Shown piece by piece: positions 1-64,000 of a stretch of 64,000 bases of DNA (the first letter of the stretch is position 1; each line of letters starts with the position of its first letter). Source of the DNA: Longispora fulva (GTDB taxonomy: Bacteria > Actinomycetota > Actinomycetes > Mycobacteriales > Micromonosporaceae). Below the pieces are notes generated by a model. The model did not search any database. It was not told the DNA's origin and saw only the letters and a program-made list of their open reading frames with translations. The translations under genes were made by a program, and so were the position numbers. The stretch lies in assembly GCF_015751905.1 (NCBI RefSeq), contig NZ_JADOUF010000001.1:2852001-2916000 (forward strand), read 5' to 3'.

Positions 1-735
1 AAGGAGCAGGCCGGCGCGGTTGCGGTCGACGAGTACGGCCCAATCGGCCGAGCCGGGTGGCAGTCCGACGCCGAGGAAGTTAGCGGCGCCGACGAGGTAC
101 ACGGCGGTGGTCAGCCGGGTGCCGGCGTCGGCGGCGAGGGGGCGGGCGATCTCGCGGGCGACGAAGACGGTGTACACCCGCCAGCGGGGCTCGCCCTGCA
201 GCACCATCGCCTCGGCGGCCGGCCGGCGGATCGCGTCGAGGGCCGCGGCCCGCACGAGGCGGGCGATGGCCGGGGTGTTGACGACGGCGACGACGGCGAC
301 GACCATGCCGACGCCGCGGTCGGTGAGCGAGGCGACGAGCAACAGCACGAGCAGCGCGGGCACCGCCAGCAGCACGTCCAGGGGCCGCATCGCCAGCTCG
401 TCGAGCCAGCGACGCCGGGTGCCGGCGGCGGCGAGTCCGAGAAGTGCCCCGGCGGCGTAGGCGACGAGGGTGGCGGCCGCGGCGAGCAGCAGGACGGAGG
501 TGCCGCCGCGCAGAACCAGGCCGAGGACGTCGCGGCCGAGGAAATCGGTCCCCAGCAGGTGACCGGGGCCCGACCAGTAGGCGATGTCGCGCCTGGTGGT
601 GGTCAACGGCGCGAACGCGGGGCCGGCGACGGCGACGGCGACCGGCACCGCGACGAGCGCCCCCGCGACCACGGTCCGGCCCCTCATCGTGCGCCTCCCG
701 CCGCGGCCGGGCGGGCGGCGGGCGGCCATGGGCAT
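1..735 (-). CDS. ABC transporter permease, DppC/NikC type (3' end beyond window)
   Basis: Second inner-membrane permease of a peptide/nickel/opine-type ABC importer. The frame is open from an ATG at 735 to the window edge (245 codons, no stop), so the C-terminus is missing. It reads as a short basic N-terminus, one membrane helix (about residues 24-42), a periplasmic stretch with the family motif GTDFLGRD, then several hydrophobic helices ending in the conserved NFLGVGLPPGSADWA block of DppC proteins. The start lies 11 nt after the stop of the DppB gene, so the two are co-transcribed; ATP-binding subunits probably follow outside the window. An ATG at 729 is an equally possible start. The family is certain; the substrate is inferred from the biosynthetic genes upstream in the operon. 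Confidence 0.9.
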   Translation of the reverse strand, partial: MPMAARRPPGRGGRRTMRGRTVVAGALVAVPVAVAVAGPAFAPLTTTRRDIAYWSGPGHLLGTDFLGRDVLGLVLRGGTSVLLLAAAATLVAYAAGALLGLAAAGTRRRWLDELAMRPLDVLLAVPALLVLLLVASLTDRGVGMVVAVVAVVNTPAIARLVRAAALDAIRRPAAEAMVLQGEPRWRVYTVFVAREIARPLAADAGTRLTTAVYLVGAANFLGVGLPPGSADWAVLVDRNRAGLLL

Positions 736-745
736 CGGCTCGGTG

Positions 746-1684
746 TCACCTGGTCACCTGCGCCCGGGGCGTCAGGCGGTAGGCGGTCAGGTCGGCTGCC
801 AGGTTCACGCAGATCACCACGGCCCCGACCAGTACGGTCGCGGCCTGCACGACCGGGATGTCGCGCCCGGACACCGCTTCGACGATCGCGGCGGCCAGCC
901 CGGGCACGGCGAACACGGCCTCCACGACCACGATGCCGCCGAACAGCCAGTCGACGGTGCGGGCGAGTTGCTGCACGGCGGGGACGAGGGCGTTGGGCAG
1001 CGCGTGTCGCAACACCACCCGCCACGGGGACAGCCCGTGCCGTCGGACGTGTGCGACGTACTCCGACGCCAGGGCGTCGACCATCCCGGCCCGGATCAGC
1101 CGGACCAGGGAGGCCGCCGACCGGGCGAACAGGACCGTCACCGGCAGAACCAGCAGAACGGGCGTCTGTGCCAGGGAACCGCCGACGGCGGTGGCGGGCA
1201 GCACCCCGAGCCACAGGGCGAACACGGCGACGAGGAGCACGGCGAGGGCGTATTCGGGGACGGCGTGCAGGGCAACGGTCGCGGCGCTGATCGCCCGGTC
1301 GACCCTGCCTCCCTCGCGCAGCGCGGCGAGCACGCCGAGCAGCAGCGACAGCGGGAGCAGCACCGCGAGGGTGACCCCTGCCAGCAGAGCCGTGGGCCCG
1401 ACAGCCGCGCCGAGCACGTCGCCGACCGGGCGGCCGGTGACCAGGGACGTACCCAGGTCACCGGTCACCAGATCCGTCAGCCAGTCGACGTAACGGTCCC
1501 ACGCCGGCCGGTCCAGGCCCAGGGAGTGCCGGATCACGGCGATCCTGGCCGGGTCGGGCAGATCGCCCGCAGCGACCACGGCCGCGTCGCCGGGTAGGGC
1601 CGCGGTGAGGACGAAGACGCCGGTGGCGACGACGAACAGCTGGGCGAGGCCGACGCCCAGCCGGCCGATGGTGTAGCGCAGCAC
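746..1684 (-). CDS. ABC transporter permease, DppB/NikB type
   Basis: First membrane permease (312 aa, the usual family length) of the peptide/nickel-type importer. A GTG at 1684 is chosen because the binding-protein gene stops only 5 nt upstream and the protein then begins, like DppB proteins, with MLRYTIGRLG and a first helix. About six membrane helices follow. The cytoplasmic EAA-like loop is visible as the YVAHVRRHGLSPWRVVLRHALPNA region, which contacts the ATPase. It partners the DppC-like permease that follows and the lipoprotein encoded just before it. Family assignment is secure. Import of a metal-ligand complex rather than peptides is an inference from the operon. Confidence 0.92.
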   Translation of the reverse strand: MLRYTIGRLGVGLAQLFVVATGVFVLTAALPGDAAVVAAGDLPDPARIAVIRHSLGLDRPAWDRYVDWLTDLVTGDLGTSLVTGRPVGDVLGAAVGPTALLAGVTLAVLLPLSLLLGVLAALREGGRVDRAISAATVALHAVPEYALAVLLVAVFALWLGVLPATAVGGSLAQTPVLLVLPVTVLFARSAASLVRLIRAGMVDALASEYVAHVRRHGLSPWRVVLRHALPNALVPAVQQLARTVDWLFGGIVVVEAVFAVPGLAAAIVEAVSGRDIPVVQAATVLVGAVVICVNLAADLTAYRLTPRAQVTR

Positions 1685-1689
1685 GTCGG

Positions 1690-3228
1690 TCAGGCCAGCC
1701 AGACCTTGTCGAAGCGGGCCCAGTCCAGGGTGTTCGGCGGGGCGTCGGCGACGCCGTTGAGCCCCGCGGACGTGCCGACGATCCAGTCCGCGAAACCCCA
1801 GACGAGCAGGCCGCACCTCTCGTGCAACTGGACCTGCATGTCCTTGTAGGCGGCGGTCCGCGCGGCGGGGTCGACTGTCGACTGCATCGTGCGGTACAGG
1901 GCGTCGAACTCTGGCGAACCCCACTTGGTCACGTTCTGCGGGGAGGTGGTGAGCAGTCGGGACGCCAGGTGGGTGTCGATCGGCATGGAACCCGACCGGT
2001 AGGAGGAGATCGCACCGCCGCTGAGGGTGTCCTTGAAGAAGGTGTCCTTGTTGCCCACGGCCACATCCAGGGTCACCCCGGCGGCCTTGGCCTGCTCGGC
2101 GAACAGGGTCGCGGCCTCCACGAGCCCGGCCCCGGCCGGCGCCGTCTGCAACGGCACCTTGAGCCCGTCGGCCCCTGCCTGCTTGAGGAGAGCTTTCGCC
2201 TTGTCGAGATCACGGGTGCGCTGGGGCAGGTCGGCGTAGTACTGGTAGCCCTTGCCGAACAGGTCGTTGCCTATCGAGCCCATGCCGCCCAGCACGGTGC
2301 GGACCAGCTCCTCGCGGTCAACCATGAGGCGGAACGCCGCGCGCACCTCCGGCTTGTCGAACGGTGCCCGGTCGAGTTTCATGGCGAACGCGTGCATGGC
2401 CGAGCCCGGCGCGCGGTGCACGGCGATGCGCTTGTCGGTGGCGTAGGTGCGGGCGCTGGCGGCGCTGAGGTCGTGCGCGTACTCCACCTGGCCGCCGACG
2501 AGCGCGTTGATCCGCGCGGTCTCCTCGTTGGCGGGCACGAACTCGACCCGGTCGAGGTGGGCGGGTGAGTCCCAGTACCCGTCGAAGCGGTCGACGACCA
2601 GCGTGCCGCCCGCCGCGAACGAGGCGAACCGGAAGGGTCCGGAACCTACGGGTCTGGTGAAGTCGGTCAGGTCCTTCGGCACGATCCACGACCCAAACGC
2701 GGTCGTCGCGAGGGGGAACTCCGACTGGGGCCGCTTGAGGACGAACTCGATGACCTGCGCGCTGACCGCGCTGCTGGCTTTGAGGTCGATCGCGTCGAGC
2801 TGCACGGCGGCACGCCTCGTGGCGGGCGCCGCCAGGATCCGGGCGTAGCTGGCCAGCACGTCGTCGGCGGTGACGGGCCTCCCGTCGTGGAAAGTGGCCT
2901 TGCGCAGCGTGACCCGCCACTTCGTGGCATCGGCGTTCGGCTCGAACTTCTCCGCCAGGCGCGGCACCGGCGACATGTCCGGTCCCAGGTCGGCGAGCTT
3001 GTCGAACAGGGCCTTGCTGCGCGCGCCGTCCACGAACAGGCTCGCAGCGTGCGGATCGAGGGTCTCCTTGGCCCCGGCGGTCTGAAACGCGGCGCGCACC
3101 CGGCCGCCCTTCTTCGGCGACGGGGCCCCCTTGGGGGTCCCGGCGGGGGTGGAGCAGCCGCCGAGGAGGACGCCGCCGGTCAGGGCGGCGCCACCGAGCA
3201 GGAGGCCGCGGCGAGTGGGAACGAACAT
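1690..3228 (-). CDS. ABC transporter substrate-binding lipoprotein, peptide/nickel (SBP family 5)
   Basis: Extracytoplasmic solute-binding lipoprotein of the DppA/OppA/NikA family (512 aa). The N-terminus has a twin-arginine-like PTRRGLLLGG stretch and a lipobox LLGGC with the lipidated Cys at about residue 25, followed by a Pro/Gly/Lys linker. The body has family landmarks such as TFHDGRPVTADDV and FALKRPQSEFP-like segments. The ATG at 3228 overlaps the methyltransferase stop (TGATG), implying translational coupling, so I reject a longer reading that starts inside that gene. Staphylopine-type and nickel-ligand importers use this same protein family, which suits uptake of a metal chelate made by the upstream enzymes; the ligand itself cannot be read from sequence. 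Confidence 0.9.
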   Translation of the reverse strand: MFVPTRRGLLLGGAALTGGVLLGGCSTPAGTPKGAPSPKKGGRVRAAFQTAGAKETLDPHAASLFVDGARSKALFDKLADLGPDMSPVPRLAEKFEPNADATKWRVTLRKATFHDGRPVTADDVLASYARILAAPATRRAAVQLDAIDLKASSAVSAQVIEFVLKRPQSEFPLATTAFGSWIVPKDLTDFTRPVGSGPFRFASFAAGGTLVVDRFDGYWDSPAHLDRVEFVPANEETARINALVGGQVEYAHDLSAASARTYATDKRIAVHRAPGSAMHAFAMKLDRAPFDKPEVRAAFRLMVDREELVRTVLGGMGSIGNDLFGKGYQYYADLPQRTRDLDKAKALLKQAGADGLKVPLQTAPAGAGLVEAATLFAEQAKAAGVTLDVAVGNKDTFFKDTLSGGAISSYRSGSMPIDTHLASRLLTTSPQNVTKWGSPEFDALYRTMQSTVDPAARTAAYKDMQVQLHERCGLLVWGFADWIVGTSAGLNGVADAPPNTLDWARFDKVWLA

Positions 3229-3986
3229 CAGGAGACCTTTCCGTGGGAACGTGCGATGACGTGCAGCCGGTCCCCCGCGAGGGTGGTGCCGGGCGGCGTT
3301 GCGGGGTGCCATGCGATGTCGGTGCGCGGGCCGGGGGTGTCGAAGCAGGCCAGTACCTCAAAGCCTGCGACGGTGAGGAAGTGGCGCAGTTCCTGGGGGA
3401 ACAGCAGCCGCCAGGCGGACCGGTCGACGCGGCCCTCGGGCTGCCAGATCCGTTCGCGGCGCAGGAGTTGCGCGGCGTGGTCGATCCACAGCCGGGTCGT
3501 GGCGGTGTGCCCGCCGACGGTGCGCTGCCGCGGCGCGCCGAGCAGTTCGTCGTTGCCGAGGAAGAACGCGCCGTTGCGCATCTCGGCGACGAACAGCCCA
3601 CCGGGGGCCAGGTGCGCGCGGCAGGCGGCGAGGGCGCCGGCGAGGTCGTCGTTGGTGTGGCAGTACAGCAGGGCACTGTCCAGGCAGGTGATCGCGTCGA
3701 ACGTCTCGCCCAGGTCGAAGGACTCGATCCGGCCTGGCACGAAGGTTCCCTGGTAGGTGGCCCGCGCGTAGTCCAGCATGGCCTGCGACGCGTCGAGCCC
3801 GACGACCGTGTAGCCGAGGGTGGCCAGGTGCCCGGCGTCGCGGCCGGTGCCACAGCCGAGGTCCAGCAACCTTCGGCCAGGTGCGCCGTAGTGCCGGATG
3901 ACTCCGTCGACGAACATCGCCGCCGTGTGCTCCGGGTCCGGGAAGGCTGCCTCGTAGAGGGCGGGATTGTCGGTCAACAGATTCAT
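3228..3986 (-). CDS. Class I SAM-dependent methyltransferase
   Basis: Cytosolic methyltransferase of 252 aa with a Rossmann fold. Motif I is LLDLGCGTGRD (about residues 40-50), the acidic end of strand 2 is VVGLDAS, and the D-containing motif IV region is FDAITCLDSALLY. The C-terminal half holds a Trp/Arg-rich insert that probably forms the substrate pocket. It overlaps both neighbours (ATGA with the MFS gene, TGATG with the binding protein), so it is made in step with the transporter genes. It probably N- or O-methylates the operon product or an intermediate; the acceptor is unknown. The fold is sure, the role inferred. Confidence 0.88.
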   Translation of the reverse strand: MNLLTDNPALYEAAFPDPEHTAAMFVDGVIRHYGAPGRRLLDLGCGTGRDAGHLATLGYTVVGLDASQAMLDYARATYQGTFVPGRIESFDLGETFDAITCLDSALLYCHTNDDLAGALAACRAHLAPGGLFVAEMRNGAFFLGNDELLGAPRQRTVGGHTATTRLWIDHAAQLLRRERIWQPEGRVDRSAWRLLFPQELRHFLTVAGFEVLACFDTPGPRTDIAWHPATPPGTTLAGDRLHVIARSHGKVS

Positions 3987-5167
3987 CGGCTACTCCCTGA
4001 GACGGTCGCCGTGACCAGCGCGCCGGCCCGGTCGAGCCCGGCGACGGCGACCGCGCAGCCGACCCCGAGCAGGGCGAGGGGCCCCCAGGCCCAGCCGGTC
4101 TGCCACAAGGCGCCCGCCCCGGCCGAGGCCCCGGCGGCGATGAGGCCGGACACGAGGTAGAACACGCCGAACTGGGTGCCGGGCAGGTCCCGGTCCCCGA
4201 GGCCAGCGACGAGGTCCATGACGAACGGGTTGGCGACGGCGTACCCGAGGGACAGCAGCAGCACGGAGACCGTCACCGCGCCGACCCCGACCGGACCGCG
4301 CTGGGCCGCGAGCGGCGGCAGGAAAGCCGCCCCCATCAGCGCCAGTCCCACGGCCACGGCATGGCCCGGGCTCCAGTGCTCCCGGCACCACGCGGTGATC
4401 GGCACCTGTAGCGCCAGGCTGAGCACGGTCGCCAGCAGGAACACCCCTCCGACGGCCCGGGGCGTACCGGTGGCGCGCTCGGCTGCGAGCGGAATGACGA
4501 GATACAGCTGCGTGTACAGGGCGAACACCCCGCTGGCCGCGACCGTGAATCCGAGGAACTCCCGGTGGCCGAGCACTCCCCGCCAGTCCCGCCACACCGA
4601 CTCCGGCCGGCGCGCGACGGACCGGGCGGGCAACGCGAACACCTGCGCGACGGTGAGCGCCGCGAAGATGCCAGCCGCGCCGCCGGCCACGACGGGGAAC
4701 CCGACCCCGATCAGGGCCGCGCCGAGCAGCGGTCCGGCAAGGGCCCCGGCGTTGGCGAACACGGCGAAGCGGGCGAACGCCTCCGCGCGCCCGTCGCCGG
4801 CCTCCACCGCCACGTACGCCCGGACCGCCGGGTTGAACAGCGCACCCGACAGGCCACTGAGGACGGCTGCCGCCAGGAGGCCCGGCAGGTTGTCGAGGAC
4901 CGCGAACAGGCCGAATCCGACGGTGCGCAGCGCGCAGCCCACGATGATGACGGGGCGCGGTCCCCACCGGTCGGCGAGGGTCCCGCCGAGCAGGAACAGG
5001 CCCTGCTGGCTCAGGGTCCGCACACCGAGGACCAGGCCGACGGCCGTGGCGGCCAGCCCGAGCCCGTCGAGGTACCCGGCGAGGAAGGGAACGAGCAGGT
5101 AGAAGCCGACGTTGACCCCGAACTGGTTGACCAGCAGCACCCGCAACGGCCAGGACATGGCCCTCAT
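3983..5167 (-). CDS. MFS transporter (probable exporter of the operon product)
   Basis: Major facilitator of 394 aa with about 12 hydrophobic helices. The loop 2-3 signature is GGTLADRWGPRPV. The start ATG at 5167 overlaps the epimerase stop (ATGA) and gives the normal short cytoplasmic N-terminus; a longer reading would run back into the epimerase gene. The stop overlaps the methyltransferase start in the same way. In staphylopine and other opine-metallophore operons an MFS protein exports the ligand while a Dpp/Nik-type ABC system imports the metal complex, and the same pairing is present here. Export function is inferred. Confidence 0.9.
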   Translation of the reverse strand: MRAMSWPLRVLLVNQFGVNVGFYLLVPFLAGYLDGLGLAATAVGLVLGVRTLSQQGLFLLGGTLADRWGPRPVIIVGCALRTVGFGLFAVLDNLPGLLAAAVLSGLSGALFNPAVRAYVAVEAGDGRAEAFARFAVFANAGALAGPLLGAALIGVGFPVVAGGAAGIFAALTVAQVFALPARSVARRPESVWRDWRGVLGHREFLGFTVAASGVFALYTQLYLVIPLAAERATGTPRAVGGVFLLATVLSLALQVPITAWCREHWSPGHAVAVGLALMGAAFLPPLAAQRGPVGVGAVTVSVLLLSLGYAVANPFVMDLVAGLGDRDLPGTQFGVFYLVSGLIAAGASAGAGALWQTGWAWGPLALLGVGCAVAVAGLDRAGALVTATVSGSSR

Positions 5168-6189
5168 CGCCGCCGCACCCCCAGCCCGGGGCTGGTGGGC
5201 TGGGTCAGGGTGCCGTCGGTGCCGCCGATACCCGTCCACGGGTCCTCGGCGAGTAGCAGGTGCCCGTCGAGATCGAGCCATCGGGCGAGCCCGGCCAGGT
5301 GCACGGCCGGGGCGACGGACAGGGTGCTCGATGCCAGGCAGCCGAGCATCACCTGCATGCCGAGCGCCTTGGCCGTCCGGGCCATCTCGACCGCGCCGCC
5401 GAGGCCGCCGCACTCGACGAGTTTGACGTTGACGCCGTGCACGAGGCCTGCGAGGCGACCCACGTCGTCCGCGGTGCGGGCGTCCTCGTCGGCGATGACC
5501 GGGATCGGGGACCGGGCCGCGACCCGGGTCAGGAGGGCCAGGTGGCCGTGCCGGACGGGCTGTTCGACGGCCGCGATCCCGTAGCCGGCCAGCGCGTCGA
5601 GGCGGCGACTGGCGGTGTCGGCGTCCCAGCCGCCGTTGGGGTCCAGCAACAAGGTCACGTCGGGGGCGGCGGAACGCACGGCGGCGACCACCGCCACATC
5701 GTCGTCGCGGCCGAGCTTGAGCTTCAGCACGCCGAAACCCCGCCCCACCAGCCGGGCCGCCTCGATCGCGGCGTCGCGCGGGCCGCGCAGTCCGATGGTG
5801 TACGCCGTGCGGGGACCGGCCACCGGCGGTGTCCCGAGCACCCGGTGGGCAGCGAGCCCGTTGGCCCGGCCGATCAGGTCGTGGGCCGCGGCGTCCACGG
5901 CGGCGATGACCGCAAGCGTGTCAGGATGGGTGAGTCGCAGTCCCGGCAGCGTGGCCCGCAGCTCCGCCTCCGATCGGCACGCCGCCACGACCGGGGACAG
6001 TCTGGCGAGGACGGTTGCGATGGCGGCCACGTCCAGCTGGTAGTACCGGCTCGTGACGACCTCGCCGTGCCCGATCACACCGTCGTGCTCGACCGCGACC
6101 TCCACGGCCTCGCGTTCGCCGGTGACACCCCGCGACGTGTGGAACGGTTCGCGCAGGCGCAGCGTCGTCACCGACCACGTGAGCCTCAT
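5164..6189 (-). CDS. Enolase-superfamily epimerase (dipeptide epimerase/OSBS-like)
   Basis: A 341-aa member of the mandelate-racemase/muconate-lactonizing subgroup. Visible catalytic elements: the KxK motif as LKLKLG, metal ligands in [13 protein letters not shown] and IADED, and the second catalytic lysine in NVKLVECGG. This set matches L-Ala-D/L-Glu-type dipeptide epimerases and o-succinylbenzoate synthases. No menaquinone genes are nearby, whereas an ATP-grasp ligase is, so epimerisation of a dipeptide-like or amino-acid-derived intermediate is more likely. It is coupled by 4-nt overlaps to the PLP enzyme upstream and the MFS gene downstream. The superfamily is secure; the substrate is unknown. 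Confidence 0.87.
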
Positions 6190-7241
6190 GCCGGGACCGC
6201 CCTGATCAGCGGGTCGCGGACGACCTGACATCGGGTCCAGCGATCCACCTCGGCCCCGTCCGGGCTGTCGACGTCGGCGGGCGCGGTGGCCGGCAGGCTG
6301 TCGAGGAGACCGTGCCGCGTGCAGTAGTCGTCGTCGAAGATGGTCTGCCAGTACCGGAGCGGGCCGTCGGGGAACACGGCCACCACCTGCTGGCCGGGGC
6401 CGGTGGCCGCGACCCAGGCGGCGACCCGGGCGACCGCGCCGGTGCTCCAGCCACCCGAGACGAACGCGTGCCGGGCCAGCCGCCGGCAGGTGTCCACGGC
6501 CTCGGCGGGCGCGATCCAGTGCACCTCGTCGAACGCGTCGTAGGCGACGTTGCGCGGGTAGATGCTGCTGCCCAGGCCACGCATCAGCCGCGGCCGGGCC
6601 GGCTGGCCGAAGATGGTCGAACCGACGGTGTCCACCCCGACCAGGCGCAACGCCGGGAACCGGTGCCGCAGCGCGCGGGCGATCCCGGCGCTGTGCCCGC
6701 CGGTGCCGACACTGCACACCAGGACGTCCACCGGCGACAGCTGAGCGGCCAGCTCGTCGGCCAGCGTCGCGTAGCCGGCCGGGTTGTCCGGGTTGCGGTA
6801 CTGGTCGGGCCAGTACGCGCCCGGCAGTTCCCGGCACAGCTCGAGCAGCCGCTGCCTGCGGGCCTCCTGCCAGCCGCCGGTCGGGTGCGGCTCGGTGACG
6901 ATCTCCAACCGCGCGCCGTGCGCCTGGAGCATGGCGCGCATCACCGGTTCCAACTCATGGTCGACCACCAGCACGACCGGATGCCCGAGGGCCGCCCCGG
7001 CCAGGGACAATCCGACACCGAGGGTGCCGCTGGTGGACTCCACGACCGGCGCGCCGGGCAACAGGTCGCCGCGCCGCCGGGCCTCGCGGAGCATGCTCAG
7101 GGCGGGCCGGGCCTTCATGCCGCCCGCGCCGAGGTACTCCAACTTGGCCCAGAAACCCGGGTGCGGTCGGGGCAACGGCGTCGTCACCCGCAGCACGGGG
7201 GTGTTGCCGACCAGATCGGCGAGACAGTCGGCGCGGTTCAC
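6186..7241 (-). CDS. Cysteine-synthase-like PLP-dependent enzyme (fold type II)
   Basis: Fold-type II PLP enzyme (351 aa) related to CysK/SbnA beta-replacement enzymes. The probable Schiff-base lysine is in [10 protein letters not shown]. The substrate loop is STSGTLGVG, where O-acetylserine sulfhydrylases usually have a T/S-SGNTG loop, so the canonical Asn is replaced. The phosphate-binding glycine stretch is [11 protein letters not shown]. In siderophore and zincophore pathways such enzymes make 2,3-diaminopropionate-type C-N bonds rather than cysteine. The GTG at 7241 overlaps the preceding stop (GTGA). No sulfur-assimilation genes are adjacent, which supports a specialised role. The nucleophile is unknown. 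Confidence 0.87.
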
Positions 7242-8029
7242 GGGCGTCCTTTCGCGGTGTAGTGGTGCAGGGTGCTCGGCCCGCCGTCGAGCCAGAAGAA
7301 CGGGTACGGCTCCGCCGACAGCGCGGTCACGCCCGAGCCGAGGAACTCCCGGGCGACGGCGCTGCCGGTCTGTGCGAACACGACGAACGGGATGCCGGCG
7401 TCGCGGGCGTGGGCGAGCAGCGGCTCGAAGGTGCCGTTGCCGAGCGTCATGCCGGACACCAGCAGCGCGCCGGCCCCGTCGAGCGCGGCCCGGGTGTGCA
7501 CGGGCTCGCCCCATTCGGTGAACCCGCCCTTGAAGTCGCAGGCCAGGTAGCCCATGCCCCGAGCGCGCAGCGCGTGCAGCAGGGAATTGACGACGCCGAC
7601 CACCGCGACCGGCCCGGAGACGTCGCCCGGCAGCAGGTCCACGACCGCGCGGGCCCGGGCCGTGGATTTCGCCAGGGAGTCACCGGCGGCAAGCACCCGG
7701 GCGACCGCATGCTGGTCGGAACCAAAGGGCCTGCGATCCATCAGGTACGCGTCCAGCGCCGCCACCCGCACCGCCCGCACGGGATGAGTCAGCAGATCCC
7801 GCACCGGCCGGCCGAGATGGGAAAACACGTCCTCCTCGGGCAACTCCCCCGGCTCGACGGAACACGCGCCGACCGCCGCGCCGACCCGGACGCACACCAC
7901 CTCGTTGCGGTACCCGGTGTGCCGGCCCTGGTGGTGCGCGCCCTGCCGGGTGCTGAACGCGACCGTCACCGGGGTGTCGAGTCCGTCCCCTTGCAGGGTG
8001 TGGGCGATCAGCTCGTCGACGCTACGCAT
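7238..8029 (-). CDS. DUF364/DUF4213-like Rossmann protein (putative heavy-metal chelation family)
   Basis: A 263-aa protein that I read as a DUF4213-DUF364 protein. The N-terminal part contains the [16 protein letters not shown] strand region. The C-terminal half is a Rossmann-like domain with [25 protein letters not shown] and a VVFAQTGSA strand. The family is annotated as putative heavy-metal chelation proteins, but no enzyme activity is established to my knowledge. Its start overlaps the end of the ATP-grasp gene by 8 nt, and its stop overlaps the PLP-enzyme start, so it is a core part of the operon. A substrate-handling or metal-handling role is plausible only by context. Confidence 0.75.
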
Positions 8030-9272
8030 AGTCGATCCCGATGCCCGCGACGAGTTCGGCGGCGAGAGCGGCGGCCTCCCGCGGGGTGCCGGCGACGGTC
8101 ATCACCCGGCCGGCGTAGCCGTTGTTGTCCCCGGTGGCGACCAGATCGCCGCCGGCGGTCGCGTCGATCTGCCACTCGACGACGTCGGCGTCGGCCGGCC
8201 GGTCCGCGCCCCGCACGGCCAGGACCCGGCCGGTCCGCTCGGGCACCACGAACCGGATCGCGGCCCCGCCGATCCCGGTGTCGCGGACGGCCAGGTCGGG
8301 GGCCACGCCGCGAACCACATCCAGGTACGCGCCCGGCAGGTCGATCCCGGTCACCCGCCGGACCAGTTCGGTGATGGAATTGCCGGCCGGCCGCAGGTTG
8401 ACCTCCACCACGTACGGGCCGCGCGGGGTCAGCTTGATCTCGGTGTGCGCCACGGCCAGGTCCACGCCGAGCGCGACCAGCGCGTGAAGCGCCGTTCGGA
8501 TCGCGGCGTCGCGGTGCTCGGCGGGCACCGGGGCGGGGAAGGCGTGGCCGGCCTCGACGAACGAGTCCTCCCCTGTGATCGTCTTGTCGGTGACCCCGAC
8601 GACGGTGGTCTCCCCGTCCACGGTCACGGTCTCGACGCTCACCTCAGGCCCGTCCAGGTACTCCTCGAGCAGCACCGTGGCGTCTCTGGCCTGGCCGCGG
8701 GCGTTGACCGGGAAGCCCGCGAGGGCGTCGAACGCCGCGCGGAGCTGGGCCTCGTCATCGGCGCGTCGGACGTACATGCCCGCGCACAGGTCAACGGGTT
8801 TGACGACGACCGGGTAGCCGATGTCCTCGGCCCCTCGGACGGCTTCCTGCCAGCGCAGCGCCGTGGCGAAGTTGGGCGTGGGCATGCCGGCGTCGGCCAT
8901 CGCGCCTCGGGCGAGGTGCTTGCGGTGCGTGCGGTGCACCGCCGCAGGGTCGCAGCCGGGCAGCCCGAGGTGCCGGGCGAGGGTGGCGGCGGTCTCCAGG
9001 TAGTAGTCACACGAGCTCAGTACCCCGTCGAAGGGGGTGTGGCGGTGTGCCGTCTCGACGGCCGCGAGCACGGTCGCCGGGTCGTTGGTCTCGGCGGTGA
9101 GCACGGCCTTCGCCCCGAGGAGAGGGTGCTGGCCGGGGCCGTGCCAGGAGCGCAGGTAGTGGTCGAGGTCGCGGGTGAGGAACGTGAACTCGTGGCCGGC
9201 TTCGGCGATCGAGCGGGGCAGGAGCCGGCTCATCGCGCCGACCCAGCTCTCCACGACCAACAGGTGGGCCAT
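8022..9272 (-). CDS. ATP-grasp ligase, first gene of the metallophore-like operon
   Basis: ATP-grasp carboxylate-amine ligase of 416 aa. A Rossmann-like N-terminal domain (MAHLLVVESW...) is followed by the ATP-grasp domain: the ATP-binding lysine strand in YPVVVKPVD, the EEYLDGPEVSVE strand, and the metal site in HTEIKLTPRGPYVVEVNLRPAGN. A C-terminal domain closes the protein. Such enzymes activate a carboxylate as acyl phosphate and join it to an amine. The ATG at 9272 has a GGAG ribosome site 7 nt upstream. It is the promoter-proximal gene, about 50 nt from a Fur-type palindrome, so the whole operon is probably shut off by metal. The substrates are unknown. Confidence 0.9.
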   Translation of the reverse strand: MAHLLVVESWVGAMSRLLPRSIAEAGHEFTFLTRDLDHYLRSWHGPGQHPLLGAKAVLTAETNDPATVLAAVETAHRHTPFDGVLSSCDYYLETAATLARHLGLPGCDPAAVHRTHRKHLARGAMADAGMPTPNFATALRWQEAVRGAEDIGYPVVVKPVDLCAGMYVRRADDEAQLRAAFDALAGFPVNARGQARDATVLLEEYLDGPEVSVETVTVDGETTVVGVTDKTITGEDSFVEAGHAFPAPVPAEHRDAAIRTALHALVALGVDLAVAHTEIKLTPRGPYVVEVNLRPAGNSITELVRRVTGIDLPGAYLDVVRGVAPDLAVRDTGIGGAAIRFVVPERTGRVLAVRGADRPADADVVEWQIDATAGGDLVATGDNNGYAGRVMTVAGTPREAAALAAELVAGIGIDYA

Positions 9273-9312
9273 TTCTCGCTCCGTCTCGGCAGGTGACTCG
9301 GGGTTGCGTCAG

Positions 9313-9342
9313 ACCCTAGACTGAAATGATAATCATTTGCAA
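9313..9342 (-). promoter_or_regulatory. Probable promoter of the metallophore-like operon
   Basis: On the minus strand a TTGCAA (9342-9337) and a TAGGGT (9318-9313) are separated by 18 nt, a fair match to a vegetative -35/-10 pair. This places the transcript start near 9305 and leaves about 33 nt of leader before the ATG at 9272. The spacer holds a Fur-type palindrome, so bound repressor would exclude polymerase. Confidence 0.5.
9324..9338. promoter_or_regulatory. Fur/Zur-type operator (7-1-7 palindrome)
   Basis: AAATGATAATCATTT is a perfect inverted repeat of 7+1+7 bases in otherwise GC-rich DNA. Its central 13 bases equal the core of the classical Fur box. It does not resemble the actinobacterial DtxR/IdeR iron box. 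It lies inside the putative promoter of the ATP-grasp operon. A Fur-superfamily repressor (Zur, Fur or Nur) is the likely reader; which metal is sensed cannot be told from the site alone. A 10-base direct repeat (CTAGACTGAA) flanks it at 9316-9325 and 9343-9352. Confidence 0.75.
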
Positions 9343-9352
9343 CTAGACTGAA

Positions 9353-9722
9353 CGGGTGACCCCGGCGCGTCGATCGGAGAGGTTGATGTCCATACAGGAC
9401 GAAGAGTTGAAGCGAGGCTAGGCCTCACACGAGATCAGCACAAGAGGGCGTCACCATTACATATTCGTTATTTGATGACATTCGACTTCGTGCGTCACCC
9501 TCACCGTCCTGTCCGGCGGCGCGTGGTGGTGGGCCAGTCCGGTGGCCGCCGCCTGCCCGCTACAGGCCGGCGGTGGCCAGCGCGTCGGCCCGGTCGGGGT
9601 AACCGACGGCGGCATCCAGTCCCGGGGCAACCGGCCAGCGGCGGCTGTGCTGATTGTCAGCCGGGCACGTTTGTGCGTGCGACACTGCCTGTGACCAGGA
9701 TTTTCGTCCGCAAGGAGGCCGT
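9353..9722. other. Intergenic stretch between divergent operons with one tiny ORF
   Basis: No recognisable gene. One 11-codon ORF (9386-9421, plus strand, MSIQDEELKRG) follows a GGAGAGG sequence at a good distance, but it is too short to judge; it could be a leader peptide or the stump of a deleted gene. The rest (9422-9722) holds no protein I recognise on either strand. The AAGGAGG at 9712-9718 is the ribosome site of the next gene. Confidence 0.5.
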
Positions 9723-10022
9723 GTGGCTGTGGAGTTCAGGGGAACGGTCCGCCAGTGGCGCGACGACAAGCCTGGCGGCCTGGCGGTGGTGGACGTGCCC
9801 GCGGACCTCGTGGGCCAGTTGGGCGGACGCCGTCAGATGCGGGTGTCGGGCACCCTGGAAGGTGCCCCGTTCGCCGGAAGTACGATGCTGGTCGCCGGGG
9901 GCGGTCTGTGCGTGGGGGTGAGTCGCGCGGCATTGCGGGCGGCCGGCGCGTCGGTCGGCGACGACGTCGACCTGTCGATATCGCCGGCCGCTGGTGAGTC
10001 GGGCACACGTTCCCACGCGTGA
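9723..10022 (+). CDS. DUF1905 domain protein
   Basis: Small cytosolic protein of 99 aa made of one DUF1905 beta-barrel domain: VEFRGTVRQW near the start, then GGLAVVDVPADL, RMRVSGTLEG-like and GDDVDLSI strands. The family often precedes a YdeI/OmdA C-terminal region, which is absent here. The GTG at 9723 is preferred over an ATG at 9654 because AAGGAGG sits 4 nt upstream and homology starts here. A separate ribosome site and a gap of about 70 nt precede the next gene on the same strand. Function is unknown. Confidence 0.75.
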   Translation: MAVEFRGTVRQWRDDKPGGLAVVDVPADLVGQLGGRRQMRVSGTLEGAPFAGSTMLVAGGGLCVGVSRAALRAAGASVGDDVDLSISPAAGESGTRSHA

Positions 10023-10095
10023 CCGTCGACCGCCTGGCCTGCGGTCATCACCGGTGTCCAGCGCCGCGTATGGTTCGAGTGGAGAGGTTGACACC

Positions 10096-10542
10096 ATGGC
10101 TGTCGACGTCGTGACCGACATCCTGATCTCCCGATCGCCGGCTGAGGTCTCCGCTTACGCCGGGGACCCGGGCAACGCGCCAGAGTGGTATGCCAACATC
10201 ACCTCAGTCGCATGGCTGACGCCGCCGCCGCTCGCCGTCAGCTCCCGGCTGGCCTTCGTCGCCCACTTCCTCGGCCGCCGCCTCGCGTACACCTACGAGA
10301 TCGTCGAACTCGTCCCCGGTGAGCGTCTCGTCATGCGCACCGCCGAGGGGCCGTTCCCCATGGAGACGACATATGCCTGGGAAGCTGCCGGCGAGCACGG
10401 TACGCGCATGACGTTGCGCAACCGGGGCGAGCCCAGCGGCTTCGCCGCGATCAGTGCCCCGCTGATGGCCGCCGCGATGCGCCGCGCCAACCGCAAGGAT
10501 CTCGCGATGCTCAAAAGGATCCTGGAACGGTCGGGGCACTAA
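10096..10542 (+). CDS. SRPBCC (START-like) domain protein
   Basis: A 148-aa polyketide-cyclase/dehydrase-type SRPBCC protein. It opens with the usual VVTDILISRSPAEVSAYAGDP-like strand-helix, followed by the YEIVELVPGERLVMRT strands, and closes with a long amphipathic helix ending LKRILERSGH. Such proteins form a deep hydrophobic pocket for lipids or small ligands. The ATG at 10096 has GGAGAGG 8 nt upstream. A second, diverged SRPBCC gene lies 390 bp downstream at 10929. No partner gene points to a particular ligand. Confidence 0.82.
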   Translation: MAVDVVTDILISRSPAEVSAYAGDPGNAPEWYANITSVAWLTPPPLAVSSRLAFVAHFLGRRLAYTYEIVELVPGERLVMRTAEGPFPMETTYAWEAAGEHGTRMTLRNRGEPSGFAAISAPLMAAAMRRANRKDLAMLKRILERSGH

Positions 10543-10560
10543 AGGGACATACCTGACGAC

Positions 10561-10662
10561 TCATTCAAGCGGAGCGCCCCGGGGGCGGATTCTCGCAACC
10601 CTTCGCGGCGGCGTGTTTCCGGCGTAATACAGGGACACGTTGTTCACCCGTACCTCCGCCAT
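10561..10662 (-). pseudogene. Truncated alpha/beta-hydrolase start
   Basis: A 33-codon ORF with a very strong ribosome site (GGGGAGGAGGG just before the ATG at 10662). The first residues, MAEVRVNNVSLYYAG, look like the start of alpha/beta-hydrolases, but the reading then turns Arg/Pro-rich and stops. No hydrolase core (no GHSMGG-type elbow) is found downstream. I read it as the stump of a deleted gene. It could still be a genuine micro-protein. Confidence 0.4.
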
Positions 10663-10928
10663 GGCCCTCCTCCCCTGCGCATCGAGAAATCAGCGTCCGC
10701 GTCATCAGCGCGCCCGGCAGCCACCGCCAGCCTAGGTGCAGTCGGTGACAAACAATGTTGAAGTCGACATAATGGCGCAAGAGGTTCGTGGTCGCCTGCG
10801 AACATTGGTGCGATTTACGGCCGTGAACGGGCCGCCGGACGGGCGTTGAGGGGTCTCCACGGGGGGGTGCGGTTCTAGGCTGGAGATGACCGATGTCCTG
10901 GAATGTGGTGCCTGCCTGAGGGGGAGCC

Positions 10929-11360
10929 ATGGTCAGGTCTGCGGAGAGTGTCATCGTCGCCCGCCCGGCGGACGAGGTCTTTCGATATATCGCTGATCTC
11001 CGCAATGAGCCGAACTGGCATGTTGACATAGATTCGGTACCGTCGGATACGGACCCAGTCCCTGTAGTCGGGAAGGCCTACCCTCTGAAGTTCAAACCGT
11101 TCATGGGCAAAACTGACGGCACCTTCACCGCCCTCGAGGTCGAACCCGGTGCTCGGGTGGTGTACCGCGCTGACTTCGCTGGTCTTCAGCCGCAGATCAC
11201 CTACACGGTCGAGCCCGTAGGAGAGAGTGCGCGGTTCACCCGCGCCGTCGAGATGCGACCCACGGGCGTCAGGGTCCTCATGACACCGATGATGGCGGTC
11301 ATGGTTCCGCGCCGGAACAAGGTATTTGTGCAAAACCTCAAACAGGTACTCGAGTCCTGA
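10929..11360 (+). CDS. SRPBCC (START-like) domain protein
   Basis: A 143-aa SRPBCC protein: ESVIVARPADEVFRYIADL at the start (strand 1 and helix 1), NEPNWHVDIDSV, YPLKFKPFMGKTDGTFTALEVEPGARVVYR in the sheet, and a C-terminal helix RRNKVFVQNLKQVLES. The ATG follows GAGGGGGAGCC. It resembles the SRPBCC gene at 10096 in fold but differs clearly in sequence, so the two are not a recent duplication. A stand-alone gene with debris on both sides; the ligand is unknown. Confidence 0.82.
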   Translation: MVRSAESVIVARPADEVFRYIADLRNEPNWHVDIDSVPSDTDPVPVVGKAYPLKFKPFMGKTDGTFTALEVEPGARVVYRADFAGLQPQITYTVEPVGESARFTRAVEMRPTGVRVLMTPMMAVMVPRRNKVFVQNLKQVLES

Positions 11361-11531
11361 ACCTGCTCGCACAGGAGTGGATCGACGACTTGTTGCCGTA
11401 CCGGCGCGTCACGCCAAGGCTGCCGGCGATCCGGGTGCTAACCGGGCGATCCCTACCTGACGTGGCCTGACCACATCAGCATGCCGTGAGAACCGGGCCC
11501 GGGAGCCAGTGGGGCCTGAGATACTGACGAT

Positions 11532-11640
11532 GTGCTGTATTCCGTGGGAATCTGGACAGTGAAAGCCGGCCACGAGGAAGCATTCGTGGCCAGGTGGCAA
11601 GCCCTCGCGGACGGCGGCCGCCGAAATCCACCCCTGACAC
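11532..11640 (+). pseudogene. Antibiotic-biosynthesis-monooxygenase (ABM) domain fragment
   Basis: From a GTG at 11532 the first 30 codons read like the beginning of an ABM-domain protein (LYSVGIWTVKAGHEEAF, VARWQALA), then the frame dissolves into Arg/Pro-rich sequence. The remaining strands and helix of the ~100-aa domain are missing; the next gene starts in a different frame at 11705. This looks like a gene truncated by deletion. Confidence 0.5.
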
Positions 11641-11704
11641 CGGTCACCGGCCGCGCGGCTCGGTGTCCTGCGAGGGTCCGATCCGATGCCACTGGGGGCC
11701 TACA

Positions 11705-12394
11705 ATGGCGCGTTTCGCAGTAGCGTTTCCGGTACCGGCAAGCGTGCGCGACGATGCTGACCGGTTCGTCAACGAGGTCGCCGAGCGCCGCGAGGAGTGG
11801 CTGGCGTCGCGGCGACGGCTCGATGTGACCAGGGAGCGCGGTTGGCTGCAGGCCACACCGCAGGGTGACCTGTTCGTCCTCATGCTCGAAGGAACCGATC
11901 CGGTCGCCGGGAACGTCGCGTTCGCAGCCTCCCGGGAGCCGTTCGACGTTTGGTTCAAGGAACGCGCCGGGGCCATGATGGCCGTCGACTTCGATCAACC
12001 GATCCCGGTCCATCCGGAGCTGATCTACACCTCCGTGCCGGATGACAGCGCGGCTGAGCAGGCCGTCGCGGTCGCGATTCCCCTGTTGCCGGGCAAGACC
12101 GACGCGCACCGCCGGATCGCCGCCGAGGTCAACGGCCCACGCCGTGCGGGGTTCGACGCCTTCCACGAACACGCCGGAGTGACCGAGGACTGGTGGATCC
12201 AACCCACCCCGATGGGAGACCTTGTTCTCCTGTACCTCGAAAGTGATGATCTCGCCGCCGCGATGGCGCACCTGGCCCGGTCACGGGATGACACCGAGGT
12301 CTGGTTCAAGGAGGCAACCCTCGACACGGAGGGTATCGACTGGTCCGGACCTCCGCCGGCACTGCCCGAGCAACTGTTCGACTGGCGAGTCTGA
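11705..12394 (+). CDS. Tandem-duplicated small-domain protein of unknown function
   Basis: A 229-aa protein made of two similar halves. Half 1 (about 1-100) reads FAVAFPVPASVRDD ... GWLQATPQGDLFVLMLEGTD ... FDVWFKE. Half 2 (about 120-229) reads VAIPLLPGKTDAHR ... DWWIQPTPMGDLVLLYLESDD ... TEVWFKE. The shared WxQxTPxGDL and VWFKE blocks show an internal duplication. It recalls the DUF6176-type ferredoxin-like domains, but I am not certain. Each half has one clear hydrophobic strand pair, no signal peptide and no membrane segment. The ATG at 11705 is chosen because homology between the halves begins here. The function is unknown. Confidence 0.7.
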   Translation: MARFAVAFPVPASVRDDADRFVNEVAERREEWLASRRRLDVTRERGWLQATPQGDLFVLMLEGTDPVAGNVAFAASREPFDVWFKERAGAMMAVDFDQPIPVHPELIYTSVPDDSAAEQAVAVAIPLLPGKTDAHRRIAAEVNGPRRAGFDAFHEHAGVTEDWWIQPTPMGDLVLLYLESDDLAAAMAHLARSRDDTEVWFKEATLDTEGIDWSGPPPALPEQLFDWRV

Positions 12395-12488
12395 GCCTTC
12401 GACGACACCGTGGCGCAGCCGCGGCCGAACGACACGGGTGAGTACAGCTAGCAAGCACTGTCGGTGGTTGGTGTTATCGTCCCGCGTC

Positions 12489-13271
12489 ATGGTGGAGTTC
12501 GTTGGTGAAGATCTCACGGGTTCTTTGTTCCGGCTCACCCGGCTGAACGGCGTCGAGTTCCGCGGTTGCGAGTTCGCGGACACCCGGTTTCGGATCGTGG
12601 AGATGTCCGGCGTCACGATGCGGGGTGTGGAGCTGCACAATGTCGAGATCTCCGGTGACGTCGGAAACCTGAAGGTCAACGGGGTCGAAGTTAAAGCGCT
12701 CGTGGAGGCCGAGCTCGACCGGCGCTATCCCGAGCGGGCCAGGATGCGTCCGACTGACGCCGCTGGGTTCGGCGAGGCGTGGCAGGTCATCGAGCGGCTG
12801 TGGGACGGCTCTGTCGAACGGGCCCGCGGCCTGGATCCTGATCTGTTGCACGCCTCCGTTGACGGAGAGTGGTCGTTCATCGAGACGCTGCGGCACCTGG
12901 TGTTGGTCACCGACGGGTGGATCCGACGGACCGTCCTTCTCGATCCGTCGCCGTGGCACCCGCTGGGCCTGCCCTGGGACGACCCGGACGAGACGCGGGC
13001 CCTGCCCGCCGGCATCACCCGCGACCGCGACGCGCGGCCGACGCTCGACACCCTGCTCGACCTCCGTCGGGACCGGATGGCGACGGTCCGCGACATCGTC
13101 GCCGGCGTCTCCGACGAGTCCCTCGATGCCGAGACCACGCCGGTCGGGACTCCGGGGTGGCCGGAGTCTCGTAACCGTCGCCTGCGTGACGTACTGCTGC
13201 ACGTGTTTCACGAGGAGTGGGAGCATCGGCTCTACGCGGAGCGCGACCTCAACGCCCTGGAAGCGCATTAG
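12489..13271 (+). CDS. DinB-family protein with N-terminal pentapeptide-like repeats
   Basis: A 260-aa protein. Residues 1-60 form short five-residue turns rich in F/V at every fifth position (LFRLT, VEFRG, CEFAD, TRFRI, VTMRG), as in pentapeptide repeat helices. Residues 80-255 are a DinB/YfiT-like four-helix bundle with candidate metal-binding histidines in LRHLVLVTDGW and in FHEEWEHRLYAERDL near the C-terminus. DinB-type proteins are often thiol-dependent transferases or stress proteins. The ATG at 12489 gives the complete repeat region. No operon partner is evident. Confidence 0.78.
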   Translation: MVEFVGEDLTGSLFRLTRLNGVEFRGCEFADTRFRIVEMSGVTMRGVELHNVEISGDVGNLKVNGVEVKALVEAELDRRYPERARMRPTDAAGFGEAWQVIERLWDGSVERARGLDPDLLHASVDGEWSFIETLRHLVLVTDGWIRRTVLLDPSPWHPLGLPWDDPDETRALPAGITRDRDARPTLDTLLDLRRDRMATVRDIVAGVSDESLDAETTPVGTPGWPESRNRRLRDVLLHVFHEEWEHRLYAERDLNALEAH

Positions 13272-13547
13272 GGCAAGGAGTCTCGCTCGTGGTTACGCGA
13301 CCGGCGTCGCGGGGGTGAGCATCCCGATCATCGGCTCACTCGGCGACATCGTCATCGCGCTCGCCCTGCGTACGCCGGCGGCCAGGTACCCCGCGAGGGC
13401 CTCATGGTCGCCTGGCCCGGCGAGCGACGACTGATCGAACGACTCCTGGGTTGGTCGTTGGGCGGAGGCGGTCGTGGTGGCCGTCGATGCGGTGCGGATG
13501 TCGGTGCGAGCCGAGGACGGTTCCGTGCTGGCAGTCGATGGGCTTCC

Positions 13548-14107
13548 GTGGCCAGCGACTTGGCGGTCCCGCGCTGGCGCGCCCCGTTGGACACCCTGGC
13601 CGGCCTGTTGGTCGGGGCCAGGGCCGCCGACTACCTGGACGAGCCCGTCACCCAAGCCGCCCACATGCTCCGGGCCGCAGCTCTCGCCGAGTCCGCCGAT
13701 GCCCCCGACACCCAGATCGCCGCCGCGCTGCTGCACGACGTCAGCGACTTCACCGGCGCGGACCTGATGGCCGGCACCGACTACCGGCACTGCCAGGTCG
13801 GCGCGGACTGGCTCTCCCGATGGTTCCCGCCGGCCGTGACGGAGCCCGCCCGGCTGCACGTGGCGGCTAAGCGGTACCTGTGCACGGTGGATCCGGAGTA
13901 TCTGAGCCGACTGAAGGAGGCGTCGGTGTACGCGCGGCGGTGTAGAGCGAGCCGATGTCACCTGAGGTGGCCGCGTTCGAGGCGGAGCCGAATGCGGAGG
14001 CGGCGGTGGCGGCGCGGCGGTGGGATGACGGGGCGAAGGACCCGGGCGTCGTGACCGGGGACTTCGCGCATTTCCGGGCCGTGCTGGAGCGCGTGCTGCG
14101 CTACTAG
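13548..14107 (+). pseudogene. HD-domain phosphohydrolase-like gene with a frameshift
   Basis: From a GTG at 13548 the frame encodes an HD-superfamily domain: PVTQAAHMLRAA, then the metal-binding AALLHDVSDF and a further YRHCQVGADWL. At about 13940 the frame is lost. The expected C-terminal part, starting MSPEVAAFEAEP and ending FRAVLERVLRY, continues in another frame from 13954 to the stop at 14107. The two pieces together match the ~185-aa HD proteins linked to phosphonate-degradation operons. A frameshift, possibly with a small deletion, has therefore broken the gene. Nothing upstream (13272-13547) is recognisable. Confidence 0.65.
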
Positions 14108-14197
14108 CGTGGCCTTGCCGCGGGTCAGCGGTCCACAGTGTGGGCTGGTCCGATCCACGGGGTCGGAGTCGGTCCCTCGGAGAGCCCGCCCCGTACG

Positions 14198-14401
14198 CTA
14201 TAACTCGGGGCGCGACGTAGGGGACGGCCCGAATCCCCGGGGACTCCTCATCACGACGGCAATCAAACTGAAGATCCCGAAGGCTATGCCGAACATGAAG
14301 TACCTCTGAGGGTCGAGCCCCTTCCTCTGCGCAACCGCCTTCGCCAGGAATGCCGAAGTGAATCCCATGGCAACTATTGCGACCAAAACGAAGTCCGCCA
14401 T
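14198..14401 (-). CDS. Small membrane protein, candidate Rhs immunity protein
   Basis: A 67-aa protein with two predicted membrane helices: VLVAIVAMGFTSAFLAKAVA (residues about 4-23) and FMFGIAFGIFSLIAVVM (about 35-51). The ATG at 14401 has AAGGA 6 nt upstream. It is the first gene after the Rhs gene on the same strand, 63 bp away, which is the usual place for an immunity gene. A strong hairpin lies between the two, so it may have its own promoter or be read through. Membrane immunity proteins are typical for membrane-acting toxins, but here the role is inference from position. Confidence 0.6.
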   Translation of the reverse strand: MADFVLVAIVAMGFTSAFLAKAVAQRKGLDPQRYFMFGIAFGIFSLIAVVMRSPRGFGPSPTSRPEL

Positions 14402-14422
14402 ACTGGTTCCTTGTCGTAGCGA

Positions 14423-14458
14423 CTGCGGGTGGGTCCGAATTGTCGCGCCCACCCGCAG
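14423..14458 (-). terminator. Hairpin between the Rhs gene and its downstream membrane protein gene
   Basis: A perfect 11-bp inverted repeat (CTGCGGGTGGG / CCCACCCGCAG) with a 14-nt loop lies 7 nt after the Rhs stop. There is no long T-run, as is usual in high-GC actinomycetes. It would end or attenuate transcription between the toxin gene and the candidate immunity gene. Confidence 0.6.
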
Positions 14459-14464
14459 GTTAGC

Positions 14465-17400
14465 CTACATGGATTCGAAATCCTGCCACACCGAGGTCAC
14501 GGTAAATGCATCCCACGGCATGAAGAACATCCTCCGACGGTACTCCGTGATGTCCCTTTCGGTTCGGAACTCCAATTGCCCGTCGTTGAGTCGCGCGTAC
14601 GTCTGTTCCCGGTAACGGAATTGATACTTCACGTCGTGGATAGCCACCATGACGGTGCCGACTGGAGGACTCAACGCCCCTGCGGCCCATTTCACGCCCT
14701 CGCTGTACTTGTGGTCTTTGGTATCCATGAGATCAAATCCGTTACCCTCCCAGTCCGATACGCGAACATCTGACGATGTCGCCACGAGGACCCATGGTGT
14801 CTTTTTGGCCTTTTTCTGCGGGGCGCGGTTTCCAGCAAGCTTCGGAGGTGGTGTCGGTTGCGGGCTATGGAGACCGGGGCAAAAGAATTCACACAAAGAG
14901 ACTCCGGTACCGAAGCAGGCCTTCTGTAATGCGCAAGTGAGGGTATTGTCCTGACCCGTGCAGGGGCCGACAAAGCCTGGAGATCCGCATCCGTCCGAGG
15001 GCGTGTCGCGACATGATCCTCCGTTGCCGCAGCGCCATCCGTCTTCAGGTTCCCAAGGGTCACCGGCGTCGTCGTAGCCGCCGCACGGGCCATCATTGCA
15101 ATCCTCGTGATGCGAGCCGCCCGATGACGAGTTCCCGACTGGGCTGCATCCGTTTCCATCGTCTTCGCATAGCCCGGTTGGATCACTGCTCGTGGCCGGT
15201 GCATTGCTGGCGTAAGCAAATCCGTGCCAGCTTTGCGGGTCTGTGGCGTCGAAGACTGGGTCGACGGAGACGAAGCGGCCGGTTTTCGGGTTGTAGTCGC
15301 GGGCCCCGACGTGCACGAGGGCAGTGTCCGGGTCGTTCACGCCGTCCACGAACCCGTGTTCGGTCGGCCATACCGCTGTCGTGCCCCGGACACCGCCGAA
15401 CGGGTCAGTTCGCCGCCGCGTCACGGTCAGGTCGGTGGCTTTGACGCTGGCCTGGCCTGTGCCGTGGTGGTCGGTCACCATCCAGGCCAGTCCGCCTGAG
15501 GTGGTACGGACCGCGCCTGGGTACGTCCGGGTCGCTGTCGCGGCGGACGTCGGGGTGTTGGCGTGCAGTTCGGTCGTGCCGAGGTAGACCGTGGTGCCGG
15601 TGGTGTCCTTGCGCAGGATCCGGTTGCCGTCGGCGTCGTACACGTAGCTGGTGGTGGCCCCGCCGGATATCGCAATGGAGGCGAGTTTGCCCAGTTCGTT
15701 GAAGGTGTAGTTGGCGGAGTTGTGTGACTGGGTGTTGCCGGCCGCGTCGTAGCTGAGCGAGTCGGTGGTGACGGCCGTGCCGGTGCCGATCTTGGTGTCG
15801 ACCTTGGTGAGGCTGTGCGGGCGGAGCGCCTTGGCTGCCGGGTTGGTGTAGGTGCGGGTGGTGTCGGAGGCGCCGCTGAGGCCGTGCTTGAGCTCGGTCT
15901 TGCGGTTGCCGACGTTGTCGAAGGTGTAGGTGGTCCAGTACGGGTCCGCGCCGCCGATCACCCCGGCCGTCGGGCTGGCCTGGCAGGTGCTGGCGGTCGT
16001 GGTCCAGGATTCGGTCATCCGGCGCAGGCCGTCGTAGCCGAAGCACTGGTTGGCGATGACCGCGCCGGTCTTGTTCTCGTTGACTCCGGTCACGTTGCCG
16101 ACGGCGTCGTAGGCATAGATCTCGTTGTACTGCTCCTCGAACCCGCCGACGGCGCCGACCTTCTCGGTGTCGAGCTGCGACTTGGTGAGCCGGCCGGTGT
16201 ACTCCTCCCGGAAGGTGGTCGCCTTGATCTGCTTGCCGGCGGCACCCCTCACGCTCTGGTACAGCGCGCCGTCGTAGAAGTAGATGGCGTTGGCCAGGTA
16301 GGTATCCAGGCCGGTCGCGGAGATCTGCTGTCCGATCGAGTTGTAGCCGGAGCTCACCGTCTCTGCCGCCAGTCCACCGGCGGCCGGGTATCCGACCGTG
16401 GCCAGGGAACCGTCCGGCTTATACGTGGCCGTCGAGGTGTAGGTGCCGGCCAGGGTGCCCGCCGACGCCGGAATGGTCACTGAGTTGCCCAGCGGCCGAT
16501 AGCCATCGTCGTAGCCGGTCACCGCGGTGGTGTACGCGTCGGTGCCCTCGTACTTCGTTGACGAGGTGAGCTGCCCCTTGGCCACGGTGTCGTAGGTCCA
16601 GGACGCGTATCGGGTGCCGGCCAGGCTGTCTTTGAACACCCCGGTCTTGCGGCCCAGGTTGTCGTATCCGAACGCCAGCTTCACGTTGCGGGCATCGGTC
16701 GTGGTCAGGACCTGACCGGCGTCGTCGTAGGTCAGGTTGGTGGTGCCGGCGTCCGGGTCAGACTTCGTCTTCGCCCGGCCACGGATGTCGTAGCCGGTGG
16801 TCCACACGTTGCCGTCGGTGTCGGTGACTGTGGTCTGCCGGCCGAGGATGTCGTAGCCGAACGTCGAGTCCAGGAACGAGCCGGACACGACCGAGCCCTT
16901 GTACTGCCGAATCTTCGCCTTCCGGCCCCGCGCGTCGGCGTACACCGTGGTGGCGGTGCCACCTGCCGGCGGGGTGACGGTGACCGAATCACCGGTGTAG
17001 GACGTGCTGGTGACCAGCCCGGCGCCGACCTGGTTGTTGTTGCGGTCCAGCCCGGTGATGGTGTCGGTGACGGTGCGGCCCAGGTTGTCGTACCCGATGG
17101 CGTGTCTGGTCTTGACATCGGTGGCGAGGAAGGTCAGCAGGCCCCCGGATGGCGCGGCGGTCGCCTTGAACGTCGAGGTGGACGCGACCAGACCACGGGG
17201 ATCGTAAGCCGTGTCGTTGACCGCGTTCTTCCCGTCCTGGGTCGCGGTCTGGGTCTGTCTCGGCCGGAACAGCGAGTCATAGATCTCGTAGGACGAGACG
17301 GTGGACCCGTTCGGGATCAGCCGGCTGGTCTTCACCGATGGGACGGCGGAGTTCGACAAGGTGTACTCGTAGGCGATGTTCGCGGTCTGCGCGGTGGTGC

Positions 17401-20400
17401 GCCCCGGTTGCCAGACCTTCAGCAGCCGGCCGAGCGCGTCGTAGCTGGCCTGGGTCGTCTTGTTGTTGGGGTCGACGACGGAGGTTGGCTGCGACCACGC
17501 GGTGTCGAACGTCGACGTGGTGGCGTGCCCGGCCGCGTTGGTGGTGACGACCTGCGTGACCGGTCCTGCACCCGCCGGGGTGTAGCTGGTCGTGGTGGCG
17601 CGGTTGAGCGCGTCGTAGGTCTTGATTGTCCGGCCGAGTGCGTCGAATTCCGTCTTCCCGACGGTGGTATACGTGACCGGGGAGCCGTTGGACAGGGCGT
17701 CGGTCCTGGTGGGAAGGCCCTTGGTCGGCGCGGCGGCCAGGTCGATGGAGGTGTCGTAGTAGGTGCGGCTGCCGCCCAGTGGCGCGCCTGTCGGGGTGCC
17801 GGCGGGGCATGCCTTCGTTTCGACCTGCGAGACAGTGGCGAGGATAAACGCCGTGTAGTTGCGGTTGTAGGTGGTGGTGGAGCACACGGTGTCGGCCGTG
17901 TCGACGTCGGTGATCGTGGTGCCGTTGCTGGTGACGGTCACTTCGCCCTTGTCGACGACCGAGACGGGGTAGCCGTCAGTGTCGAAGGCGGTGGTGCTCT
18001 CGGTGACCCGGTCGCCCGCGCTGACCTTGGTGTGGGTGCGGCTCAGCTTCTCCCGGATCCGGAAGGCCCAGCCGATCTCGCCGACGTAGGGCAGGGGCTG
18101 GCCGGCCAGCTGGCGGGCGTCCCAGTCGTGGACGGTGCGGGTGGCGGCGACCCCGCCATCGAGGACCTGTTCCTCCCAGACCTGGCCGCGCAGGACGGAC
18201 CAGTCGTCGATCGTGGTGCCTTCGGAGTTGGTCATCTTGACGTGGCGGATGGTGGACTGGTCGTTGGCGATGCGGTCGCCGTCGAGACCGCGCATATAGA
18301 GCTTCTTGGTGACGGACTTGCGGCCGGCGCCGTCGTCGCGAGTGGTGGTGACGGTGGGGTAGCCGCGCCAGTCCGACCAGGTCCGATCTGCAAACGGGGT
18401 TTGGAACGCGTTCTGGTTATAGCCCCACAGGGTGACGGGGTGTCCGTCGGTGGTGGAGGCGCCGTCGGTGGAGTAGGCGTAGCTGGTCTTGACGTCGGGT
18501 GAGCCGCCGGTGGGGTCGTGTTCGGTGACGCTCTTGACGACGTACTTGTACCACCAGGTCCAGTCGACGGGGTCGGTGGCGTTGGGCTTGGCCAGGAGCA
18601 GGAAGCAGCGGCCGTTGTTGTCGACGTTGTTCGGGTACGACGTGCAGGATGCCGGTTCATACTCGACCTCGGTGACCGCGCCGGTCTCGGAGAAGATCTG
18701 CCACATCCGCCAGTGCTTCATCGGCGGAGTGCCGCCGTAGCGGTTGTCCAGCGCGGTGCCCTTGAACACGATGTTCGGCATCGTCACCGGCGTGGCGCCT
18801 GCGAGGCCGGTGTGACCGATGTTGTTCAGCCACAGGGACGGTGAGATGCCGTCATCCGTCGGCCAGAAGCCGGTGGGCGTGTCGTAGCGTTCGATGTCGC
18901 GGTACCCGGTGCCGGCCGCGTCGCGGACTCGCATGGTGACGGAGGACAGGGCGTTGATGGTGAAGAAGACGGGTGAGTAGATCCCGGGGCACGAGGTCGC
19001 GGTGTACACGCACACCTGGTCGAGCGGGGAGTCGGGCCACTGGTCGAACTGGGACTCGTCACACGACGGCTGGCCCGGCTGGTAGCAGCGGAACGTCAGT
19101 CCGAAGTCGATGACGTACGGGGCGTTGCTGCCGTTCTCAGAGCCCGCCCGGGTGCCGTACTCGATCCGAATCAGGGTGTTGGCTCGGTCGTAGGCGGCGG
19201 CGGTGGTGTTGAGGTTCTGGCCGTAGCGCTCCCACTCGCGTTCGTAGTAGTACGTCATCGAGTTGTCGCGGGTGTCCTGCACGTAGTCCAGGCCCCACCG
19301 CCAGCCCATCTTGCACGCCGAGGCGGCGAACCCTGCGGCGTTGTAGCACGGCTCGCCGGGATTGTTGGAGTACACGGGCACAGCGAGGGTCGATTCGGTC
19401 TCCACGCCCTGGGATGCGAGGCGGTGGTTGCTGCCGAAGTAGTAGCGGGTGCCGTCGGGGGTGGTGATGATCCAGTACTCGCCGTTGAAAGTCCCGTTGT
19501 CCGGCTGCGTCCCGCACAGGGTGCCCCAGCACTGGGTGACCTTCCAGCCCGGGTCGTTCTCGACATGCCAGCCAGTCTCGCCCGCGCCGTCATTGAACGC
19601 CCGCACCGTCTTGCCCGCAAGGGAGATAGTGACGTTGTCGTTCTTCCAGCACAGGTCACCGGTGTTGTTGCCGTCCTGCGAACACGACGCGTAGGTGCGC
19701 TCTACGAACCCGCCGGCCGACAGGTCCCAGCCCTCACCCAGGATGCCGGCCTGCCCGTTGGCCGCCGTGGTGCGCCCGTCGACCGCCGCCGAGGAGTACG
19801 ACGCGGCCACAGCCGGGTTCAGCCCGCCCGATGACTGCGGCACCCGCATCTGGTAATTCCACGAGAACCCGCCACCGGACTCGCCAGCCGTCCAGGTCGC
19901 CGACGGCGACAATGGCGAGCGCGTGAAGTCCCCCGACGCGCCCGCCGGGGCCGCCGACAACGCGAACACCGCACCCGAAGACGACCCCGCCGCCCGCAGC
20001 GGGGCCGCCTTGCCCAGGGTGGCGCCCGCCGAGTCCGCTGGGGCCACCGTCATGTCGGCAGTCACGGTCTTGCGCGTTGGGTCGTTGGTCGACCGCACCG
20101 GCGTCTGCACCTGGCATTCCGGCTTGTCCGGGGTGGTCGCCGCACACGCCGGCAGCTGCACGATCCGCAGCCGGGAACCGTAGCCGCCACCGTAGGCGTC
20201 GGCGAAGCCGGAGTAGTCGAACTCCACCGCCGCCCGCCCGGCCGCAGACTGCATGTCGGCCCGGGACAGCCGCATCGCCACCCCACCCTTGACGGCCCTG
20301 CCCGCCACAGCCCGGTCCAGGATCTCCACCCGGACCCGGCCGGGCGCCGACGCCACCGCCGAACGCAACTGCTTCTCGTTGTCCGCCGGCGCCGCGTCCG

Positions 20401-20752
20401 CCGCGCTCGCAGGCACACCGACACGCACCGGCAGGACACCGGCCTTCACCAGGCCCGGCGCACCCGCCGACGGAGCAGCCGACAGGCTCCTCGCCGCCGC
20501 GGCCGGCGCACCCAGATCGACCTCCGCCGCGCCTGCCGCAGGCCACAGCGTCGCCTTCGGCCCCTTCAACCGGCCCGGCATCCCCGCCGGTACACCGGGA
20601 CCGCCAGGGGCCCTCCCTGTCGCGGTCACCGGCTCATTCAGATCCGGAGCGCCATCACCCGGAGCCGCCAACGCCGGCACCGACGGAAGGAGACCGGCTG
20701 CGAGCCCCAGCGTCAGGGCAGCAAGCATCGAGGACAAACGAACTGAAGACAC
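14465..20752 (-). CDS. Secreted Rhs/YD-repeat polymorphic toxin-like protein
   Basis: A 2095-aa exported protein. Residues 1-30 form a Sec signal peptide (GTG start at 20752, GGGGG upstream). An SpvB/TcC-like N-terminal region (around 270-760) is followed by many YD repeats (YDALGRLLKVW, YDNLGRTVTDT, YDILGRQTTVT) that form the Rhs shell. The core ends with GRFVSVDPVFDATDPQSW and a DPTGL signature near residue 1860. The last ~234 residues are variable: a linker with twelve cysteines, a Pro/Lys hinge (about 1965-1985), then a ~110-aa tip containing VSDWEGNGFDLMD and ending VTSVWQDFESM. I do not recognise the tip. Known Rhs toxins cleave before such tips and deliver them into rivals; the same is inferred here. 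Confidence 0.88.
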   Translation of the reverse strand: MSSVRLSSMLAALTLGLAAGLLPSVPALAAPGDGAPDLNEPVTATGRAPGGPGVPAGMPGRLKGPKATLWPAAGAAEVDLGAPAAAARSLSAAPSAGAPGLVKAGVLPVRVGVPASAADAAPADNEKQLRSAVASAPGRVRVEILDRAVAGRAVKGGVAMRLSRADMQSAAGRAAVEFDYSGFADAYGGGYGSRLRIVQLPACAATTPDKPECQVQTPVRSTNDPTRKTVTADMTVAPADSAGATLGKAAPLRAAGSSSGAVFALSAAPAGASGDFTRSPLSPSATWTAGESGGGFSWNYQMRVPQSSGGLNPAVAASYSSAAVDGRTTAANGQAGILGEGWDLSAGGFVERTYASCSQDGNNTGDLCWKNDNVTISLAGKTVRAFNDGAGETGWHVENDPGWKVTQCWGTLCGTQPDNGTFNGEYWIITTPDGTRYYFGSNHRLASQGVETESTLAVPVYSNNPGEPCYNAAGFAASACKMGWRWGLDYVQDTRDNSMTYYYEREWERYGQNLNTTAAAYDRANTLIRIEYGTRAGSENGSNAPYVIDFGLTFRCYQPGQPSCDESQFDQWPDSPLDQVCVYTATSCPGIYSPVFFTINALSSVTMRVRDAAGTGYRDIERYDTPTGFWPTDDGISPSLWLNNIGHTGLAGATPVTMPNIVFKGTALDNRYGGTPPMKHWRMWQIFSETGAVTEVEYEPASCTSYPNNVDNNGRCFLLLAKPNATDPVDWTWWYKYVVKSVTEHDPTGGSPDVKTSYAYSTDGASTTDGHPVTLWGYNQNAFQTPFADRTWSDWRGYPTVTTTRDDGAGRKSVTKKLYMRGLDGDRIANDQSTIRHVKMTNSEGTTIDDWSVLRGQVWEEQVLDGGVAATRTVHDWDARQLAGQPLPYVGEIGWAFRIREKLSRTHTKVSAGDRVTESTTAFDTDGYPVSVVDKGEVTVTSNGTTITDVDTADTVCSTTTYNRNYTAFILATVSQVETKACPAGTPTGAPLGGSRTYYDTSIDLAAAPTKGLPTRTDALSNGSPVTYTTVGKTEFDALGRTIKTYDALNRATTTSYTPAGAGPVTQVVTTNAAGHATTSTFDTAWSQPTSVVDPNNKTTQASYDALGRLLKVWQPGRTTAQTANIAYEYTLSNSAVPSVKTSRLIPNGSTVSSYEIYDSLFRPRQTQTATQDGKNAVNDTAYDPRGLVASTSTFKATAAPSGGLLTFLATDVKTRHAIGYDNLGRTVTDTITGLDRNNNQVGAGLVTSTSYTGDSVTVTPPAGGTATTVYADARGRKAKIRQYKGSVVSGSFLDSTFGYDILGRQTTVTDTDGNVWTTGYDIRGRAKTKSDPDAGTTNLTYDDAGQVLTTTDARNVKLAFGYDNLGRKTGVFKDSLAGTRYASWTYDTVAKGQLTSSTKYEGTDAYTTAVTGYDDGYRPLGNSVTIPASAGTLAGTYTSTATYKPDGSLATVGYPAAGGLAAETVSSGYNSIGQQISATGLDTYLANAIYFYDGALYQSVRGAAGKQIKATTFREEYTGRLTKSQLDTEKVGAVGGFEEQYNEIYAYDAVGNVTGVNENKTGAVIANQCFGYDGLRRMTESWTTTASTCQASPTAGVIGGADPYWTTYTFDNVGNRKTELKHGLSGASDTTRTYTNPAAKALRPHSLTKVDTKIGTGTAVTTDSLSYDAAGNTQSHNSANYTFNELGKLASIAISGGATTSYVYDADGNRILRKDTTGTTVYLGTTELHANTPTSAATATRTYPGAVRTTSGGLAWMVTDHHGTGQASVKATDLTVTRRRTDPFGGVRGTTAVWPTEHGFVDGVNDPDTALVHVGARDYNPKTGRFVSVDPVFDATDPQSWHGFAYASNAPATSSDPTGLCEDDGNGCSPVGNSSSGGSHHEDCNDGPCGGYDDAGDPWEPEDGWRCGNGGSCRDTPSDGCGSPGFVGPCTGQDNTLTCALQKACFGTGVSLCEFFCPGLHSPQPTPPPKLAGNRAPQKKAKKTPWVLVATSSDVRVSDWEGNGFDLMDTKDHKYSEGVKWAAGALSPPVGTVMVAIHDVKYQFRYREQTYARLNDGQLEFRTERDITEYRRRMFFMPWDAFTVTSVWQDFESM

Positions 20753-21574
20753 GACCAGACCCCCGGGCCGAAAAACATAACGGCCGAAAGGTAGGTGCCG
20801 ACAAAACCCAAGGTCAAGGCAGCGTTCAAGCCGTTACATGCCCCTGTCCGATGCCTCCCGCGGTGAGAAGATGCCTCGATTGCAGAGCGTCACTCGGGGA
20901 ACGCCGAATGTTATTTCGAACGCCTCATGGTCACCAAAGCTGGCTGTGAGCAGCGGTTCAAAACCGTGGCATTCATTCCAAATACCTCCGCCACGTCAGG
21001 CGAAAAGAGACCTTGGCCACCCGACTGCACCGACCGGCACCTCCCCCGCGACCGAGTTGTCCATCTCGACTGACGGGAAAGCCGTTCCATGGGTGGCCGA
21101 CTGCGGCCTTACCCAGCCACGGGCGATCGGCTCGGCGCGGCACTGGCCCACTGCGTTCCCTGTGGCCGTTGAAACGGTCACCGACGTGGGACAAACGCTG
21201 TGGTCCGAGCAGGGCCAGCTTAGGAATGCCCAGCTTGCGCCGCATCAGAGTGGTCATCGAGATCGGAAAACTACAACGCCATCCCGCGACCCTAACCCGG
21301 CCAGGTCCCCCACGCGGCCCACCGTAACCGGCCGGATCATCGCTTCCAGGGGCGCGCCTGGTTTCATCAAGTACGGGACCGACCACGCCGGTCGAGCGCA
21401 TGTCGGGTGCGGCAGCCATCGGTCATCGGCAGTGCGCAGCACTTCACCAGCGTCGGTAGGTCGACTGCCACACCCGGGTCGAGCGGACCTCGACACGCAC
21501 AGCATGAACCCACGACCAAATGCGCGGCTTCCCATGAGCGCGACGACGCCGATCCCGTTATGCGATCGACGAGA
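20753..21574. other. Intergenic region of about 0.8 kb without recognisable gene
   Basis: It separates the Rhs gene from the toxin-immunity pair at 21.6-26.9 kb. Open frames exist on both strands, but their translations are Arg/Pro/Ser-rich, lack ribosome sites and resemble no family I know. The stretch is less GC-rich near 20880-21010 than its surroundings. It should contain the Rhs promoter near 20760-20850, though I see no clear -35/-10 pair. Deleted-gene debris is possible. Confidence 0.45.
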
Positions 21575-21605
21575 GCGGCGGGCGCCCTCGGAAGGCGCCC
21601 GCCGC
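21575..21605 (-). terminator. Terminator of the LamG-toxin/immunity operon
   Basis: A perfect 12-bp inverted repeat (GCGGCGGGCGCC / GGCGCCCGCCGC) with a 7-nt loop starts 15 nt beyond the stop of the 112-aa gene. No other gene ends nearby, so it most likely closes the minus-strand operon. Confidence 0.75.
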
Positions 21606-21619
21606 AGGTCCGGCAGGGG

Positions 21620-21958
21620 TCAGTCGACCGGGCTGGCCCGCCGGACCCGGATGTCGAAGTACGAGACCACCCAGTCGGAGGCCAGCTCCTCCCTGAGGCG
21701 GCGGGACAGCAGGACGCCGCGTTCGGCGAACTGGTCAGCCACCTGGGGGGTGGGGAACCCGGAGGAGGCCGGGTCGTCGCGGTTCAGGGTGGCGTCGAAC
21801 TCATCCCCCCACTGCTCGAGGTCGGTGGCCAGACCGGATGACAGGCCGAGTACGGGGTCATGCGGGGACACGTTGACCTCGCCGCCGTGCCCGTGGCACC
21901 ACAACGGGTGGCACTCGTAGTCGGGCATGAGTCGGATGGTGCGTTGACTGCCGGTCAT
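21620..21958 (-). CDS. Candidate immunity protein for the upstream LamG/lectin toxin
   Basis: A 112-aa soluble protein, acidic overall, beginning MTGSQRTIRLMPDYECHPLWCHG. It has a Cys/His-rich N-terminus (CHPLWCHGHGG) that may bind a metal or shape the inhibitor surface, followed by helical LATDLEQWGDEFDATL and LSRRLREELASDW. The ATG at 21958 overlaps the toxin stop (ATGA), the tight coupling expected of toxin-immunity pairs. I do not recognise a named immunity family. The role is inferred from coupling, size and acidity. Confidence 0.7.
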   Translation of the reverse strand: MTGSQRTIRLMPDYECHPLWCHGHGGEVNVSPHDPVLGLSSGLATDLEQWGDEFDATLNRDDPASSGFPTPQVADQFAERGVLLSRRLREELASDWVVSYFDIRVRRASPVD

Positions 21959-24900
21959 TGCGGTGATCCTGTCAGATTCGCTCCGACGATGAAGCCGTTG
22001 CTGCCCACCGATACGGCGACTGTCCACGTCTTGCCATTGTAAAGAACCTGGAAGATCGGGCGCCCCGTGCCCTTGCCCTGGTACCCGATGATAGTTCCCT
22101 CGGTCGCGGCCTTGAGCACGAAGTCCGGGATCTGTTCGGCCGAGAGCCCCTTGGCGACGAAGTCGGTGCCGTGCTCCTCCATGATGTGCACCAGTCCGCC
22201 GTTGGAACTGCCCGTCTCCAGGAACACGATCTTGCCTTCCGCGTTGCGGGCGACCCCGATGACATCGGCGGCGCTGAAATTCACCCCGTTGGCCGCGAGC
22301 TCGTCGATCAGGCCCTGGTTGGCTGCCGCGCGCTCCAGAATGGCCATGGTCTCCGGCGCCATCTCCACCATGCGAGCGGCGGCGATGGCCCGGTCGATTC
22401 CGATCCCGGACTTCAGCGCCGTCCCGACCCCGCGGACCACCTCGACGACCTTGGCGAGCCGCCCCGGCGGGGTGATCATGACGGCGGCCCAGCCGCAGTC
22501 GGCACTGGCCTGTCCGTTCACGACCGAGTTGGCGCAGTGGGTGAACGTCCGATACGTCATGTCCTTGAGGTTCTCCACCACCTCCTCGAACTTGTCCTTG
22601 GCGGTGAACAGGACCACGGTGTCGGGCCGGTCGATGGTCGTGACCTTGGTGTCCAGGTAGGTGCGGGTGCAGTCCACCGTCATCGTCGCCAGGTCCGGCG
22701 TGCCGCAGTTGAGCAGCCGGTAGACGAATGTGCTCTTGAGGTGGTGGACAACCGGAATCCGGCAGGCCGCGTTGGGATCACCGACGGTGCCGGTGAAGTT
22801 GCAGGTCCACGCGTCGGCGGTGATCGTGTCCTCGAGCCGGTAGTCGGTGAGCACCCCGCCGATCCCGGTCGGCCCCGGCCTGGTCTGCTGGTCGACCGTG
22901 ATCTGATCTCTGGCCTTCGCCTCGGCCAGTGCCGCCGCGTCCTGAGCCTGTTGGGCGCTGACCTGCGCACTGGCGGCGGCAGCCTCGGCGGCGGTTGCGT
23001 CACGTTCGGCGGAGGTCGCCGCCGTGCGCGCCGTGGCGGCGTCGGCGGCTGCGACACTCGCCGCGGTCCGCGCCGCAGCGGCATCCCTCTCCGCCGCCGT
23101 CGCGGCGTCCCGGGCAGCCGAGGCGTCCCCGCTCGCCGCTACCGCCGAGGCGGCGGCGGTGGCCGCGTCCTGCTTGGCCTGCGCCTCCAGAGCGGCGGTG
23201 TTCGCATCGGACTGCGCGGCCGCTGCCGCGTCCACTGCTGCCGCGACGGCCGAGACCCGGGCCGCGGACACCGACTGCACGGCACCGGTGGCCTCGCCGG
23301 CGGCGTACGCCGCGGACTGGGCCGCCGCCTTGGCGTCGCCCGTGGCCTTGTCCGCCAGGGCCTTGGCATCGACTGCCGCCTTGCCGGCCTGCGCGGCCTG
23401 AGCCTGGGCTACAGCGTCTTGTTGCTCGGCGATCGTCTTGGAGGACTGTCCGACAAGGACAGCGAGCCCCGCGGAGACGTCGGCCTGCCGGAACGGGCTT
23501 CCGAGCGCGATGGCGTCGTTCGCTGGGGCGATGACCGCCGAGGCCGAGTCCCTGGCGGCCATGGCGGAGCGCCCAGCCGCGTACGCGTACCCGGCCGTGC
23601 GCGCCGCGTCCCACTGCGCCTGCTCGGCCTGGAACTTCGCCGCACCCGAGTCGGTTTTCGCCTTCGCCGCATCGGCCTTCGCTGAATCGGCCAGGGCCTG
23701 CGCGGCCGTGACGTTCGCCGAGGCGAGCCCGGATGCGACGATCGCGTCAGCGGCCGCCGCGTGCGCGGTGAGCGCCTGCGCATGTGTGTCCGCCGCGTCC
23801 GCGGCCGCGCTGTTCGACGCCGCGTGGGCCCGTTCGGCGGCGCCGGTCGCCTGGGTGGCGGCGGTGCGGGCCGCAACAGCGGCGTTGCCGGCGGCCGTGG
23901 CGTCGGTGCGAGCCGCGTTCGCGGCGGTGTTTGCCGTGGTCGCCGCCGATCGGGCGGCCGTGGCTGCCTGCCGGGCGGCGTCGGCGGAGGCGGTCCCGGC
24001 GGCGGCCGCAGAGGCCGCCTCCATGGCCTCGGCCCGGCCTTCCACGGCGTCCCCGTTGTCCGCCGCCGTCATCGCCGCGCTCCGGGCCGTGGCCGCCCGG
24101 CTCTCGGCGGCCTCGGCGTCGACGCGGTTGCTTGCGGCCGTCGCCGCAGCCGCTTGAGCGGCAGCGGCCGCGGTGGCCGCCTTGGCCTGCTGGGCCTGGG
24201 CCGCGGCTTCGGCCGTCGCCGCCAGTGCCCGCTGGGTGTCGGCCGTGGCCCGCGCGGCGGCGGCCCTGGCCTGTTCCGTCTGGGCGACCTGCCTCTGCGC
24301 GGCGGCCTTGGCGGCCGAGACCTTCGCGGCGGCTTCGGCGTTCGCCGCCGCCGTCCGGTCGGCCTTCGCCCGGGTCGCGGCCTGTGCGGCCTGGTCGGCC
24401 TGGGCCTTGGCCGCGACGGCGGCGGCGTGGGCCTGGTCGGCTGCTTCCTTCGCCGCGGCGCGCTGGAACTCGGCCTGCAGGGCGTGGCCCTGGGTCTGGG
24501 CGAGAGCGAACAGCGCGCCGGAGTCGGCGACGGAGGCCTGGGTGGCGTTGGTGGCGGTGGAGGTGGCGTTCGCCGCGGCCTGGGCGGCTGCGGCGGAGGC
24601 CTTGGTGACCTGCGCGGACTGCTGCGCGTACGCCAACCCGCGACCGTAGGGGGTGCCGTTGAGCTGGGCGATCTGCCCCGCCAGGTCCTGCGCCCCGGCG
24701 ACCTTCGCGGCCTGGACCTGCGCGGAGGAGGCTGCCTGGGTGGCGATGCCCAACTGCACTGCGGTCTCGGACTTGGCGTGCGCGATCGCGGTGGCCGCCG
24801 TGTCGAACGAGGCCTTTCTCGGGTAGCCGATCTCGTTCGTCGGGCGGGCGAGCCAGTAGGCCTGCCAGTTCGTCAGCTGCGAGGCGATCCACGACTGCCC

Positions 24901-26931
24901 GACCGCCTCGACCATCGCCTCAGCCGCGGCTTTCAAGTCGGTTGAGGCCTGGGCCTCGGCGGCTAGGATCGTCGCCCGGGGGCCGGCCTGGGCGGCGAGT
25001 TCGGCGGCCCATTCGGCACCGGCGGTGGATGCCTCCAGGTCCAGGGCGCCGTTCAACGCGATCGGGTTGCCGCTCTCGCACGAGGCGAAACGCAGTTTCA
25101 GCGCCTCGACGTCCTGGCGGAACTCCACCGTGCCCGGGGCCGGGGCCCTGGTAGGGAAGCCGCCCTGTTGCAGGAACAGCCGGACGTCGTCGGCGTTGCG
25201 GACCCCGGTGGTCCCGCCGAACACGTACCACATGCTGCGGGCGTAGTCAGTGCGGTCGGAGGCTGCCCGGTACTCCGCGTCGGTCGCGTAGTCGGCACGT
25301 TTCACGTCCGGGTACTGCGCCACGTACATCTGCTTGACCGTGTCCTGGGCCGCCTGGGAGGCCTGCGGTGCCAGCGGTACGAAGAAGTGGTCCCACTGTT
25401 CCCACCACTGCTTGGCGTAGAACCCGGCGATCGCGTCGCCGATCGCAGGGGCGTGTTGGAAGGCCGCGTCGGTCACGAACGGCACGGTCAGCCCCGCCAG
25501 GGGCACCTCCCACGCCGACGCCCGATCGTTCATCGCCTGGAACTTCGCCCACAGCGCGTCCTTGTCCTGCTGGTAGCCCGGCATCGTGTCGGGGCTGGCC
25601 AACCGGTGCAGCTCCGCCGGCGAGGTCGACGCCAGGCCCGCCTGGGCCGTGGCTTTCATCGCCGGTCCGCCGACGTGGGCGACGAACCCGAGCCGGCAGG
25701 TGTCCTCCCGGATCTGTGGCTGCCCGGCCAGCAGGAACGGACCCGCCCCGCCCATCAATGCCGCGATGTCGGCGTCGGGCAGGGCGCTCTGCCAGGCCCG
25801 GACCTCATCGACCTTGCCGTCGAGGTAGTCGGCCGTGTGCCCTGACCACCAGCCCCGGCCGATCTGCAGACCACCGGAGCCCTTCAGCGGAGCGGCCCGG
25901 CCGCTGGTGGCGACCCGGGTGCCGTTGACGTAGAGGCGGATCTGCTTGGCCGACGCGTCGTACACGCCGGTGAGGTGCGTCCAGGTGTTGAGGGTGACGG
26001 CCGGTCCGTAGACGACGTCCCAGGCCGTGGTCTCCGAGTCGGTGCGCGGCAGGATGAACTGCTGCCGGCCGTCCGGCAGAACCTTGAGGTAGAAGCTCGA
26101 CACCCGGGCGCCGTCCTGGGACAGGATGGTCCGCACGTGCCCGAGCTGGTTGACCTTCACCCACGTCGAGACGGTGAACGACTGGTCCGCGGCCAACGCC
26201 ACCGGCGCGGTGACCGAGGACCCGTTGCCGTTCAACGCCACCGAACGCGCACCCAACGACTGGGGTGAGTCAGCGCTCTTTTCGGTGTCCCAGGCGGCCC
26301 CACCCACCAGCGTGGCGTCCGCACCACCGGGAAGCGCGTTGCGGGCCGTGGTACCCGTCGTCTCGTCGAACGCGTAGTGCGCCACCTCGCCGGAAGCCGG
26401 GGCGGTCGCCTTCGGGCCGCCGTAGCCGAGCGCCCACACCTGGTCGCCGTATGCGGGGTCGCAGTCGTACTGCAAGCCGGCGGTGCCGTGGGTGGAACCC
26501 CGGCTGAGAAGACACTTCGAGCTGTTGACGTTGCGCAGGTCGACCAGGCCGGTCCCGCGCGACGTCAGCCGCCACTGCTGATCGGTACCCGTATGGCAGT
26601 CGCCCTGGTTGGCCGTGGCCTCGTTGTCGGTGCGCCAGCCGCCGATCTCCAGACACAGGTGGCTGTTCGCGTTCTGGATCCGGTACGTGCCGTATGACAG
26701 CGGGACCAGAGTCCACTTCTGCGCGGCCGTGCCGCCGCACTCCCACTGCTGGGCCGGCGCACCACTGTCGGTCCGCGACGCCGCGATATCCAGACACAGG
26801 TGACTGTTGTTGTTGACGATCTGGACAGCCGTGGAATCGGGTGGGTCGGCGGCCGCTGGGCCGATGCCCAGAGATAACGAGGCGGCGAGTACTGACAGCA
26901 CGAGCAATACGCGGGCAACCACGCGCGACAT
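21955..26931 (-). CDS. Secreted ricin-lectin/LamG alanine-rich protein with C-terminal nuclease-like toxin domain
   Basis: A 1658-aa exported protein. Order: signal peptide (1-28); ricin-type beta-trefoil lectin with repeated QxW units (about 32-170); LamG/concanavalin-like domain (about 180-390); a globular linker (to about 640); a very long Ala-rich helical or coiled-coil stalk (about 650-1340); a Cys-containing domain (1342-1500); and a C-terminal domain (about 1555-1658) with LVHIMEEHGTDF, IPDFVLKAA and GYQGKGTGRP. The last block resembles BECR-type RNase toxins with a His in the first helix, but I cannot prove the fold. Lectin and LamG parts suggest cell-surface binding; the stalk may carry the toxin across the wall. 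The 112-aa gene after it is coupled. Confidence 0.82.
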   Translation of the reverse strand: MSRVVARVLLVLSVLAASLSLGIGPAAADPPDSTAVQIVNNNSHLCLDIAASRTDSGAPAQQWECGGTAAQKWTLVPLSYGTYRIQNANSHLCLEIGGWRTDNEATANQGDCHTGTDQQWRLTSRGTGLVDLRNVNSSKCLLSRGSTHGTAGLQYDCDPAYGDQVWALGYGGPKATAPASGEVAHYAFDETTGTTARNALPGGADATLVGGAAWDTEKSADSPQSLGARSVALNGNGSSVTAPVALAADQSFTVSTWVKVNQLGHVRTILSQDGARVSSFYLKVLPDGRQQFILPRTDSETTAWDVVYGPAVTLNTWTHLTGVYDASAKQIRLYVNGTRVATSGRAAPLKGSGGLQIGRGWWSGHTADYLDGKVDEVRAWQSALPDADIAALMGGAGPFLLAGQPQIREDTCRLGFVAHVGGPAMKATAQAGLASTSPAELHRLASPDTMPGYQQDKDALWAKFQAMNDRASAWEVPLAGLTVPFVTDAAFQHAPAIGDAIAGFYAKQWWEQWDHFFVPLAPQASQAAQDTVKQMYVAQYPDVKRADYATDAEYRAASDRTDYARSMWYVFGGTTGVRNADDVRLFLQQGGFPTRAPAPGTVEFRQDVEALKLRFASCESGNPIALNGALDLEASTAGAEWAAELAAQAGPRATILAAEAQASTDLKAAAEAMVEAVGQSWIASQLTNWQAYWLARPTNEIGYPRKASFDTAATAIAHAKSETAVQLGIATQAASSAQVQAAKVAGAQDLAGQIAQLNGTPYGRGLAYAQQSAQVTKASAAAAQAAANATSTATNATQASVADSGALFALAQTQGHALQAEFQRAAAKEAADQAHAAAVAAKAQADQAAQAATRAKADRTAAANAEAAAKVSAAKAAAQRQVAQTEQARAAAARATADTQRALAATAEAAAQAQQAKAATAAAAAQAAAATAASNRVDAEAAESRAATARSAAMTAADNGDAVEGRAEAMEAASAAAAGTASADAARQAATAARSAATTANTAANAARTDATAAGNAAVAARTAATQATGAAERAHAASNSAAADAADTHAQALTAHAAAADAIVASGLASANVTAAQALADSAKADAAKAKTDSGAAKFQAEQAQWDAARTAGYAYAAGRSAMAARDSASAVIAPANDAIALGSPFRQADVSAGLAVLVGQSSKTIAEQQDAVAQAQAAQAGKAAVDAKALADKATGDAKAAAQSAAYAAGEATGAVQSVSAARVSAVAAAVDAAAAAQSDANTAALEAQAKQDAATAAASAVAASGDASAARDAATAAERDAAAARTAASVAAADAATARTAATSAERDATAAEAAAASAQVSAQQAQDAAALAEAKARDQITVDQQTRPGPTGIGGVLTDYRLEDTITADAWTCNFTGTVGDPNAACRIPVVHHLKSTFVYRLLNCGTPDLATMTVDCTRTYLDTKVTTIDRPDTVVLFTAKDKFEEVVENLKDMTYRTFTHCANSVVNGQASADCGWAAVMITPPGRLAKVVEVVRGVGTALKSGIGIDRAIAAARMVEMAPETMAILERAAANQGLIDELAANGVNFSAADVIGVARNAEGKIVFLETGSSNGGLVHIMEEHGTDFVAKGLSAEQIPDFVLKAATEGTIIGYQGKGTGRPIFQVLYNGKTWTVAVSVGSNGFIVGANLTGSPQ

Positions 26932-27161
26932 GAGAGGTTCCTGACTATCGGACCGGGTTTGGTGGTTCGCGCTAACGCGGCAGTGGCCGCCGTCCGTACG
27001 GAGGCGGCATCACGACGTAGCGTGCCGGGGTCCGCTCACAGTCGACCAACAACCCACCAACCACCCCGGCGTCGGGCGGTATCGGCGAGCCTGGCATCGC
27101 TCAGGTGTGGTGAGAGCCGGCGCGCGCATCGCGGGGCCGGTGCGCACGACGACGTAGCGGT

Positions 27162-29990
27162 TCAGGACGCGGGTGTCGGCTCGGAGGCTGCGAGTGTGGC
27201 CAGGCTCCGCAGGCTGTCGTCCACGACGTTGTCCAGCCGCAGTGCGCGGCCGATGGCGAGCGCCTCTTCCCAGTGTTCCCGGGCACGTGCGACGTCGCCG
27301 ATCCGCAGGTGGGTGTTCGCGATGGATATCAGGGTGTCGGCGGCGCTGGCTTCATCGTCCAGGCTCCTGCGGATGGCCAGTGCCTCGGCGAGGGCGGAAA
27401 AGGCCTCCGAGGGGCGGTCGAGTATGGCCAGGGTGTCGCCGAGGTTGTTGAGCACGACGGCGACGTAGGCGAGCATGCCCCGCTCACGCCATTGCGCGAG
27501 TGCCTGACGGTGGAGGGCTTCGGCCGCCACCGCGTCGCCTGTGTCGTGCAGCATGGTGCCCAGGTTGGTCATTTCGGACGCGGTCATGTCGGTCCGGCCG
27601 GTCTGCCGCCAGAGGTGCAGTGACTCCTGGAAGCAGGCGAGTGCCGGGTGCGCCTGACCACCGTGTCGGTAGGCCAGGGCCAGGTTGCCGAGGGCTGAGG
27701 CCTGGCCTTGGAGGTCGCCGGCCGCCTCGAAGAGGCTCTGGGCGGCGCGGAGGTGGTGCAGGCTCTCGTCGATGCGGTGCGCCATGCCCCGGACTGCGCC
27801 GAGATGCTTGTGGAGCCGTGCCTGCCCCTGCAGGTCCCCGTTCTCGCGGGCGCTGTCGAGTGCCCCGGCCCACGACTCCTCCAGGTCCGCGGCCCACCAG
27901 TAGGTCTGCGCGTAGCCGAACAGCGCGGTGGTGATCCGCCACGCGAGCTGCGGTTCGGAGCTGTGACGCGCCTGGTGGATGACTTCCTTGAGTGCCGGTA
28001 GCTCCCGCACGTACCAGGACAGAGCCTGTGTCTCGTCGGTGAGTTCGGGCACCGGCGCCGACACTTCGGCTGACAACGGCGGCGGCTCCAGGAAGTGGGG
28101 CACGACGGTGCGGTTCACCGCGGTCGCGGCGCGGTAGTACCAGTGCAATAAGCGGAGCACCGCCTCTTCGCGCACCCCGACCGGCACCTCCTTGGCGGCC
28201 TGCTCGGCGGCAAACTCCCCGAGCAGGTCGTGGAAGCGGTACGCGCCCGAATCCGTCGCCTCCAGCACGTGGGCGTCGACGAGCACATCGAGGAGGTCGC
28301 AGGCGTGATCCGTGGACTCGCCGAGCAGCGCGGCAGCCGCCTCCGGGGTGAGGGCGTGGGCGGGCCACAGGCCCAGGATCAGGAAGGCACGTGCCGCTGC
28401 GCGGTCCAGCGGACGGGGACTGTCGGACAGGGCGTCGTAACTCGCGGAGAACGCGTCGTGGACGGCCAGGTGGTCGATCGCGAGCGTGGTGAGCCGACCG
28501 CCGGCCTCCGACAGGCGGGCCGCCAAGGTGCTCAGCGGCCGGGTCCGGCGACTGGCCAGTTGCGCGCCTGCGATCCGGACCGCGAGGGGCAACCCGCCGC
28601 AGGCTGTGAGGATCCGGGTCGCCGAGTCCGGGTCGGCCGTCACGCGTTCGGCTCCGCACATCGAGGTCAGCAGGTCGCGTTGCTCACTGTCGCTGAGCGG
28701 GCCCAGAGAAATGTGGGACGCGCCTTCGAGGCTGGCCAGTCGGCGGCGGCTGGTGACGATCACCGCCGTGGCACCTGAGCCCGGGATCAGCGGGATCACC
28801 TGGGCCGCGTCACGGGCGTTGTCGAGGACGACCAGTATTCGGCGGTCGGCGACAGTGGCCCGGTACAGGGCCGCGCGGTCGTCGACATGCTCGGGCACGG
28901 CCGGACCGGGAACGCCGAGGTCGGTGAGGAAGCGGGCCAGCAGATCGTGAGCTGATCGGGGACGACCGACCCCGAAACCGCGCAGGTCGGCGAACAGCTG
29001 ACCATCGGGGAACTGGGCGCGTAGGTGCAGCGCGGCGCGCAGTGCCATGGTCGTCTTGCCCATGCCACCCATGCCGGAGACCACGACCACCCGTGGCGCG
29101 AGAGCCGCGCCCGCCGGGCTCAGCCACCGGGACATGGCGGCCAGTTCGCCCCGACGTCCGATGAAGTCGGAGATCGCCGGGGGTGACTGGAAGGGAGCCG
29201 TCGCGGTCGTGGCCGCGGGCGGAGACCCTGACGATGCCGCCGGTTCGACCGGACCGGAGTCGAACGCGAGGATGTCGCGGTGCACCGCCTGGATGGTGGG
29301 CCCGGGTTCGCTGCCGAGTTCGTCGACGAGGGTTCGGCGTAGGGCCTGGTAGACCGTGAGCGCCTCAGAGCCGCGGTCGGTGCGGTGCAGCGTCAGCATC
29401 AGTTGCCGGTGGAACGCCTCACGCAGCGGATACCTCGCGACGAGAGCGACGAGTTCCGCGCTCAGCCCGTGATGACGCCCGGCGGCGAGTTCGGCGTCGA
29501 AGCGCCACTCGAGAACCTGGAGGTGAAGTTCCTCAAGACGTGCGATCTCGGGCCTGCCAGACAACACGGGCAGGTCGGAGAGGGGCTGCCCACGCCACAG
29601 AGCCAGGGCCGCCGCGGTTTCGACACCGACTTCTGCCCAGTCGCCCGCGGCATGTGCCGTGCGGGCACGCCGAAAATGGGCGGAGAAGTCGGCCGCGTCC
29701 AGCTCGCCGTCCTGGACGTGGAGTCTGTACCCCGGCGCGATGAACTCCAGCCGGGCCTCGCCGAGCGGGCCGAGCGCGCGCCGCAGCCGCGCGACATGAT
29801 TCTGCAGCGAGTCACCTGCGGTGCGTGGCGGATCCTCACCCCACAGGACGTCCACGAGCGCGTCGACGGAGACCGTGCGGTTGGCCTGCAGGAGCAGTTC
29901 GGCCAGCAGAAGTCGGCCCATCGGGCTCGTGATGACCCGAGCCTCCGGAGGGTCGCGGACCACCAGCGGGCCCAGCAACTCGAACCGCAC
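27162..29990 (-). CDS. SARP-family regulator, AfsR type (BTAD, NB-ARC, TPR)
   Basis: A 942-aa transcription regulator. The N-terminal OmpR-type DNA-binding domain (about 1-95, with VDVLWGEDPPRTAGDSLQNH) is followed by a bacterial transcriptional activator domain (about 100-250). An NB-ARC ATPase follows, with P-loop GMGGMGKTT near residue 308, a Walker B ILVVLDN and a GLPLAVRIAG motif. C-terminal TPR repeats (about 650-930) finish the protein. The GTG at 29990 is preferred because GGGGGG precedes it and the SARP homology begins at once. These regulators activate secondary-metabolism or development genes. Its own target is not evident; the nearest same-strand gene downstream is the LamG toxin, 230 bp away. 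Confidence 0.9.
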   Translation of the reverse strand: MRFELLGPLVVRDPPEARVITSPMGRLLLAELLLQANRTVSVDALVDVLWGEDPPRTAGDSLQNHVARLRRALGPLGEARLEFIAPGYRLHVQDGELDAADFSAHFRRARTAHAAGDWAEVGVETAAALALWRGQPLSDLPVLSGRPEIARLEELHLQVLEWRFDAELAAGRHHGLSAELVALVARYPLREAFHRQLMLTLHRTDRGSEALTVYQALRRTLVDELGSEPGPTIQAVHRDILAFDSGPVEPAASSGSPPAATTATAPFQSPPAISDFIGRRGELAAMSRWLSPAGAALAPRVVVVSGMGGMGKTTMALRAALHLRAQFPDGQLFADLRGFGVGRPRSAHDLLARFLTDLGVPGPAVPEHVDDRAALYRATVADRRILVVLDNARDAAQVIPLIPGSGATAVIVTSRRRLASLEGASHISLGPLSDSEQRDLLTSMCGAERVTADPDSATRILTACGGLPLAVRIAGAQLASRRTRPLSTLAARLSEAGGRLTTLAIDHLAVHDAFSASYDALSDSPRPLDRAAARAFLILGLWPAHALTPEAAAALLGESTDHACDLLDVLVDAHVLEATDSGAYRFHDLLGEFAAEQAAKEVPVGVREEAVLRLLHWYYRAATAVNRTVVPHFLEPPPLSAEVSAPVPELTDETQALSWYVRELPALKEVIHQARHSSEPQLAWRITTALFGYAQTYWWAADLEESWAGALDSARENGDLQGQARLHKHLGAVRGMAHRIDESLHHLRAAQSLFEAAGDLQGQASALGNLALAYRHGGQAHPALACFQESLHLWRQTGRTDMTASEMTNLGTMLHDTGDAVAAEALHRQALAQWRERGMLAYVAVVLNNLGDTLAILDRPSEAFSALAEALAIRRSLDDEASAADTLISIANTHLRIGDVARAREHWEEALAIGRALRLDNVVDDSLRSLATLAASEPTPAS

Positions 29991-30299
29991 GGATGCCCCC
30001 CGCCCCGCGCCACCGGAGGGCCACATCCGCCGGCAGCCTGATGATCAACCGCCGAATCCTAACCTTGCTCATGTCCACTTCCTGACCGGGATCAACTCAG
30101 GCACCTTCCGGGCGTGGTGCGCCGGCGACGACCGCGTCGACCGGGCAACCTCACGCCACCGGCACGCCGTGACCCGCCCAGCGCCGGCCACTGCGGCTGA
30201 CGCCGGGCAGCCTGGCCGCCCCCCGCCGATAGCGGCCCGGTTGGGTGAGGTCCTGCCTGCCCGAGAAAAGTCGTTGGACGGCGTGAGTAGGTTCGCGTT
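29991..30299. other. Divergent intergenic region between SARP regulator and acetyltransferase
   Basis: No gene is visible on either strand. The region must hold the promoters of the SARP gene (leftward) and the acetyltransferase gene (rightward). A TAGGTT hexamer at 30288-30293, directly before the ATG at 30300, suggests that the acetyltransferase mRNA could be leaderless, but the matching -35 is weak. Confidence 0.4.
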
Positions 30300-31187
30300 A
30301 TGAGTGTGCGAATCCGACCAGTGGTGTCAGACATGGACTTCGAGGCGTGGCGTCAGGTGAGGATCGCCGTGCTGCCCTATGAGCGGTGCCCCTCGGTGGA
30401 GGAGTTGCGGGCTGTCATGGTGCCGGAGCGGCTGATGCTGCTGGCCGAGGTCGACGGTGAGCTGGCCGGTTCGGGGCTCGCGGACAAGTCCCACCTGGCC
30501 GGGGTGGCCGGTGTCGCGCCCCGGGTGCTGCCCGCTTTCCGTCGCCGGGGCGTGGGCGGTGCGGTGCTGCGGGAACTCGCCGAGCACTGCCTGACCATCG
30601 GCGTGCCGCACGTGGGTGCCAGCGCGGACGACCCGGGATCGGTGGCCTTCGCCGAGGCGTTCGGGTTCGTGGAGGTGGACCGGGAGGTCGAGCAGGTCCG
30701 GAAGATCGGCGTCGAGCCGGAGCCGGAGCTGCCGGTCGGGCTGACGGTCGTCAGCCTGGCTGAGCGGCCGGAGTTGTGGGCCGCCGCCTTCGACACCCTG
30801 GGCCGCCAGGCGGTCTCGGACTTCGCAGTCGACCGGCCGATCGAGGTGACGGCGGAGGAGTGGGAGCGGGATTGGAAGGGCGAGCCGGCCGGCACGTTCA
30901 TGGCGCTGGCCGGCGACGAGATCGTCGGCACCGCCGGGCTGACCCTGGACCCGGACCAGCCGAACCGGGCCGAGCACGCCCTGACGGCGGTCGGCCGGCA
31001 CTGGCGGGGCCGGGGCGTGGCCTCCGCGCTGAAGCGGCTCACGCTGCACTGGGCCAGCCAGAACGGCCTGACCGAGGTGTACACGTGGACCCAGCGTGGC
31101 AACGAGAACATGCGCCAGCTCAACGAGCACCTGGGGTATGAGTACCGCACGGTGAGCGTCCGGGTCCGCCGGGAGCTCCCACTGTAG
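30300..31187 (+). CDS. Two-domain GNAT acetyltransferase
   Basis: A 295-aa protein with two tandem GNAT folds. In the first (about 1-145) the acetyl-CoA loop is VLPAFRRRGVGGAVL (R-R-x-G-V-G). In the second (about 150-295) it is VGRHWRGRGVASALK (R-G-R-G-V-A). Both halves therefore keep the pyrophosphate-binding loop. The layout is that of mycothiol synthase (MshD) and related double GNATs, but MshD-specific residues cannot be checked here. Monocistronic and divergent from the SARP gene. The acyl acceptor is unknown. Confidence 0.85.
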   Translation: MSVRIRPVVSDMDFEAWRQVRIAVLPYERCPSVEELRAVMVPERLMLLAEVDGELAGSGLADKSHLAGVAGVAPRVLPAFRRRGVGGAVLRELAEHCLTIGVPHVGASADDPGSVAFAEAFGFVEVDREVEQVRKIGVEPEPELPVGLTVVSLAERPELWAAAFDTLGRQAVSDFAVDRPIEVTAEEWERDWKGEPAGTFMALAGDEIVGTAGLTLDPDQPNRAEHALTAVGRHWRGRGVASALKRLTLHWASQNGLTEVYTWTQRGNENMRQLNEHLGYEYRTVSVRVRRELPL

Positions 31188-31412
31188 AAGGGCGTCGGTC
31201 GTCCCGCCTGGTTGATCATCTCGGATCGTGGGCGGGGCGGCGCGGCTGTGCAGATGGCCGTGAGGGCTCTCGACGGTGTGGCGTGGGGAGATTCGACCGA
31301 TAGGCGACTGCCCGATCAGGTGGACCTCGTGTCGCCCCTGCGACACATCCGACAACCGATCGACGGAACCGTCCACAGTGGCCGATACCTCCGGTCGGAA
31401 GGATACGCCGCT

Positions 31413-33347
31413 GTGAAGTCCCGCCTCCTCCTTGTCCTGCTCGTCTTCAGCGCCCTACTGGGTGCACCTACCGTGGCCCATGCCGCCGATCCGGGTGACC
31501 GGGTGGCTCTGCGTCAGCTCGTGATCGCCGTGGACAGCGCCGATTTCGGCCTGGCCACGTGGAAGAGCGCACTCGACCGGGTGGGCAGTCCCTACGACGT
31601 CCTCCTGGCCGGTGCTACCCCGCTGGGTTCCCTGGTGCGCGATGACGGGGTCGGCCGCTACGACGCGGTCCTACTGACCAGCGCGGCCCTGCTCACCGCG
31701 GACGGCGCGGGCGGCTACACCTCCGCGCTGGATGCCGGCGAGTGGACGGCGTTGTGGAACTACGAGGCCACCTTTCACGTGCGCCAGGTCGCGCTTTACG
31801 CCGGTTTCGGCACGTTTCCGGAAGACTATTGCCTGCGCTCAGGCAACGAGGAGGGCATTGGCGCGGCGCCACAGCAGGCGAGCCTGACCGCTGCCGGCGC
31901 GTCGATCTTTGACTATCTGCGGTCCGGCAGCCAGATCCCGATCCAGTTGTCCTACGTCTACCGCAGCCAACTCGCCCCGGGTTGTGCGGCCATCCCGGTC
32001 CTGACCATCGGCCCGGACGTCGTCGCGGTGAGCAGCACCGCCCCGGACGGGCGCGAGCGGATGGCGTTGACGTTCACCTCGAACCAGTACCTGCCTCAGG
32101 CGGACCTGCTCACCTACGGGCTTGTGCGCTGGGCCACGCACGGAGTGTTCGTCGGCGAGCAGCGCCACTGGCTCAACGTCGACGTGGACGACCTGTTCAA
32201 CACCACCGACCACCTGCTCGCCGACGGCACCCGCGATCCGGCCGAGTTCCGCATCACCGGGGAGGACCTGGCCGGTACGGCGGCCCAGCAGACGGCACTG
32301 CGCCAGTCGTTCCCGCAGGCGTCGGCGTTCACCCTCAACCTGGCCTACAACGGCGAGGGCATCAATGCCGCAGCCCCCGCCCAATGCTCAACGGACAGCA
32401 CGCCCGACCCGCTGACCAGCTACGCGCGCTGCCTGTCCGGGCAGTTCCGGTGGATCAACCACACGTTCAGCCATCCGAAGATGAACACGACCACCTACGC
32501 TGACAGCTCCACCGAGATCACCACGAACCTCACCGCCGGCAACGGCATCGGACTGAGCGTGCCCACCACCGTCCTCAAGACCCCCGAATACTCCGGCCTC
32601 GGGGTGTATCACCCCGATCCGAACAACGACATCGACCCGCCGACCGACTACGGCCTGGCCGCGTCCAACCAGCAGATGCTCAACGCCGCCAAGGCCGCCG
32701 GCGTCAAATACCTGCACGGCAACATGTCCTTCCCCAGCCACCGACCGGCCTGCGTCAACTGCTCCACCGCGCACCCCATGACACCGGCCCTGCTCCTGGT
32801 CCCGGACTGGCCGACGAACATCGCCTACCACGTCACCACCCCCGAGGAGGAAACCACCTTCTACAACTCCTACTACGGCCCCGCCGGCAGGTTCCCCGCC
32901 TTCGACCACGACCTCACCTACACCGAGATCGTCGACCAGGAGTCCAAGGTCGCCCTCGGTCACCTGACCGCCGGCTCGATCTACTCCCACACCCTGCACC
33001 AGGGCAACCTGCGACAGTACGAACCCGGCCACAGCCTCACCTTCGACTGGCTGACCGCGCTCCTGGGCAAGTACAACCAGCTGTACTCCGTGCCCCTGCG
33101 CACCTACGACTGGCCCACGCTGGCCAGCTACACCAGCTACCGCAACACCCACTTCGCCGTCCTTGCCGGTGGAAACGACGTCGTGTGGGCCCGCTCCACC
33201 AACAGCCTCACCTACACCTCCACCCAGGCTGGATCCCTGTTCATCACCGGCGTCAAAACGTCCGGCTACGACCAGTACGGCACCGACCTCATCTCCCGCA
33301 TCACCTTCACCACTGGCGTCACCAAATACCTCGCCCTCCCCAAATAG
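31413..33347 (+). CDS. Secreted Agd3-like (CE18) carbohydrate deacetylase
   Basis: A 644-aa exported protein. The signal peptide is LLLVLLVFSALLGAPTVAHA (cleavage near residue 25). A flavodoxin-like N-terminal part (about 30-230) is followed by a NodB-like deacetylase domain: first acidic motif LNVDVDDLFN, then the metal-binding NHTFSHP (H-x3-H), then a C-terminal beta-rich part. This arrangement matches Agd3, the fungal galactosaminogalactan deacetylase of family CE18, and its bacterial relatives. It probably removes N-acetyl groups from an extracellular aminosugar polymer. The GTG at 31413 with GGAAGGA upstream gives a standard signal peptide; a longer frame from 31212 lacks one. Followed by a very strong terminator. 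Confidence 0.8.
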   Translation: MKSRLLLVLLVFSALLGAPTVAHAADPGDRVALRQLVIAVDSADFGLATWKSALDRVGSPYDVLLAGATPLGSLVRDDGVGRYDAVLLTSAALLTADGAGGYTSALDAGEWTALWNYEATFHVRQVALYAGFGTFPEDYCLRSGNEEGIGAAPQQASLTAAGASIFDYLRSGSQIPIQLSYVYRSQLAPGCAAIPVLTIGPDVVAVSSTAPDGRERMALTFTSNQYLPQADLLTYGLVRWATHGVFVGEQRHWLNVDVDDLFNTTDHLLADGTRDPAEFRITGEDLAGTAAQQTALRQSFPQASAFTLNLAYNGEGINAAAPAQCSTDSTPDPLTSYARCLSGQFRWINHTFSHPKMNTTTYADSSTEITTNLTAGNGIGLSVPTTVLKTPEYSGLGVYHPDPNNDIDPPTDYGLAASNQQMLNAAKAAGVKYLHGNMSFPSHRPACVNCSTAHPMTPALLLVPDWPTNIAYHVTTPEEETTFYNSYYGPAGRFPAFDHDLTYTEIVDQESKVALGHLTAGSIYSHTLHQGNLRQYEPGHSLTFDWLTALLGKYNQLYSVPLRTYDWPTLASYTSYRNTHFAVLAGGNDVVWARSTNSLTYTSTQAGSLFITGVKTSGYDQYGTDLISRITFTTGVTKYLALPK

Positions 33348-33372
33348 GGCAACCCGCGACACCCAGCACACC

Positions 33373-33402
33373 GGCTGGCCGGGGCCGCGGCCCCGGCCAG
33401 CC
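33373..33402 (+). terminator. Strong terminator hairpin after the CE18 deacetylase gene
   Basis: GGCTGGCCGGGGCCG meets its exact reverse complement with no spacer, a 15-bp perfect inverted repeat (effectively about 13 bp with a 4-nt loop), 26 nt after the stop codon. There is no T-tract, typical for high-GC actinomycetes. The same structure could serve the minus-strand genes starting at 33720 only as a barrier. Confidence 0.8.
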
Positions 33403-33534
33403 CGGGGCCGGCTCTCGCACGCCGCATCTGACGGAACCCGGCGTCCGGGCATGGGCCGAGCGGTCAGACACTGCCGGACCTGGCCTTGGACGTTCAGACG
33501 GCGGAATGCCGGTCACGCCCATGCCAGGCGCGTG

Positions 33535-33720
33535 TCATCCCTCCCCGCCGGTGTCGTGGTCTTCGTCTTCGAGGTCGAGTGCCTCGTCGGCGAGAACGTC
33601 GGCCTGTTCCTCGTCGCGGGCCCCGCCACCAGCGGCCCGGGCGTTGGATTCCTGCTCGTCGTGGATGCGCTGCTCGGCGTCAGCCAGCAGATCGCGCTTG
33701 TTCGTCTGATCCTCGTGCAT
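33535..33720 (-). CDS. Small acidic hydrophilic protein
   Basis: A 61-aa protein without hydrophobic segments: HEDQTNKRDLLADAEQRIHDEQ at the start, and a tail dominated by Asp/Glu (ADEALDLEDEDHDTG). The ATG at 33720 has GGGGGAG 4-8 nt upstream, a convincing ribosome site. It follows the DUF1345 gene by 38 nt on the same strand, so the two are probably co-transcribed. The composition suggests an intrinsically disordered or helical stress protein; the function is unknown. Confidence 0.6.
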   Translation of the reverse strand: MHEDQTNKRDLLADAEQRIHDEQESNARAAGGGARDEEQADVLADEALDLEDEDHDTGGEG

Positions 33721-33758
33721 GACTCCCCCGCTTCGGTGGGTAACGCCGACCCGCTGCG

Positions 33759-34424
33759 TCACGGGGCCAGGCCGGCGATGAGGTTGATGGATGCCGCGAT
33801 GATCACCGTTCCCAGCGGGAACGACAGCCAGGCGTGATGTAACGCGGTCCTGCGGATCTCCTTGGTCTTCAGGTTGGTGTCGGAGACCTGAAACGTCATG
33901 CCGATCGTGAACGCCAGATACGCGAAGTCCGTGTACTGCGGCTCGTCCTCCTCGTTGAATTCGATCCCACCGGCCTCACCCGAGTAGTACAGGCGGGCGT
34001 ACTTGAGGGCGAAGACCGTGTGCACCAAAATCCACGACACGACAACGGAGGCGACGGCGAAGCCCGCCCGGAGATACCTCGCCGCGCCGTGGGCGTGCCC
34101 GGCGCTGACCAGCACCACGCCGACCGCGACCAGACTCGCCAGAGCCGCGACCACCAGGACCAGATCGGCCACCTCCCGGCCGGGATCCTCCCGCCGCGCG
34201 TGACCGGCCGTCGAGGTCGGATCCAGTCCCCACACCGTCCACCAGATCCACACGCTGAACACCGCCGCCAGCACGTCCCAGGCGATCAACACGGCCGACA
34301 CGCCCGCACCCACGACAAGGCCCAGTCCCCCGCCGATCAGGCCCACGACCAGCGACACCAACAGCTTCACCCGGGCCTGCTGGTCCCACCAGGATCCTCG
34401 ATCCGCGCGCGTCCTAGTCGCCAT
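33759..34424 (-). CDS. DUF1345 family membrane protein
   Basis: A 221-aa inner-membrane protein with about five hydrophobic helices: LVSLVVGLIGGGLGLVVGAG, AVLIAWDVLAAVFSVWIWW, LVLVVAALASLVAVGVVLV, VVVSWILVHTVFALKYARLYY and a final FPLGTVIIAASINLIAGLAP. The signature block after helix 4 (HTVFALKYARLYY ... EPQYTDFAYLAFTIGMTFQVSDT) is diagnostic of DUF1345. The ATG at 34424 is used; no clear ribosome site was seen. The biochemical role of the family is not known. Confidence 0.85.
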   Translation of the reverse strand: MATRTRADRGSWWDQQARVKLLVSLVVGLIGGGLGLVVGAGVSAVLIAWDVLAAVFSVWIWWTVWGLDPTSTAGHARREDPGREVADLVLVVAALASLVAVGVVLVSAGHAHGAARYLRAGFAVASVVVSWILVHTVFALKYARLYYSGEAGGIEFNEEDEPQYTDFAYLAFTIGMTFQVSDTNLKTKEIRRTALHHAWLSFPLGTVIIAASINLIAGLAP

Positions 34425-34593
34425 ACCGCACCCTCCCGGTACCCGCGTCCAGAACCCCTACCCGAGAACGGAGAGTTTCTAACCAATCGCCCATGCTCGG
34501 CCATCGGATGCGCGTCGGATTGGTTTCTGCTCGAGGCGATCAAGGTGCCCAGGATCGGTCCGGGTCGCGCCCGCACCACACGATCGGGTACTA

Positions 34594-34735
34594 GCCGACA
34601 AAACCTAGTCGTCGCGAGCCAACCGGGCCTACCTGCGCGAGCGCGGCATCAAGGCCACCCTCCCCGTCAAGGTCGACCAGGCCGCCCACCGCAGGGCCAG
34701 GGGCCCGGCCGGTGGCTGGCCTCCACCACGCGACC
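34594..34735 (+). pseudogene. IS5-family transposase remnant with an amber codon
   Basis: The plus frame from 34594 reads ADKT, a TAG stop at 34606, then SSRANRAYLRERGIKATLPV followed by KVDQAAHRRARG and GGWPP. This is the conserved C-terminal part of IS5-type DDE transposases (DKAYSS...RRRGIxAxIPVKxDQ...GGRPP) with the usual Tyr codon changed to TAG. Nothing recognisable precedes or follows, and I see no flanking inverted repeats, so the element is a dead scar. Confidence 0.65.
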
Positions 34736-34743
34736 ACGATCGA

Positions 34744-35079
34744 TCAGAGGCTTCGAGGAGCAATCCGTGACCCTTTGATCCGCTCGCCCTCGGCGATGAG
34801 GCGATCCACGGCGTTGAGGACCTCCTGCCAGGCGCTATCGGCCGCCACGACACCCCGCCCGGCCGCGCGGCGCTGATACTCGGTGATCGTTGCCCGAACC
34901 TCGGCCAGTTGCGGATCAAGAACCGACGGCCGGCTCCATCGCACCTGACGAGGCACAATAAGTAACCGGACATACCCCGCATCTCGCCACCGCGGGTTCC
35001 GCAATGACCGTTGGCGCAGGTACTTGAGCCGGCCGACCCCAAGAAGATCAGCCAGCGGCAGCGACGCTTCCTCGACCAT
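34744..35079 (-). CDS. Hypothetical protein
   Basis: A 111-aa soluble, basic, mostly helical protein: LADLLGVGRLKYLRQRSLRN near the start and a long C-terminal helix with DSAWQEVLNAVDRLIAEGERIK. I do not recognise it. Codon usage fits the region (G/C at third positions), and coding on the opposite frame is worse. It ends 8 bp from the transposase scar, so it may itself be a fragment of a mobile-element cargo gene. No clear ribosome site precedes the ATG at 35079. Confidence 0.45.
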   Translation of the reverse strand: MVEEASLPLADLLGVGRLKYLRQRSLRNPRWRDAGYVRLLIVPRQVRWSRPSVLDPQLAEVRATITEYQRRAAGRGVVAADSAWQEVLNAVDRLIAEGERIKGSRIAPRSL

Positions 35080-35226
35080 CGCAACATTCTGCCCGCGACA
35101 CCCAGGCCGCGACCAGCCAATTCAGCCCATGACAGGACCTAGGGAGCCAGGTCGCGTCGCCACAAAAACGCACCCTGGTTCCACTGGTTCTGGTTCCGGA
35201 AGGTCGCAGGGCAGGTCGAGCACGGA

Positions 35227-36960
35227 TCACAGGCTGACGGCGGCTTGCGCGGCGACGCACAGGCCGACGACCACCACGAGACCAGAGGTTGCCAGTGGGG
35301 CGACCCGCCGCACGAGGGTGCCGGTGCGGCCGGTGAGCCGGGGCTCCAGGCGATGCCGCCAACGGGCGAGTAGGAATCCGATCCCGACGAGCGTCGCGGC
35401 CATGCCCGCGCCGTAGCCGAGGACGAGGACGACGCCGAACCAGGTGCGGCCCAGGGCTATCGCGCCCAGGAGCACGACGACGGCCGACGGGCTGGGCACG
35501 AGTCCACCGGCGAAGCCCATCGCGGTGACGGTGAACAGGCTCAAAGCGGAACGGGCACCGCCCGAACCCGCCGGCCCGGCCCCGGTCACGTGGTCGTGGT
35601 GCTCGTTGTGCCCGAGCGGCGTGTGGACATGAGCATGATCGTGGCTGTGGCTGTGGTTGTGGCCGTCGTCGTGTGCGGCCCCGTGGGTGTGGCCGGCATG
35701 CGCGAGTTCGCCGTGGTGGGAGTGGTCGTGCGGGTGATCGTGACCCGCGGTGACCTGTGCTGACGTGCCCGCGTGCGCTGCGACCAGTTCGGCCTGGTGA
35801 CCGTCGGCGTTGAGCGGCCCGTGGTGGTGGTGGTGGTGCCCGCCCGGCCCGTGCGTGTGCCCATCGGGGCCGTGATGATGCCCTGCGGGCCCGTGGATGT
35901 GCCCGCCCGGGCCGTGGTGGTGGCCGTGGGAGAGTCCCTGGCCGCGCCAGGCCCGGTACAGCAGTACCGCGCCGACGGCGGCGAGGAGCGCGCCGCTGGT
36001 GAGGCCGAGCCAGCCGTACACCCGCTGGGGCGCGAACGCGAGAGTGGTCGACAGCAGCAGGCCCAGGATCATGACCCCGCCGGTGTGGGTGAGGGTGACG
36101 GTGGCGGCGATGACGCCGGCATGGCGCAGTGAGCCGCGTTCGGCCACGAGGTAGGCGGCCATCACAGTCTTGCCGTGGCCGGGGGCGAGTGCGTGCGCGG
36201 CGCCGAGGACCAGGGCGATGAGGACGGCGAGTACCCCGATGGACAGGGTGAGTTTCGGCCGTCCGATGAAGTCGGTGAAGGCCCGGGTCAACCGGTCCAC
36301 GCCACGGGCCTGGGTGCCGGCGGCGGTGCTGGCAGCCCGTGGGGCGGCGACGCCACCGGGTGTCGCCGTCAGGTGCGCGGAGTGGGTGGCCGCGGGTGAG
36401 GTCAGAGCCTGGTCGGGGTAGGCGGTCAGCCGCCTGCTGGGACTGGCGGCGGGCACGTCGCTGGCGGTGAGGGTGGTGCCGTCCCCGACGGCGGTCACCT
36501 CCCGCCAACCCAATCTCTCCGGGTACGCGTCCGCGGAGTAGGCGATCCGCGAGGACCGGTCGAGGTGGGCGTCGCCCCGCAGCACGCACTCCAGTCGCAG
36601 GGTGTCGAGCCCGGCGGCCCCGACCGGGAAGCTGATCGCCCGTTGCGTCACGGTCAACGGCACCGGGCGTCCGTCGGCGGTGACGGCGGCGGTGCCGGCG
36701 ATCCTGGCGCATTCGCTCGCCGCGTAGCCGGCGGACTGCGCACCGGTGGGGGCCGTGTCGGGCCACAGTTGCTGGCGGAGCTGGTAGGTGGGCAGTTCGG
36801 CCATGTCGACGACGTAGTCGACGGTCACGCCCGTAGCGTCAACGGTCAGGCCGGCGTACTGGTTGGTGGTGAAGTTGCCGAGCGGGTGCGCGGCGGCGGG
36901 GCTCGCGGTGAGCAGTACGCATCCGGCGAGCAGCGCGCCGAACACCCCGATCCGCCTCAC
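35227..36960 (-). CDS. NicO-family nickel/cobalt transporter with His-rich loop
   Basis: A 577-aa membrane protein. A signal peptide (1-25) and an extracytoplasmic domain (about 25-225) beginning HPLGNFTTNQYAGL precede a NicO/RcnA-like transporter core with the family motif LGAAHALAPGHGKTVMAAYLV. A loop between the two halves of the core (about 345-470) is extremely His-rich (stretches such as GHHHHHHGP and HDHPHDHSHH). The last helices include MGFAGGLVPSPSAVVVLLGA. RcnA proteins export Ni/Co; NicO homologues in actinomycetes may import. The His loop should bind Ni, Co or Zn. The GTG at 36960 overlaps the stop of the TPR gene (GTGA), so the two are one operon. Confidence 0.88.
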   Translation of the reverse strand: MRRIGVFGALLAGCVLLTASPAAAHPLGNFTTNQYAGLTVDATGVTVDYVVDMAELPTYQLRQQLWPDTAPTGAQSAGYAASECARIAGTAAVTADGRPVPLTVTQRAISFPVGAAGLDTLRLECVLRGDAHLDRSSRIAYSADAYPERLGWREVTAVGDGTTLTASDVPAASPSRRLTAYPDQALTSPAATHSAHLTATPGGVAAPRAASTAAGTQARGVDRLTRAFTDFIGRPKLTLSIGVLAVLIALVLGAAHALAPGHGKTVMAAYLVAERGSLRHAGVIAATVTLTHTGGVMILGLLLSTTLAFAPQRVYGWLGLTSGALLAAVGAVLLYRAWRGQGLSHGHHHGPGGHIHGPAGHHHGPDGHTHGPGGHHHHHHGPLNADGHQAELVAAHAGTSAQVTAGHDHPHDHSHHGELAHAGHTHGAAHDDGHNHSHSHDHAHVHTPLGHNEHHDHVTGAGPAGSGGARSALSLFTVTAMGFAGGLVPSPSAVVVLLGAIALGRTWFGVVLVLGYGAGMAATLVGIGFLLARWRHRLEPRLTGRTGTLVRRVAPLATSGLVVVVGLCVAAQAAVSL

Positions 36961-38249
36961 CGGTCGCTGCCGAGGGTCGCCAGAGCCGCGCGGGCCCGAG
37001 GGGCGTGCAGGGCGGAGAAGTGCTCGTTGAGCTTCAGGGCGGTCTCCAAGTGGGTACGGGCGCCCTCGCGGTCGCCGGTGGCGGCCTCGATCACGCCGAG
37101 GTGGTAGGCGAGCAGGGCGCTGCGGGTACCGAGCCGCTGCGCCTCCCGCGCCAGGGGCAGGGCCTCGGCGGAGCGGCCGTTGACGTGCAGCGCCCAGGCG
37201 AGGGCGTCGGCGGCGAAGACGCTCCTGCGCGCGGCGTACGCCGCCCGCGCGGACTCCAGCGCAGCGGCGGGCGCGCCGTGGTCGGAGTCGAACAGGGCGA
37301 GCTCCAGGTCGGTGTTGACGCCCTGGCCGGCCAGGAGCCGCTGGCTGGCCCGCACCAGGTCGTACTGGGCGCGGGCCTTGTCGGGTTGGCCGTTGGCGGC
37401 GAGCAGGTCGCCGTACTCGGTGAGCCAGGTCGGGTTCGGCAGCCGGGTGACGGCCGCGGAGTAGTCGGCGAGGGACTGTTCGGTCCTGCCTCGCGCCGCG
37501 AGCACCCGTGCCCGGCCGACGCGTAGCGTGACGTCGCCCGGCGCCCGCGCGAGGCCCTCGTCGAACCGTTTGCCGGCCCCGTCGAGGTCGCCGGTGCCGA
37601 AGGCGAGCTCGCCGAGCTGGTACAGCGCGAAGGATGTCGAGGCGGAGTCGGGGGCCGCCCGCAGCGCCATCTCCAGGGCGGACCGGGCCCGGCCGGGGTC
37701 GCCGCGCAGTTCCCAGGTGTAGGAGGCGCGGGCGTAGGAGGAGGCGTCCGGGCGCAGGTCGACCATGCGCTGCACGGCGGCGAACCCCTCGTCGTAGCGG
37801 CCGAGTTCGATCAGGGCGTCGGCGCGGACTCCGTACGCGGCGGCCAGGTACCCGTCCGCGGCGAGGGCCCGGTCGGCCCGGCGCAGCGCCCCGTCGAAGT
37901 CGTGCCGGGCGGCGGCGAGTGCGGCGAACCCCAGCTCGGCGGGCGCGTTGTCGTCGGCCCGGACGGCCACGGACCGTTCGAGGGCGGACTGGGCCCGGGG
38001 GTAGTAGCCGGGGTCTGCGGTCGCCCGGGCCCGCTCCACATAGGTCAGACCCAGGTCGGCGAGGGTTTTCCAGTCGCCGGGCACGTCGGCGACCCGGCGC
38101 TCGGCGCGGGCTACCGGATCGACGGCGGGACCGGCGGGCCGCCCGGCCGGTGCCGGCGGGTCGACGCTCATCAGGGCCCCGGCGGCGGAGCCGACCACGA
38201 CCAGGCCGACGAGGGACAGTGCGGCCACGCGGGCGATACGCCGGGCCAT
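36957..38249 (-). CDS. TPR-repeat protein with N-terminal membrane anchor
   Basis: A 430-aa protein. A basic start MARRIARVAALSLVGLVVVG forms a signal or anchor helix; residues 60-420 are about nine tetratricopeptide-like helical pairs (for example ADGYLAAAYGVRADALIELG and YQLGELAFGTGDLDGAGKRF). AGGAGG lies 5 nt before the ATG at 38249. It is translationally coupled to the NicO transporter gene and divergent from the DUF4331 gene. A scaffold role outside the membrane for the transporter or for DUF4331 is possible, but only by association. Confidence 0.82.
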   Translation of the reverse strand: MARRIARVAALSLVGLVVVGSAAGALMSVDPPAPAGRPAGPAVDPVARAERRVADVPGDWKTLADLGLTYVERARATADPGYYPRAQSALERSVAVRADDNAPAELGFAALAAARHDFDGALRRADRALAADGYLAAAYGVRADALIELGRYDEGFAAVQRMVDLRPDASSYARASYTWELRGDPGRARSALEMALRAAPDSASTSFALYQLGELAFGTGDLDGAGKRFDEGLARAPGDVTLRVGRARVLAARGRTEQSLADYSAAVTRLPNPTWLTEYGDLLAANGQPDKARAQYDLVRASQRLLAGQGVNTDLELALFDSDHGAPAAALESARAAYAARRSVFAADALAWALHVNGRSAEALPLAREAQRLGTRSALLAYHLGVIEAATGDREGARTHLETALKLNEHFSALHAPRARAALATLGSDR

Positions 38250-38440
38250 GCGACCTCCTGGTTCTCCCCGGGGCGCACGGTGCGGCCCCGACGGTGCTTC
38301 GTACCAGAAATGTGGGTGTATGGGTTTAATCTCAAAATTTCTTCCATAGGCTACCCAACTGGGGCGTATTCGGCTCCGAATCGCTCTGCGAGGCGAACAT
38401 CCGCTGTCGTCTCGCCACGGGGAGTAGAAGGAGAACACAG

Positions 38441-39853
38441 TTGAGACATCGTCATGTCAGACGTCGTGCCGCAGCGGCCGTCGCCGTCGCGTCGGTCCTC
38501 GCCGCCGGGCTCGCGGCACTACCCCAGGGCGCGAGCGCGTCCAGCCACCGCGAGGCCCCACTGATCGCGGGCGAACCGCGCCTGGACAACACCGACCTGT
38601 ACGCGTTCGTCAGCCCCGACGCGCCCGACAAGGTCACGATGGTGGCGAACTGGATCCCGTTCGAGGAGCCCAACGGCGGTCCGAACTTCTACCAGTTCGC
38701 CTCGGACGCCGCCTACGACGTCAACATCGACAACGACGGCGACGCACGAGCGGACATCGTCTACCGGTGGACGTTCACCGACCACTACCGCAACCCGAAC
38801 ACGTTTCTCTACAACACCGGCGTGGTCACCTCGTTGACCGACCCGGACCTGAACTTCTACCAGACCTACAAGCTGGAGCGGATCGCCGGGCACGAGCACA
38901 CGACGCTGATCAGCAACGGCAAGGTCGCCCCCTCCAACACGGGGCCCGCGTCCATGCCGAACTACGCGGCGCTGCGCCAGCAGGCGGTCACCCAGATCCC
39001 CGGCGGCGGCAAGTCGTTCACCGGGCAGGCCGACGATCCGTTCTTCGCCGACCTGCGCGTGTTCGACCTGCTCTACGGGGGCAACCTGTCCGAGGTCGGC
39101 CAGGACACCCTGAAGGGCTACAACGTCAACGCCGTCGCCCTGCAGGTCCCATCGAAGGACCTCGCGCTGGGAGGCAGCGTATCGCGCAACCCCGTGGTGG
39201 GGATCTGGAGCACGACCTCGCGCAAGCGGATGGAGGTCACCGAGACGGTGCCGGATGAGTCCGACGCCGAGCACGGGCGGGCCCAGGTCTCGCGTCTGGG
39301 CATGCCGTTGGTCAACGAGGTCGTCATCCCCGTGGGGCGCAAGAACGAGTTCAACGCCACCCGCCCGGTCGACGACGCCAAGTTCCTGCCGTACGTGACC
39401 TCCCCGGAGGTGCCGAAGCTGGTCAACGCCATCTACCACATCCCCGCGCCCGCCACGCCGAGAAACGACCTGGTCGAGGTGTTCTTGACCGGGGTGTGCA
39501 AGGCGTGCGGGCCGGTGCAGGCCGACCTCAACTCGCAGTTGTTGAATAAGGACGTGGTGGCCTCGCGGTTCCGGCCCAGCGAGCAGCTGCGGCTGAACAT
39601 GGCCGTGCCGCCGTCGGCCAGCCCGAGCCGGATGGGCGTCCTGGGCGGTGACCTCGCCGGGTTCCCGAACGGTCGCAGGCTCGCCGACGACACGATCGAC
39701 ATCACCCTGCAGGCGGCCGAAGGCATCCTGCTGCCCAACCCGGCGCCCGGCGTGTCCGGCCTCGGTGACGGGGTCGACGCCAACGAGCACGCGTTCGGCA
39801 ACGCGTTCCCGTACCTGGCGCTGCCGAACGCGGTGTCGGTGAACCAGAGCTGA
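38441..39853 (+). CDS. Secreted DUF4331 protein
   Basis: A 470-aa exported protein. The signal peptide AAVAVASVLAAGLAALPQGASA is followed at once by the DUF4331 hallmark SSHREAPLI, then DNTDLYAFVSP, NFYQFASDAAYDVNIDNDGD and late-domain blocks GVLGGDLAGFPNGRRLADD and FPYLALPN. It starts at a TTG (38441) with AAGGAG 7 nt upstream; no better start exists before the signal peptide. The family has no established activity. The position next to NicO, TPR and NiCoT genes suggests a link to metal handling. A terminator shared with the NiCoT gene follows. Confidence 0.87.
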   Translation: MRHRHVRRRAAAAVAVASVLAAGLAALPQGASASSHREAPLIAGEPRLDNTDLYAFVSPDAPDKVTMVANWIPFEEPNGGPNFYQFASDAAYDVNIDNDGDARADIVYRWTFTDHYRNPNTFLYNTGVVTSLTDPDLNFYQTYKLERIAGHEHTTLISNGKVAPSNTGPASMPNYAALRQQAVTQIPGGGKSFTGQADDPFFADLRVFDLLYGGNLSEVGQDTLKGYNVNAVALQVPSKDLALGGSVSRNPVVGIWSTTSRKRMEVTETVPDESDAEHGRAQVSRLGMPLVNEVVIPVGRKNEFNATRPVDDAKFLPYVTSPEVPKLVNAIYHIPAPATPRNDLVEVFLTGVCKACGPVQADLNSQLLNKDVVASRFRPSEQLRLNMAVPPSASPSRMGVLGGDLAGFPNGRRLADDTIDITLQAAEGILLPNPAPGVSGLGDGVDANEHAFGNAFPYLALPNAVSVNQS

Positions 39854-39859
39854 ACCGAG

Positions 39860-39886
39860 GTGGGGGTCGCATCCAGCGGCCCCCAC
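39860..39886. terminator. Bidirectional terminator between convergent DUF4331 and NiCoT genes
   Basis: GTGGGGGTCGC and GCGGCCCCCAC form an 11-bp stem with one G-T type mismatch and a 5-nt loop, 6 nt after the DUF4331 stop and 6 nt before the last codon of the NiCoT gene. Such a symmetrical hairpin can serve both strands. Confidence 0.7.
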
Positions 39887-39892
39887 ACCCCT

Positions 39893-41002
39893 TTAGTCAG
39901 TGGGCTCCTCGGCCGGCTGCGGCATCCACCGTTGTTCGATCCGGCCGAACCGCCACACGGCGGCGGCGAGCAGCCAGACTCCGGCGAACACTCCCACCAC
40001 GACGAATCCGATCGTGTCGAAGGACAGGCCGTCGACCCAGTCCCAGGTTCGGCCGCGCAGCCCGAGAGCGTCGCGGAGCAACGCCAGGATCTGCACTGTG
40101 CCCACCAGCAGCGCGACCAGAACGGACAGGCCGGTGACGGTCATGTTGAAGTACACGCGCCGCACCGGCTGCGCGAGCGCCCAGGAGTAGGCGGCGTGCA
40201 TGAAGGAGCCGTCGAGTGTGTCCAGCAGGGACATGCCTGCGGCGAACAGGACCGGCAGGCACATGATCGCGTACCACGGCAGGCCGGCGGCGACGCTCGT
40301 GCCGGCGATGATGAGCAGCGACACCTCGGTGACGGTGTCAAAGCCCAGGCCGAACAGCACGCCGATCGGGTAGATGTGCCACGGCCGGCGCACCGATCGC
40401 ATCAACCGGCCGAGCAGCCGGTTGAGGAAGCCCCGGTTGTCCAGGTGCGTGCTCAACGCCGCTTCGTCGAATTCCCCGCGCCGCATCCGGCGGAAGATCC
40501 TCACCACGCCCAGCAGGACCAGGAGATTCATCGCCGCGATCAGGTAGAGGAACAGTCCTGAGACAGTGGTGCCGATCATGCCGCCGTAGACGCGCAGGGC
40601 GGAGGTGTCATCAGACAGGCCTGAGCCCACGGCGCGTACGCCGAACGCGATGAGCGTGGTGAGCGCGACGACCACGGTGGAGTGCCCGAGGGAGAACCAG
40701 AAGCCCACCGACAGTGGGCGCTGCCCGTCGGCGACGAGTTTGCGGGTGGTGTTGTCGATCGCGGCGATGTGATCCACGTCGAACGCGTGCCGAAGCCCCA
40801 GGGAGTAGGCGGTCAGGCCGGTGCCGACGCCGAACAGACCCGCGCCAAGCTGGTAGTGCCCGGGCACCACCAACCAGAGGAGAACTCCCCATCCGAGCGC
40901 GTGCAGGACGACGACGAACCCGAACATGCCCGCGAGCCGGTAACGGTCGGGGCGGGTCAGGAAGCGGTGGGATGGGCGGAGGGCGTGCTGCGCTGAAGAC
41001 AT
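39893..41002 (-). CDS. NiCoT-family (HoxN/NixA-type) nickel/cobalt permease
   Basis: A 369-aa inner-membrane permease with about eight helices. Signature in helix 2: LRHAFDVDHIAAIDN, where the family usually has DADHI, so one Ala is replaced by Val. Other motifs: FSLGHSTVV in helix 3 and GFDTVTEV in helix 5, both family-diagnostic. High-affinity uptake of Ni2+ and/or Co2+ is the known function. The ATG at 41002 (GAGAGG 6 nt upstream) is preferred; a longer frame from 41083 overlaps the divergent neighbour. A Ni/Co locus is supported by the NicO gene 3 kb away. Confidence 0.9.
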   Translation of the reverse strand: MSSAQHALRPSHRFLTRPDRYRLAGMFGFVVVLHALGWGVLLWLVVPGHYQLGAGLFGVGTGLTAYSLGLRHAFDVDHIAAIDNTTRKLVADGQRPLSVGFWFSLGHSTVVVALTTLIAFGVRAVGSGLSDDTSALRVYGGMIGTTVSGLFLYLIAAMNLLVLLGVVRIFRRMRRGEFDEAALSTHLDNRGFLNRLLGRLMRSVRRPWHIYPIGVLFGLGFDTVTEVSLLIIAGTSVAAGLPWYAIMCLPVLFAAGMSLLDTLDGSFMHAAYSWALAQPVRRVYFNMTVTGLSVLVALLVGTVQILALLRDALGLRGRTWDWVDGLSFDTIGFVVVGVFAGVWLLAAAVWRFGRIEQRWMPQPAEEPTD

Positions 41003-41058
41003 CGTCGACCTCTCGTCCAGGAAGGAACCGGCGCGCGGTCGTGCACGAAAGCGAGGTA

Positions 41059-41619
41059 ATGGGGCAACCCGCCCTGCAATCATTTACCGAAAGTGACGAA
41101 GAGGCAACACTGCGGGAGGCTGGCGTGCCACAGGAACAACGGCGGCCAACACAGGCCAACAACCGGGTCATGGTCGAACTCGTATGGCTCGGCGTCCACC
41201 GTGGCGCCTTGACCTACCGCGCACGCCGCGACGCCCTGGGCGCGGAGTCCCCGGACGCCGCCGCCGGCCGCCTCGCCGGGCTGGAACCGGCCTCACCACC
41301 GCCGACGGTGCTGCACTCCACGTCCTGGCGATATGAGCACGGGCAGGTCGTGTTGACCTACGCGGCGGCGTGCGATCCGGACCCCGGACGGGGCCGGGCC
41401 CTACGACCGGTGACGACAGCGCATTCCGGTGACCTGCTGGCCCCGAGCCCACCGGTGGTGACCCTGACTCAGGTGGCCGCCCACGCGTGCCGCCACCTGG
41501 CACTGCTGCACGCCACGGACACCCGCGTTGTGGCCGTCGCGGTCGGCGCTCCGCAGTTCTGGGATCTGATCACGGCCTATGGCGTCGCCCCGGCGGGCGC
41601 GTTGATCACGCGGCCTTGA
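41059..41619 (+). CDS. Conserved hypothetical protein
   Basis: A 186-aa soluble protein; the likely core begins at MVELVWLGVHRGALTYRARR (41170). The following part contains STSWRYEHGQVVLTYAAACDP and a C-terminal HLALLHATDTRVVAVAVGAP segment. I do not know the family. The start is uncertain: ATG 41059, GTG 41125 or ATG 41170 are in frame; none has a strong ribosome site. It lies divergent from the NiCoT gene with only about 60 bp between, so a shared promoter region is likely. A role in metal handling cannot be claimed. Confidence 0.6.
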   Translation: MGQPALQSFTESDEEATLREAGVPQEQRRPTQANNRVMVELVWLGVHRGALTYRARRDALGAESPDAAAGRLAGLEPASPPPTVLHSTSWRYEHGQVVLTYAAACDPDPGRGRALRPVTTAHSGDLLAPSPPVVTLTQVAAHACRHLALLHATDTRVVAVAVGAPQFWDLITAYGVAPAGALITRP

Positions 41620-41710
41620 CGCGCCCACTGTCCATACAGGTAGTGACTTGCGCTGTGCGGATGGTTACCGTCGGGGGGATGGTGTTTCGGCGCGCCCGAC
41701 GGGAGGCACC

Positions 41711-43003
41711 GTGTCCGGACTCAGCGGCTCCGGCGTACTGGCGATCATGGGCTCGGGTGAAACCAGTCCCACCATGGTGACCGTGCACCGCGCGATCGTC
41801 GCACGCCTGCGGGACCGCCCCGGCCGCGCGGTCCTTCTCGACACGCCGTACGCGTTCCAGGAGAACGTCGCCGACATCTCCGCCAAGGCCATCGCGTACT
41901 TCCGGCGCAGCGTCGGGCTGACCGTGCAGGTATGCCCGACCCCCAGCGAAGAGGACCCGGCCGTATCCGGGCGAGACACGGCCGCGATCCGCACCGCCGA
42001 CTGGGTCTTCGCCGGCCCCGGCAGCCCCACCTACGCCCTGAGCCGGTGGACGAACGGTCCGACCGCCGCCGCACTGCGCGACCGGATCCGCCACGGACGG
42101 GGCCTGACGGTGTTCGCCTCCGCCGCAGCGGCCACCATGGGCCGCACCGCGCTCCCCGTCTACGAGATCTACAAGGCCGGCCTCGCCCCGCACTGGGTCG
42201 GCGGCCTGAACATGCTCGAACCCCTGGGCCTCGACGTCACCGTCATCCCGCACTACGACAACACCGAAGGCGGCACCCACGACACCCGGTACTGCTACCT
42301 GGGCGAGCGCCGCCTCGCCCACCTCGAACACCAACTCCCGCCCGGCACCGCCGTCCTCGGCGTCGACGAGCACACCGCCGTGATCTTCGACCAGGACCGC
42401 AGCGACGTCGAGGTCACCGGGCGCGGCGCGCTGACCGTCCGACGGGCCGGGAACAGCACGGTCCTGCCTGCCGGTACGAGGCTGGGCCTCGCGGAGCTGC
42501 GCGCTCTGACCCGGAACGGACCGCACAGCGTCCACCTGGCTCGAACCGAACGTGCCGTCGCCACGAAGCCCGCTCACCCACCGCTCACCCTCGTCGAGAT
42601 CACCCGGTCCGGTGAGGCCGCCTTCGCCGCCGCGCACGCGGGCCGCGACGCCGCGGCCATGGTGGACGCCATCCTCACCCTGGAGACAGCCATCACGGAC
42701 TGGGCCGGCGACACCGAGGAGGACGAAGGGACCGAGCAGTCACGCGCGATCCTGCGTGACCTCATCCTCCGCCTCGGGGACGCCGTCGCCCCCGACGCCC
42801 TGCATCACCTGCGCCCGGCCGTCGAGCCGCTGCTCACTGTGCGGCGGCAGCTGCGGGACCAGGGCTCCTACGCGCAGGCCGATGCCATCCGCGACGCCCT
42901 CATCGCCGCGGGCCTCACCCTGCACGACACCCCGCAGGCCACCCACTGGAGCGTTGAGAGCCCTACCCACTCCCACGACCCCGACCACGCGGCCGACACC
43001 TGA
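41711..43003 (+). CDS. Type 1 glutamine-amidotransferase-like/peptidase S51 protein with CysRS-like C-terminus
   Basis: A 430-aa fusion. Residues 1-260 form a peptidase S51/cyanophycinase-like fold: IMGSGETSP at the start, VFAGPGSPTYALSRW, and a nucleophile elbow region VFASAAAATMG in place of the GTSAGA of classic S51 enzymes, the Ser being kept. Residues about 310-425 resemble the C-terminal helical domain of cysteinyl-tRNA synthetase, ending GSYAQADAIRDALIAAGLTL and DTPQATHW. The GTG at 41711 has GGGAGG 5 nt upstream. Peptidase or amidase action is likely but unproven; the fused tail suggests an RNA or protein contact. Monocistronic. Confidence 0.75.
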   Translation: MSGLSGSGVLAIMGSGETSPTMVTVHRAIVARLRDRPGRAVLLDTPYAFQENVADISAKAIAYFRRSVGLTVQVCPTPSEEDPAVSGRDTAAIRTADWVFAGPGSPTYALSRWTNGPTAAALRDRIRHGRGLTVFASAAAATMGRTALPVYEIYKAGLAPHWVGGLNMLEPLGLDVTVIPHYDNTEGGTHDTRYCYLGERRLAHLEHQLPPGTAVLGVDEHTAVIFDQDRSDVEVTGRGALTVRRAGNSTVLPAGTRLGLAELRALTRNGPHSVHLARTERAVATKPAHPPLTLVEITRSGEAAFAAAHAGRDAAAMVDAILTLETAITDWAGDTEEDEGTEQSRAILRDLILRLGDAVAPDALHHLRPAVEPLLTVRRQLRDQGSYAQADAIRDALIAAGLTLHDTPQATHWSVESPTHSHDPDHAADT

Positions 43004-43026
43004 GCGATCCCACATCTTCACCGGGT

Positions 43027-43383
43027 TCAGTCGTGGTCCGGCAGGCCCTTGACGTGATGGGCGGCGGCGCCCAGCGCCTCGGCGAGGAGACGTCGGACAT
43101 GCCCGCCGCGCGCGGCGTACACCGCGCGCCGGCCGTCCCGCCTCTGGCTGACCAGGCCGGCCAGACGCAGCTTCGCCAGGTGCTGGGACACGGCCGGCCG
43201 GGGGGCGCCGAGCTGGTCGGCGAGGGTGGTGACGTCGTATTCGCCGCCGCACAGCAGCCACAGCAGCCGCAGTCGGGTCGCGTCGCCCAGCATCCTGAAC
43301 GCCTCGGTGGCGGCGTCGACCTGTTCGGCGGGCGGCAGGCGTTCCCAGTCGACCACTAGCTTAGTATTGTCGCGTGCGTACAT
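43027..43383 (-). CDS. ArsR-family metal-responsive repressor
   Basis: A 118-aa winged-helix regulator. The HTH core is RMLGDATRLRLLWLLCGGEYDVTTLADQLG with recognition helix RPAVSQHLAKLRLAGLV, then the wing RRDGRRAVYAA. The end is His-rich (GHVRRLLAEALGAAAHHVKGLPDHD), which suits an NmtR/KmtR-type Ni/Co site at the last helix. It is divergent from the MFS gene (starts 51 bp apart), the standard arrangement for a repressor and its efflux pump. The ATG at 43383 is used; the longer frame runs into the pump gene. The metal is inferred. Confidence 0.88.
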   Translation of the reverse strand: MYARDNTKLVVDWERLPPAEQVDAATEAFRMLGDATRLRLLWLLCGGEYDVTTLADQLGAPRPAVSQHLAKLRLAGLVSQRRDGRRAVYAARGGHVRRLLAEALGAAAHHVKGLPDHD

Positions 43384-43434
43384 GAGCACATGTTCTCTCG
43401 GGTCGGCGGGTGGACGTCGTTGGAGGGTAGCGGA

Positions 43435-44814
43435 ATGGCCGTGTGGGAAAACCGGACGTACCGTCACCTGTTCACCGCCCAGGTTCTCGCCCTCGTCGGC
43501 ACCGGCCTCGCGACGGTGGCCCTCGGCCTGACCGCGTACCGGCTCGCCGGCCCCGACGCCGGACTCGTCCTGAGCACGGCCCTCGCCATCAAGATGGTCG
43601 CCTACGTCCTTCTCGCCCCCGTCGTCACCGCCGTCGCCGACCGGCTGCCCCGGCGAGGGTTCCTCGTCGCGGCGGACGTGCTGCGGATGGCGGTCGCGGC
43701 CGCGCTACCGTTCGTCGGCCACGTCTGGCAGGTGTACGTCCTGATCGCCGTGCTCCAGTCCGCGTCGGCGGCGTTCACGCCCGCGTTCCAGGCCACCATC
43801 CCCACTGTGCTGCTCGACGAGGCCGACTACACCCGTGCGCTGTCGCTGTCCCGGCTGGCCTATGACCTCGAGTCCCTCGCCAGCCCGGTCCTCGCCGCCG
43901 CCCTGCTCGCGGTCGCCGACGCCCGCTGGCTGTTCGCGGGCACCGCCTTCGGATTCGCCGCCTCCGCCACCCTCGTCCTCACCACCGCCCTCCCCGCAGG
44001 ACCCCGACCGGGCGAGCACCCCCCGGCCCGACGCGGCACACTGCTCGACCGCGTCACCCGGGGCCTTCGAATATTTGCCGCCACCCCTCGGCTGCGGGCG
44101 GTCGTCGGCGTCAACCTCGCCGTGGCCGCGGCCGGCGCGATGGTCCTGGTCAACACCGTGGTCATCGTGCGCGGCCACCTGGGCGGATCGGACCCGACGG
44201 TCGCCGTAGCCCTCGGCGTGTCCGGCGCGGGCTCGATCGCCGCGGCACTGGTCCTGCCGCACGTACTCACCCGGGTGCCCGACCGGGACGTGATGCTCGG
44301 CGCGTGCGCCGCGCTCGTGACCGTCCTGACCACAGCCGCGGCACTGACGGCGGCCCTGCCGGGCGCCTGGTGGCCCGTGATCCTCGTCGCGTGGGCGCTG
44401 ATCGGGGCCGCCGACTGCCTCGCGCAGACCCCGGTCGGCCGCCTGATCCGCCGCTCCGGGCACCCCGATGACCTACCGGCGCTCTTCGCGGCCCAGTTCA
44501 CCGTGTCGCATCTGGGCTGGCTGGCCACGTACCTCCTCGCCGGGGTGCTCGGCGCGGTCAGCATCCCCCTCGCGCTCGCCGTCCTCGCCGCCGTGGCGCT
44601 GGCCGGCCTCGCCCAGGCGTGGCGGGCCTGGCCGGCCGCCGACCCGGACATCGTCGAACACGTGCACACCGAATCCGATCCGCACCACCTCGCCGACGCC
44701 ACCGGCGGCCCGGGGGCCTGGCGTCACACCCACCGACTCGTGATCGACGACCTCCATCCCCGCTGGCCGACAACCCGACCGACTCGTTCGTGGAGTACGA
44801 CGTCGACGAGGTAG
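43435..44814 (+). CDS. MFS transporter, ArsR-controlled, with a His-rich and probably frameshifted C-terminus
   Basis: A 459-aa major facilitator with about 12 helices (first: LFTAQVLALVGTGLATVALGL; loop VVTAVADRLPRRGFL). After the last helix comes a His-rich cytosolic tail, VEHVHTESDPHHLADATG ... WRHTHRLVIDDLHPRWP, which probably binds Ni/Co/Zn. From about 44767 the annotated frame reads TTRPTRSWSTTSTR, whereas the +1 frame reads DNPTDSFVEYDVDEVAAAAPPAPT to a stop at 44843, far more natural. A lost base at about 44766 is suspected. SD GGAGGG lies 8 nt before the ATG at 43435. Probable metal efflux pump, as in KmtR/NmtR systems. Confidence 0.85.
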   Translation: MAVWENRTYRHLFTAQVLALVGTGLATVALGLTAYRLAGPDAGLVLSTALAIKMVAYVLLAPVVTAVADRLPRRGFLVAADVLRMAVAAALPFVGHVWQVYVLIAVLQSASAAFTPAFQATIPTVLLDEADYTRALSLSRLAYDLESLASPVLAAALLAVADARWLFAGTAFGFAASATLVLTTALPAGPRPGEHPPARRGTLLDRVTRGLRIFAATPRLRAVVGVNLAVAAAGAMVLVNTVVIVRGHLGGSDPTVAVALGVSGAGSIAAALVLPHVLTRVPDRDVMLGACAALVTVLTTAAALTAALPGAWWPVILVAWALIGAADCLAQTPVGRLIRRSGHPDDLPALFAAQFTVSHLGWLATYLLAGVLGAVSIPLALAVLAAVALAGLAQAWRAWPAADPDIVEHVHTESDPHHLADATGGPGAWRHTHRLVIDDLHPRWPTTRPTRSWSTTSTR

Positions 44815-44973
44815 CGGCCGCCGCGCCACCCGCCCCGACCTGACGTCCGTTCTGGCCCCGGTCCTCACCGGCGAGCCGATCGAGCGCAGTTGGGCGTCGG
44901 CGTCTCGCGCCCTGGGTTCCTCGGTTGTCTCGACCAGGACGCCCCTGTGCGGTGGGCCGGTCACACCTCGGGC

Positions 44974-45384
44974 CTACCGCGCAAAGCGGCGACGGAGTCT
45001 TGCCGTCGCGAGTGAAGTCACCGTGCTGGAGGCCCCCAGCCCGAACAGGATCATCACCGTGCCCACGGCGAACAGGCCCGTGTCGTCAGTGGATGCCGCC
45101 TGAGCTGTCCAGGCCGACGTGAATGCGAGCGTGAGCGCGGCGGACGCGGTCAGTGGTGCCAGCCCAACCAGCACGGCGCCTACCAGCAGTACCAGCAGTG
45201 ACAGGACGCACCCGATCACCTGCCACGTTTCGTATGGTCCGGACGTTTCGTTCGTGACGGCATTCACCTGATATTCGGTGTCCCACCCCAGCCAGGCGTA
45301 CCACACCAGCACAGACGCAACAGCGACAAGGAGAAAGCCCGACGCCTGACGGAAAGAAAGAGCACGCCCGGAGGGAATCGACAT
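44974..45384 (-). CDS. Four-helix membrane protein of unknown function
   Basis: A 136-aa protein with about four membrane helices: SGFLLVAVASVLVWYAWLGW, VIGCVLSLLVLLVGAVLVGL, ASAALTLAFTSAWTAQA and LFAVGTVMILFGLGASS. A basic tail (ARLRRRFAR) ends it. ATG 45384 is chosen; a GTG at 45390 also fits. A perfect 16-base palindrome lies 38-53 nt upstream and the genes of a two-component system lie further upstream on the same strand, so it may be a target of that system. No family recognised. Confidence 0.65.
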   Translation of the reverse strand: MSIPSGRALSFRQASGFLLVAVASVLVWYAWLGWDTEYQVNAVTNETSGPYETWQVIGCVLSLLVLLVGAVLVGLAPLTASAALTLAFTSAWTAQAASTDDTGLFAVGTVMILFGLGASSTVTSLATARLRRRFAR

Positions 45385-45421
45385 CACCACACGAGCGTAT
45401 TGCTGACACCACCCGCGCGGA

Positions 45422-45437
45422 TGAGTACCAGTACTCA
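45422..45437. promoter_or_regulatory. Perfect palindrome, probable operator upstream of the four-helix membrane gene
   Basis: TGAGTACCAGTACTCA is a perfect 7-2-7 inverted repeat in the intergenic region between the response-regulator gene and the membrane protein gene (start 45384). The spacing (about 38 nt before the ATG) is that of a promoter operator. NarL/LuxR-type response regulators bind such 16-base palindromes, and one is encoded 160 bp away; this link is inferred. Confidence 0.55.
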
Positions 45438-45596
45438 GATTTCCGCCGGCGCGCCCCTTGCGACGCTCCTCGGCTAGGGCCCGTCTGGAGTTGTGTAAGC
45501 GGCCTTACGGTGCCCGTCGGCACACAGCTGTACACGACCTCCAACTGACTCCGGCCCCGGGTGGCCGGTGACGCCACCGCGTCGCCGACCACACCC

Positions 45597-46247
45597 TCAC
45601 TGCTCGGCGACTCCCAGAAACCGCAGAACCGCCAGCACCCGGCGGTGGTCGGCGTCGGCCCTGGGCAGATCGAGCTTCGCGAAGATGTTGTTGATGTGCT
45701 TGGAGACGGCGCCGTCACTGACCACCAGCTCGGCGGCAATGCCCGTGTTGGATCGGCCGCTGGCCATCAGCTCCAGCACCACGCGTTCGCGCGGCGTGAG
45801 GCGGTCCAGCGGATCGCTGTGCCGCCGCACCAGCAGCTGCGCGACGACCTGCGGGTCCAGAGCGGTACCGCCGGCGGCCACCCGGCGCGCCGCCTCCGCG
45901 AACTCCTCGACGTCGGCAACCCGCTGTTTGAGCAAATAGCCAACGCCGGCGGTGTAGGCGGAGAGAAGGTCAGCCGCGTAGCGCTCCTCAACATACTGCG
46001 ACAACAGAAGTACCGCGGTCTCCGGATGCTGACTGCGGATCAGCAGGGCGGCGCGCACCCCCTCGTCGCTGAAGCCCGGCGGCATCCGCACGTCCGTAAC
46101 GGCGATGTCCGGCCGGTGCTCGTCGACCGCCGCCAGCAGCCCGGCCGCGTCGCCGACCTCGGCGCAGACGTCGAAGCCGGCCGCTTCGAGCACCTTGACC
46201 ACCCCGACCCGCAGCAGAACGGAATCCTCGGCGATCACGGCACGCAC
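45597..46247 (-). CDS. NarL/LuxR-family response regulator
   Basis: A 216-aa response regulator. Receiver domain (1-120) with acidic pair E7/D8, phospho-acceptor D52 in AVTDVRMPP, and K108 region GYLLKQRV. A C-terminal LuxR HTH domain (about 150-212) reads LTPRERVVLELMASGRSNTG ... VSKHINNIFAKLDL. It starts with a GTG at 46247 inside the last 13 nt of the histidine-kinase gene, so the pair is translationally coupled and will work together. The promoter targets are unknown; a perfect palindrome at 45422 is a candidate. Confidence 0.92.
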   Translation of the reverse strand: MRAVIAEDSVLLRVGVVKVLEAAGFDVCAEVGDAAGLLAAVDEHRPDIAVTDVRMPPGFSDEGVRAALLIRSQHPETAVLLLSQYVEERYAADLLSAYTAGVGYLLKQRVADVEEFAEAARRVAAGGTALDPQVVAQLLVRRHSDPLDRLTPRERVVLELMASGRSNTGIAAELVVSDGAVSKHINNIFAKLDLPRADADHRRVLAVLRFLGVAEQ

Positions 46248-47566
46248 GGCAGCTCCACGGTGATGACTGTCGGGCCCCCGACGGGGCTGTGGCAGGACAG
46301 CGTGCCGTCGACTGAGGCGACCCGCTTGGCCAGTCCGGCCATGCCGGTTCCCCGGGACGCGGCACCGGCTTCGGCACCGTGTCCGGCACCGTGTCCGGCA
46401 CCGAGTTCAGTACTGAGTTCGGCGCCGCCCACACCGTCGTCCGTGACGACCGCCAACAGTGTCCCACCGACCTGCTCGACGGTCACCTCCGCCCTGGTCG
46501 CCCGGGCGTGTTTGACCACGTTCGTCAACGCTTCGGAAACCACGAAGTAGGCGACCGCCTCGATAGTCGGCGGCGGGCGATGCGGCAGGTCCACCGCCAC
46601 CCGCACCGGGACCGGCAGGCGGGCGGCGATGCCGGACAGCGCAGCGTCCAGGCCTCGGTCCTCCAGGACCGCCGGATGCAGACCGCGAACCAGGTTGCCC
46701 AGCTCGGTAATGGCTTCCTTCGCCTCACGGTGCGCGTCGTCGATCACCGCGCGCGCCTCGTCCGACAGGTCCCCGAGCGTGGCCTTCGCCAGCCCGAGGT
46801 TGACCGCGAGCGCCACCAGACGCTGCTGCGCGCCGTCGTGCAGATCGCGCTCGATCCGGCGGCGCTCGGCATCCGCGGCGTCGATCACGCTCGCCCGGCT
46901 GTCCGCCAGATCGGTGACCCGGCGGGCCAGCTGCTCCTCACGGCTCGGTCCCAGCAGCGTCCGCGCGGCGGCAGTGTCGACCCGGGCCAGTGCCTTCGCG
47001 AACCAGCCGGTGCCGTAGAGCAGTGCCACGCCCGCGACGGTGACGTAAGCGGCTTTGGTGGCGTAGCCGGGGCTGTCGATCCGCCAGTGCGTCGGCGTCA
47101 CCCAGATCCAGAGGTAGACGGTCGCCGCCGCGGCACCGACCACCCAGCAGGCCAGCGTCAACGTCCCGCCGAGCACGATCAGCGGACCGGCCAGGAAGTG
47201 ATAGCGCAGCTGTCGACGGCCCGCGGCCGACAGCAGCCACGGCACCATGCCACGGAGCCCCGGCCGTTCCGCCAGCCCGTCGGGCACCGCGATGTGGACA
47301 CCGAACAGGAGGCGGAAACGCTGCCGCTGCGTCCAGCTCAGCAACGGAGCGGCGGCTACCGCGACGACCACGGCCACGACCCAGGCCCCTACCCATCCAG
47401 ACACAATTGACCACAGCGAGAACGCCGCGAGCAGGGCCCACAGCAACCCCACCGCCAGTAGGCTGCCGAGAAGGACAGCCAGGCCCGCAGCGAGAAGCGC
47501 CGTGGCCCGACCTGCTCCTTGAAAAGGCCGTCGCACGTACCGCGCCCACCCCGTCCTGATGATCAT
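46235..47566 (-). CDS. Sensor histidine kinase (NarL-partner, HisKA_3 type)
   Basis: A 443-aa membrane kinase. The N-terminal half has about five hydrophobic helices (LLAAGLAVLLGSLLAVGLLWALLA and others), no large extracellular domain. The dimerisation/phospho-acceptor block is ERRRIERDLHDGAQQRLVAL (phospho-His in DLHDG). The HATPase_c domain holds VTDDGVGG and RGTGMAGL. Between these two boxes sits GAGHGAGHGAEAGA, encoded by a 12-base tandem repeat, an unusual insert in the ATP lid. The ATG at 47566 is chosen over one at 47587; no obvious ribosome site. The stop overlaps the response regulator start. Confidence 0.9.
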   Translation of the reverse strand: MIIRTGWARYVRRPFQGAGRATALLAAGLAVLLGSLLAVGLLWALLAAFSLWSIVSGWVGAWVVAVVVAVAAAPLLSWTQRQRFRLLFGVHIAVPDGLAERPGLRGMVPWLLSAAGRRQLRYHFLAGPLIVLGGTLTLACWVVGAAAATVYLWIWVTPTHWRIDSPGYATKAAYVTVAGVALLYGTGWFAKALARVDTAAARTLLGPSREEQLARRVTDLADSRASVIDAADAERRRIERDLHDGAQQRLVALAVNLGLAKATLGDLSDEARAVIDDAHREAKEAITELGNLVRGLHPAVLEDRGLDAALSGIAARLPVPVRVAVDLPHRPPPTIEAVAYFVVSEALTNVVKHARATRAEVTVEQVGGTLLAVVTDDGVGGAELSTELGAGHGAGHGAEAGAASRGTGMAGLAKRVASVDGTLSCHSPVGGPTVITVELPCVP

Positions 47567-47733
47567 GACGAGACAATAGAGCCACAAGCCATGCGGGCTC
47601 CATCAACTTGCCTGGCGTGCTCGGGGTGAGGTTTTCTCCACCCCCGATTCGGATACGCGTGTGAGTGACAGTGCAGCGGCCGCACAGCAGGCTTGAGTCC
47701 GTGACCAGGAAGAAGGCAGGGGCGGACTCAAGG

Positions 47734-48234
47734 ATGACGCAGATGATGCTTTTCACGCGGGACGCGCCGACCGGGCAGCCGCGCAGGAGCGACGAACCGC
47801 TGGGGCCCGGGCCGCACGGCACCGACCCGAACCAGCCGCCCCACCCGGCGGCCACGTCCCGCGGCACACGCCGGATCGGGCGCCTACTCGTCGCCTCCGG
47901 CCTCGGACTGCTTCCCTGGATGTACGTCCTGGCCGCCGGTCTTTCCGCAGTCGCAACCGCCCCGCGTTGGCCAGCCGCCTGGATCGGCATGGACATCCTG
48001 GAAGCGGCGGGCCTGATCGCCACCGGCCTGCTCGCAGCGCGCGGCGACCGCCGGCACGCCCTCGCCGCGGCAGCCACAGCGGCGCTGCTGGTCGTGGACG
48101 CCTGGTTCGACACGATGACGGCCACGTCCAACAGCGATCTCGGGGCGGCGATCGCCATGGCACTGTGCGCCGAACTGCCGCTCGCGGCCGTGTGCGGCTG
48201 GTTGGCGATGCGTGGTTCGCGGCAGCGCAACTAA
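47734..48234 (+). CDS. Membrane protein of unknown function
   Basis: A 166-aa protein with a Pro-rich cytosolic N-terminus and four membrane helices (about 50-155): IGRLLVASGLGLLPWMYVLA, WIGMDILEAAGLIATGLLA, ALAAAATAALLVVDAWFDTM and AIAMALCAELPLAAVCGWLA. The conserved-looking VDAWFDTMTATSNSD block between helices 3 and 4 recurs in small actinobacterial membrane proteins that I cannot name. Start ATG 47734; a GTG at 47701 would add 11 residues. Divergent from the histidine-kinase gene. Confidence 0.7.
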   Translation: MTQMMLFTRDAPTGQPRRSDEPLGPGPHGTDPNQPPHPAATSRGTRRIGRLLVASGLGLLPWMYVLAAGLSAVATAPRWPAAWIGMDILEAAGLIATGLLAARGDRRHALAAAATAALLVVDAWFDTMTATSNSDLGAAIAMALCAELPLAAVCGWLAMRGSRQRN

Positions 48235-48249
48235 CGAGAGGTCCTTCGA

Positions 48250-48450
48250 CCGGGATTCAATGAAGCCCGGCTCGTAGGCGGCATTCGCAGCCTGCGTACG
48301 ATCCCGCACCCCGAGCTTGCCCAGAACAGCACCAACGTGCGTCTTCACCGTCTCAGCGCCGAGGCCGAGCTCGGAGGCGATCTCAGCGAGCAGCCGCGCG
48401 CGATCAGGCGCAAGACCTCCTCCTCGCGGGCGGTCAGAGGCGCGGCGAAC
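48250..48450 (-). pseudogene. Response-regulator (LuxR HTH) C-terminal remnant with frameshift
   Basis: On the minus strand the HTH of a NarL-type regulator is visible in two frames: LTAREEEVLRLIARG (about 48440-48395), then after a lost base EIASELGLGAETVKTHVGAV and LGKLGVRDRTQAANAAYEPG (to about 48250). The receiver domain is absent; upstream sequence is Arg/Ala-rich without similarity. It is the 3' stub of a deleted gene and differs from the intact regulator at 45597. Confidence 0.65.
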
Positions 48451-48561
48451 GGCTCGGCGGGCTTGGCTTGTCTGGGCGCGTAGCAGTCGACCAGCTACGC
48501 GGATCGATCACCTGGATCTGCAGCCTTCGCCCCACCACACGAACACAACGCCAGACGGACC

Positions 48562-49026
48562 CTAGCGCTCAAACACCACGACCGTCCGGACATGGACCGG
48601 CACCGACCGTGCGATGGCGTCGGAGACCTCATCTGCGAGGGAGTGCTCTGCGAGCGTGACGCGGATGGTTACCTGTGGCGGTCCGTCGTTGAGCTGCTCG
48701 GTGATCTGGGCGTCGGCTCCGTACAGGCGCAGCAGGTCGCGCAGGCCCGACACTGTTCCGCGCCGGCGGTGCAGGTCTACGGCGGCTGCGAGGATGCGGC
48801 GTTGGTGGGCCTTCGGCGGCGTGTCGAGTTCGTCGCCCATTCCGAGGAGGATGGCGAGCCAGGCGAGCACGTCGGGTGGGGCCGTTGCCGGGTCAAGGTA
48901 CCGGCCCGGGTCCAGCGCAACCCGGCGGACCGGGTCGAGGAGGCCGTCGGCGACGTGGGCGAGCAGGTTCACGACCGGATGGTCGCGCATGTCGTCGGGT
49001 ACCTCGTCGGGCACGGTTGCCGTCAT
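48562..49026 (-). CDS. Phage-tail/contractile-injection tail protein I-like
   Basis: A 154-aa protein of the tail protein I (gpI/Afp12) type: NLLAHVADGLLDPVRRVALD, PDVLAWLAILLGMGDELDTPP, the RRILAAAVDLHRRRGTVSGLRDLLRLY block that is characteristic of gpI proteins, and a final strand region VTIRVTLAEHSL. In contractile systems this small protein bridges baseplate wedge and tail fibre. The ATG at 49026 overlaps the stop of the baseplate gene (ATGA). No sheath, tube, spike or ATPase gene is visible in the window, so the pair is an orphan or one end of a locus split from its partners. Confidence 0.78.
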   Translation of the reverse strand: MTATVPDEVPDDMRDHPVVNLLAHVADGLLDPVRRVALDPGRYLDPATAPPDVLAWLAILLGMGDELDTPPKAHQRRILAAAVDLHRRRGTVSGLRDLLRLYGADAQITEQLNDGPPQVTIRVTLAEHSLADEVSDAIARSVPVHVRTVVVFER

Positions 49027-50948
49027 CGGGCCGTCACCTTCACGAGGTGCTGGTAGGAGTAGGCGAGTGTGTTCGGGCCGAGGACCAGGGTGTGTGCGGC
49101 TTCGCCGCGCTCGCCGGTGACCGGGTCCGCGGGGTGCAGCCGGAGGTCGTCGATGTCGCCGACTCCGGGCACGGCGTGGATGACGGCGTGCAGTTCGCCG
49201 ATCCGGACGGGGCGGCCGAAGGGCCATCCGGTGCCGGTCGGGCCGCCGGTGATCGGGTGCAGGTATTCGTACAGGGCGTCGAGCACCGCTTCCCGGACCG
49301 CGGCCAGACGTCTGCGGGGTTCGGCGACGACTGAGGCGACGACGGTCACGCCCTGGTAGTAGGGCGGTTCGACGGTGAATCTGGTTCCGATGATGCGCCG
49401 TTCGTCGAGGTAGCGGGCCACGCGGTCCAGCATGTTCGACGGCGGCCGCAGGGCGGGGAAGGTGAGGCTGCGGGCGTCGGTCGCGTCGATGGTCGGTACG
49501 ACGAGCACCTGGATGGTGCCGTCATCGGTGCTGACGCAGCGGATTCGGGTGATGGTGGGGTCCGCCCGGCGGGCGAGATGTTCGTAGTCCTCTGCGGTGA
49601 CGGCCCGGTCGCGTGACTGGAGCGCCGCCGGTGCGCGGTGCCACAGGTCGTCGGCGGACTCGCCGTCGCGGCCCCCGGTCGTGGCCCGGTGGCTCACCGT
49701 CAGGCCCGGCAGGTCGTCGAGGATGGTGTCGAGGGTGTCGGCCGGCAGATTGCCCACCCGGCCGCCGCCGGTCCAGTAGTCCCTGATCCTCAGGAGTGCC
49801 CCGACCGGGGGGACGGCCCCGTACTGCCGTGAGGAACCGTCTCCGTCCGCGACCGCAGGGCCGCACAGCACCTCGCCGGTGGCCGCGTCCAGGAGCACGT
49901 GCCGGTCGCCGGGATCGCTGCCGGTGAACCTGTCCACCAGGGTCCATGCTTGCCAGCCGCCGTCGACCCGGACCTCCACGATGGGCGGGGTGCCTGCCGT
50001 GGCGATCGGCGCGTGTCGCAGGACGAACCGCTGCCCGGGTTCGCCGGTGGACTCCCCCAGCGGCTCATCGGTCACCAGGCGGCCGTGCCACGCCTCGGTC
50101 GTGCCGCCGACCGTGGCGACGCTGACCTGCGAGATCACCGGCGGGGAGGAGTAGGTGGGCTGTTCCGGGAGCGCCTCCATGAGCCGGCACCGCACCCACG
50201 CAGCCTCCGTGCCGGCCATGGACGCCCGTCCGTGCTCAGGGGGCAGTTGGAGGCCGACGGTGCCCGGCGCGCACAGTCCGCCGGTGGTGTCCGTCAGCAC
50301 GGGGCACGGCGTCCAGCCGCCCTCCACGGCGTTCCAGCACTCCCAGACGATGGGCGGATCACGCGGGTCGACTCCGACACCCAGCACCGTGAGTTCGAGG
50401 GTGAGTTCGACCGTGCAGCCCGGTGCCGGCGCGTCCAGGCCCAGCAGGAACGCGTCACCGGGTTCGCAGTCGGGCCCGAACGCCGCCATGGGGGTCTCCC
50501 GGGCCCAGTCGTCGGTGAAGTCGACCATCGTCTGCCGTCCCTCGGAGAGCACCGCGACGACGGTGACCGGTACCAGGCGCAGGTCCTGCGCCGTCGAGAA
50601 GACCACCGAGCCGTCAGCATCCCCGACCGCGGTGCCCTTCGGCACCACCCGCAGCGTGGCCACCGGCGTCTCCGTCCAGAACGACAGCATCGTCCTCGCC
50701 GCCCACGGCGGGTCCGGTCGCAGCCCGAGCAGCTCCAACATGGGTCCGCGCAACTGGTCGGGAAGCCGTTCGAGCCGGTCAGTCAGGTGATCGGCGATGA
50801 GCGCCGCGCCGGCCAGCACCGCCCCCGCCGGTGTGCCCGGCGCCAGGTCGGTCGCGGCCTGAGGCAATTGGCGGAGGGCCTCGCGGCGGGCCTCGTCGAG
50901 CAGCTCGTCGAACCGGCGCCGTCCGGTTGATCCACGTGGATGGCTCAT
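49023..50948 (-). CDS. Putative baseplate assembly protein (gpJ/Afp11-like)
   Basis: A 641-aa baseplate-wedge protein of the kind found in actinobacterial extracellular contractile injection systems. N-terminus FDELLDEARREALRQLPQAA; then the family block LRGPMLELLGLRPDPPWAART; a beta-rich middle; and the C-terminal gpJ-like part with RDRAVTAEDYEHLARRADPT and FGRPVRIGELHAVIHAVPGV. It precedes the tail protein I gene in a coupled pair. The ATG at 50948 lies 67 bp from the preferred start of the divergent EACC1 gene, so both promoters would share a very short region. Function in a complete particle needs genes not seen here. Confidence 0.8.
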   Translation of the reverse strand: MSHPRGSTGRRRFDELLDEARREALRQLPQAATDLAPGTPAGAVLAGAALIADHLTDRLERLPDQLRGPMLELLGLRPDPPWAARTMLSFWTETPVATLRVVPKGTAVGDADGSVVFSTAQDLRLVPVTVVAVLSEGRQTMVDFTDDWARETPMAAFGPDCEPGDAFLLGLDAPAPGCTVELTLELTVLGVGVDPRDPPIVWECWNAVEGGWTPCPVLTDTTGGLCAPGTVGLQLPPEHGRASMAGTEAAWVRCRLMEALPEQPTYSSPPVISQVSVATVGGTTEAWHGRLVTDEPLGESTGEPGQRFVLRHAPIATAGTPPIVEVRVDGGWQAWTLVDRFTGSDPGDRHVLLDAATGEVLCGPAVADGDGSSRQYGAVPPVGALLRIRDYWTGGGRVGNLPADTLDTILDDLPGLTVSHRATTGGRDGESADDLWHRAPAALQSRDRAVTAEDYEHLARRADPTITRIRCVSTDDGTIQVLVVPTIDATDARSLTFPALRPPSNMLDRVARYLDERRIIGTRFTVEPPYYQGVTVVASVVAEPRRRLAAVREAVLDALYEYLHPITGGPTGTGWPFGRPVRIGELHAVIHAVPGVGDIDDLRLHPADPVTGERGEAAHTLVLGPNTLAYSYQHLVKVTAR

Positions 50949-51015
50949 GGGAGATAGCATCGCACTGGCCGCGGGGTCCGGCCTCCCCGAGGCCCTGTCC
51001 GATGTGGAGGTGGCT

Positions 51016-51387
51016 GTGTCCCTGGAAGTCGTGGTGACGGCGGTCGGTGAGGACGCCGATCAGCAGCACGAGGCGGGCTGGCAGGCCCAGGTCGAGGTTC
51101 TGCACCGCGCGCTGCTGGACACCGACGTCGACGGCGTGTCCCGCCGGGTTCGTGCGGTCGCCGACGCCAAGGGTGCCGCTTCCGACATCGTCGTGGCGTT
51201 GGGAACCTCCGGGGCGGTGACAGCGGTCGTGACAGTGTTTCGCACGTGGGTGTCCCGCGCGCGGCACCGGCGTATCGATGTGGAGATCAACGGCGTGACG
51301 TACTCGGTGCGGGGCACCGACGCCACCGACGAGACGCTCCGCGAGGTCATGCTGGCGGCTCTGGGCCGCGACAGTGGCGATGCCTGA
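51016..51387 (+). CDS. Effector-associated constant component 1 (EACC1)-like protein
   Basis: A 123-aa protein of the EACC1 type, the small constant partner of variable effectors in predicted actinobacterial NTP-dependent conflict systems. Pattern: an N-terminal strand and helix (VEVLHRALLDTDVDGVSRRV), the glycine-rich ALGTSGAVTAVVTVFRTWVS segment, possibly membrane-inserting, and a beta-hairpin IDVEINGVTYSVRGTDA before the last helix. GTG 51016 is preferred because GGAGG lies 5 nt upstream; an ATG at 50947 would overlap the start codon of the divergent baseplate gene. Its end overlaps the caspase gene by 14 nt. EACC1 is thought to couple sensing to the effector; the mechanism is inferred from the published family context. 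Confidence 0.68.
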   Translation: MSLEVVVTAVGEDADQQHEAGWQAQVEVLHRALLDTDVDGVSRRVRAVADAKGAASDIVVALGTSGAVTAVVTVFRTWVSRARHRRIDVEINGVTYSVRGTDATDETLREVMLAALGRDSGDA

Positions 51388-52876
51388 CCGCAGGTACCGG
51401 GCGCTGCTGGTCGTCAACGGCGACTACCCCGCTGATCCGGCGGGTCTGCCCGCCTTGCGCGGCCCGCGTCTTGATGGCGAACTTCTCCGCGCGGCGCTGA
51501 CGGATCCGGTCACCGGCCTGCACCAGCAGCCCGACGTGCGGGTGCTCGTCGACGCCGATCGGCACACCGTGATGTCCGCGCTGGAGGAGTTCTTCACCGG
51601 GGCGGGCCGCGACGATCAGCTCCTGTTCTACTACAGCGGTCACGGCCAACTCGACCTGTTCGGCCGTCTGCACCTCTGCGCCAGCGACACCCGGCTGGCC
51701 GGGTTGCGGTACACGGCGGTGCCGGCCCGAGACATCCACGACCTGCTCGGAGAGTCCCGGGCCCGGGCGAAGGTCGTCATCCTCGACTGCTGTCACGCCG
51801 GCGGGTTCAAAGGCCCGCCCGACCTGCCCCGGGCGCTGGCGGGCCGGGGTAGGTTCGTCCTCGCCAGCTCGCTGAGCACCCAGCAGACGCAGGACGCGGC
51901 CGAGGGCGAGACGGCCAGCCCCTTCACCCGGTTCCTGGCGGAATCGCTCCTGGCTGGAGCACCTGACCTCGACGGCGACGGGTACGTCTCCGTCGAGGAC
52001 CTGTACCGCCACGTCAGCGACCGGATGCACGAGCACGGCCTGTCCACGCCGCAACGCCACTTCGACGACTCCATCGACAGCGTGGCCCTCGCCCTCGCCC
52101 CCTCCCCCGCGACCATTCCGACCGCCGTTAGGGCGCCTCGCGACCGTGCCCTCAGCCCGCAGGTCGCGCTGACGAAGTTCCTCCGTGCCCACGATCACGA
52201 ACTCGCCGGCCGCCCCTGGTTGGCCCGCACCGGCTTCCGGGAGGTCGCCGACGCGGGCTCCGGCGACTGGAGCCTGCTGGCGGCACTCCGCTTCGCCCGG
52301 ATCGCCGCGGCGGACGGCGCCGTCCAGGAGGCGGTTGCCGCGTACGGTCGCGTCGCGGCGGCCGGACACCGGGGTTGGTCGCCGACCGCAGCCCGCGAGC
52401 AGGCCAGGCTGCTGGCAGCCCAGGGCGATGTGACCGGAGCCCGCGACGCCTACCTCGAGGGCCTGGCCACGGAGGATTCGCGGCTGTCACCGGCCATGGC
52501 GGTCGAACTGGCCATCCTCATCGCGGGTGAGAAATCGGACGCGACCGAGACCCTTCCCCGGGTGCGGGCATACCTCGAGCACGCCAGCGGCTCAACGGAC
52601 CGCTCCGTGGCCGCCGGAGCGGGCAACGTCCTGGGCTCGCTGCTTGCCGCCGCGGGACATCCGACCGAGGCACGTGCCGTCTACCGGCGGGCGATGCTGG
52701 CCGACGACCCGTACAAGTCCCCGGTCGCGGCGATTGCCCTGGCCGACATCCACGAGCGATCGGGGTGCCGCGCCGCCGCGATCGCCGACTGCAGAGCCGC
52801 TCTGGCGTACTCCCGCGCCGACACCGCCGCCGACGCGCGGTCGCGCCTGGCGCGACTGGAGTCTCCACGGCGCTGA
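51374..52876 (+). CDS. Caspase-like (C14) protease with TPR-like repeats
   Basis: A 500-aa effector. Residues 5-230 form a caspase/metacaspase p20-like domain: YRALLVVNGDY strand 1, catalytic His in LLFYYSGHGQ (H90), catalytic Cys in VVILDCCHAGG (C140), and SSLSTQQTQDAAEGETASPFT. Residues about 265-495 are helical TPR-like pairs (for example AVQEAVAAYGRVAAAGHRGW), a platform for partner binding. It starts at a GTG (51374) or ATG (51380) within the EACC1 gene, so both proteins are made together. In such pairs the protease is expected to act on the cell's own proteins when triggered. No target can be named. Confidence 0.88.
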   Translation: MAMPDRRYRALLVVNGDYPADPAGLPALRGPRLDGELLRAALTDPVTGLHQQPDVRVLVDADRHTVMSALEEFFTGAGRDDQLLFYYSGHGQLDLFGRLHLCASDTRLAGLRYTAVPARDIHDLLGESRARAKVVILDCCHAGGFKGPPDLPRALAGRGRFVLASSLSTQQTQDAAEGETASPFTRFLAESLLAGAPDLDGDGYVSVEDLYRHVSDRMHEHGLSTPQRHFDDSIDSVALALAPSPATIPTAVRAPRDRALSPQVALTKFLRAHDHELAGRPWLARTGFREVADAGSGDWSLLAALRFARIAAADGAVQEAVAAYGRVAAAGHRGWSPTAAREQARLLAAQGDVTGARDAYLEGLATEDSRLSPAMAVELAILIAGEKSDATETLPRVRAYLEHASGSTDRSVAAGAGNVLGSLLAAAGHPTEARAVYRRAMLADDPYKSPVAAIALADIHERSGCRAAAIADCRAALAYSRADTAADARSRLARLESPRR

Positions 52877-52904
52877 AGGCTGGCGCCTGACCGGCTGGCT
52901 GGCC

Positions 52905-52990
52905 GGCGCAGGCGCCGAGTCGGTCACGGTGACCGCGACACCGTACGTGCCCGGGGTCGCCGGGGTGCCCGACAGCACGCCGAAGGAGCT
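52905..52990 (-). pseudogene. Fragment of a putative-Ig (cadherin-like) domain
   Basis: The minus strand reads SFGVLSGTPATPGTYGVAVT then VTDSA, which is the typical end of He_PIG-type Ig domains (LSGTPTTAGTYxVTVTVTDS). Upstream and downstream frames lack the rest, and the frame runs into the caspase gene. It looks like the tail of a lost surface or secreted protein. Short, so uncertain. Confidence 0.4.
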
Positions 52991-53082
52991 GGGATGCCGG
53001 CTCCGGGCGCGCCCGCGCTGGCCTAGGTGCTGGTTGCTGCTGCGGGTACGCCGTGGCGGCAGCTCCGTGGTGTACGTGTGAA

Positions 53083-53116
53083 CGAACCCCGAGCCTGAGG
53101 TCAGGCTCGGGGTTCG
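53083..53116. terminator. Long perfect hairpin terminator
   Basis: CGAACCCCGAGCCTGA and its exact reverse complement are separated by two bases (16-bp stem). It lies about 200 nt after the caspase gene and 37 nt after the end of the convergent secreted-protein gene, so it probably terminates both. Confidence 0.82.
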
Positions 53117-53152
53117 CGGTGGTCCGGGCTGGCGAGCCGGGCGGGCCGGGGT

Positions 53153-53740
53153 CTACAGGACGTCGACGACGTGGAGGGAGCCGGCGAGGTCGGCAGCGGT
53201 GACACCAGCCTGGCAGGACGGCGTGAACGGGCCGATGGTCAGATCCGCGGCCAGCGCGGCCGGGGTCCCGCTGTTGAAGCGACCCGCTGTGCTGGTGCCT
53301 ACGAGCTGCAGGACGGAAACGCCCGCGATCGCAGCGGCCCCGGTGACGGTCCAGGTAAAGGTGGTGGTGGCCGGGCCCGCCCCACCCGTCCAGGTCACGG
53401 TGAGCGTGCCGGAGAGGCCGACGAAGGTGACGGTGTCCACCGGGAACGTCTGGCAGGTGGCCAGGGAGGCAACGCCCGACAGGGTGACCTGCGCGGCGGT
53501 GACCCCAGAACCGGAACAGTCCCCGAAGTCCACTTCACCGTCGGTGGACACGTTGCCGACGGTGGCGGACGAGATCGCGGGCGAGAACTGCGTGGCACCC
53601 GAGCCCTGCGTACAGGAGAGCAATCCTGTGGCGTGAGCCGCCGGGGCGGCCACGACGATGCCCGCACTACCGACGACGGCGACAAGGAGCACCGCGCGCA
53701 GCCGACGGCTGGCACGCGCGAGGAGAGAGGCGTGCGGCAT
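53153..53740 (-). CDS. Secreted beta-rich protein of unknown function
   Basis: A 195-aa exported protein. The signal peptide LRAVLLVAVVGSAGIVVAAPAA-like segment ends near AAHA (residue 37). The mature part is Thr/Ser/Gly/Val-rich with few charges and four Cys residues in two likely pairs (LLSCTQG, FGDCSGSG, ATCQTFP, PSCQAG). It alternates in the manner of beta-sandwich surface proteins. GGAAGGA lies 9 nt before the ATG at 53740. No family recognised. Small secreted proteins of this kind are frequent in actinomycetes. Confidence 0.7.
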   Translation of the reverse strand: MPHASLLARASRRLRAVLLVAVVGSAGIVVAAPAAHATGLLSCTQGSGATQFSPAISSATVGNVSTDGEVDFGDCSGSGVTAAQVTLSGVASLATCQTFPVDTVTFVGLSGTLTVTWTGGAGPATTTFTWTVTGAAAIAGVSVLQLVGTSTAGRFNSGTPAALAADLTIGPFTPSCQAGVTAADLAGSLHVVDVL

Positions 53741-54130
53741 AAGTAAATATTCCTTCCAGAACGTTCCGGTTGACGGATATACAACTATCAGCCACCGACC
53801 TCAAAGGACAGTAGAAGTTCATCACGTCACAAACCATCGTTTATGAGCTCGACCCGCTCGACCTACCCGACGACGCACCCGCCCAGCCGTAAGCCGGCAG
53901 CACCAACAGCGCCCCGGACGCAGCGCCTGGGGTGCTCAGTGCTCACGAGCAAGTACGCTTCACGGCGCGCCACGCGGACGTGCAGGTGAACTGGATGCTG
54001 GTCGGCTGGGATGACGTCCTGATGTCCGCTCCACGCCCGCGGAGTGCGCTGGTCTGATGTCCCAGTGCCAGCCTATGGCAGGCGATGCGCAGTAAGGCAC
54101 AGTCACTGCCCGGCCACTGGCAGTGGTCAT
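53741..54130. other. Intergenic region, no gene recognised
   Basis: A stretch of nearly 400 bp upstream of the secreted-protein gene. It is less GC-rich at 53745-53850 (ACAACTATC, CATCGTTTATG) and must contain the promoter of that gene. No open frame on either strand has both a ribosome site and a recognisable product. Confidence 0.45.
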
Positions 54131-54352
54131 CTAGTGATGACCGTGCGAGGTTCTCCGGCGACGAGGACGCTGGCGAGTTCTGGCACCAGGCCAACGCGGC
54201 GGCACCCGACTCGGCGCCTGTCGGGCGCTCTCGCCGCTGCCATTCTCGCCCGTCAAACAGACCAGCGGCGTGTCGGGCGACGGCTCGATGCAGACATCCC
54301 GCAGATGCCTCCAGGAGTCGATCTTGAGCTGAAGCTGACCCCCGACAGGCAA
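54131..54352 (-). pseudogene. AAA/SMC-like ATPase N-terminal remnant with mutated Walker A
   Basis: The minus frame begins LQLKIDSWRHLRDVCIEP, followed by LVCLTGENGSGESA. This is the start of AAA-type SMC-like ATPases (xLxxxSWRHFRDV ... CLxGENGSGKS), but the Walker A lysine is replaced by Glu, and the frame turns Arg/Pro-rich after about 60 residues. No Walker B or signature region follows. It is a truncated, inactive remnant just upstream of the biosynthetic cluster. Confidence 0.55.
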
Positions 54353-54386
54353 GCGCGCACGTCCGCCCGAGGCCGTGAGCGTGTGG

Positions 54387-55742
54387 TCAGGGCGCTGTCC
54401 CCACCAGCTCTGGCCGGGTGGCCGGACTCCGTGGCAGCCGGGACAGCAGGGGGCCGGTCATCGCGGTGGTCACCAGCGCCATGGCGACCAGGACGGCGAA
54501 CAGACGTGGCGAGATGACGCCGAGGGACAGGCCCACGTTGAGGACGACGATCTCGGTCAGGCCGCGACAGTTCATCATGGTGGCCAGGCCGACGGACGTC
54601 CGCAGGTCCAGGCCTGCGGCGCGGGCCGGCGCGAGGGTGCCCACGACCTTGCCTCCCACGGCGGCGGCGAGGACGAACAGCAGGACCAGCCAGCCCTGAC
54701 CGCCGAGCTCCTCGAGATGCAGCCGCAGTCCGACCGTGGCGAAGAACAGCGGGAGCATCAGCCACACGGTCAGGCCCTCGACCCGCTGGGCGAACCCGGC
54801 GACGACCGCCGAGCCGCGCGGCATCACCACCCCGGCCAGGAAAGCTCCGAAGATCGCGTGTACCCCGATGCGGTCCGTGGCCAGCGCGGACAGCAGTACG
54901 ACGAACAGCAGTGCGACCCTGGAGGTGGCGTATCTGGCGAGCAACGGCCGGACCACCCACCACATCAGGGCCCCGAACGCGATCGTGAGCGCCACGGTGC
55001 GCAGGACGGTGACGGGTGAGCCGCCCCGCACGACCGTGACGACGAGGGCGAGGACGCACCAGGCGGTGACGTCTCCGACGCCGGCCGTGGCCATGCCGAG
55101 CGCGCCGACCGGGGTGTCCGCCAAGCCTCGGTCGGTGAGGATGCGGGCCAGTACCGGGAATGCCGTGACGCTCAGCGCGACTCCGCAGAACAGGGCGAAG
55201 ACCAGTGCGGGTACGCCGGGCGGGCGGTATCCCTCGGGCAGGATCCGCGCGACGAGCACGCCGACCAGGAACGGCGTGGCGATGGTGGCGTGCCCGACCA
55301 CGATCGCGGTGCCCCCGCTGCCCCGCAGCTCCGCCAGGGGCAGATCGCGGCCGACGACGAACATGAACAGGATCAGCCCGAGTTGGGCGAGGACGTCGAG
55401 GAACGGCAGGATGCCGGCCGGGAACAGCGCGGCCTCGACGCCGGGTGCGAGCAGTCCGAGGACGGACGGGCCGAGGAGGAAGCCGGCTGCGATCTCGCCC
55501 ACCACGGGCGGTTGGCCGAGTCGGCGCAGGAAGGCCCCTGCGGCGTGCGCGACGGCGACGACGACCAGGGCCGCGAGCAGGAGCCGGTAGAACACCTGGT
55601 CGGCCGGCAGTGCCGCGGGTGTCGCGGCGGCTGGCGGCCTGGAGGTGAGTGTGGCGGTACCCGCCGGCCACGCCAGGTACAGGGCGACCGCGACGGGGGC
55701 GACCACGAACGCCGCGTAGACGAGCGGGAGCCGGCGGGACAT
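54387..55742 (-). CDS. CPA2-family cation/proton antiporter
   Basis: A 451-aa inner-membrane antiporter of the KefB/GerN (CPA2) family with 12-13 helices. Family blocks: LGQPPVVGEIAAGFLLGPSV, LAQLGLILFMFVVGRDL, VALSVTAFPVLARILTDRGL, AGVGDVTAWCVLALVVTVV (the ion-binding Asp) and FGAFLAGVVMPRG. There is no TrkA_N domain, so it is the short form. The ATG at 55742 shares one base with the halogenase stop (TGATG). CPA2 genes recur in actinomycete clusters for halogenated or polyketide antibiotics, probably for pH/ion balance or self-protection; substrate and role are inferred. Confidence 0.88.
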   Translation of the reverse strand: MSRRLPLVYAAFVVAPVAVALYLAWPAGTATLTSRPPAAATPAALPADQVFYRLLLAALVVVAVAHAAGAFLRRLGQPPVVGEIAAGFLLGPSVLGLLAPGVEAALFPAGILPFLDVLAQLGLILFMFVVGRDLPLAELRGSGGTAIVVGHATIATPFLVGVLVARILPEGYRPPGVPALVFALFCGVALSVTAFPVLARILTDRGLADTPVGALGMATAGVGDVTAWCVLALVVTVVRGGSPVTVLRTVALTIAFGALMWWVVRPLLARYATSRVALLFVVLLSALATDRIGVHAIFGAFLAGVVMPRGSAVVAGFAQRVEGLTVWLMLPLFFATVGLRLHLEELGGQGWLVLLFVLAAAVGGKVVGTLAPARAAGLDLRTSVGLATMMNCRGLTEIVVLNVGLSLGVISPRLFAVLVAMALVTTAMTGPLLSRLPRSPATRPELVGTAP

Positions 55743-57511
55743 CACTCGACGCCCACGGAGGTGTCGTCGAAGGTGACCATGCGGGCACGCAGCAGCAGCT
55801 TGAGGAACTGGGCCTGGGGTTCGGCGATCTGCTCCCGCAGGTCGGAGTACCGGACCGGGCCGGCCGCGAGCAGTTCCCACAGCGCGTACCCGCCGTCGAG
55901 GTCGGCGAAGCTGCGGATCTCGATGTCGCCGAGCGTGAACCGGTGGCAGCCGATCGCCTCGGCCAGCGGCGAGACGATGGCGTCGCCGTTTTCGATCGGG
56001 TCGCGCCAGTAGCTGGCGATCGCGGCGCGCTCCTCGGTGGGCAGTTCCCACGGGGGCACGAAGCCCTTGAATCCCGGGATGCCCAGGGCCATGCCCTCGC
56101 GGACGTTCACCGCGGGCGCGGTCCGCAGAACGTCGTCGGGCTTCGGCTCTCCGGGGTCGGCCTGCGCGTAGGCGCGCATGTAGGGCCCGTCGATGTCGAG
56201 GTCCTCCTGGGTGCCGTTGACGTCCGTCATCACCCGCAGCAGGTCGGGTTCCAGCGTGGTGCTCAGCAGCGACTCGAAGGTCTTGTCGCGGATGTCGAGG
56301 TCGGTGGCGCCGCCCCGGGTCCGCCAGTAGACGCTGTCGGGGTTGTCCTTGCCGATCGCGTGGTACCACTGGTCGATGGCCAGCGAGAACGACTGGGCGA
56401 TGGCGTGCCACTCGCCGTCGTAGTCGCGCCACACGTCGCGCTTGTGCTCCGCGGACACGGCCGGGTCCGCGGTGACCCGTAGGACGAGGGCCGCCGACAG
56501 CGCGTGGTGCATGGCGAAGGCCACCCCGGAGGAGAACAGCGGGTCGACGAAGTACGCCGCGTCGCCGATGAGCATCCACCGCTCGTCGTAGTCGGCGAAG
56601 CTGCCGTTGATCATCGAGTAGTTGGTGGCCGTGAGCAGCTTCTCGGTGATCGGCTCGGCGCCGGTCACCAGGTCGCGGATCAGCGGGATCTCCTGCAGCA
56701 CGGCGTCGAAGATCGCCGGGTCGGTGAAGTCCTTGCCGGGTTCCTGAAGGATGCCGGGGATCGTGACGATGCCGACCGAGTGCGTCATCCGCCTCTCGCC
56801 GTCGATGACCTTCATGACAGGGATGTACCAGCACCAGCCGTCGTTGAACGCCGCACACGTGATCGGCGACTGGTTGCGCTCGCGGAAGATGTTCCAGTCG
56901 GCCTCGATCGTGTAGCCGTGCCGGGCGCCCACATAGTGCCGCCAGATCGCGATGTTCTTGTACTTCGACAGCCACGCCCGCTTCTGCTTCGCTGCGATGC
57001 TGTTGCGCCGTCCCGAGGCGTCCACGAAGAAGCCGGCCCGGATCACGGTGCCGTCGCGGAGCGTGACCGTGGCGTCCCCACCGTCGACGCCGGGTTCGAA
57101 CGCCGACACGGACACGCCCTGGTGCACCTCAGCACCGCACTCCTCGGCGTGCAGGAGCAGCATGTGGTCGAACTCCTCGCGGTTGACGTGCCCGGTCCAC
57201 CGCTGCTCGCCGTCCTCCAGGAAGGAACGGTGGTCGAAGAAGCCGACCGAGGGGTCGCCGGTGCCCCACTGGAAGATCCCGCCGTACTTCTTCACCCAGA
57301 AGTCGCTGTCCACGAACTTGCGCAGTACCCCGATCTCCTCCATGGCCGGAAGCGTGGGATGCGCCAGGGATTCGCCGATGTGCTCCCGGGGCATGATCTC
57401 CTTTTCGAAGATCACGACTGACAGGTTCGTGGACCGGGCCAGCTGGGCCCCGAGGGTGGCGCCGGCCGGGCCGCCGCCCATGATGACTACGTCGTAGCGG
57501 GGTTGGATCAT
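55742..57511 (-). CDS. FAD-dependent halogenase (CmlS/PltA-like)
   Basis: A 589-aa flavin-dependent halogenase. FAD-binding GGGPAGA (residues 12-18), ESLAHPTLPAMEEIGV, the halogenase signature WCWYIP (226-231, W-x-W-x-I-P) that blocks monooxygenation, and the second halogenase motif FVDPLFSSG (321-329). A C-terminal extension ends with a small winged-helix-like segment (YALWELLAAGPVRYSDLREQ), as in longer CmlS-type enzymes that work on aliphatic or carrier-bound substrates. GGGAGA precedes the ATG at 57511; a longer frame would start in the intergenic region. It presumably chlorinates the PKS product, working with a flavin reductase supplied elsewhere. Coupled to the antiporter gene. Confidence 0.9.
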   Translation of the reverse strand: MIQPRYDVVIMGGGPAGATLGAQLARSTNLSVVIFEKEIMPREHIGESLAHPTLPAMEEIGVLRKFVDSDFWVKKYGGIFQWGTGDPSVGFFDHRSFLEDGEQRWTGHVNREEFDHMLLLHAEECGAEVHQGVSVSAFEPGVDGGDATVTLRDGTVIRAGFFVDASGRRNSIAAKQKRAWLSKYKNIAIWRHYVGARHGYTIEADWNIFRERNQSPITCAAFNDGWCWYIPVMKVIDGERRMTHSVGIVTIPGILQEPGKDFTDPAIFDAVLQEIPLIRDLVTGAEPITEKLLTATNYSMINGSFADYDERWMLIGDAAYFVDPLFSSGVAFAMHHALSAALVLRVTADPAVSAEHKRDVWRDYDGEWHAIAQSFSLAIDQWYHAIGKDNPDSVYWRTRGGATDLDIRDKTFESLLSTTLEPDLLRVMTDVNGTQEDLDIDGPYMRAYAQADPGEPKPDDVLRTAPAVNVREGMALGIPGFKGFVPPWELPTEERAAIASYWRDPIENGDAIVSPLAEAIGCHRFTLGDIEIRSFADLDGGYALWELLAAGPVRYSDLREQIAEPQAQFLKLLLRARMVTFDDTSVGVE

Positions 57512-58046
57512 GGCGTCTCCCTCATCGGTGTGTGAACCACGTGCCCGAGCGGGACCGACATTGACACGCAGGCGCGATTTGGTCAATGACCATGACAGCT
57601 CCAGTCATGCCCCTGACACGCCCGACGGGAAACCGAGGTCAAGACTTCATCCGATGGTCAGTTGCATTGCCACAGACCTGACAATCGGAGCTTCTCCCCC
57701 AGCTCCCTGAATCGGAGTCATGCCGGGTTTCCGCTGGCATGAGGGTCCCCCTGAGGGCCAACGGGGGCGACCGAGGCAGCTCATCAGCAGCCCAGGACAT
57801 GCCGGAGAATTCCGACCCGCCGACGCTTTCCATGCTCTACTTCCTGCGGCCGACACCGGCCGACACCGGCCGACGCGGCGTCTTCGACGGCGCTGGACCA
57901 CCTCCCTTCTGTCGGCTTGGTGATATCGGCCGGAGGATTTCATGACAACAGTGTCGTGATTTGTGACATCACGGCTAGGCTCCTGACCGAGCGCGTGTTA
58001 CACAAGTGATCCCGCACGACGGTGCGGCACGCCTGCGGAGGTCACG
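57512..58046. other. Divergent intergenic region between halogenase and membrane-protein genes
   Basis: About 530 bp without a recognisable gene; short frames on both strands are Arg/Ser-rich. It carries the leftward halogenase promoter and the rightward promoter of the 181-aa membrane protein. A tandem repeat is visible at 57851-57873, where GGCCGACACC occurs twice in direct succession followed by a third partial copy. No clear operator was found. Confidence 0.45.
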
Positions 58047-58592
58047 ATGATCTATGCGATGTTGGTCGCCTGCGAGGTCGGCTTCTGGGTCGTGTTGCTG
58101 TCGGGCCTGCTCAGCAGATATGTACTGCGCCGTCGCACGCTGGGTGCGGTGCTGCTGGCCTGCGTGCCCCTGGTCGATCTGGCACTGTTGGCATTCGCGG
58201 TCGTGGATATGCAACGCGGCGCCCGGGCCACAATCGGGCACGGGCTCGCGGCGATGTACCTGGGCTTCACCGTCGCGTTCGGACCCAAGCTGGTCCAGTG
58301 GGCCGACGTCCGCGTCGCACACCGGTTCGCCGACGGGCCCGCGCCGGCGCGGCCGGCGCGGTTCGGCCCGGAGCACGCGCGCCGGATACGCGGCAACGGG
58401 CTGCGGCACGTGCTGGCCTTCGCGATCGGCATGTCTTTGCTGGCCACAGCGATCCTCGTGGTCGACGATCCGGACCGCACCGGCAACCTGGGTCAGGTGG
58501 CGGTCGGCTGGTCCTTCCTGCTCCTGGTGGATCTGGTGATCCTGGCGCGCTATACGCTGTGGCCTCGCCCGGAGCCCGCGGGGGCGGAGTGA
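58047..58592 (+). CDS. Four-helix membrane protein of unknown function
   Basis: A 181-aa inner-membrane protein: MLVACEVGFWVVLLSGLLSR, LLACVPLVDLALLAFAVV, a loop with AATIGHGLAAMYLGFTVAF-like helix, then HVLAFAIGMSLLATAILVV and VGWSFLLLVDLVILARYTLW. Similar small membrane proteins occur in many actinomycetes, often as a gene pair, but no function is established that I know. It is the only gene between the halogenase and the regulator and may or may not belong to the cluster. ATG 58047 follows GGAGG (58037-58041). Confidence 0.75.
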   Translation: MIYAMLVACEVGFWVVLLSGLLSRYVLRRRTLGAVLLACVPLVDLALLAFAVVDMQRGARATIGHGLAAMYLGFTVAFGPKLVQWADVRVAHRFADGPAPARPARFGPEHARRIRGNGLRHVLAFAIGMSLLATAILVVDDPDRTGNLGQVAVGWSFLLLVDLVILARYTLWPRPEPAGAE

Positions 58593-58713
58593 ACTGATTG
58601 TCATCGATCTTGTTACATGGTGAAAGATCACCTTCCGTCGGGACAATCGGGATGTCAGATCCTGTAATGTTCTTGTCAAGGGGCTCTGCCGCCCCGGAGT
58701 GAGGAGGAGAGAG

Positions 58714-59958
58714 GTGCTGGAGCAACCGGCCTTTGGCAGGCGCCTTCGCCACCTTCGCCTGCTGCGGGGCATGTCGCAGGCACAGCTCGCCGGTGGAGAG
58801 GTGTCGCCGAGCTACATCTCCCTGGTCGAGAGCGGCCGTCGCACGCCGGGTGACCAGATCGCCCAGGTCATCGCCGAGCGACTGGGCATTCCGATCACCG
58901 AGTTCGACCCGGCGGCGCCGACGGACCAGGGCCAGCGCTCCCACCTGGTCGGACTGCTGCTCGCCGCGCGCGGCGCCCGCCGCGAGGGCGACTCCCGGTT
59001 CGCCGCCGAGCAGCTGCGGATCGTCGCCGACGGCGCCGACGCCCTAGGCGAGGAGGACGTCGCGTGGGAGGCCCGCTGGGAGCTGGCCGAGACGCACGGC
59101 GACCTGTCCGCCTACGCGGACAAGGCGAGCGTCCTCACCGAACTCCTCGACCGCCCGCTGACCGCCGGATCCGCCCGGCTGCGCTCACGGCTGATCACCG
59201 CCCTGGCCGACCTGGCGTTGTGCCGGGGGCACCTGTCCGAGGCGGTCCGGCTCGCCGAGGAGGCGATGGCCGCCGCCGACACCTTGGAGCGGGGCACTCC
59301 GGAGCGCGTCCGGGCCCGGTTGATCCTGGTCGCGACCTACACCGACCGGGGCGACCTGGACCGGGCGTCGACAGCGCTCACCGAACTTCTGGACGGGTAC
59401 GAGGACCTCCCCAACCAGCAGCTGCGTGGCCTGGCGAGCTGGGTCGCCGCGGACCTGTACGCCGCGCAGGAACGGCACCCCGAGGCGCTGGTCATGTACG
59501 ACAGGGCCGCCGAGGTGCTCTCGCCCCGGGTGGACCTACGGTTGTCGGCCCGGCTGTCACTGGCCACCGCCGCCGCGGTTCTCACGGCCGGCAGCGACCT
59601 GGGCCGCGTACACGACCTGCTCCGCCGCGTCCGGCAGGCGTTCGAGCTGATCGGCACGGAGGCGGACCTGGTCCGGCTCGTCGCGGTCGAGGCCGGCGCG
59701 TTCCTGGCCGGCGGCGACGTGCCCGGCGCTCTCGCGCGGGTCGCCGAGATCGCCGACGCGCCGGACCTGCCCCCGCACGAACTCGCGTCCTGCCTGATGG
59801 CCGCCGGCCTGGTGCAACAGGTGGTCGGCGGCCATCAGGGCGCGGAGAAGTCCTACCGCCGCGCGGCGGAGTTGTTCGACGACGTCGGCGCGTTCCGCAA
59901 GTCGGCCGCGGCGTGGCGGACCCTCGCGGACCTGCTGTCCGCACGCGCCACGGCCTGA
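58714..59958 (+). CDS. XRE-type HTH regulator with TPR-like C-terminal domain
   Basis: A 414-aa regulator. Residues 5-70 are a lambda-repressor-like HTH: LRHLRLLRGMSQAQLAGG, SPSYISLVESGRRTPGDQIA and LGIPITEF. The remainder (about 80-410) is a superhelix of TPR-like pairs rich in Ala/Leu/Arg (for example LREAMAAADTLERG-type repeats), which in this family binds peptides or small signals. The GTG at 58714 is chosen because AGGAGG lies 6 nt before it; an upstream GTG at 58699 would start inside that ribosome site. Probable pathway-specific regulator of the halogenase/PKS cluster. Convergent with the desaturase gene (10 bp gap). Confidence 0.82.
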   Translation: MLEQPAFGRRLRHLRLLRGMSQAQLAGGEVSPSYISLVESGRRTPGDQIAQVIAERLGIPITEFDPAAPTDQGQRSHLVGLLLAARGARREGDSRFAAEQLRIVADGADALGEEDVAWEARWELAETHGDLSAYADKASVLTELLDRPLTAGSARLRSRLITALADLALCRGHLSEAVRLAEEAMAAADTLERGTPERVRARLILVATYTDRGDLDRASTALTELLDGYEDLPNQQLRGLASWVAADLYAAQERHPEALVMYDRAAEVLSPRVDLRLSARLSLATAAAVLTAGSDLGRVHDLLRRVRQAFELIGTEADLVRLVAVEAGAFLAGGDVPGALARVAEIADAPDLPPHELASCLMAAGLVQQVVGGHQGAEKSYRRAAELFDDVGAFRKSAAAWRTLADLLSARATA

Positions 59959-59968
59959 GGGATCCGAC

Positions 59969-60913
59969 TCACGCCGCCCGGGCGGCCTGCCGGGCCCGCA
60001 GTGCCTCCCTGCGCTCCGTGAACTGCGAGGCCTTGGCGTCGAGGACGCTGAGGTATCCGGCCAGTTCCTCCCGGGCCCGCTCGCCCTCGGCGCCGAGATC
60101 CGCGCGGTCGAAGACCCGCCAGAACCGCAGCACCGGCTGCACGACGTCGTCGTGGTGCAGGCGCAGGTCGTAGATGCCGGCGGTGGCGATCTGCGCGGCG
60201 GCCCGGGCGAACTCCGGCGCGCTGGTCCCCGGCATCTCGAAGCCGACCACCTCGTCGGCGACCGCGCGCATCGTCTCGTCGGGTGCGAGCTCGAACGCGG
60301 CGTTGAGGAGGTTGCGGTAGAAGACCATGTGCAGGTTCTCGTCCGTGGCGATGCGGGCGAGCAGCTGGTCGGCGAGCGGGCAACCGGTGGCCTTGCCGGT
60401 GTTGCGGTGCGACACGCGGGTGGCGAGTTCCTGGAAGGACACATACGCCAGGTCGTGCAGCATCGACGGGGCGCGTCCGATGTACCCGGTGGACATGTGC
60501 GCCATCCGGCGCCGTTCCAGGTCGACCGGGTCCACGCCCCGGGTGACGACCAGGTAGTCGCGGATCGCGATGCCGTGCCGGGCCTCCTCGGCGGTCCACC
60601 GGTTGACCCATTCGCCCCACGCGCCGTCGCGGCCGAAGACGGTGGCGATCGCCCGGTGGTAGGAGGGCAGGTTGTCCTCGGTCAGCAGGTTGAGGATCAT
60701 CGACGCCTTGGCGACCGGGTCGAGCCGGGAGTCGCCGGGCTCCCAGTCCTCGCCGCCGAGGAAGGCGAAGTCGCGGCCCTCACTCCACGGTACGTAGTCG
60801 TGGGGCATCCACTCCCTGGCCACGGACACATGGCGGTCGAGATTGTCCGCGACCACCGGGGCCAGGGCCTCGAGCAACTGTGTGGTGCGGGTCGAGTCGA
60901 TTACAGCGGTCAC
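59969..60913 (-). CDS. Di-iron acyl-ACP desaturase
   Basis: A 314-aa soluble desaturase of the plant stearoyl-ACP/mycobacterial DesA type. The two di-iron motifs are present: WTAEEARHG (E-E-x-x-H) and ATDENLHMV (D-E-x-x-H), separated by about 85 residues, plus an earlier Glu in LLTEDNLPSYHRA. Ferredoxin- or flavodoxin-type electron donors are needed. It should introduce a double bond into an acyl chain held on ACP. GTG 60913 is preferred because AAAGAG precedes it; a GTG at 60943 would add 10 residues. It lies between the regulator and the fabG-fabI pair, so its product probably feeds or tailors the cluster's acyl chain. Confidence 0.85.
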   Translation of the reverse strand: MTAVIDSTRTTQLLEALAPVVADNLDRHVSVAREWMPHDYVPWSEGRDFAFLGGEDWEPGDSRLDPVAKASMILNLLTEDNLPSYHRAIATVFGRDGAWGEWVNRWTAEEARHGIAIRDYLVVTRGVDPVDLERRRMAHMSTGYIGRAPSMLHDLAYVSFQELATRVSHRNTGKATGCPLADQLLARIATDENLHMVFYRNLLNAAFELAPDETMRAVADEVVGFEMPGTSAPEFARAAAQIATAGIYDLRLHHDDVVQPVLRFWRVFDRADLGAEGERAREELAGYLSVLDAKASQFTERREALRARQAARAA

Positions 60914-61262
60914 CTGATCATCTCTTTCCCGGGAGTCGTTCACTCGGGCCGCACGCTACCCCCGAATGGAAGTGAATTCGGTGAATCCCAGGCGACATTC
61001 TTCCCCGATCTGTTAACCGTGGCACGGCCTTGTCCGCAGTGGAGTGCCATGCTACTTTCGCGGACGTAGATCGGCAGGTGGTCGGTTGACCACGTGCGGA
61101 CGGCCGTCGCAGCTGACGGGTCCGGCACCCCCGACATCGGGAGTCGATCATTCCGAAAAGGAAATTCACAGAACTCTTTCGAGGCATTCGCCGTGTCAGG
61201 CGCATGGCTCTGTTAGTGCTTTCCGAAATTCGACTTCCCACTATTCGAGAATGCGGTGTGTG
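60914..61262. other. Divergent promoter region of the desaturase and fabG operons
   Basis: About 350 bp with no recognisable gene. It is clearly less GC-rich than the flanks at 60950-61010 and 61140-61260, as expected of promoters. Leaders for the leftward desaturase and the rightward fabG-fabI-sagB-like operon must lie here. I saw no convincing operator palindrome. Confidence 0.45.
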
Positions 61263-61967
61263 ATGGGCAGATCAGCTCTCGTCACGGGAGGAAACAGAGG
61301 CATCGGACGCGCGATAGCTGACGCTCTCGCGGAGTCCGGCGACTCCGTCGCGGTCACCTACCGTAGTGGCGAGCCGCCGGCCGGATTCCTGGCGGTTCCC
61401 TGCGACGTGACCGACCCGGAGACCGTGGAGAGCGCCTTCGCGACCGTCGAGGCCACGCACGGCCCGGTCGAGGTGCTGGTGGCCAACGCCGGTATCACCC
61501 GGGACGGTCTGGTGGCCACGATGTCGGAGGAGTCCTTCGCCGCCGTGCTCGACACCAACCTGACCGGGGTGTACAGGGTGGTCCGTCGAGCCGTGCGTCC
61601 GATGGTCCGGGCCCGCCGCGGGCGGATCGTGTTGATCTCCTCGGTGGTGGCGATGCAGGGCGCGGCAGGCCAGAGCAACTACGCGGCGGCCAAGGCCGGA
61701 TTGATCGGGTTCGCCCGGTCGCTCACCCGGGAGCTCGGCGGCAGGGGGATCACCGTCAACGTCGTGACCCCCGGGTTCGTTCTGACCGACATGACGGCGG
61801 GCCTGCCGGACAAGGTCCGCGACGCCGCGCTGGCCGGGATTCCGTTGGGTCGCTACGCCGACCCGGCCGAGGTCGCCCACGTGGTGCGGTTCCTGGCCAG
61901 CGAGCAGGCCGGGTATGTGACCGGGGCGGTCGTCCCGGTCGACGGTGGACTAGGAATGGGGTACTGA
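61263..61967 (+). CDS. fabG: 3-oxoacyl-ACP reductase, FabG type
   Basis: A 234-aa classical short-chain dehydrogenase. NADPH motif TGGNRGIG (about 9-16), the NNAG-type element VANAGI, catalytic Ser in LISSVVAMQG, and the YAAAKAG (Y-x3-K) pair. The C-terminal GYVTGAVVPVDGGLGMGY is typical of FabG. It reduces 3-ketoacyl-ACP to the hydroxy compound. The MGRSALVTGG start (61263) matches actinobacterial FabG1/MabA; an ATG 12 nt earlier is also in frame. The next gene, fabI, starts one base after the stop. In actinobacteria the same pair makes up the housekeeping mabA-inhA operon; here it opens a PKS cluster. Confidence 0.88.
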   Translation: MGRSALVTGGNRGIGRAIADALAESGDSVAVTYRSGEPPAGFLAVPCDVTDPETVESAFATVEATHGPVEVLVANAGITRDGLVATMSEESFAAVLDTNLTGVYRVVRRAVRPMVRARRGRIVLISSVVAMQGAAGQSNYAAAKAGLIGFARSLTRELGGRGITVNVVTPGFVLTDMTAGLPDKVRDAALAGIPLGRYADPAEVAHVVRFLASEQAGYVTGAVVPVDGGLGMGY

Positions 61968-61968
61968 G

Positions 61969-62733
61969 GTGGGAATCCTCGAGGGCAAGCGGATCCTGGT
62001 CACAGGCGTGCTGACGGACGCCTCCATCGCCTTCCATGTGGCGCGACTCGCCCAGCAGGAGGGTGCGACGGTGGTGCTCACCGGGTACGGCCGGCTGAGC
62101 CTCGTGCGCAGGATCGCCCAGCGGCTGCCGCAGCCCGCGCCGGTGGTGGAGTTGGACGTGACGGACGCCGAGCAGGTCGACGGCCTCGCCGACCGGCTCG
62201 CCGAGCACGTCGACGGACTGGACGGGGTGCTGCACGCCATCGCCTACGCGCCGCCGGCGGCCCTGGGCGACAACTTCCTGCACACCCCGTGGGCGGACGT
62301 GGCCACGGCGGTGCACACGTCGACGTACTCCCTGAAGGCTCTGGCCATGGGTGTTCAACCGCTGTTGGCCAACCCTGCTTCGATTGTCGGACTCGACTTC
62401 GACGCGGCTGTGGCATGGTCCGGATATGACTGGATGGGCGTCGCCAAGGCCGGCCTGGAGTCGTGCTCGCGGTACCTGGCTCGGCACCTGGGCCCCCGGG
62501 GGGTGCGGGTGAACCTGGTCGCGGCCGGGCCGCTGCGGACCGTCGCGGCGAAGAACATCCCGGGCTTCTCCGACACCGAGGCCGTGTGGGACGCCCGCAG
62601 CCCGCTGGGTTGGAAGGCGGATGACATCGACGCCGCGGCCCGGGCGTGCGTGGGTTTGTTGTCGGACTGGTTCCCCGCGACCACGGGCGAGATCGTGCAC
62701 GCCGACGGCGGGTACCACGCGATGGGTGACTGA
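61969..62733 (+). CDS. fabI: Enoyl-ACP reductase, FabI/InhA type
   Basis: A 254-aa SDR of the InhA type. The cofactor segment GVLTDASIAFHVARLAQQEG parallels the ITDSSIAFHIA region of mycobacterial InhA. The catalytic Tyr-x6-Lys is YDWMGVAKAG. The tail has LLSDWFPATTGEIVHADGG. It reduces trans-2-enoyl-ACP with NADH. The GTG at 61969 follows the FabG stop by one base. The usual neighbour of an inhA housekeeping gene is a ferrochelatase; here a SagB-like gene and a PKS follow, so this copy is probably specialised or a resistant second copy. Confidence 0.88.
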   Translation: MGILEGKRILVTGVLTDASIAFHVARLAQQEGATVVLTGYGRLSLVRRIAQRLPQPAPVVELDVTDAEQVDGLADRLAEHVDGLDGVLHAIAYAPPAALGDNFLHTPWADVATAVHTSTYSLKALAMGVQPLLANPASIVGLDFDAAVAWSGYDWMGVAKAGLESCSRYLARHLGPRGVRVNLVAAGPLRTVAAKNIPGFSDTEAVWDARSPLGWKADDIDAAARACVGLLSDWFPATTGEIVHADGGYHAMGD

Positions 62734-63373
62734 TCTCGGACGAAGGGCGTGGCCGGTGCTCGGATCAGGTACGACAGAAGCGGCACTGACAATAGACCCC
62801 ACCCCACGGTGGCGGGAAGCGTGGCCGGAACCGGCCGGGGCGATCTGGCTGCCCCAGCCGGTGCTGTCCCCCACCCCGTTGCCGCGCCCGGCCGCGGGCT
62901 CGCCCGCGCATCAGATGCCGGAGCCGATGGGGCTCGCGGAGCTGGCCACCGTCCTGCACCTGACGTCGGGTGAGGCGTGCGGTCCGGCGGGCCACGCCCT
63001 GTACCTGATGGCCAACCACGTGCCCGGCCTGTGCGGCGGGGTCTTCCGGTACCGACCGACGTGGCACGCGCTCGTCCCGCTCAGTCCGCCCGTGCCCGAG
63101 TACCGGCTCGCGAGCTGTGTCGCCGCGCCCGGACCGCTGGCCCGGGCCGGTGCTCTCGTCGTGGTCACCTCCCTGTCCGGCCCCGCGGCGGCACGGACCG
63201 GGGTTCGCCCCGCCGAGCCGCACGCCCTCGGTCAGCACGTGCCGTGGATCGCCACCCGGTTGGGCCTGACGGCCTGGGTGCTCCCCGGGTTCTCCGACGA
63301 GGTCGACGGCCTCCTGGGGCTGTCGACACCGGGGGAGCACGTGACAGCGCTGATCGCGCTCGTTCGGTCGTAA
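62726..63373 (+). CDS. Degenerate SagB-type nitroreductase-like protein
   Basis: A 215-aa protein with the outline of SagB/ThcOx-like flavin oxidoreductases. MGLAELATVLHLTSGEA fits the LxELsxLLxxxxG helix; ACGPAGHALYLMANHVPGL and CGGVFRYRPTWHALVPL correspond to the SaGAxYPLExYVV and GVYHYDPxxHxLxxL block; and LGLTAWVLPGFSDEVDGLLG with ALIALVRS matches the C-terminus. But the R-R-S-x-R FMN motif before it is lost (PAAGSPAHQMPEPMG), and the P-S-G-G-A loop is altered, so flavin binding is doubtful. GTG 62726 overlaps fabI by 8 nt. It may be a scaffold, a dead enzyme, or an oxidase with a changed cofactor site. A hairpin follows. Confidence 0.65.
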   Translation: MTDLGRRAWPVLGSGTTEAALTIDPTPRWREAWPEPAGAIWLPQPVLSPTPLPRPAAGSPAHQMPEPMGLAELATVLHLTSGEACGPAGHALYLMANHVPGLCGGVFRYRPTWHALVPLSPPVPEYRLASCVAAPGPLARAGALVVVTSLSGPAAARTGVRPAEPHALGQHVPWIATRLGLTAWVLPGFSDEVDGLLGLSTPGEHVTALIALVRS

Positions 63374-63385
63374 TTCCTCTTTTGT

Positions 63386-63410
63386 GGGGCCGGTTCCGCG
63401 GAGCCGGCCC
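63386..63410 (+). terminator. Terminator after the fabG-fabI-SagB-like operon
   Basis: GGGGCCGGTTCC pairs with GGAGCCGGCCC (11-12 bp allowing G-T pairs, minimal loop), 13 nt after the stop and followed by TTCT. It separates the short operon from the PKS gene, which should have its own promoter in the following 180 bp. Confidence 0.7.
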
Positions 63411-63594
63411 TTCTGCATGTCCGCACCTCCGTGGCCGCGTTACCAATTCATAGTTGACAACTGGGTAAAGCTCTGGCCACCGAATCTTGACGGACGAATC
63501 AAGAGCCTGACCAATGTTGTCATGGGAATTGACAGCCATTCGGACGCGTGTCAAGGTCTGTCGGGATCGACGGAGACGAACTGGGGTGTGGCTG

Positions 63595-64000
63595 GTGCGT
63601 GACATCGCGATCGTGGGAATGGGCTGCCGGTTTCCCGGCGCTGACAACCTGACCGAGTACTGGCGGATGCTGCGCGCCGCCGAGCGCCAGTTCCGCGCCG
63701 TGCCCGACGAGAAGACACGTTGGCGGCACGCCGACTTCTACGACCCCGACGACCGGCGGGCCAGCCGCGGCGCGTACACCGACCAGCTGGCGCTCATCGA
63801 GGGCGTCGACCAGTTCGACGCGATGCACTTTCGGATGTCCCCCCGCCGGGTACAGGCGATGGACCCCCAGCACCGGCTGCTGCTGCAGGCCTCGCGGGAG
63901 GCGTTGCAGGACGCCGGGTGGGAACGCCGCGAGTTCGACCGGCCCGGCACCGGCGTGTTCTTCGCGATGAGCTCCTCGGAATACATGGAACTCGTCACGG
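63595..64000 (+). CDS. Type I polyketide synthase, N-terminal ketosynthase (3' end beyond window)
   Basis: The first 135 codons of a PKS. The protein starts directly with a ketosynthase: RDIAIVGMGCRFPGADNLTE, then PDEKTRWRHADFYDP, a FDAMHFRMSP segment (usual GFFGISPREA region), MDPQHRLLLQASREALQDAG, and GTGVFFAMSSSEYMEL. There is no docking helix or loading domain before it, as in iterative or first-in-line PKSs. The active-site Cys and later domains lie outside the window. Starts GTG 63595 or GTG 63586 are possible; GGGG precedes the first. HF(R)MSP and TRW are not textbook modular KS residues, which suggests a divergent subfamily. Confidence 0.88.
   Translation, partial: MRDIAIVGMGCRFPGADNLTEYWRMLRAAERQFRAVPDEKTRWRHADFYDPDDRRASRGAYTDQLALIEGVDQFDAMHFRMSPRRVQAMDPQHRLLLQASREALQDAGWERREFDRPGTGVFFAMSSSEYMELVT

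Follow-up and report, generated by a model that had tools for sequence, protein, structure and literature searches.

A Zur-box-like operator precedes an actinobacterial operon for the probable synthesis, export and re-import of a zinc metallophore derived from amino acids

Our analysis showed that an operon of 11 genes at the start of the window (the whole stretch of 64,000 nucleotides of Longispora fulva DNA analysed here) probably directs the synthesis and secretion of a zinc metallophore derived from amino acids, as well as its return to the cell. No description of such a route was found, and on the best reading it is apparently new. The preliminary description had proposed a metal-regulated operon for an amino-acid metallophore made by a route other than that of staphylopine, and the operator, the regulon and the comparative tests all support this view at the level of sequence.

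Nine minus-strand genes had been described between positions 1 and 9272, and all nine were recovered where they had been placed. In the order of transcription, they encode an ATP-grasp enzyme of the L-amino-acid-ligase type (8022–9272; PF13535, 68 bits; LAL_C2, 45.9 bits), a DUF364 protein (7238–8029), an SbnA-like PLP enzyme of the PALP family (6186–7241; PF00291, 191.6 bits), an MR_MLE enolase-superfamily racemase of the dipeptide-epimerase type (5164–6189; PF13378, 131.9 bits), an MFS exporter (3983–5167, with ATG at 5167; PF07690, 100.7 bits), a SAM methyltransferase (3228–3986; PF13649, 65.4 bits), an SBP_bac_5 lipoprotein of a Dpp/Nik-type importer (1690–3228, with ATG at 3228; PF00496, 239.4 bits), and two ABC permeases. 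The MFS and SBP profile scores were obtained with 4 and 1 additional N-terminal residues, respectively. With start codons checked, neighbouring genes from ATP-grasp through SBP overlap by 8, 4, 4, 4, 4, and 1 bases. The start of permease 1 (746 to 1684 or 1693; PF00528, 105.9 bits) is uncertain: there is no standard start codon at 1693, and the nearest GTG, at 1684, lies about 5 bases past the SBP stop. Ten bases separate it from permease 2 (1–735; PF00528, 62.9 bits), which runs past the window edge. The operon was previously taken to end at base 1. Rather, it continues outside the window with a two-domain, NikD/NikE-like ABC ATPase (10391–12043 of locus L009) and then a GNAT gene (9870–10394 of L009). 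The same order and strand of ten genes was found in 68 of 80 relatives, which exceeds chance.

A Zur-box-like operator, TGCAAATGATTATCA, lies at 9327–9341 on the minus strand, some 55 bp ahead of the first gene. It overlaps a palindrome, AAATGATAATCATTT, at 9324–9338; shuffled sequences gave a mean of 0.04 matches at three or fewer mismatches. The operator matches 14 of the 15 positions of the Streptomyces coelicolor Zur motif, tGaNNatSatNNtCa, as given in the available part of PMC5472717, and differs from TGANAANNNTTNTCA by one mismatch. The single mismatch of the window box falls at a conserved position. A Fur-type operator had been proposed, and an operator is indeed present, but its fit to actinobacterial Zur motifs goes beyond that of a generic Fur box.

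A search of the 8.68-Mb genome gave nine sites at one or no mismatch, against one for the reversed-pattern control. Of the nine, one each lies upstream of this operon, of znuA, and of a CobW_C (COG0523-type) gene, and the other six have no evident zinc gene. Two Fur-family proteins were found in the genome search; on reading the neighbourhoods, one immediately follows znuA and a ZnuB-like gene, and the second precedes a catalase gene. Upstream of the ATP-grasp gene, a box with at most two mismatches was present in 69 of 76 relatives versus 20 of 1,520 control windows, and in the remaining seven, including the Frankia locus L128, the best box has three or more mismatches. The looser S. coelicolor motif was matched with at most one mismatch in 32 of the 76 relatives versus 8 of the 1,520 controls. 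Near versions of the box in family relatives occurred at 17 loci, comprising eight with a CobW-type gene, two with ZnuA, one with a ZnuB-like gene, two with this operon, and four with none of the tested genes. Because of the single mismatch to published actinobacterial motifs, the recurrence of the box before znuA and a CobW-type gene, and its presence in 69 of 76 relatives, the operator is most likely a Zur box, with Zur as the predicted regulator and zinc as the metal.

The comparison of 80 loci traced the operon's own genes. The DUF364 and PALP genes were each present in all 80, MFS in 78, ATP-grasp and epimerase in 76 each, SBP in 74, the permeases and ATPase in 72, and the methyltransferase in 70. 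Two loci, L071 and L093, have neither exporter nor importer beside the enzyme genes. In a sister clade, ATP-grasp, epimerase, and methyltransferase are missing together, and PALP, DUF364, and MFS are retained. This minimal form of the operon occurs in Actinopolyspora and Saccharopolyspora, among others. All 13 sister-clade loci that were read (12 distinct) have a cobalamin riboswitch ahead of the operon, and none was found at nine loci of a third type. Two genomes with an importer-less locus encode the binding protein elsewhere, behind its own cobalamin riboswitch. With the riboswitch as indicator of its metal, the sister clade is best read as a cobalt type of metallophore system, and the window operon as a zinc type.

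The riboswitch also bears on another explanation, namely that a similar system makes a ligand for nickel, cobalt, or several metals, with Zur as one input among others. The ligand family may serve cobalt, and for both the SBP and the ATPases the highest scores came from nickel models (NF045468, NikE, and NikD), all below cut-offs. However, the Zur-type box is consistent in the ATP-grasp-type loci, and no cobalamin riboswitch was found at the 16 such loci tested (15 distinct), so that we regard this alternative as unlikely. For the SBP, the NikA-type model NF045468 gave 139.7 bits and the CntA model NF047575 gave 51 bits, both under their cut-offs; by reading, its start has a twin-arginine-like signal and a lipobox. 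The MFS protein scored 144.2 bits with an MdtH-like model, below the cut-off of 469.

PALP and DUF364 look like a shared core, and the ATP-grasp enzyme, epimerase, and methyltransferase look like tailoring add-ons. The best NCBIfam match of the PALP enzyme was TIGR03945, SbnA, with 250.6 bits (cut-off 349.95), and the SbnA model was the closest in all three locus types. This SbnA-like identity points to a backbone of the 2,3-diaminopropionate type. At least 95% of 81 sequences keep the motif GGMKAR, and the same holds for ESTSGTLG. The enzyme has Thr at the Asn position of the SbnA TSGN loop, and because of this replacement and the score below cut-off, its substrate may differ from that of SbnA. 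The DUF364 protein agrees with PF04016 in family score and fold, and at least 474 encoded relatives were found, all locus types together. It has its fold in common with Dhaf4260 (3l5o) and PH1506 (3npg), at only 15–16% identity, and these two relatives carry no assigned reaction. A metal-transport gene context was proposed for PF04016 proteins in the available part of PMC2954201.

Among solved structures, a relative of the ATP-grasp enzyme is BL00235 (3vot, E 1.1e-24). The closest solved relatives of the ligase, BL00235 and BacD among them, are L-amino-acid ligases that form dipeptides, as would be expected if the ligase, epimerase, methyltransferase, and efflux pump made a dipeptide antimetabolite or signal and were zinc-regulated by chance. 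But the sister clade loses ligase, epimerase, and methyltransferase jointly and keeps PALP, DUF364, and MFS, and a dedicated importer is mostly retained, which makes this explanation very improbable. The best PDB match of the methyltransferase was CalS10 (6uk5, E 2.5e-18), followed by matches that include amino-sugar N,N-dimethyltransferases; the nearest solved structures are thus amine N-methyltransferases.

The epimerase-like enzyme gave 222.4 bits with the NCBIfam DgcA model, under the cut-off of 400. The motifs K.K, LDPNG, VEQP, ADED, NvKL, and DLDGH are conserved in 76 sequences, and we take them to be the catalytic lysines, metal ligands, and DxD motif of dipeptide epimerases. By these motifs it is a putative enzyme of the dipeptide-epimerase type. 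Its closeness to DgcA and the Ala-Glu epimerases, like the Dpp type of the importer, would also suit a salvage operon that imports and degrades peptides such as murein dipeptides or D-amino-acid conjugates. Yet a ligase, a methyltransferase, and an exporter are ill-suited to catabolism and both clades carry metal-linked control elements, and we consider salvage very improbable as well.

For the zinc metallophore, the site and the shared regulon suggest that Zur would leave its box upon zinc scarcity and the operon would be expressed. As judged from the closest characterised family, the SbnA-like enzyme may join O-phosphoserine or a similar activated serine to an amino acid, giving an N-(2-amino-2-carboxyethyl)-amino acid. 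As in marasmines, this conjugate probably stays intact and serves as the chelating core, because the operon has no SbnB-type cleaving enzyme. DUF364 would act on the core or on its metal complex, since it is paired with the PLP enzyme in each of the 80 loci. In a presumed order, the ATP-grasp ligase would attach an amide-linked residue, the epimerase would invert a centre of the dipeptide-like intermediate, and the methyltransferase would N-methylate it. From family and layout, the ligand would leave through the MFS protein, and its zinc complex would be re-imported by the Dpp/Nik-type ABC system.

More tentatively, and with somewhat less than an even chance of being right, we propose an actinobacterial metallophore family built on the SbnA-like PLP and DUF364 core. 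The bare core would yield a dedicated, B12-riboswitched cobalt carrier, and the Zur-controlled zinc carrier would be the core plus the ligase, epimerase, and methyltransferase that retune the ligand, with DUF364 making or unloading it. Secreted ligands of a few chemical classes are established means of zinc acquisition, and the locus indicates a further class, widespread in Streptomyces and relatives; S. curacoi and S. spinoverrucosus are among the species with this operon. To our knowledge, the sister clade may offer the first case of one operon for the synthesis, export, and re-import of a cobalt-specific ligand. Exporter, importer, and core enzymes are common to both clades, which are set apart by three tailoring genes, and so the pair allows a direct test of how metal preference is changed. 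If the proposal is true, DUF364, to whose family no reaction is assigned, would be given a first role, either in the synthesis of a metal ligand or in its unloading, a question that the clade pair makes testable with two purified enzymes.

Serine-amino-acid conjugates, either kept or cleaved, have precedents in the available part of PMC12751119, which includes aspergillomarasmine A synthase, a cysteine-synthase-like enzyme whose product is a metal-chelating conjugate of this kind, formed without free diaminopropionate. The likeness is by description, and this fungal system is described there without DUF364, ligase, epimerase, or Zur control. SbnA of the staphyloferrin B pathway is the best NCBIfam match of the PLP enzyme, at a score below the cut-off, and neither SbnB nor NIS synthetases were found among the operon proteins in the window and the downstream genes scanned. 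The [S,S]-EDDS-type aminopolycarboxylate cluster also has a cysteine-synthase-like PLP enzyme and is likewise under Zur control, according to the available parts of PMC6103462, PMC4993170, and PMC9252823. Its partners named in the available part of PMC13206832, ornithine cyclodeaminase and diaminopimelate decarboxylase, were absent from the nine window proteins and the downstream genes scanned, and the window operon adds DUF364, ATP-grasp, and epimerase.

The cnt loci for staphylopine and pseudopaline are similar in layout: as had been noted, an exporter and an ABC importer, of the Dpp/Nik type here and in staphylopine-type loci, lie beside the biosynthetic genes. Metal-starvation control and the expected small amino-acid ligand are also alike. 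The reported absence of nicotianamine synthase and opine dehydrogenase was confirmed, as none of the nine window proteins matched either domain (PF03059, CntL-type; PF10100) at E ≤0.01. CntM-type PF10100 had no match in the whole genome, and the same search matched one of 200 family genomes (635.7 bits) as a positive control. The available part of the survey in PMC7438024 uses CntM as its handle and would be blind to PALP/DUF364 loci. Unlike the cnt loci, with their NAS-domain protein and CntM-type dehydrogenase, the window operon has a PALP/DUF364 core together with ATP-grasp, epimerase, and methyltransferase.

Nine genes had been placed at window positions 1–9272 in the preliminary description, and our analysis bore this out; all nine are on the minus strand, with neighbouring genes overlapping or almost touching. 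The operon itself, which had been given the same bounds, extends past base 1, where the second permease gene ends and is followed, also on the minus strand, by genes for a NikD/NikE-like ABC ATPase with two domains and for a GNAT protein. The window corresponds to bases 2852001–2916000 of a one-contig genome of 8.68 Mb. Just past the GNAT gene, L009 (the locus covering this continuation) encodes an ArsP-type permease and a His-rich TIGR03943/DUF1980 protein on its minus strand (7908–9868), the permease gene beginning some 0–370 bases past GNAT on the same strand, with its start position approximate. The two are possibly another metal-linked pair; neither was matched in the loci of the best 80 relatives. 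Past the operon, 11–19 kb left of the window (L156), we read large modular-synthase-like ORFs of polyketide-synthase-like appearance.

DUF364 relatives were found in 14 of 200 genomes from the family and in 6 of 396 from the phylum, our own genome counted. Scanning genomes with a 15-sequence alignment yielded at least 474 confirmed relatives, and the best 80, from Streptomycetaceae, Pseudonocardiaceae, Micromonosporaceae, Actinopolysporaceae and Frankia, were kept for locus reading. In these best 80 loci, some of them cut by contig ends, we found DUF364 and PALP (80 each), MFS (78), ATP-grasp and epimerase (76 each), the binding protein (74), each permease and the ATPase (72 each) and the methyltransferase (70), with a GNAT gene near the operon in 35. 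The gene-order comparison that had been proposed as a check showed the same ten-gene arrangement, order and strand alike, in 68 of them. L093 is reduced to ATP-grasp, DUF364, PALP, epimerase and GNAT. In L051, from the same genus, no epimerase gene was found and there is little space from PALP to MFS; its MFS and binding protein are 66% and 71% identical to those of the window, closer than their counterparts in most other relatives of the same comparison. Another family member, G001, encodes a CntM-type opine dehydrogenase (L157, 635.7 bits) and has no DUF364 relative at E 1e-15. This indicates that the family contains both routes, in different species.

The Zur-type box is located some 55 bases upstream of the operon's first gene; it differs at a single position from each of two motifs quoted in an excerpt of PMC5472717, the 15-base Zur motif of S. 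coelicolor and a znuA-derived actinobacterial one. Two same-direction copies of CAGTCTAG stand on either side of it (window 9295–9360). With at most one mismatch, the strict pattern occurs at 9 sites in the whole genome, versus 1 for the reversed-pattern control. Of the nine, one each lies upstream of this operon, of znuA (PF01297, 256.9 bits) and of a COG0523-type gene (CobW_C, 65 bits); no zinc gene was evident at the other six, whose surroundings were read as ORF lists only. The genome search found two Fur-family proteins, one encoded immediately downstream of znuA and a ZnuB-like gene, the other before a catalase gene (neighbours by reading). In 13 operon-carrying family relatives, a near version of the box gave 2–8 sites per genome, versus 0–2 in controls. 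The 17 near-box loci listed from these genomes had a CobW-type gene (8), ZnuA (2, one of them weak at 36%), a ZnuB-like gene (1, 27%), this operon (2) or none of the tested genes (4). The operator is conserved: among 76 relatives with ATP-grasp, the best box within 250 bases had 0, 1, 2, 3 and 4 mismatches in 7, 46, 16, 6 and 1 loci, while at most two mismatches were seen in 20 of 1520 random windows from the same loci. The looser S. coelicolor motif gave a weaker contrast (at most one mismatch in 32/76 versus 8/1520).

ATP-grasp, epimerase and methyltransferase are jointly absent from four of the best 80 loci (L083, L105, L110 and L111), the minimal type. No box with at most one mismatch was found in L083, L105 or L111, the three read for it, whose upstream regions were read as cobalamin riboswitches; Rfam placed this riboswitch in all four, at 91–101 bits against a gathering score of 31.5. 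An order-level search of 397 genomes with the L105 protein gave matches in 54 (own genome counted). The 35 loci read, three of them repeats (L205, L215 and L217), comprised, by their gene content, 9 minimal, 9 full-type, 1 hybrid (L220), 15 third-type and 1 other. All nine minimal loci carry the riboswitch (85–103 bits), and none has a box with at most one mismatch. Our analysis thus showed a dichotomy between locus types: the riboswitch is present in 13/13 minimal loci (12 distinct, L212 and L213 being almost identical) and in 0/16 ATP-grasp-type loci (15 distinct, hybrid included) and 0/9 third-type loci tested. Two types occur side by side in three genomes with both loci read, minimal and full in G833 and G844, minimal and third in G881.

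Eight genomes examined for their B12 context had 6–10 cobalamin-riboswitch matches each, 61 in total, 3 of them below the gathering score. At 20 riboswitch loci outside metallophore operons, the next large ORF encoded CobN (2), CbtA (1), MetE (3), ribonucleotide reductase (5), Peripla_BP_2 (4), FhuF_C (1), SBP_bac_5 (2) or no family (2). Both SBP_bac_5 genes (L248 in G844, L255 in G881) lie directly behind the riboswitch, their products share 62% and 67% identity with the binding protein of the minimal type, and no importer was seen at the minimal loci of these genomes (L212 and L211). Enzymes, exporter and importer of these two genomes thus belong to one B12 regulon, though split. Nor was an importer seen at L111 and L213, from genomes outside the eight. 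Cobalt is the simplest reading for the metal of the minimal type, and we know of no earlier cobalt metallophore; the same riboswitch context would also accommodate a link to corrinoids instead of free cobalt, a conceivable alternative.

The third type, a distant DUF364 with a distant SbnA-like PALP, accounts for 15 of the 35 order-level loci, with FecCD/FecE/FecB-type importer genes in 12 and a GHMP-type kinase in 11. An example with the kinase is L060 (12185–18307; PALP 125 bits against the SbnA model); further ones are L224, L226–L229, L231, L235, L237 and L238, and most of these loci also have a FecCD-type importer. A phosphorylated substrate would be in keeping with such a kinase next to a PLP enzyme. 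The hybrid L220 combines ATP-grasp, MFS, GHMP kinase and a Fec-type importer. In the midpoint-rooted DUF364 tree, minimal and full types were sister groups (98/93 and 98/94), with L220 counted as full type, and the third type was separate (100/100). The PALP tree gave lower support for the minimal type (73/100) and did not recover the full type as one group.

We infer every reaction and product, and the metals, of the operon types. Since the operon has no SbnB-type enzyme, the serine-amino-acid conjugate expected from the SbnA-like enzyme would itself be the ligand core. DUF364, found together with PALP in all best 80 loci, probably would work on this core or on its complex. The epimerase would act on the product of the ATP-grasp ligase; this fits the absence of both from the 4 minimal loci and the presence of both in 76, but L051, with ligase and without epimerase, and L220 speak against strict dependence.

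The EDDS genes are reportedly the subject of Spohn et al. 2016. Our literature search found no description of this gene set; we drew on parts of PMC2954201, PMC6103462, PMC7438024, PMC5472717, PMC9252823, PMC4993170, PMC12161575, PMC10320115, PMC10920908, PMC13206832 and PMC12751119. According to an excerpt of the last, O-phosphoserine is condensed with Glu by SbnA, with Asp by aspergillomarasmine synthase and with Ala by Fda4.
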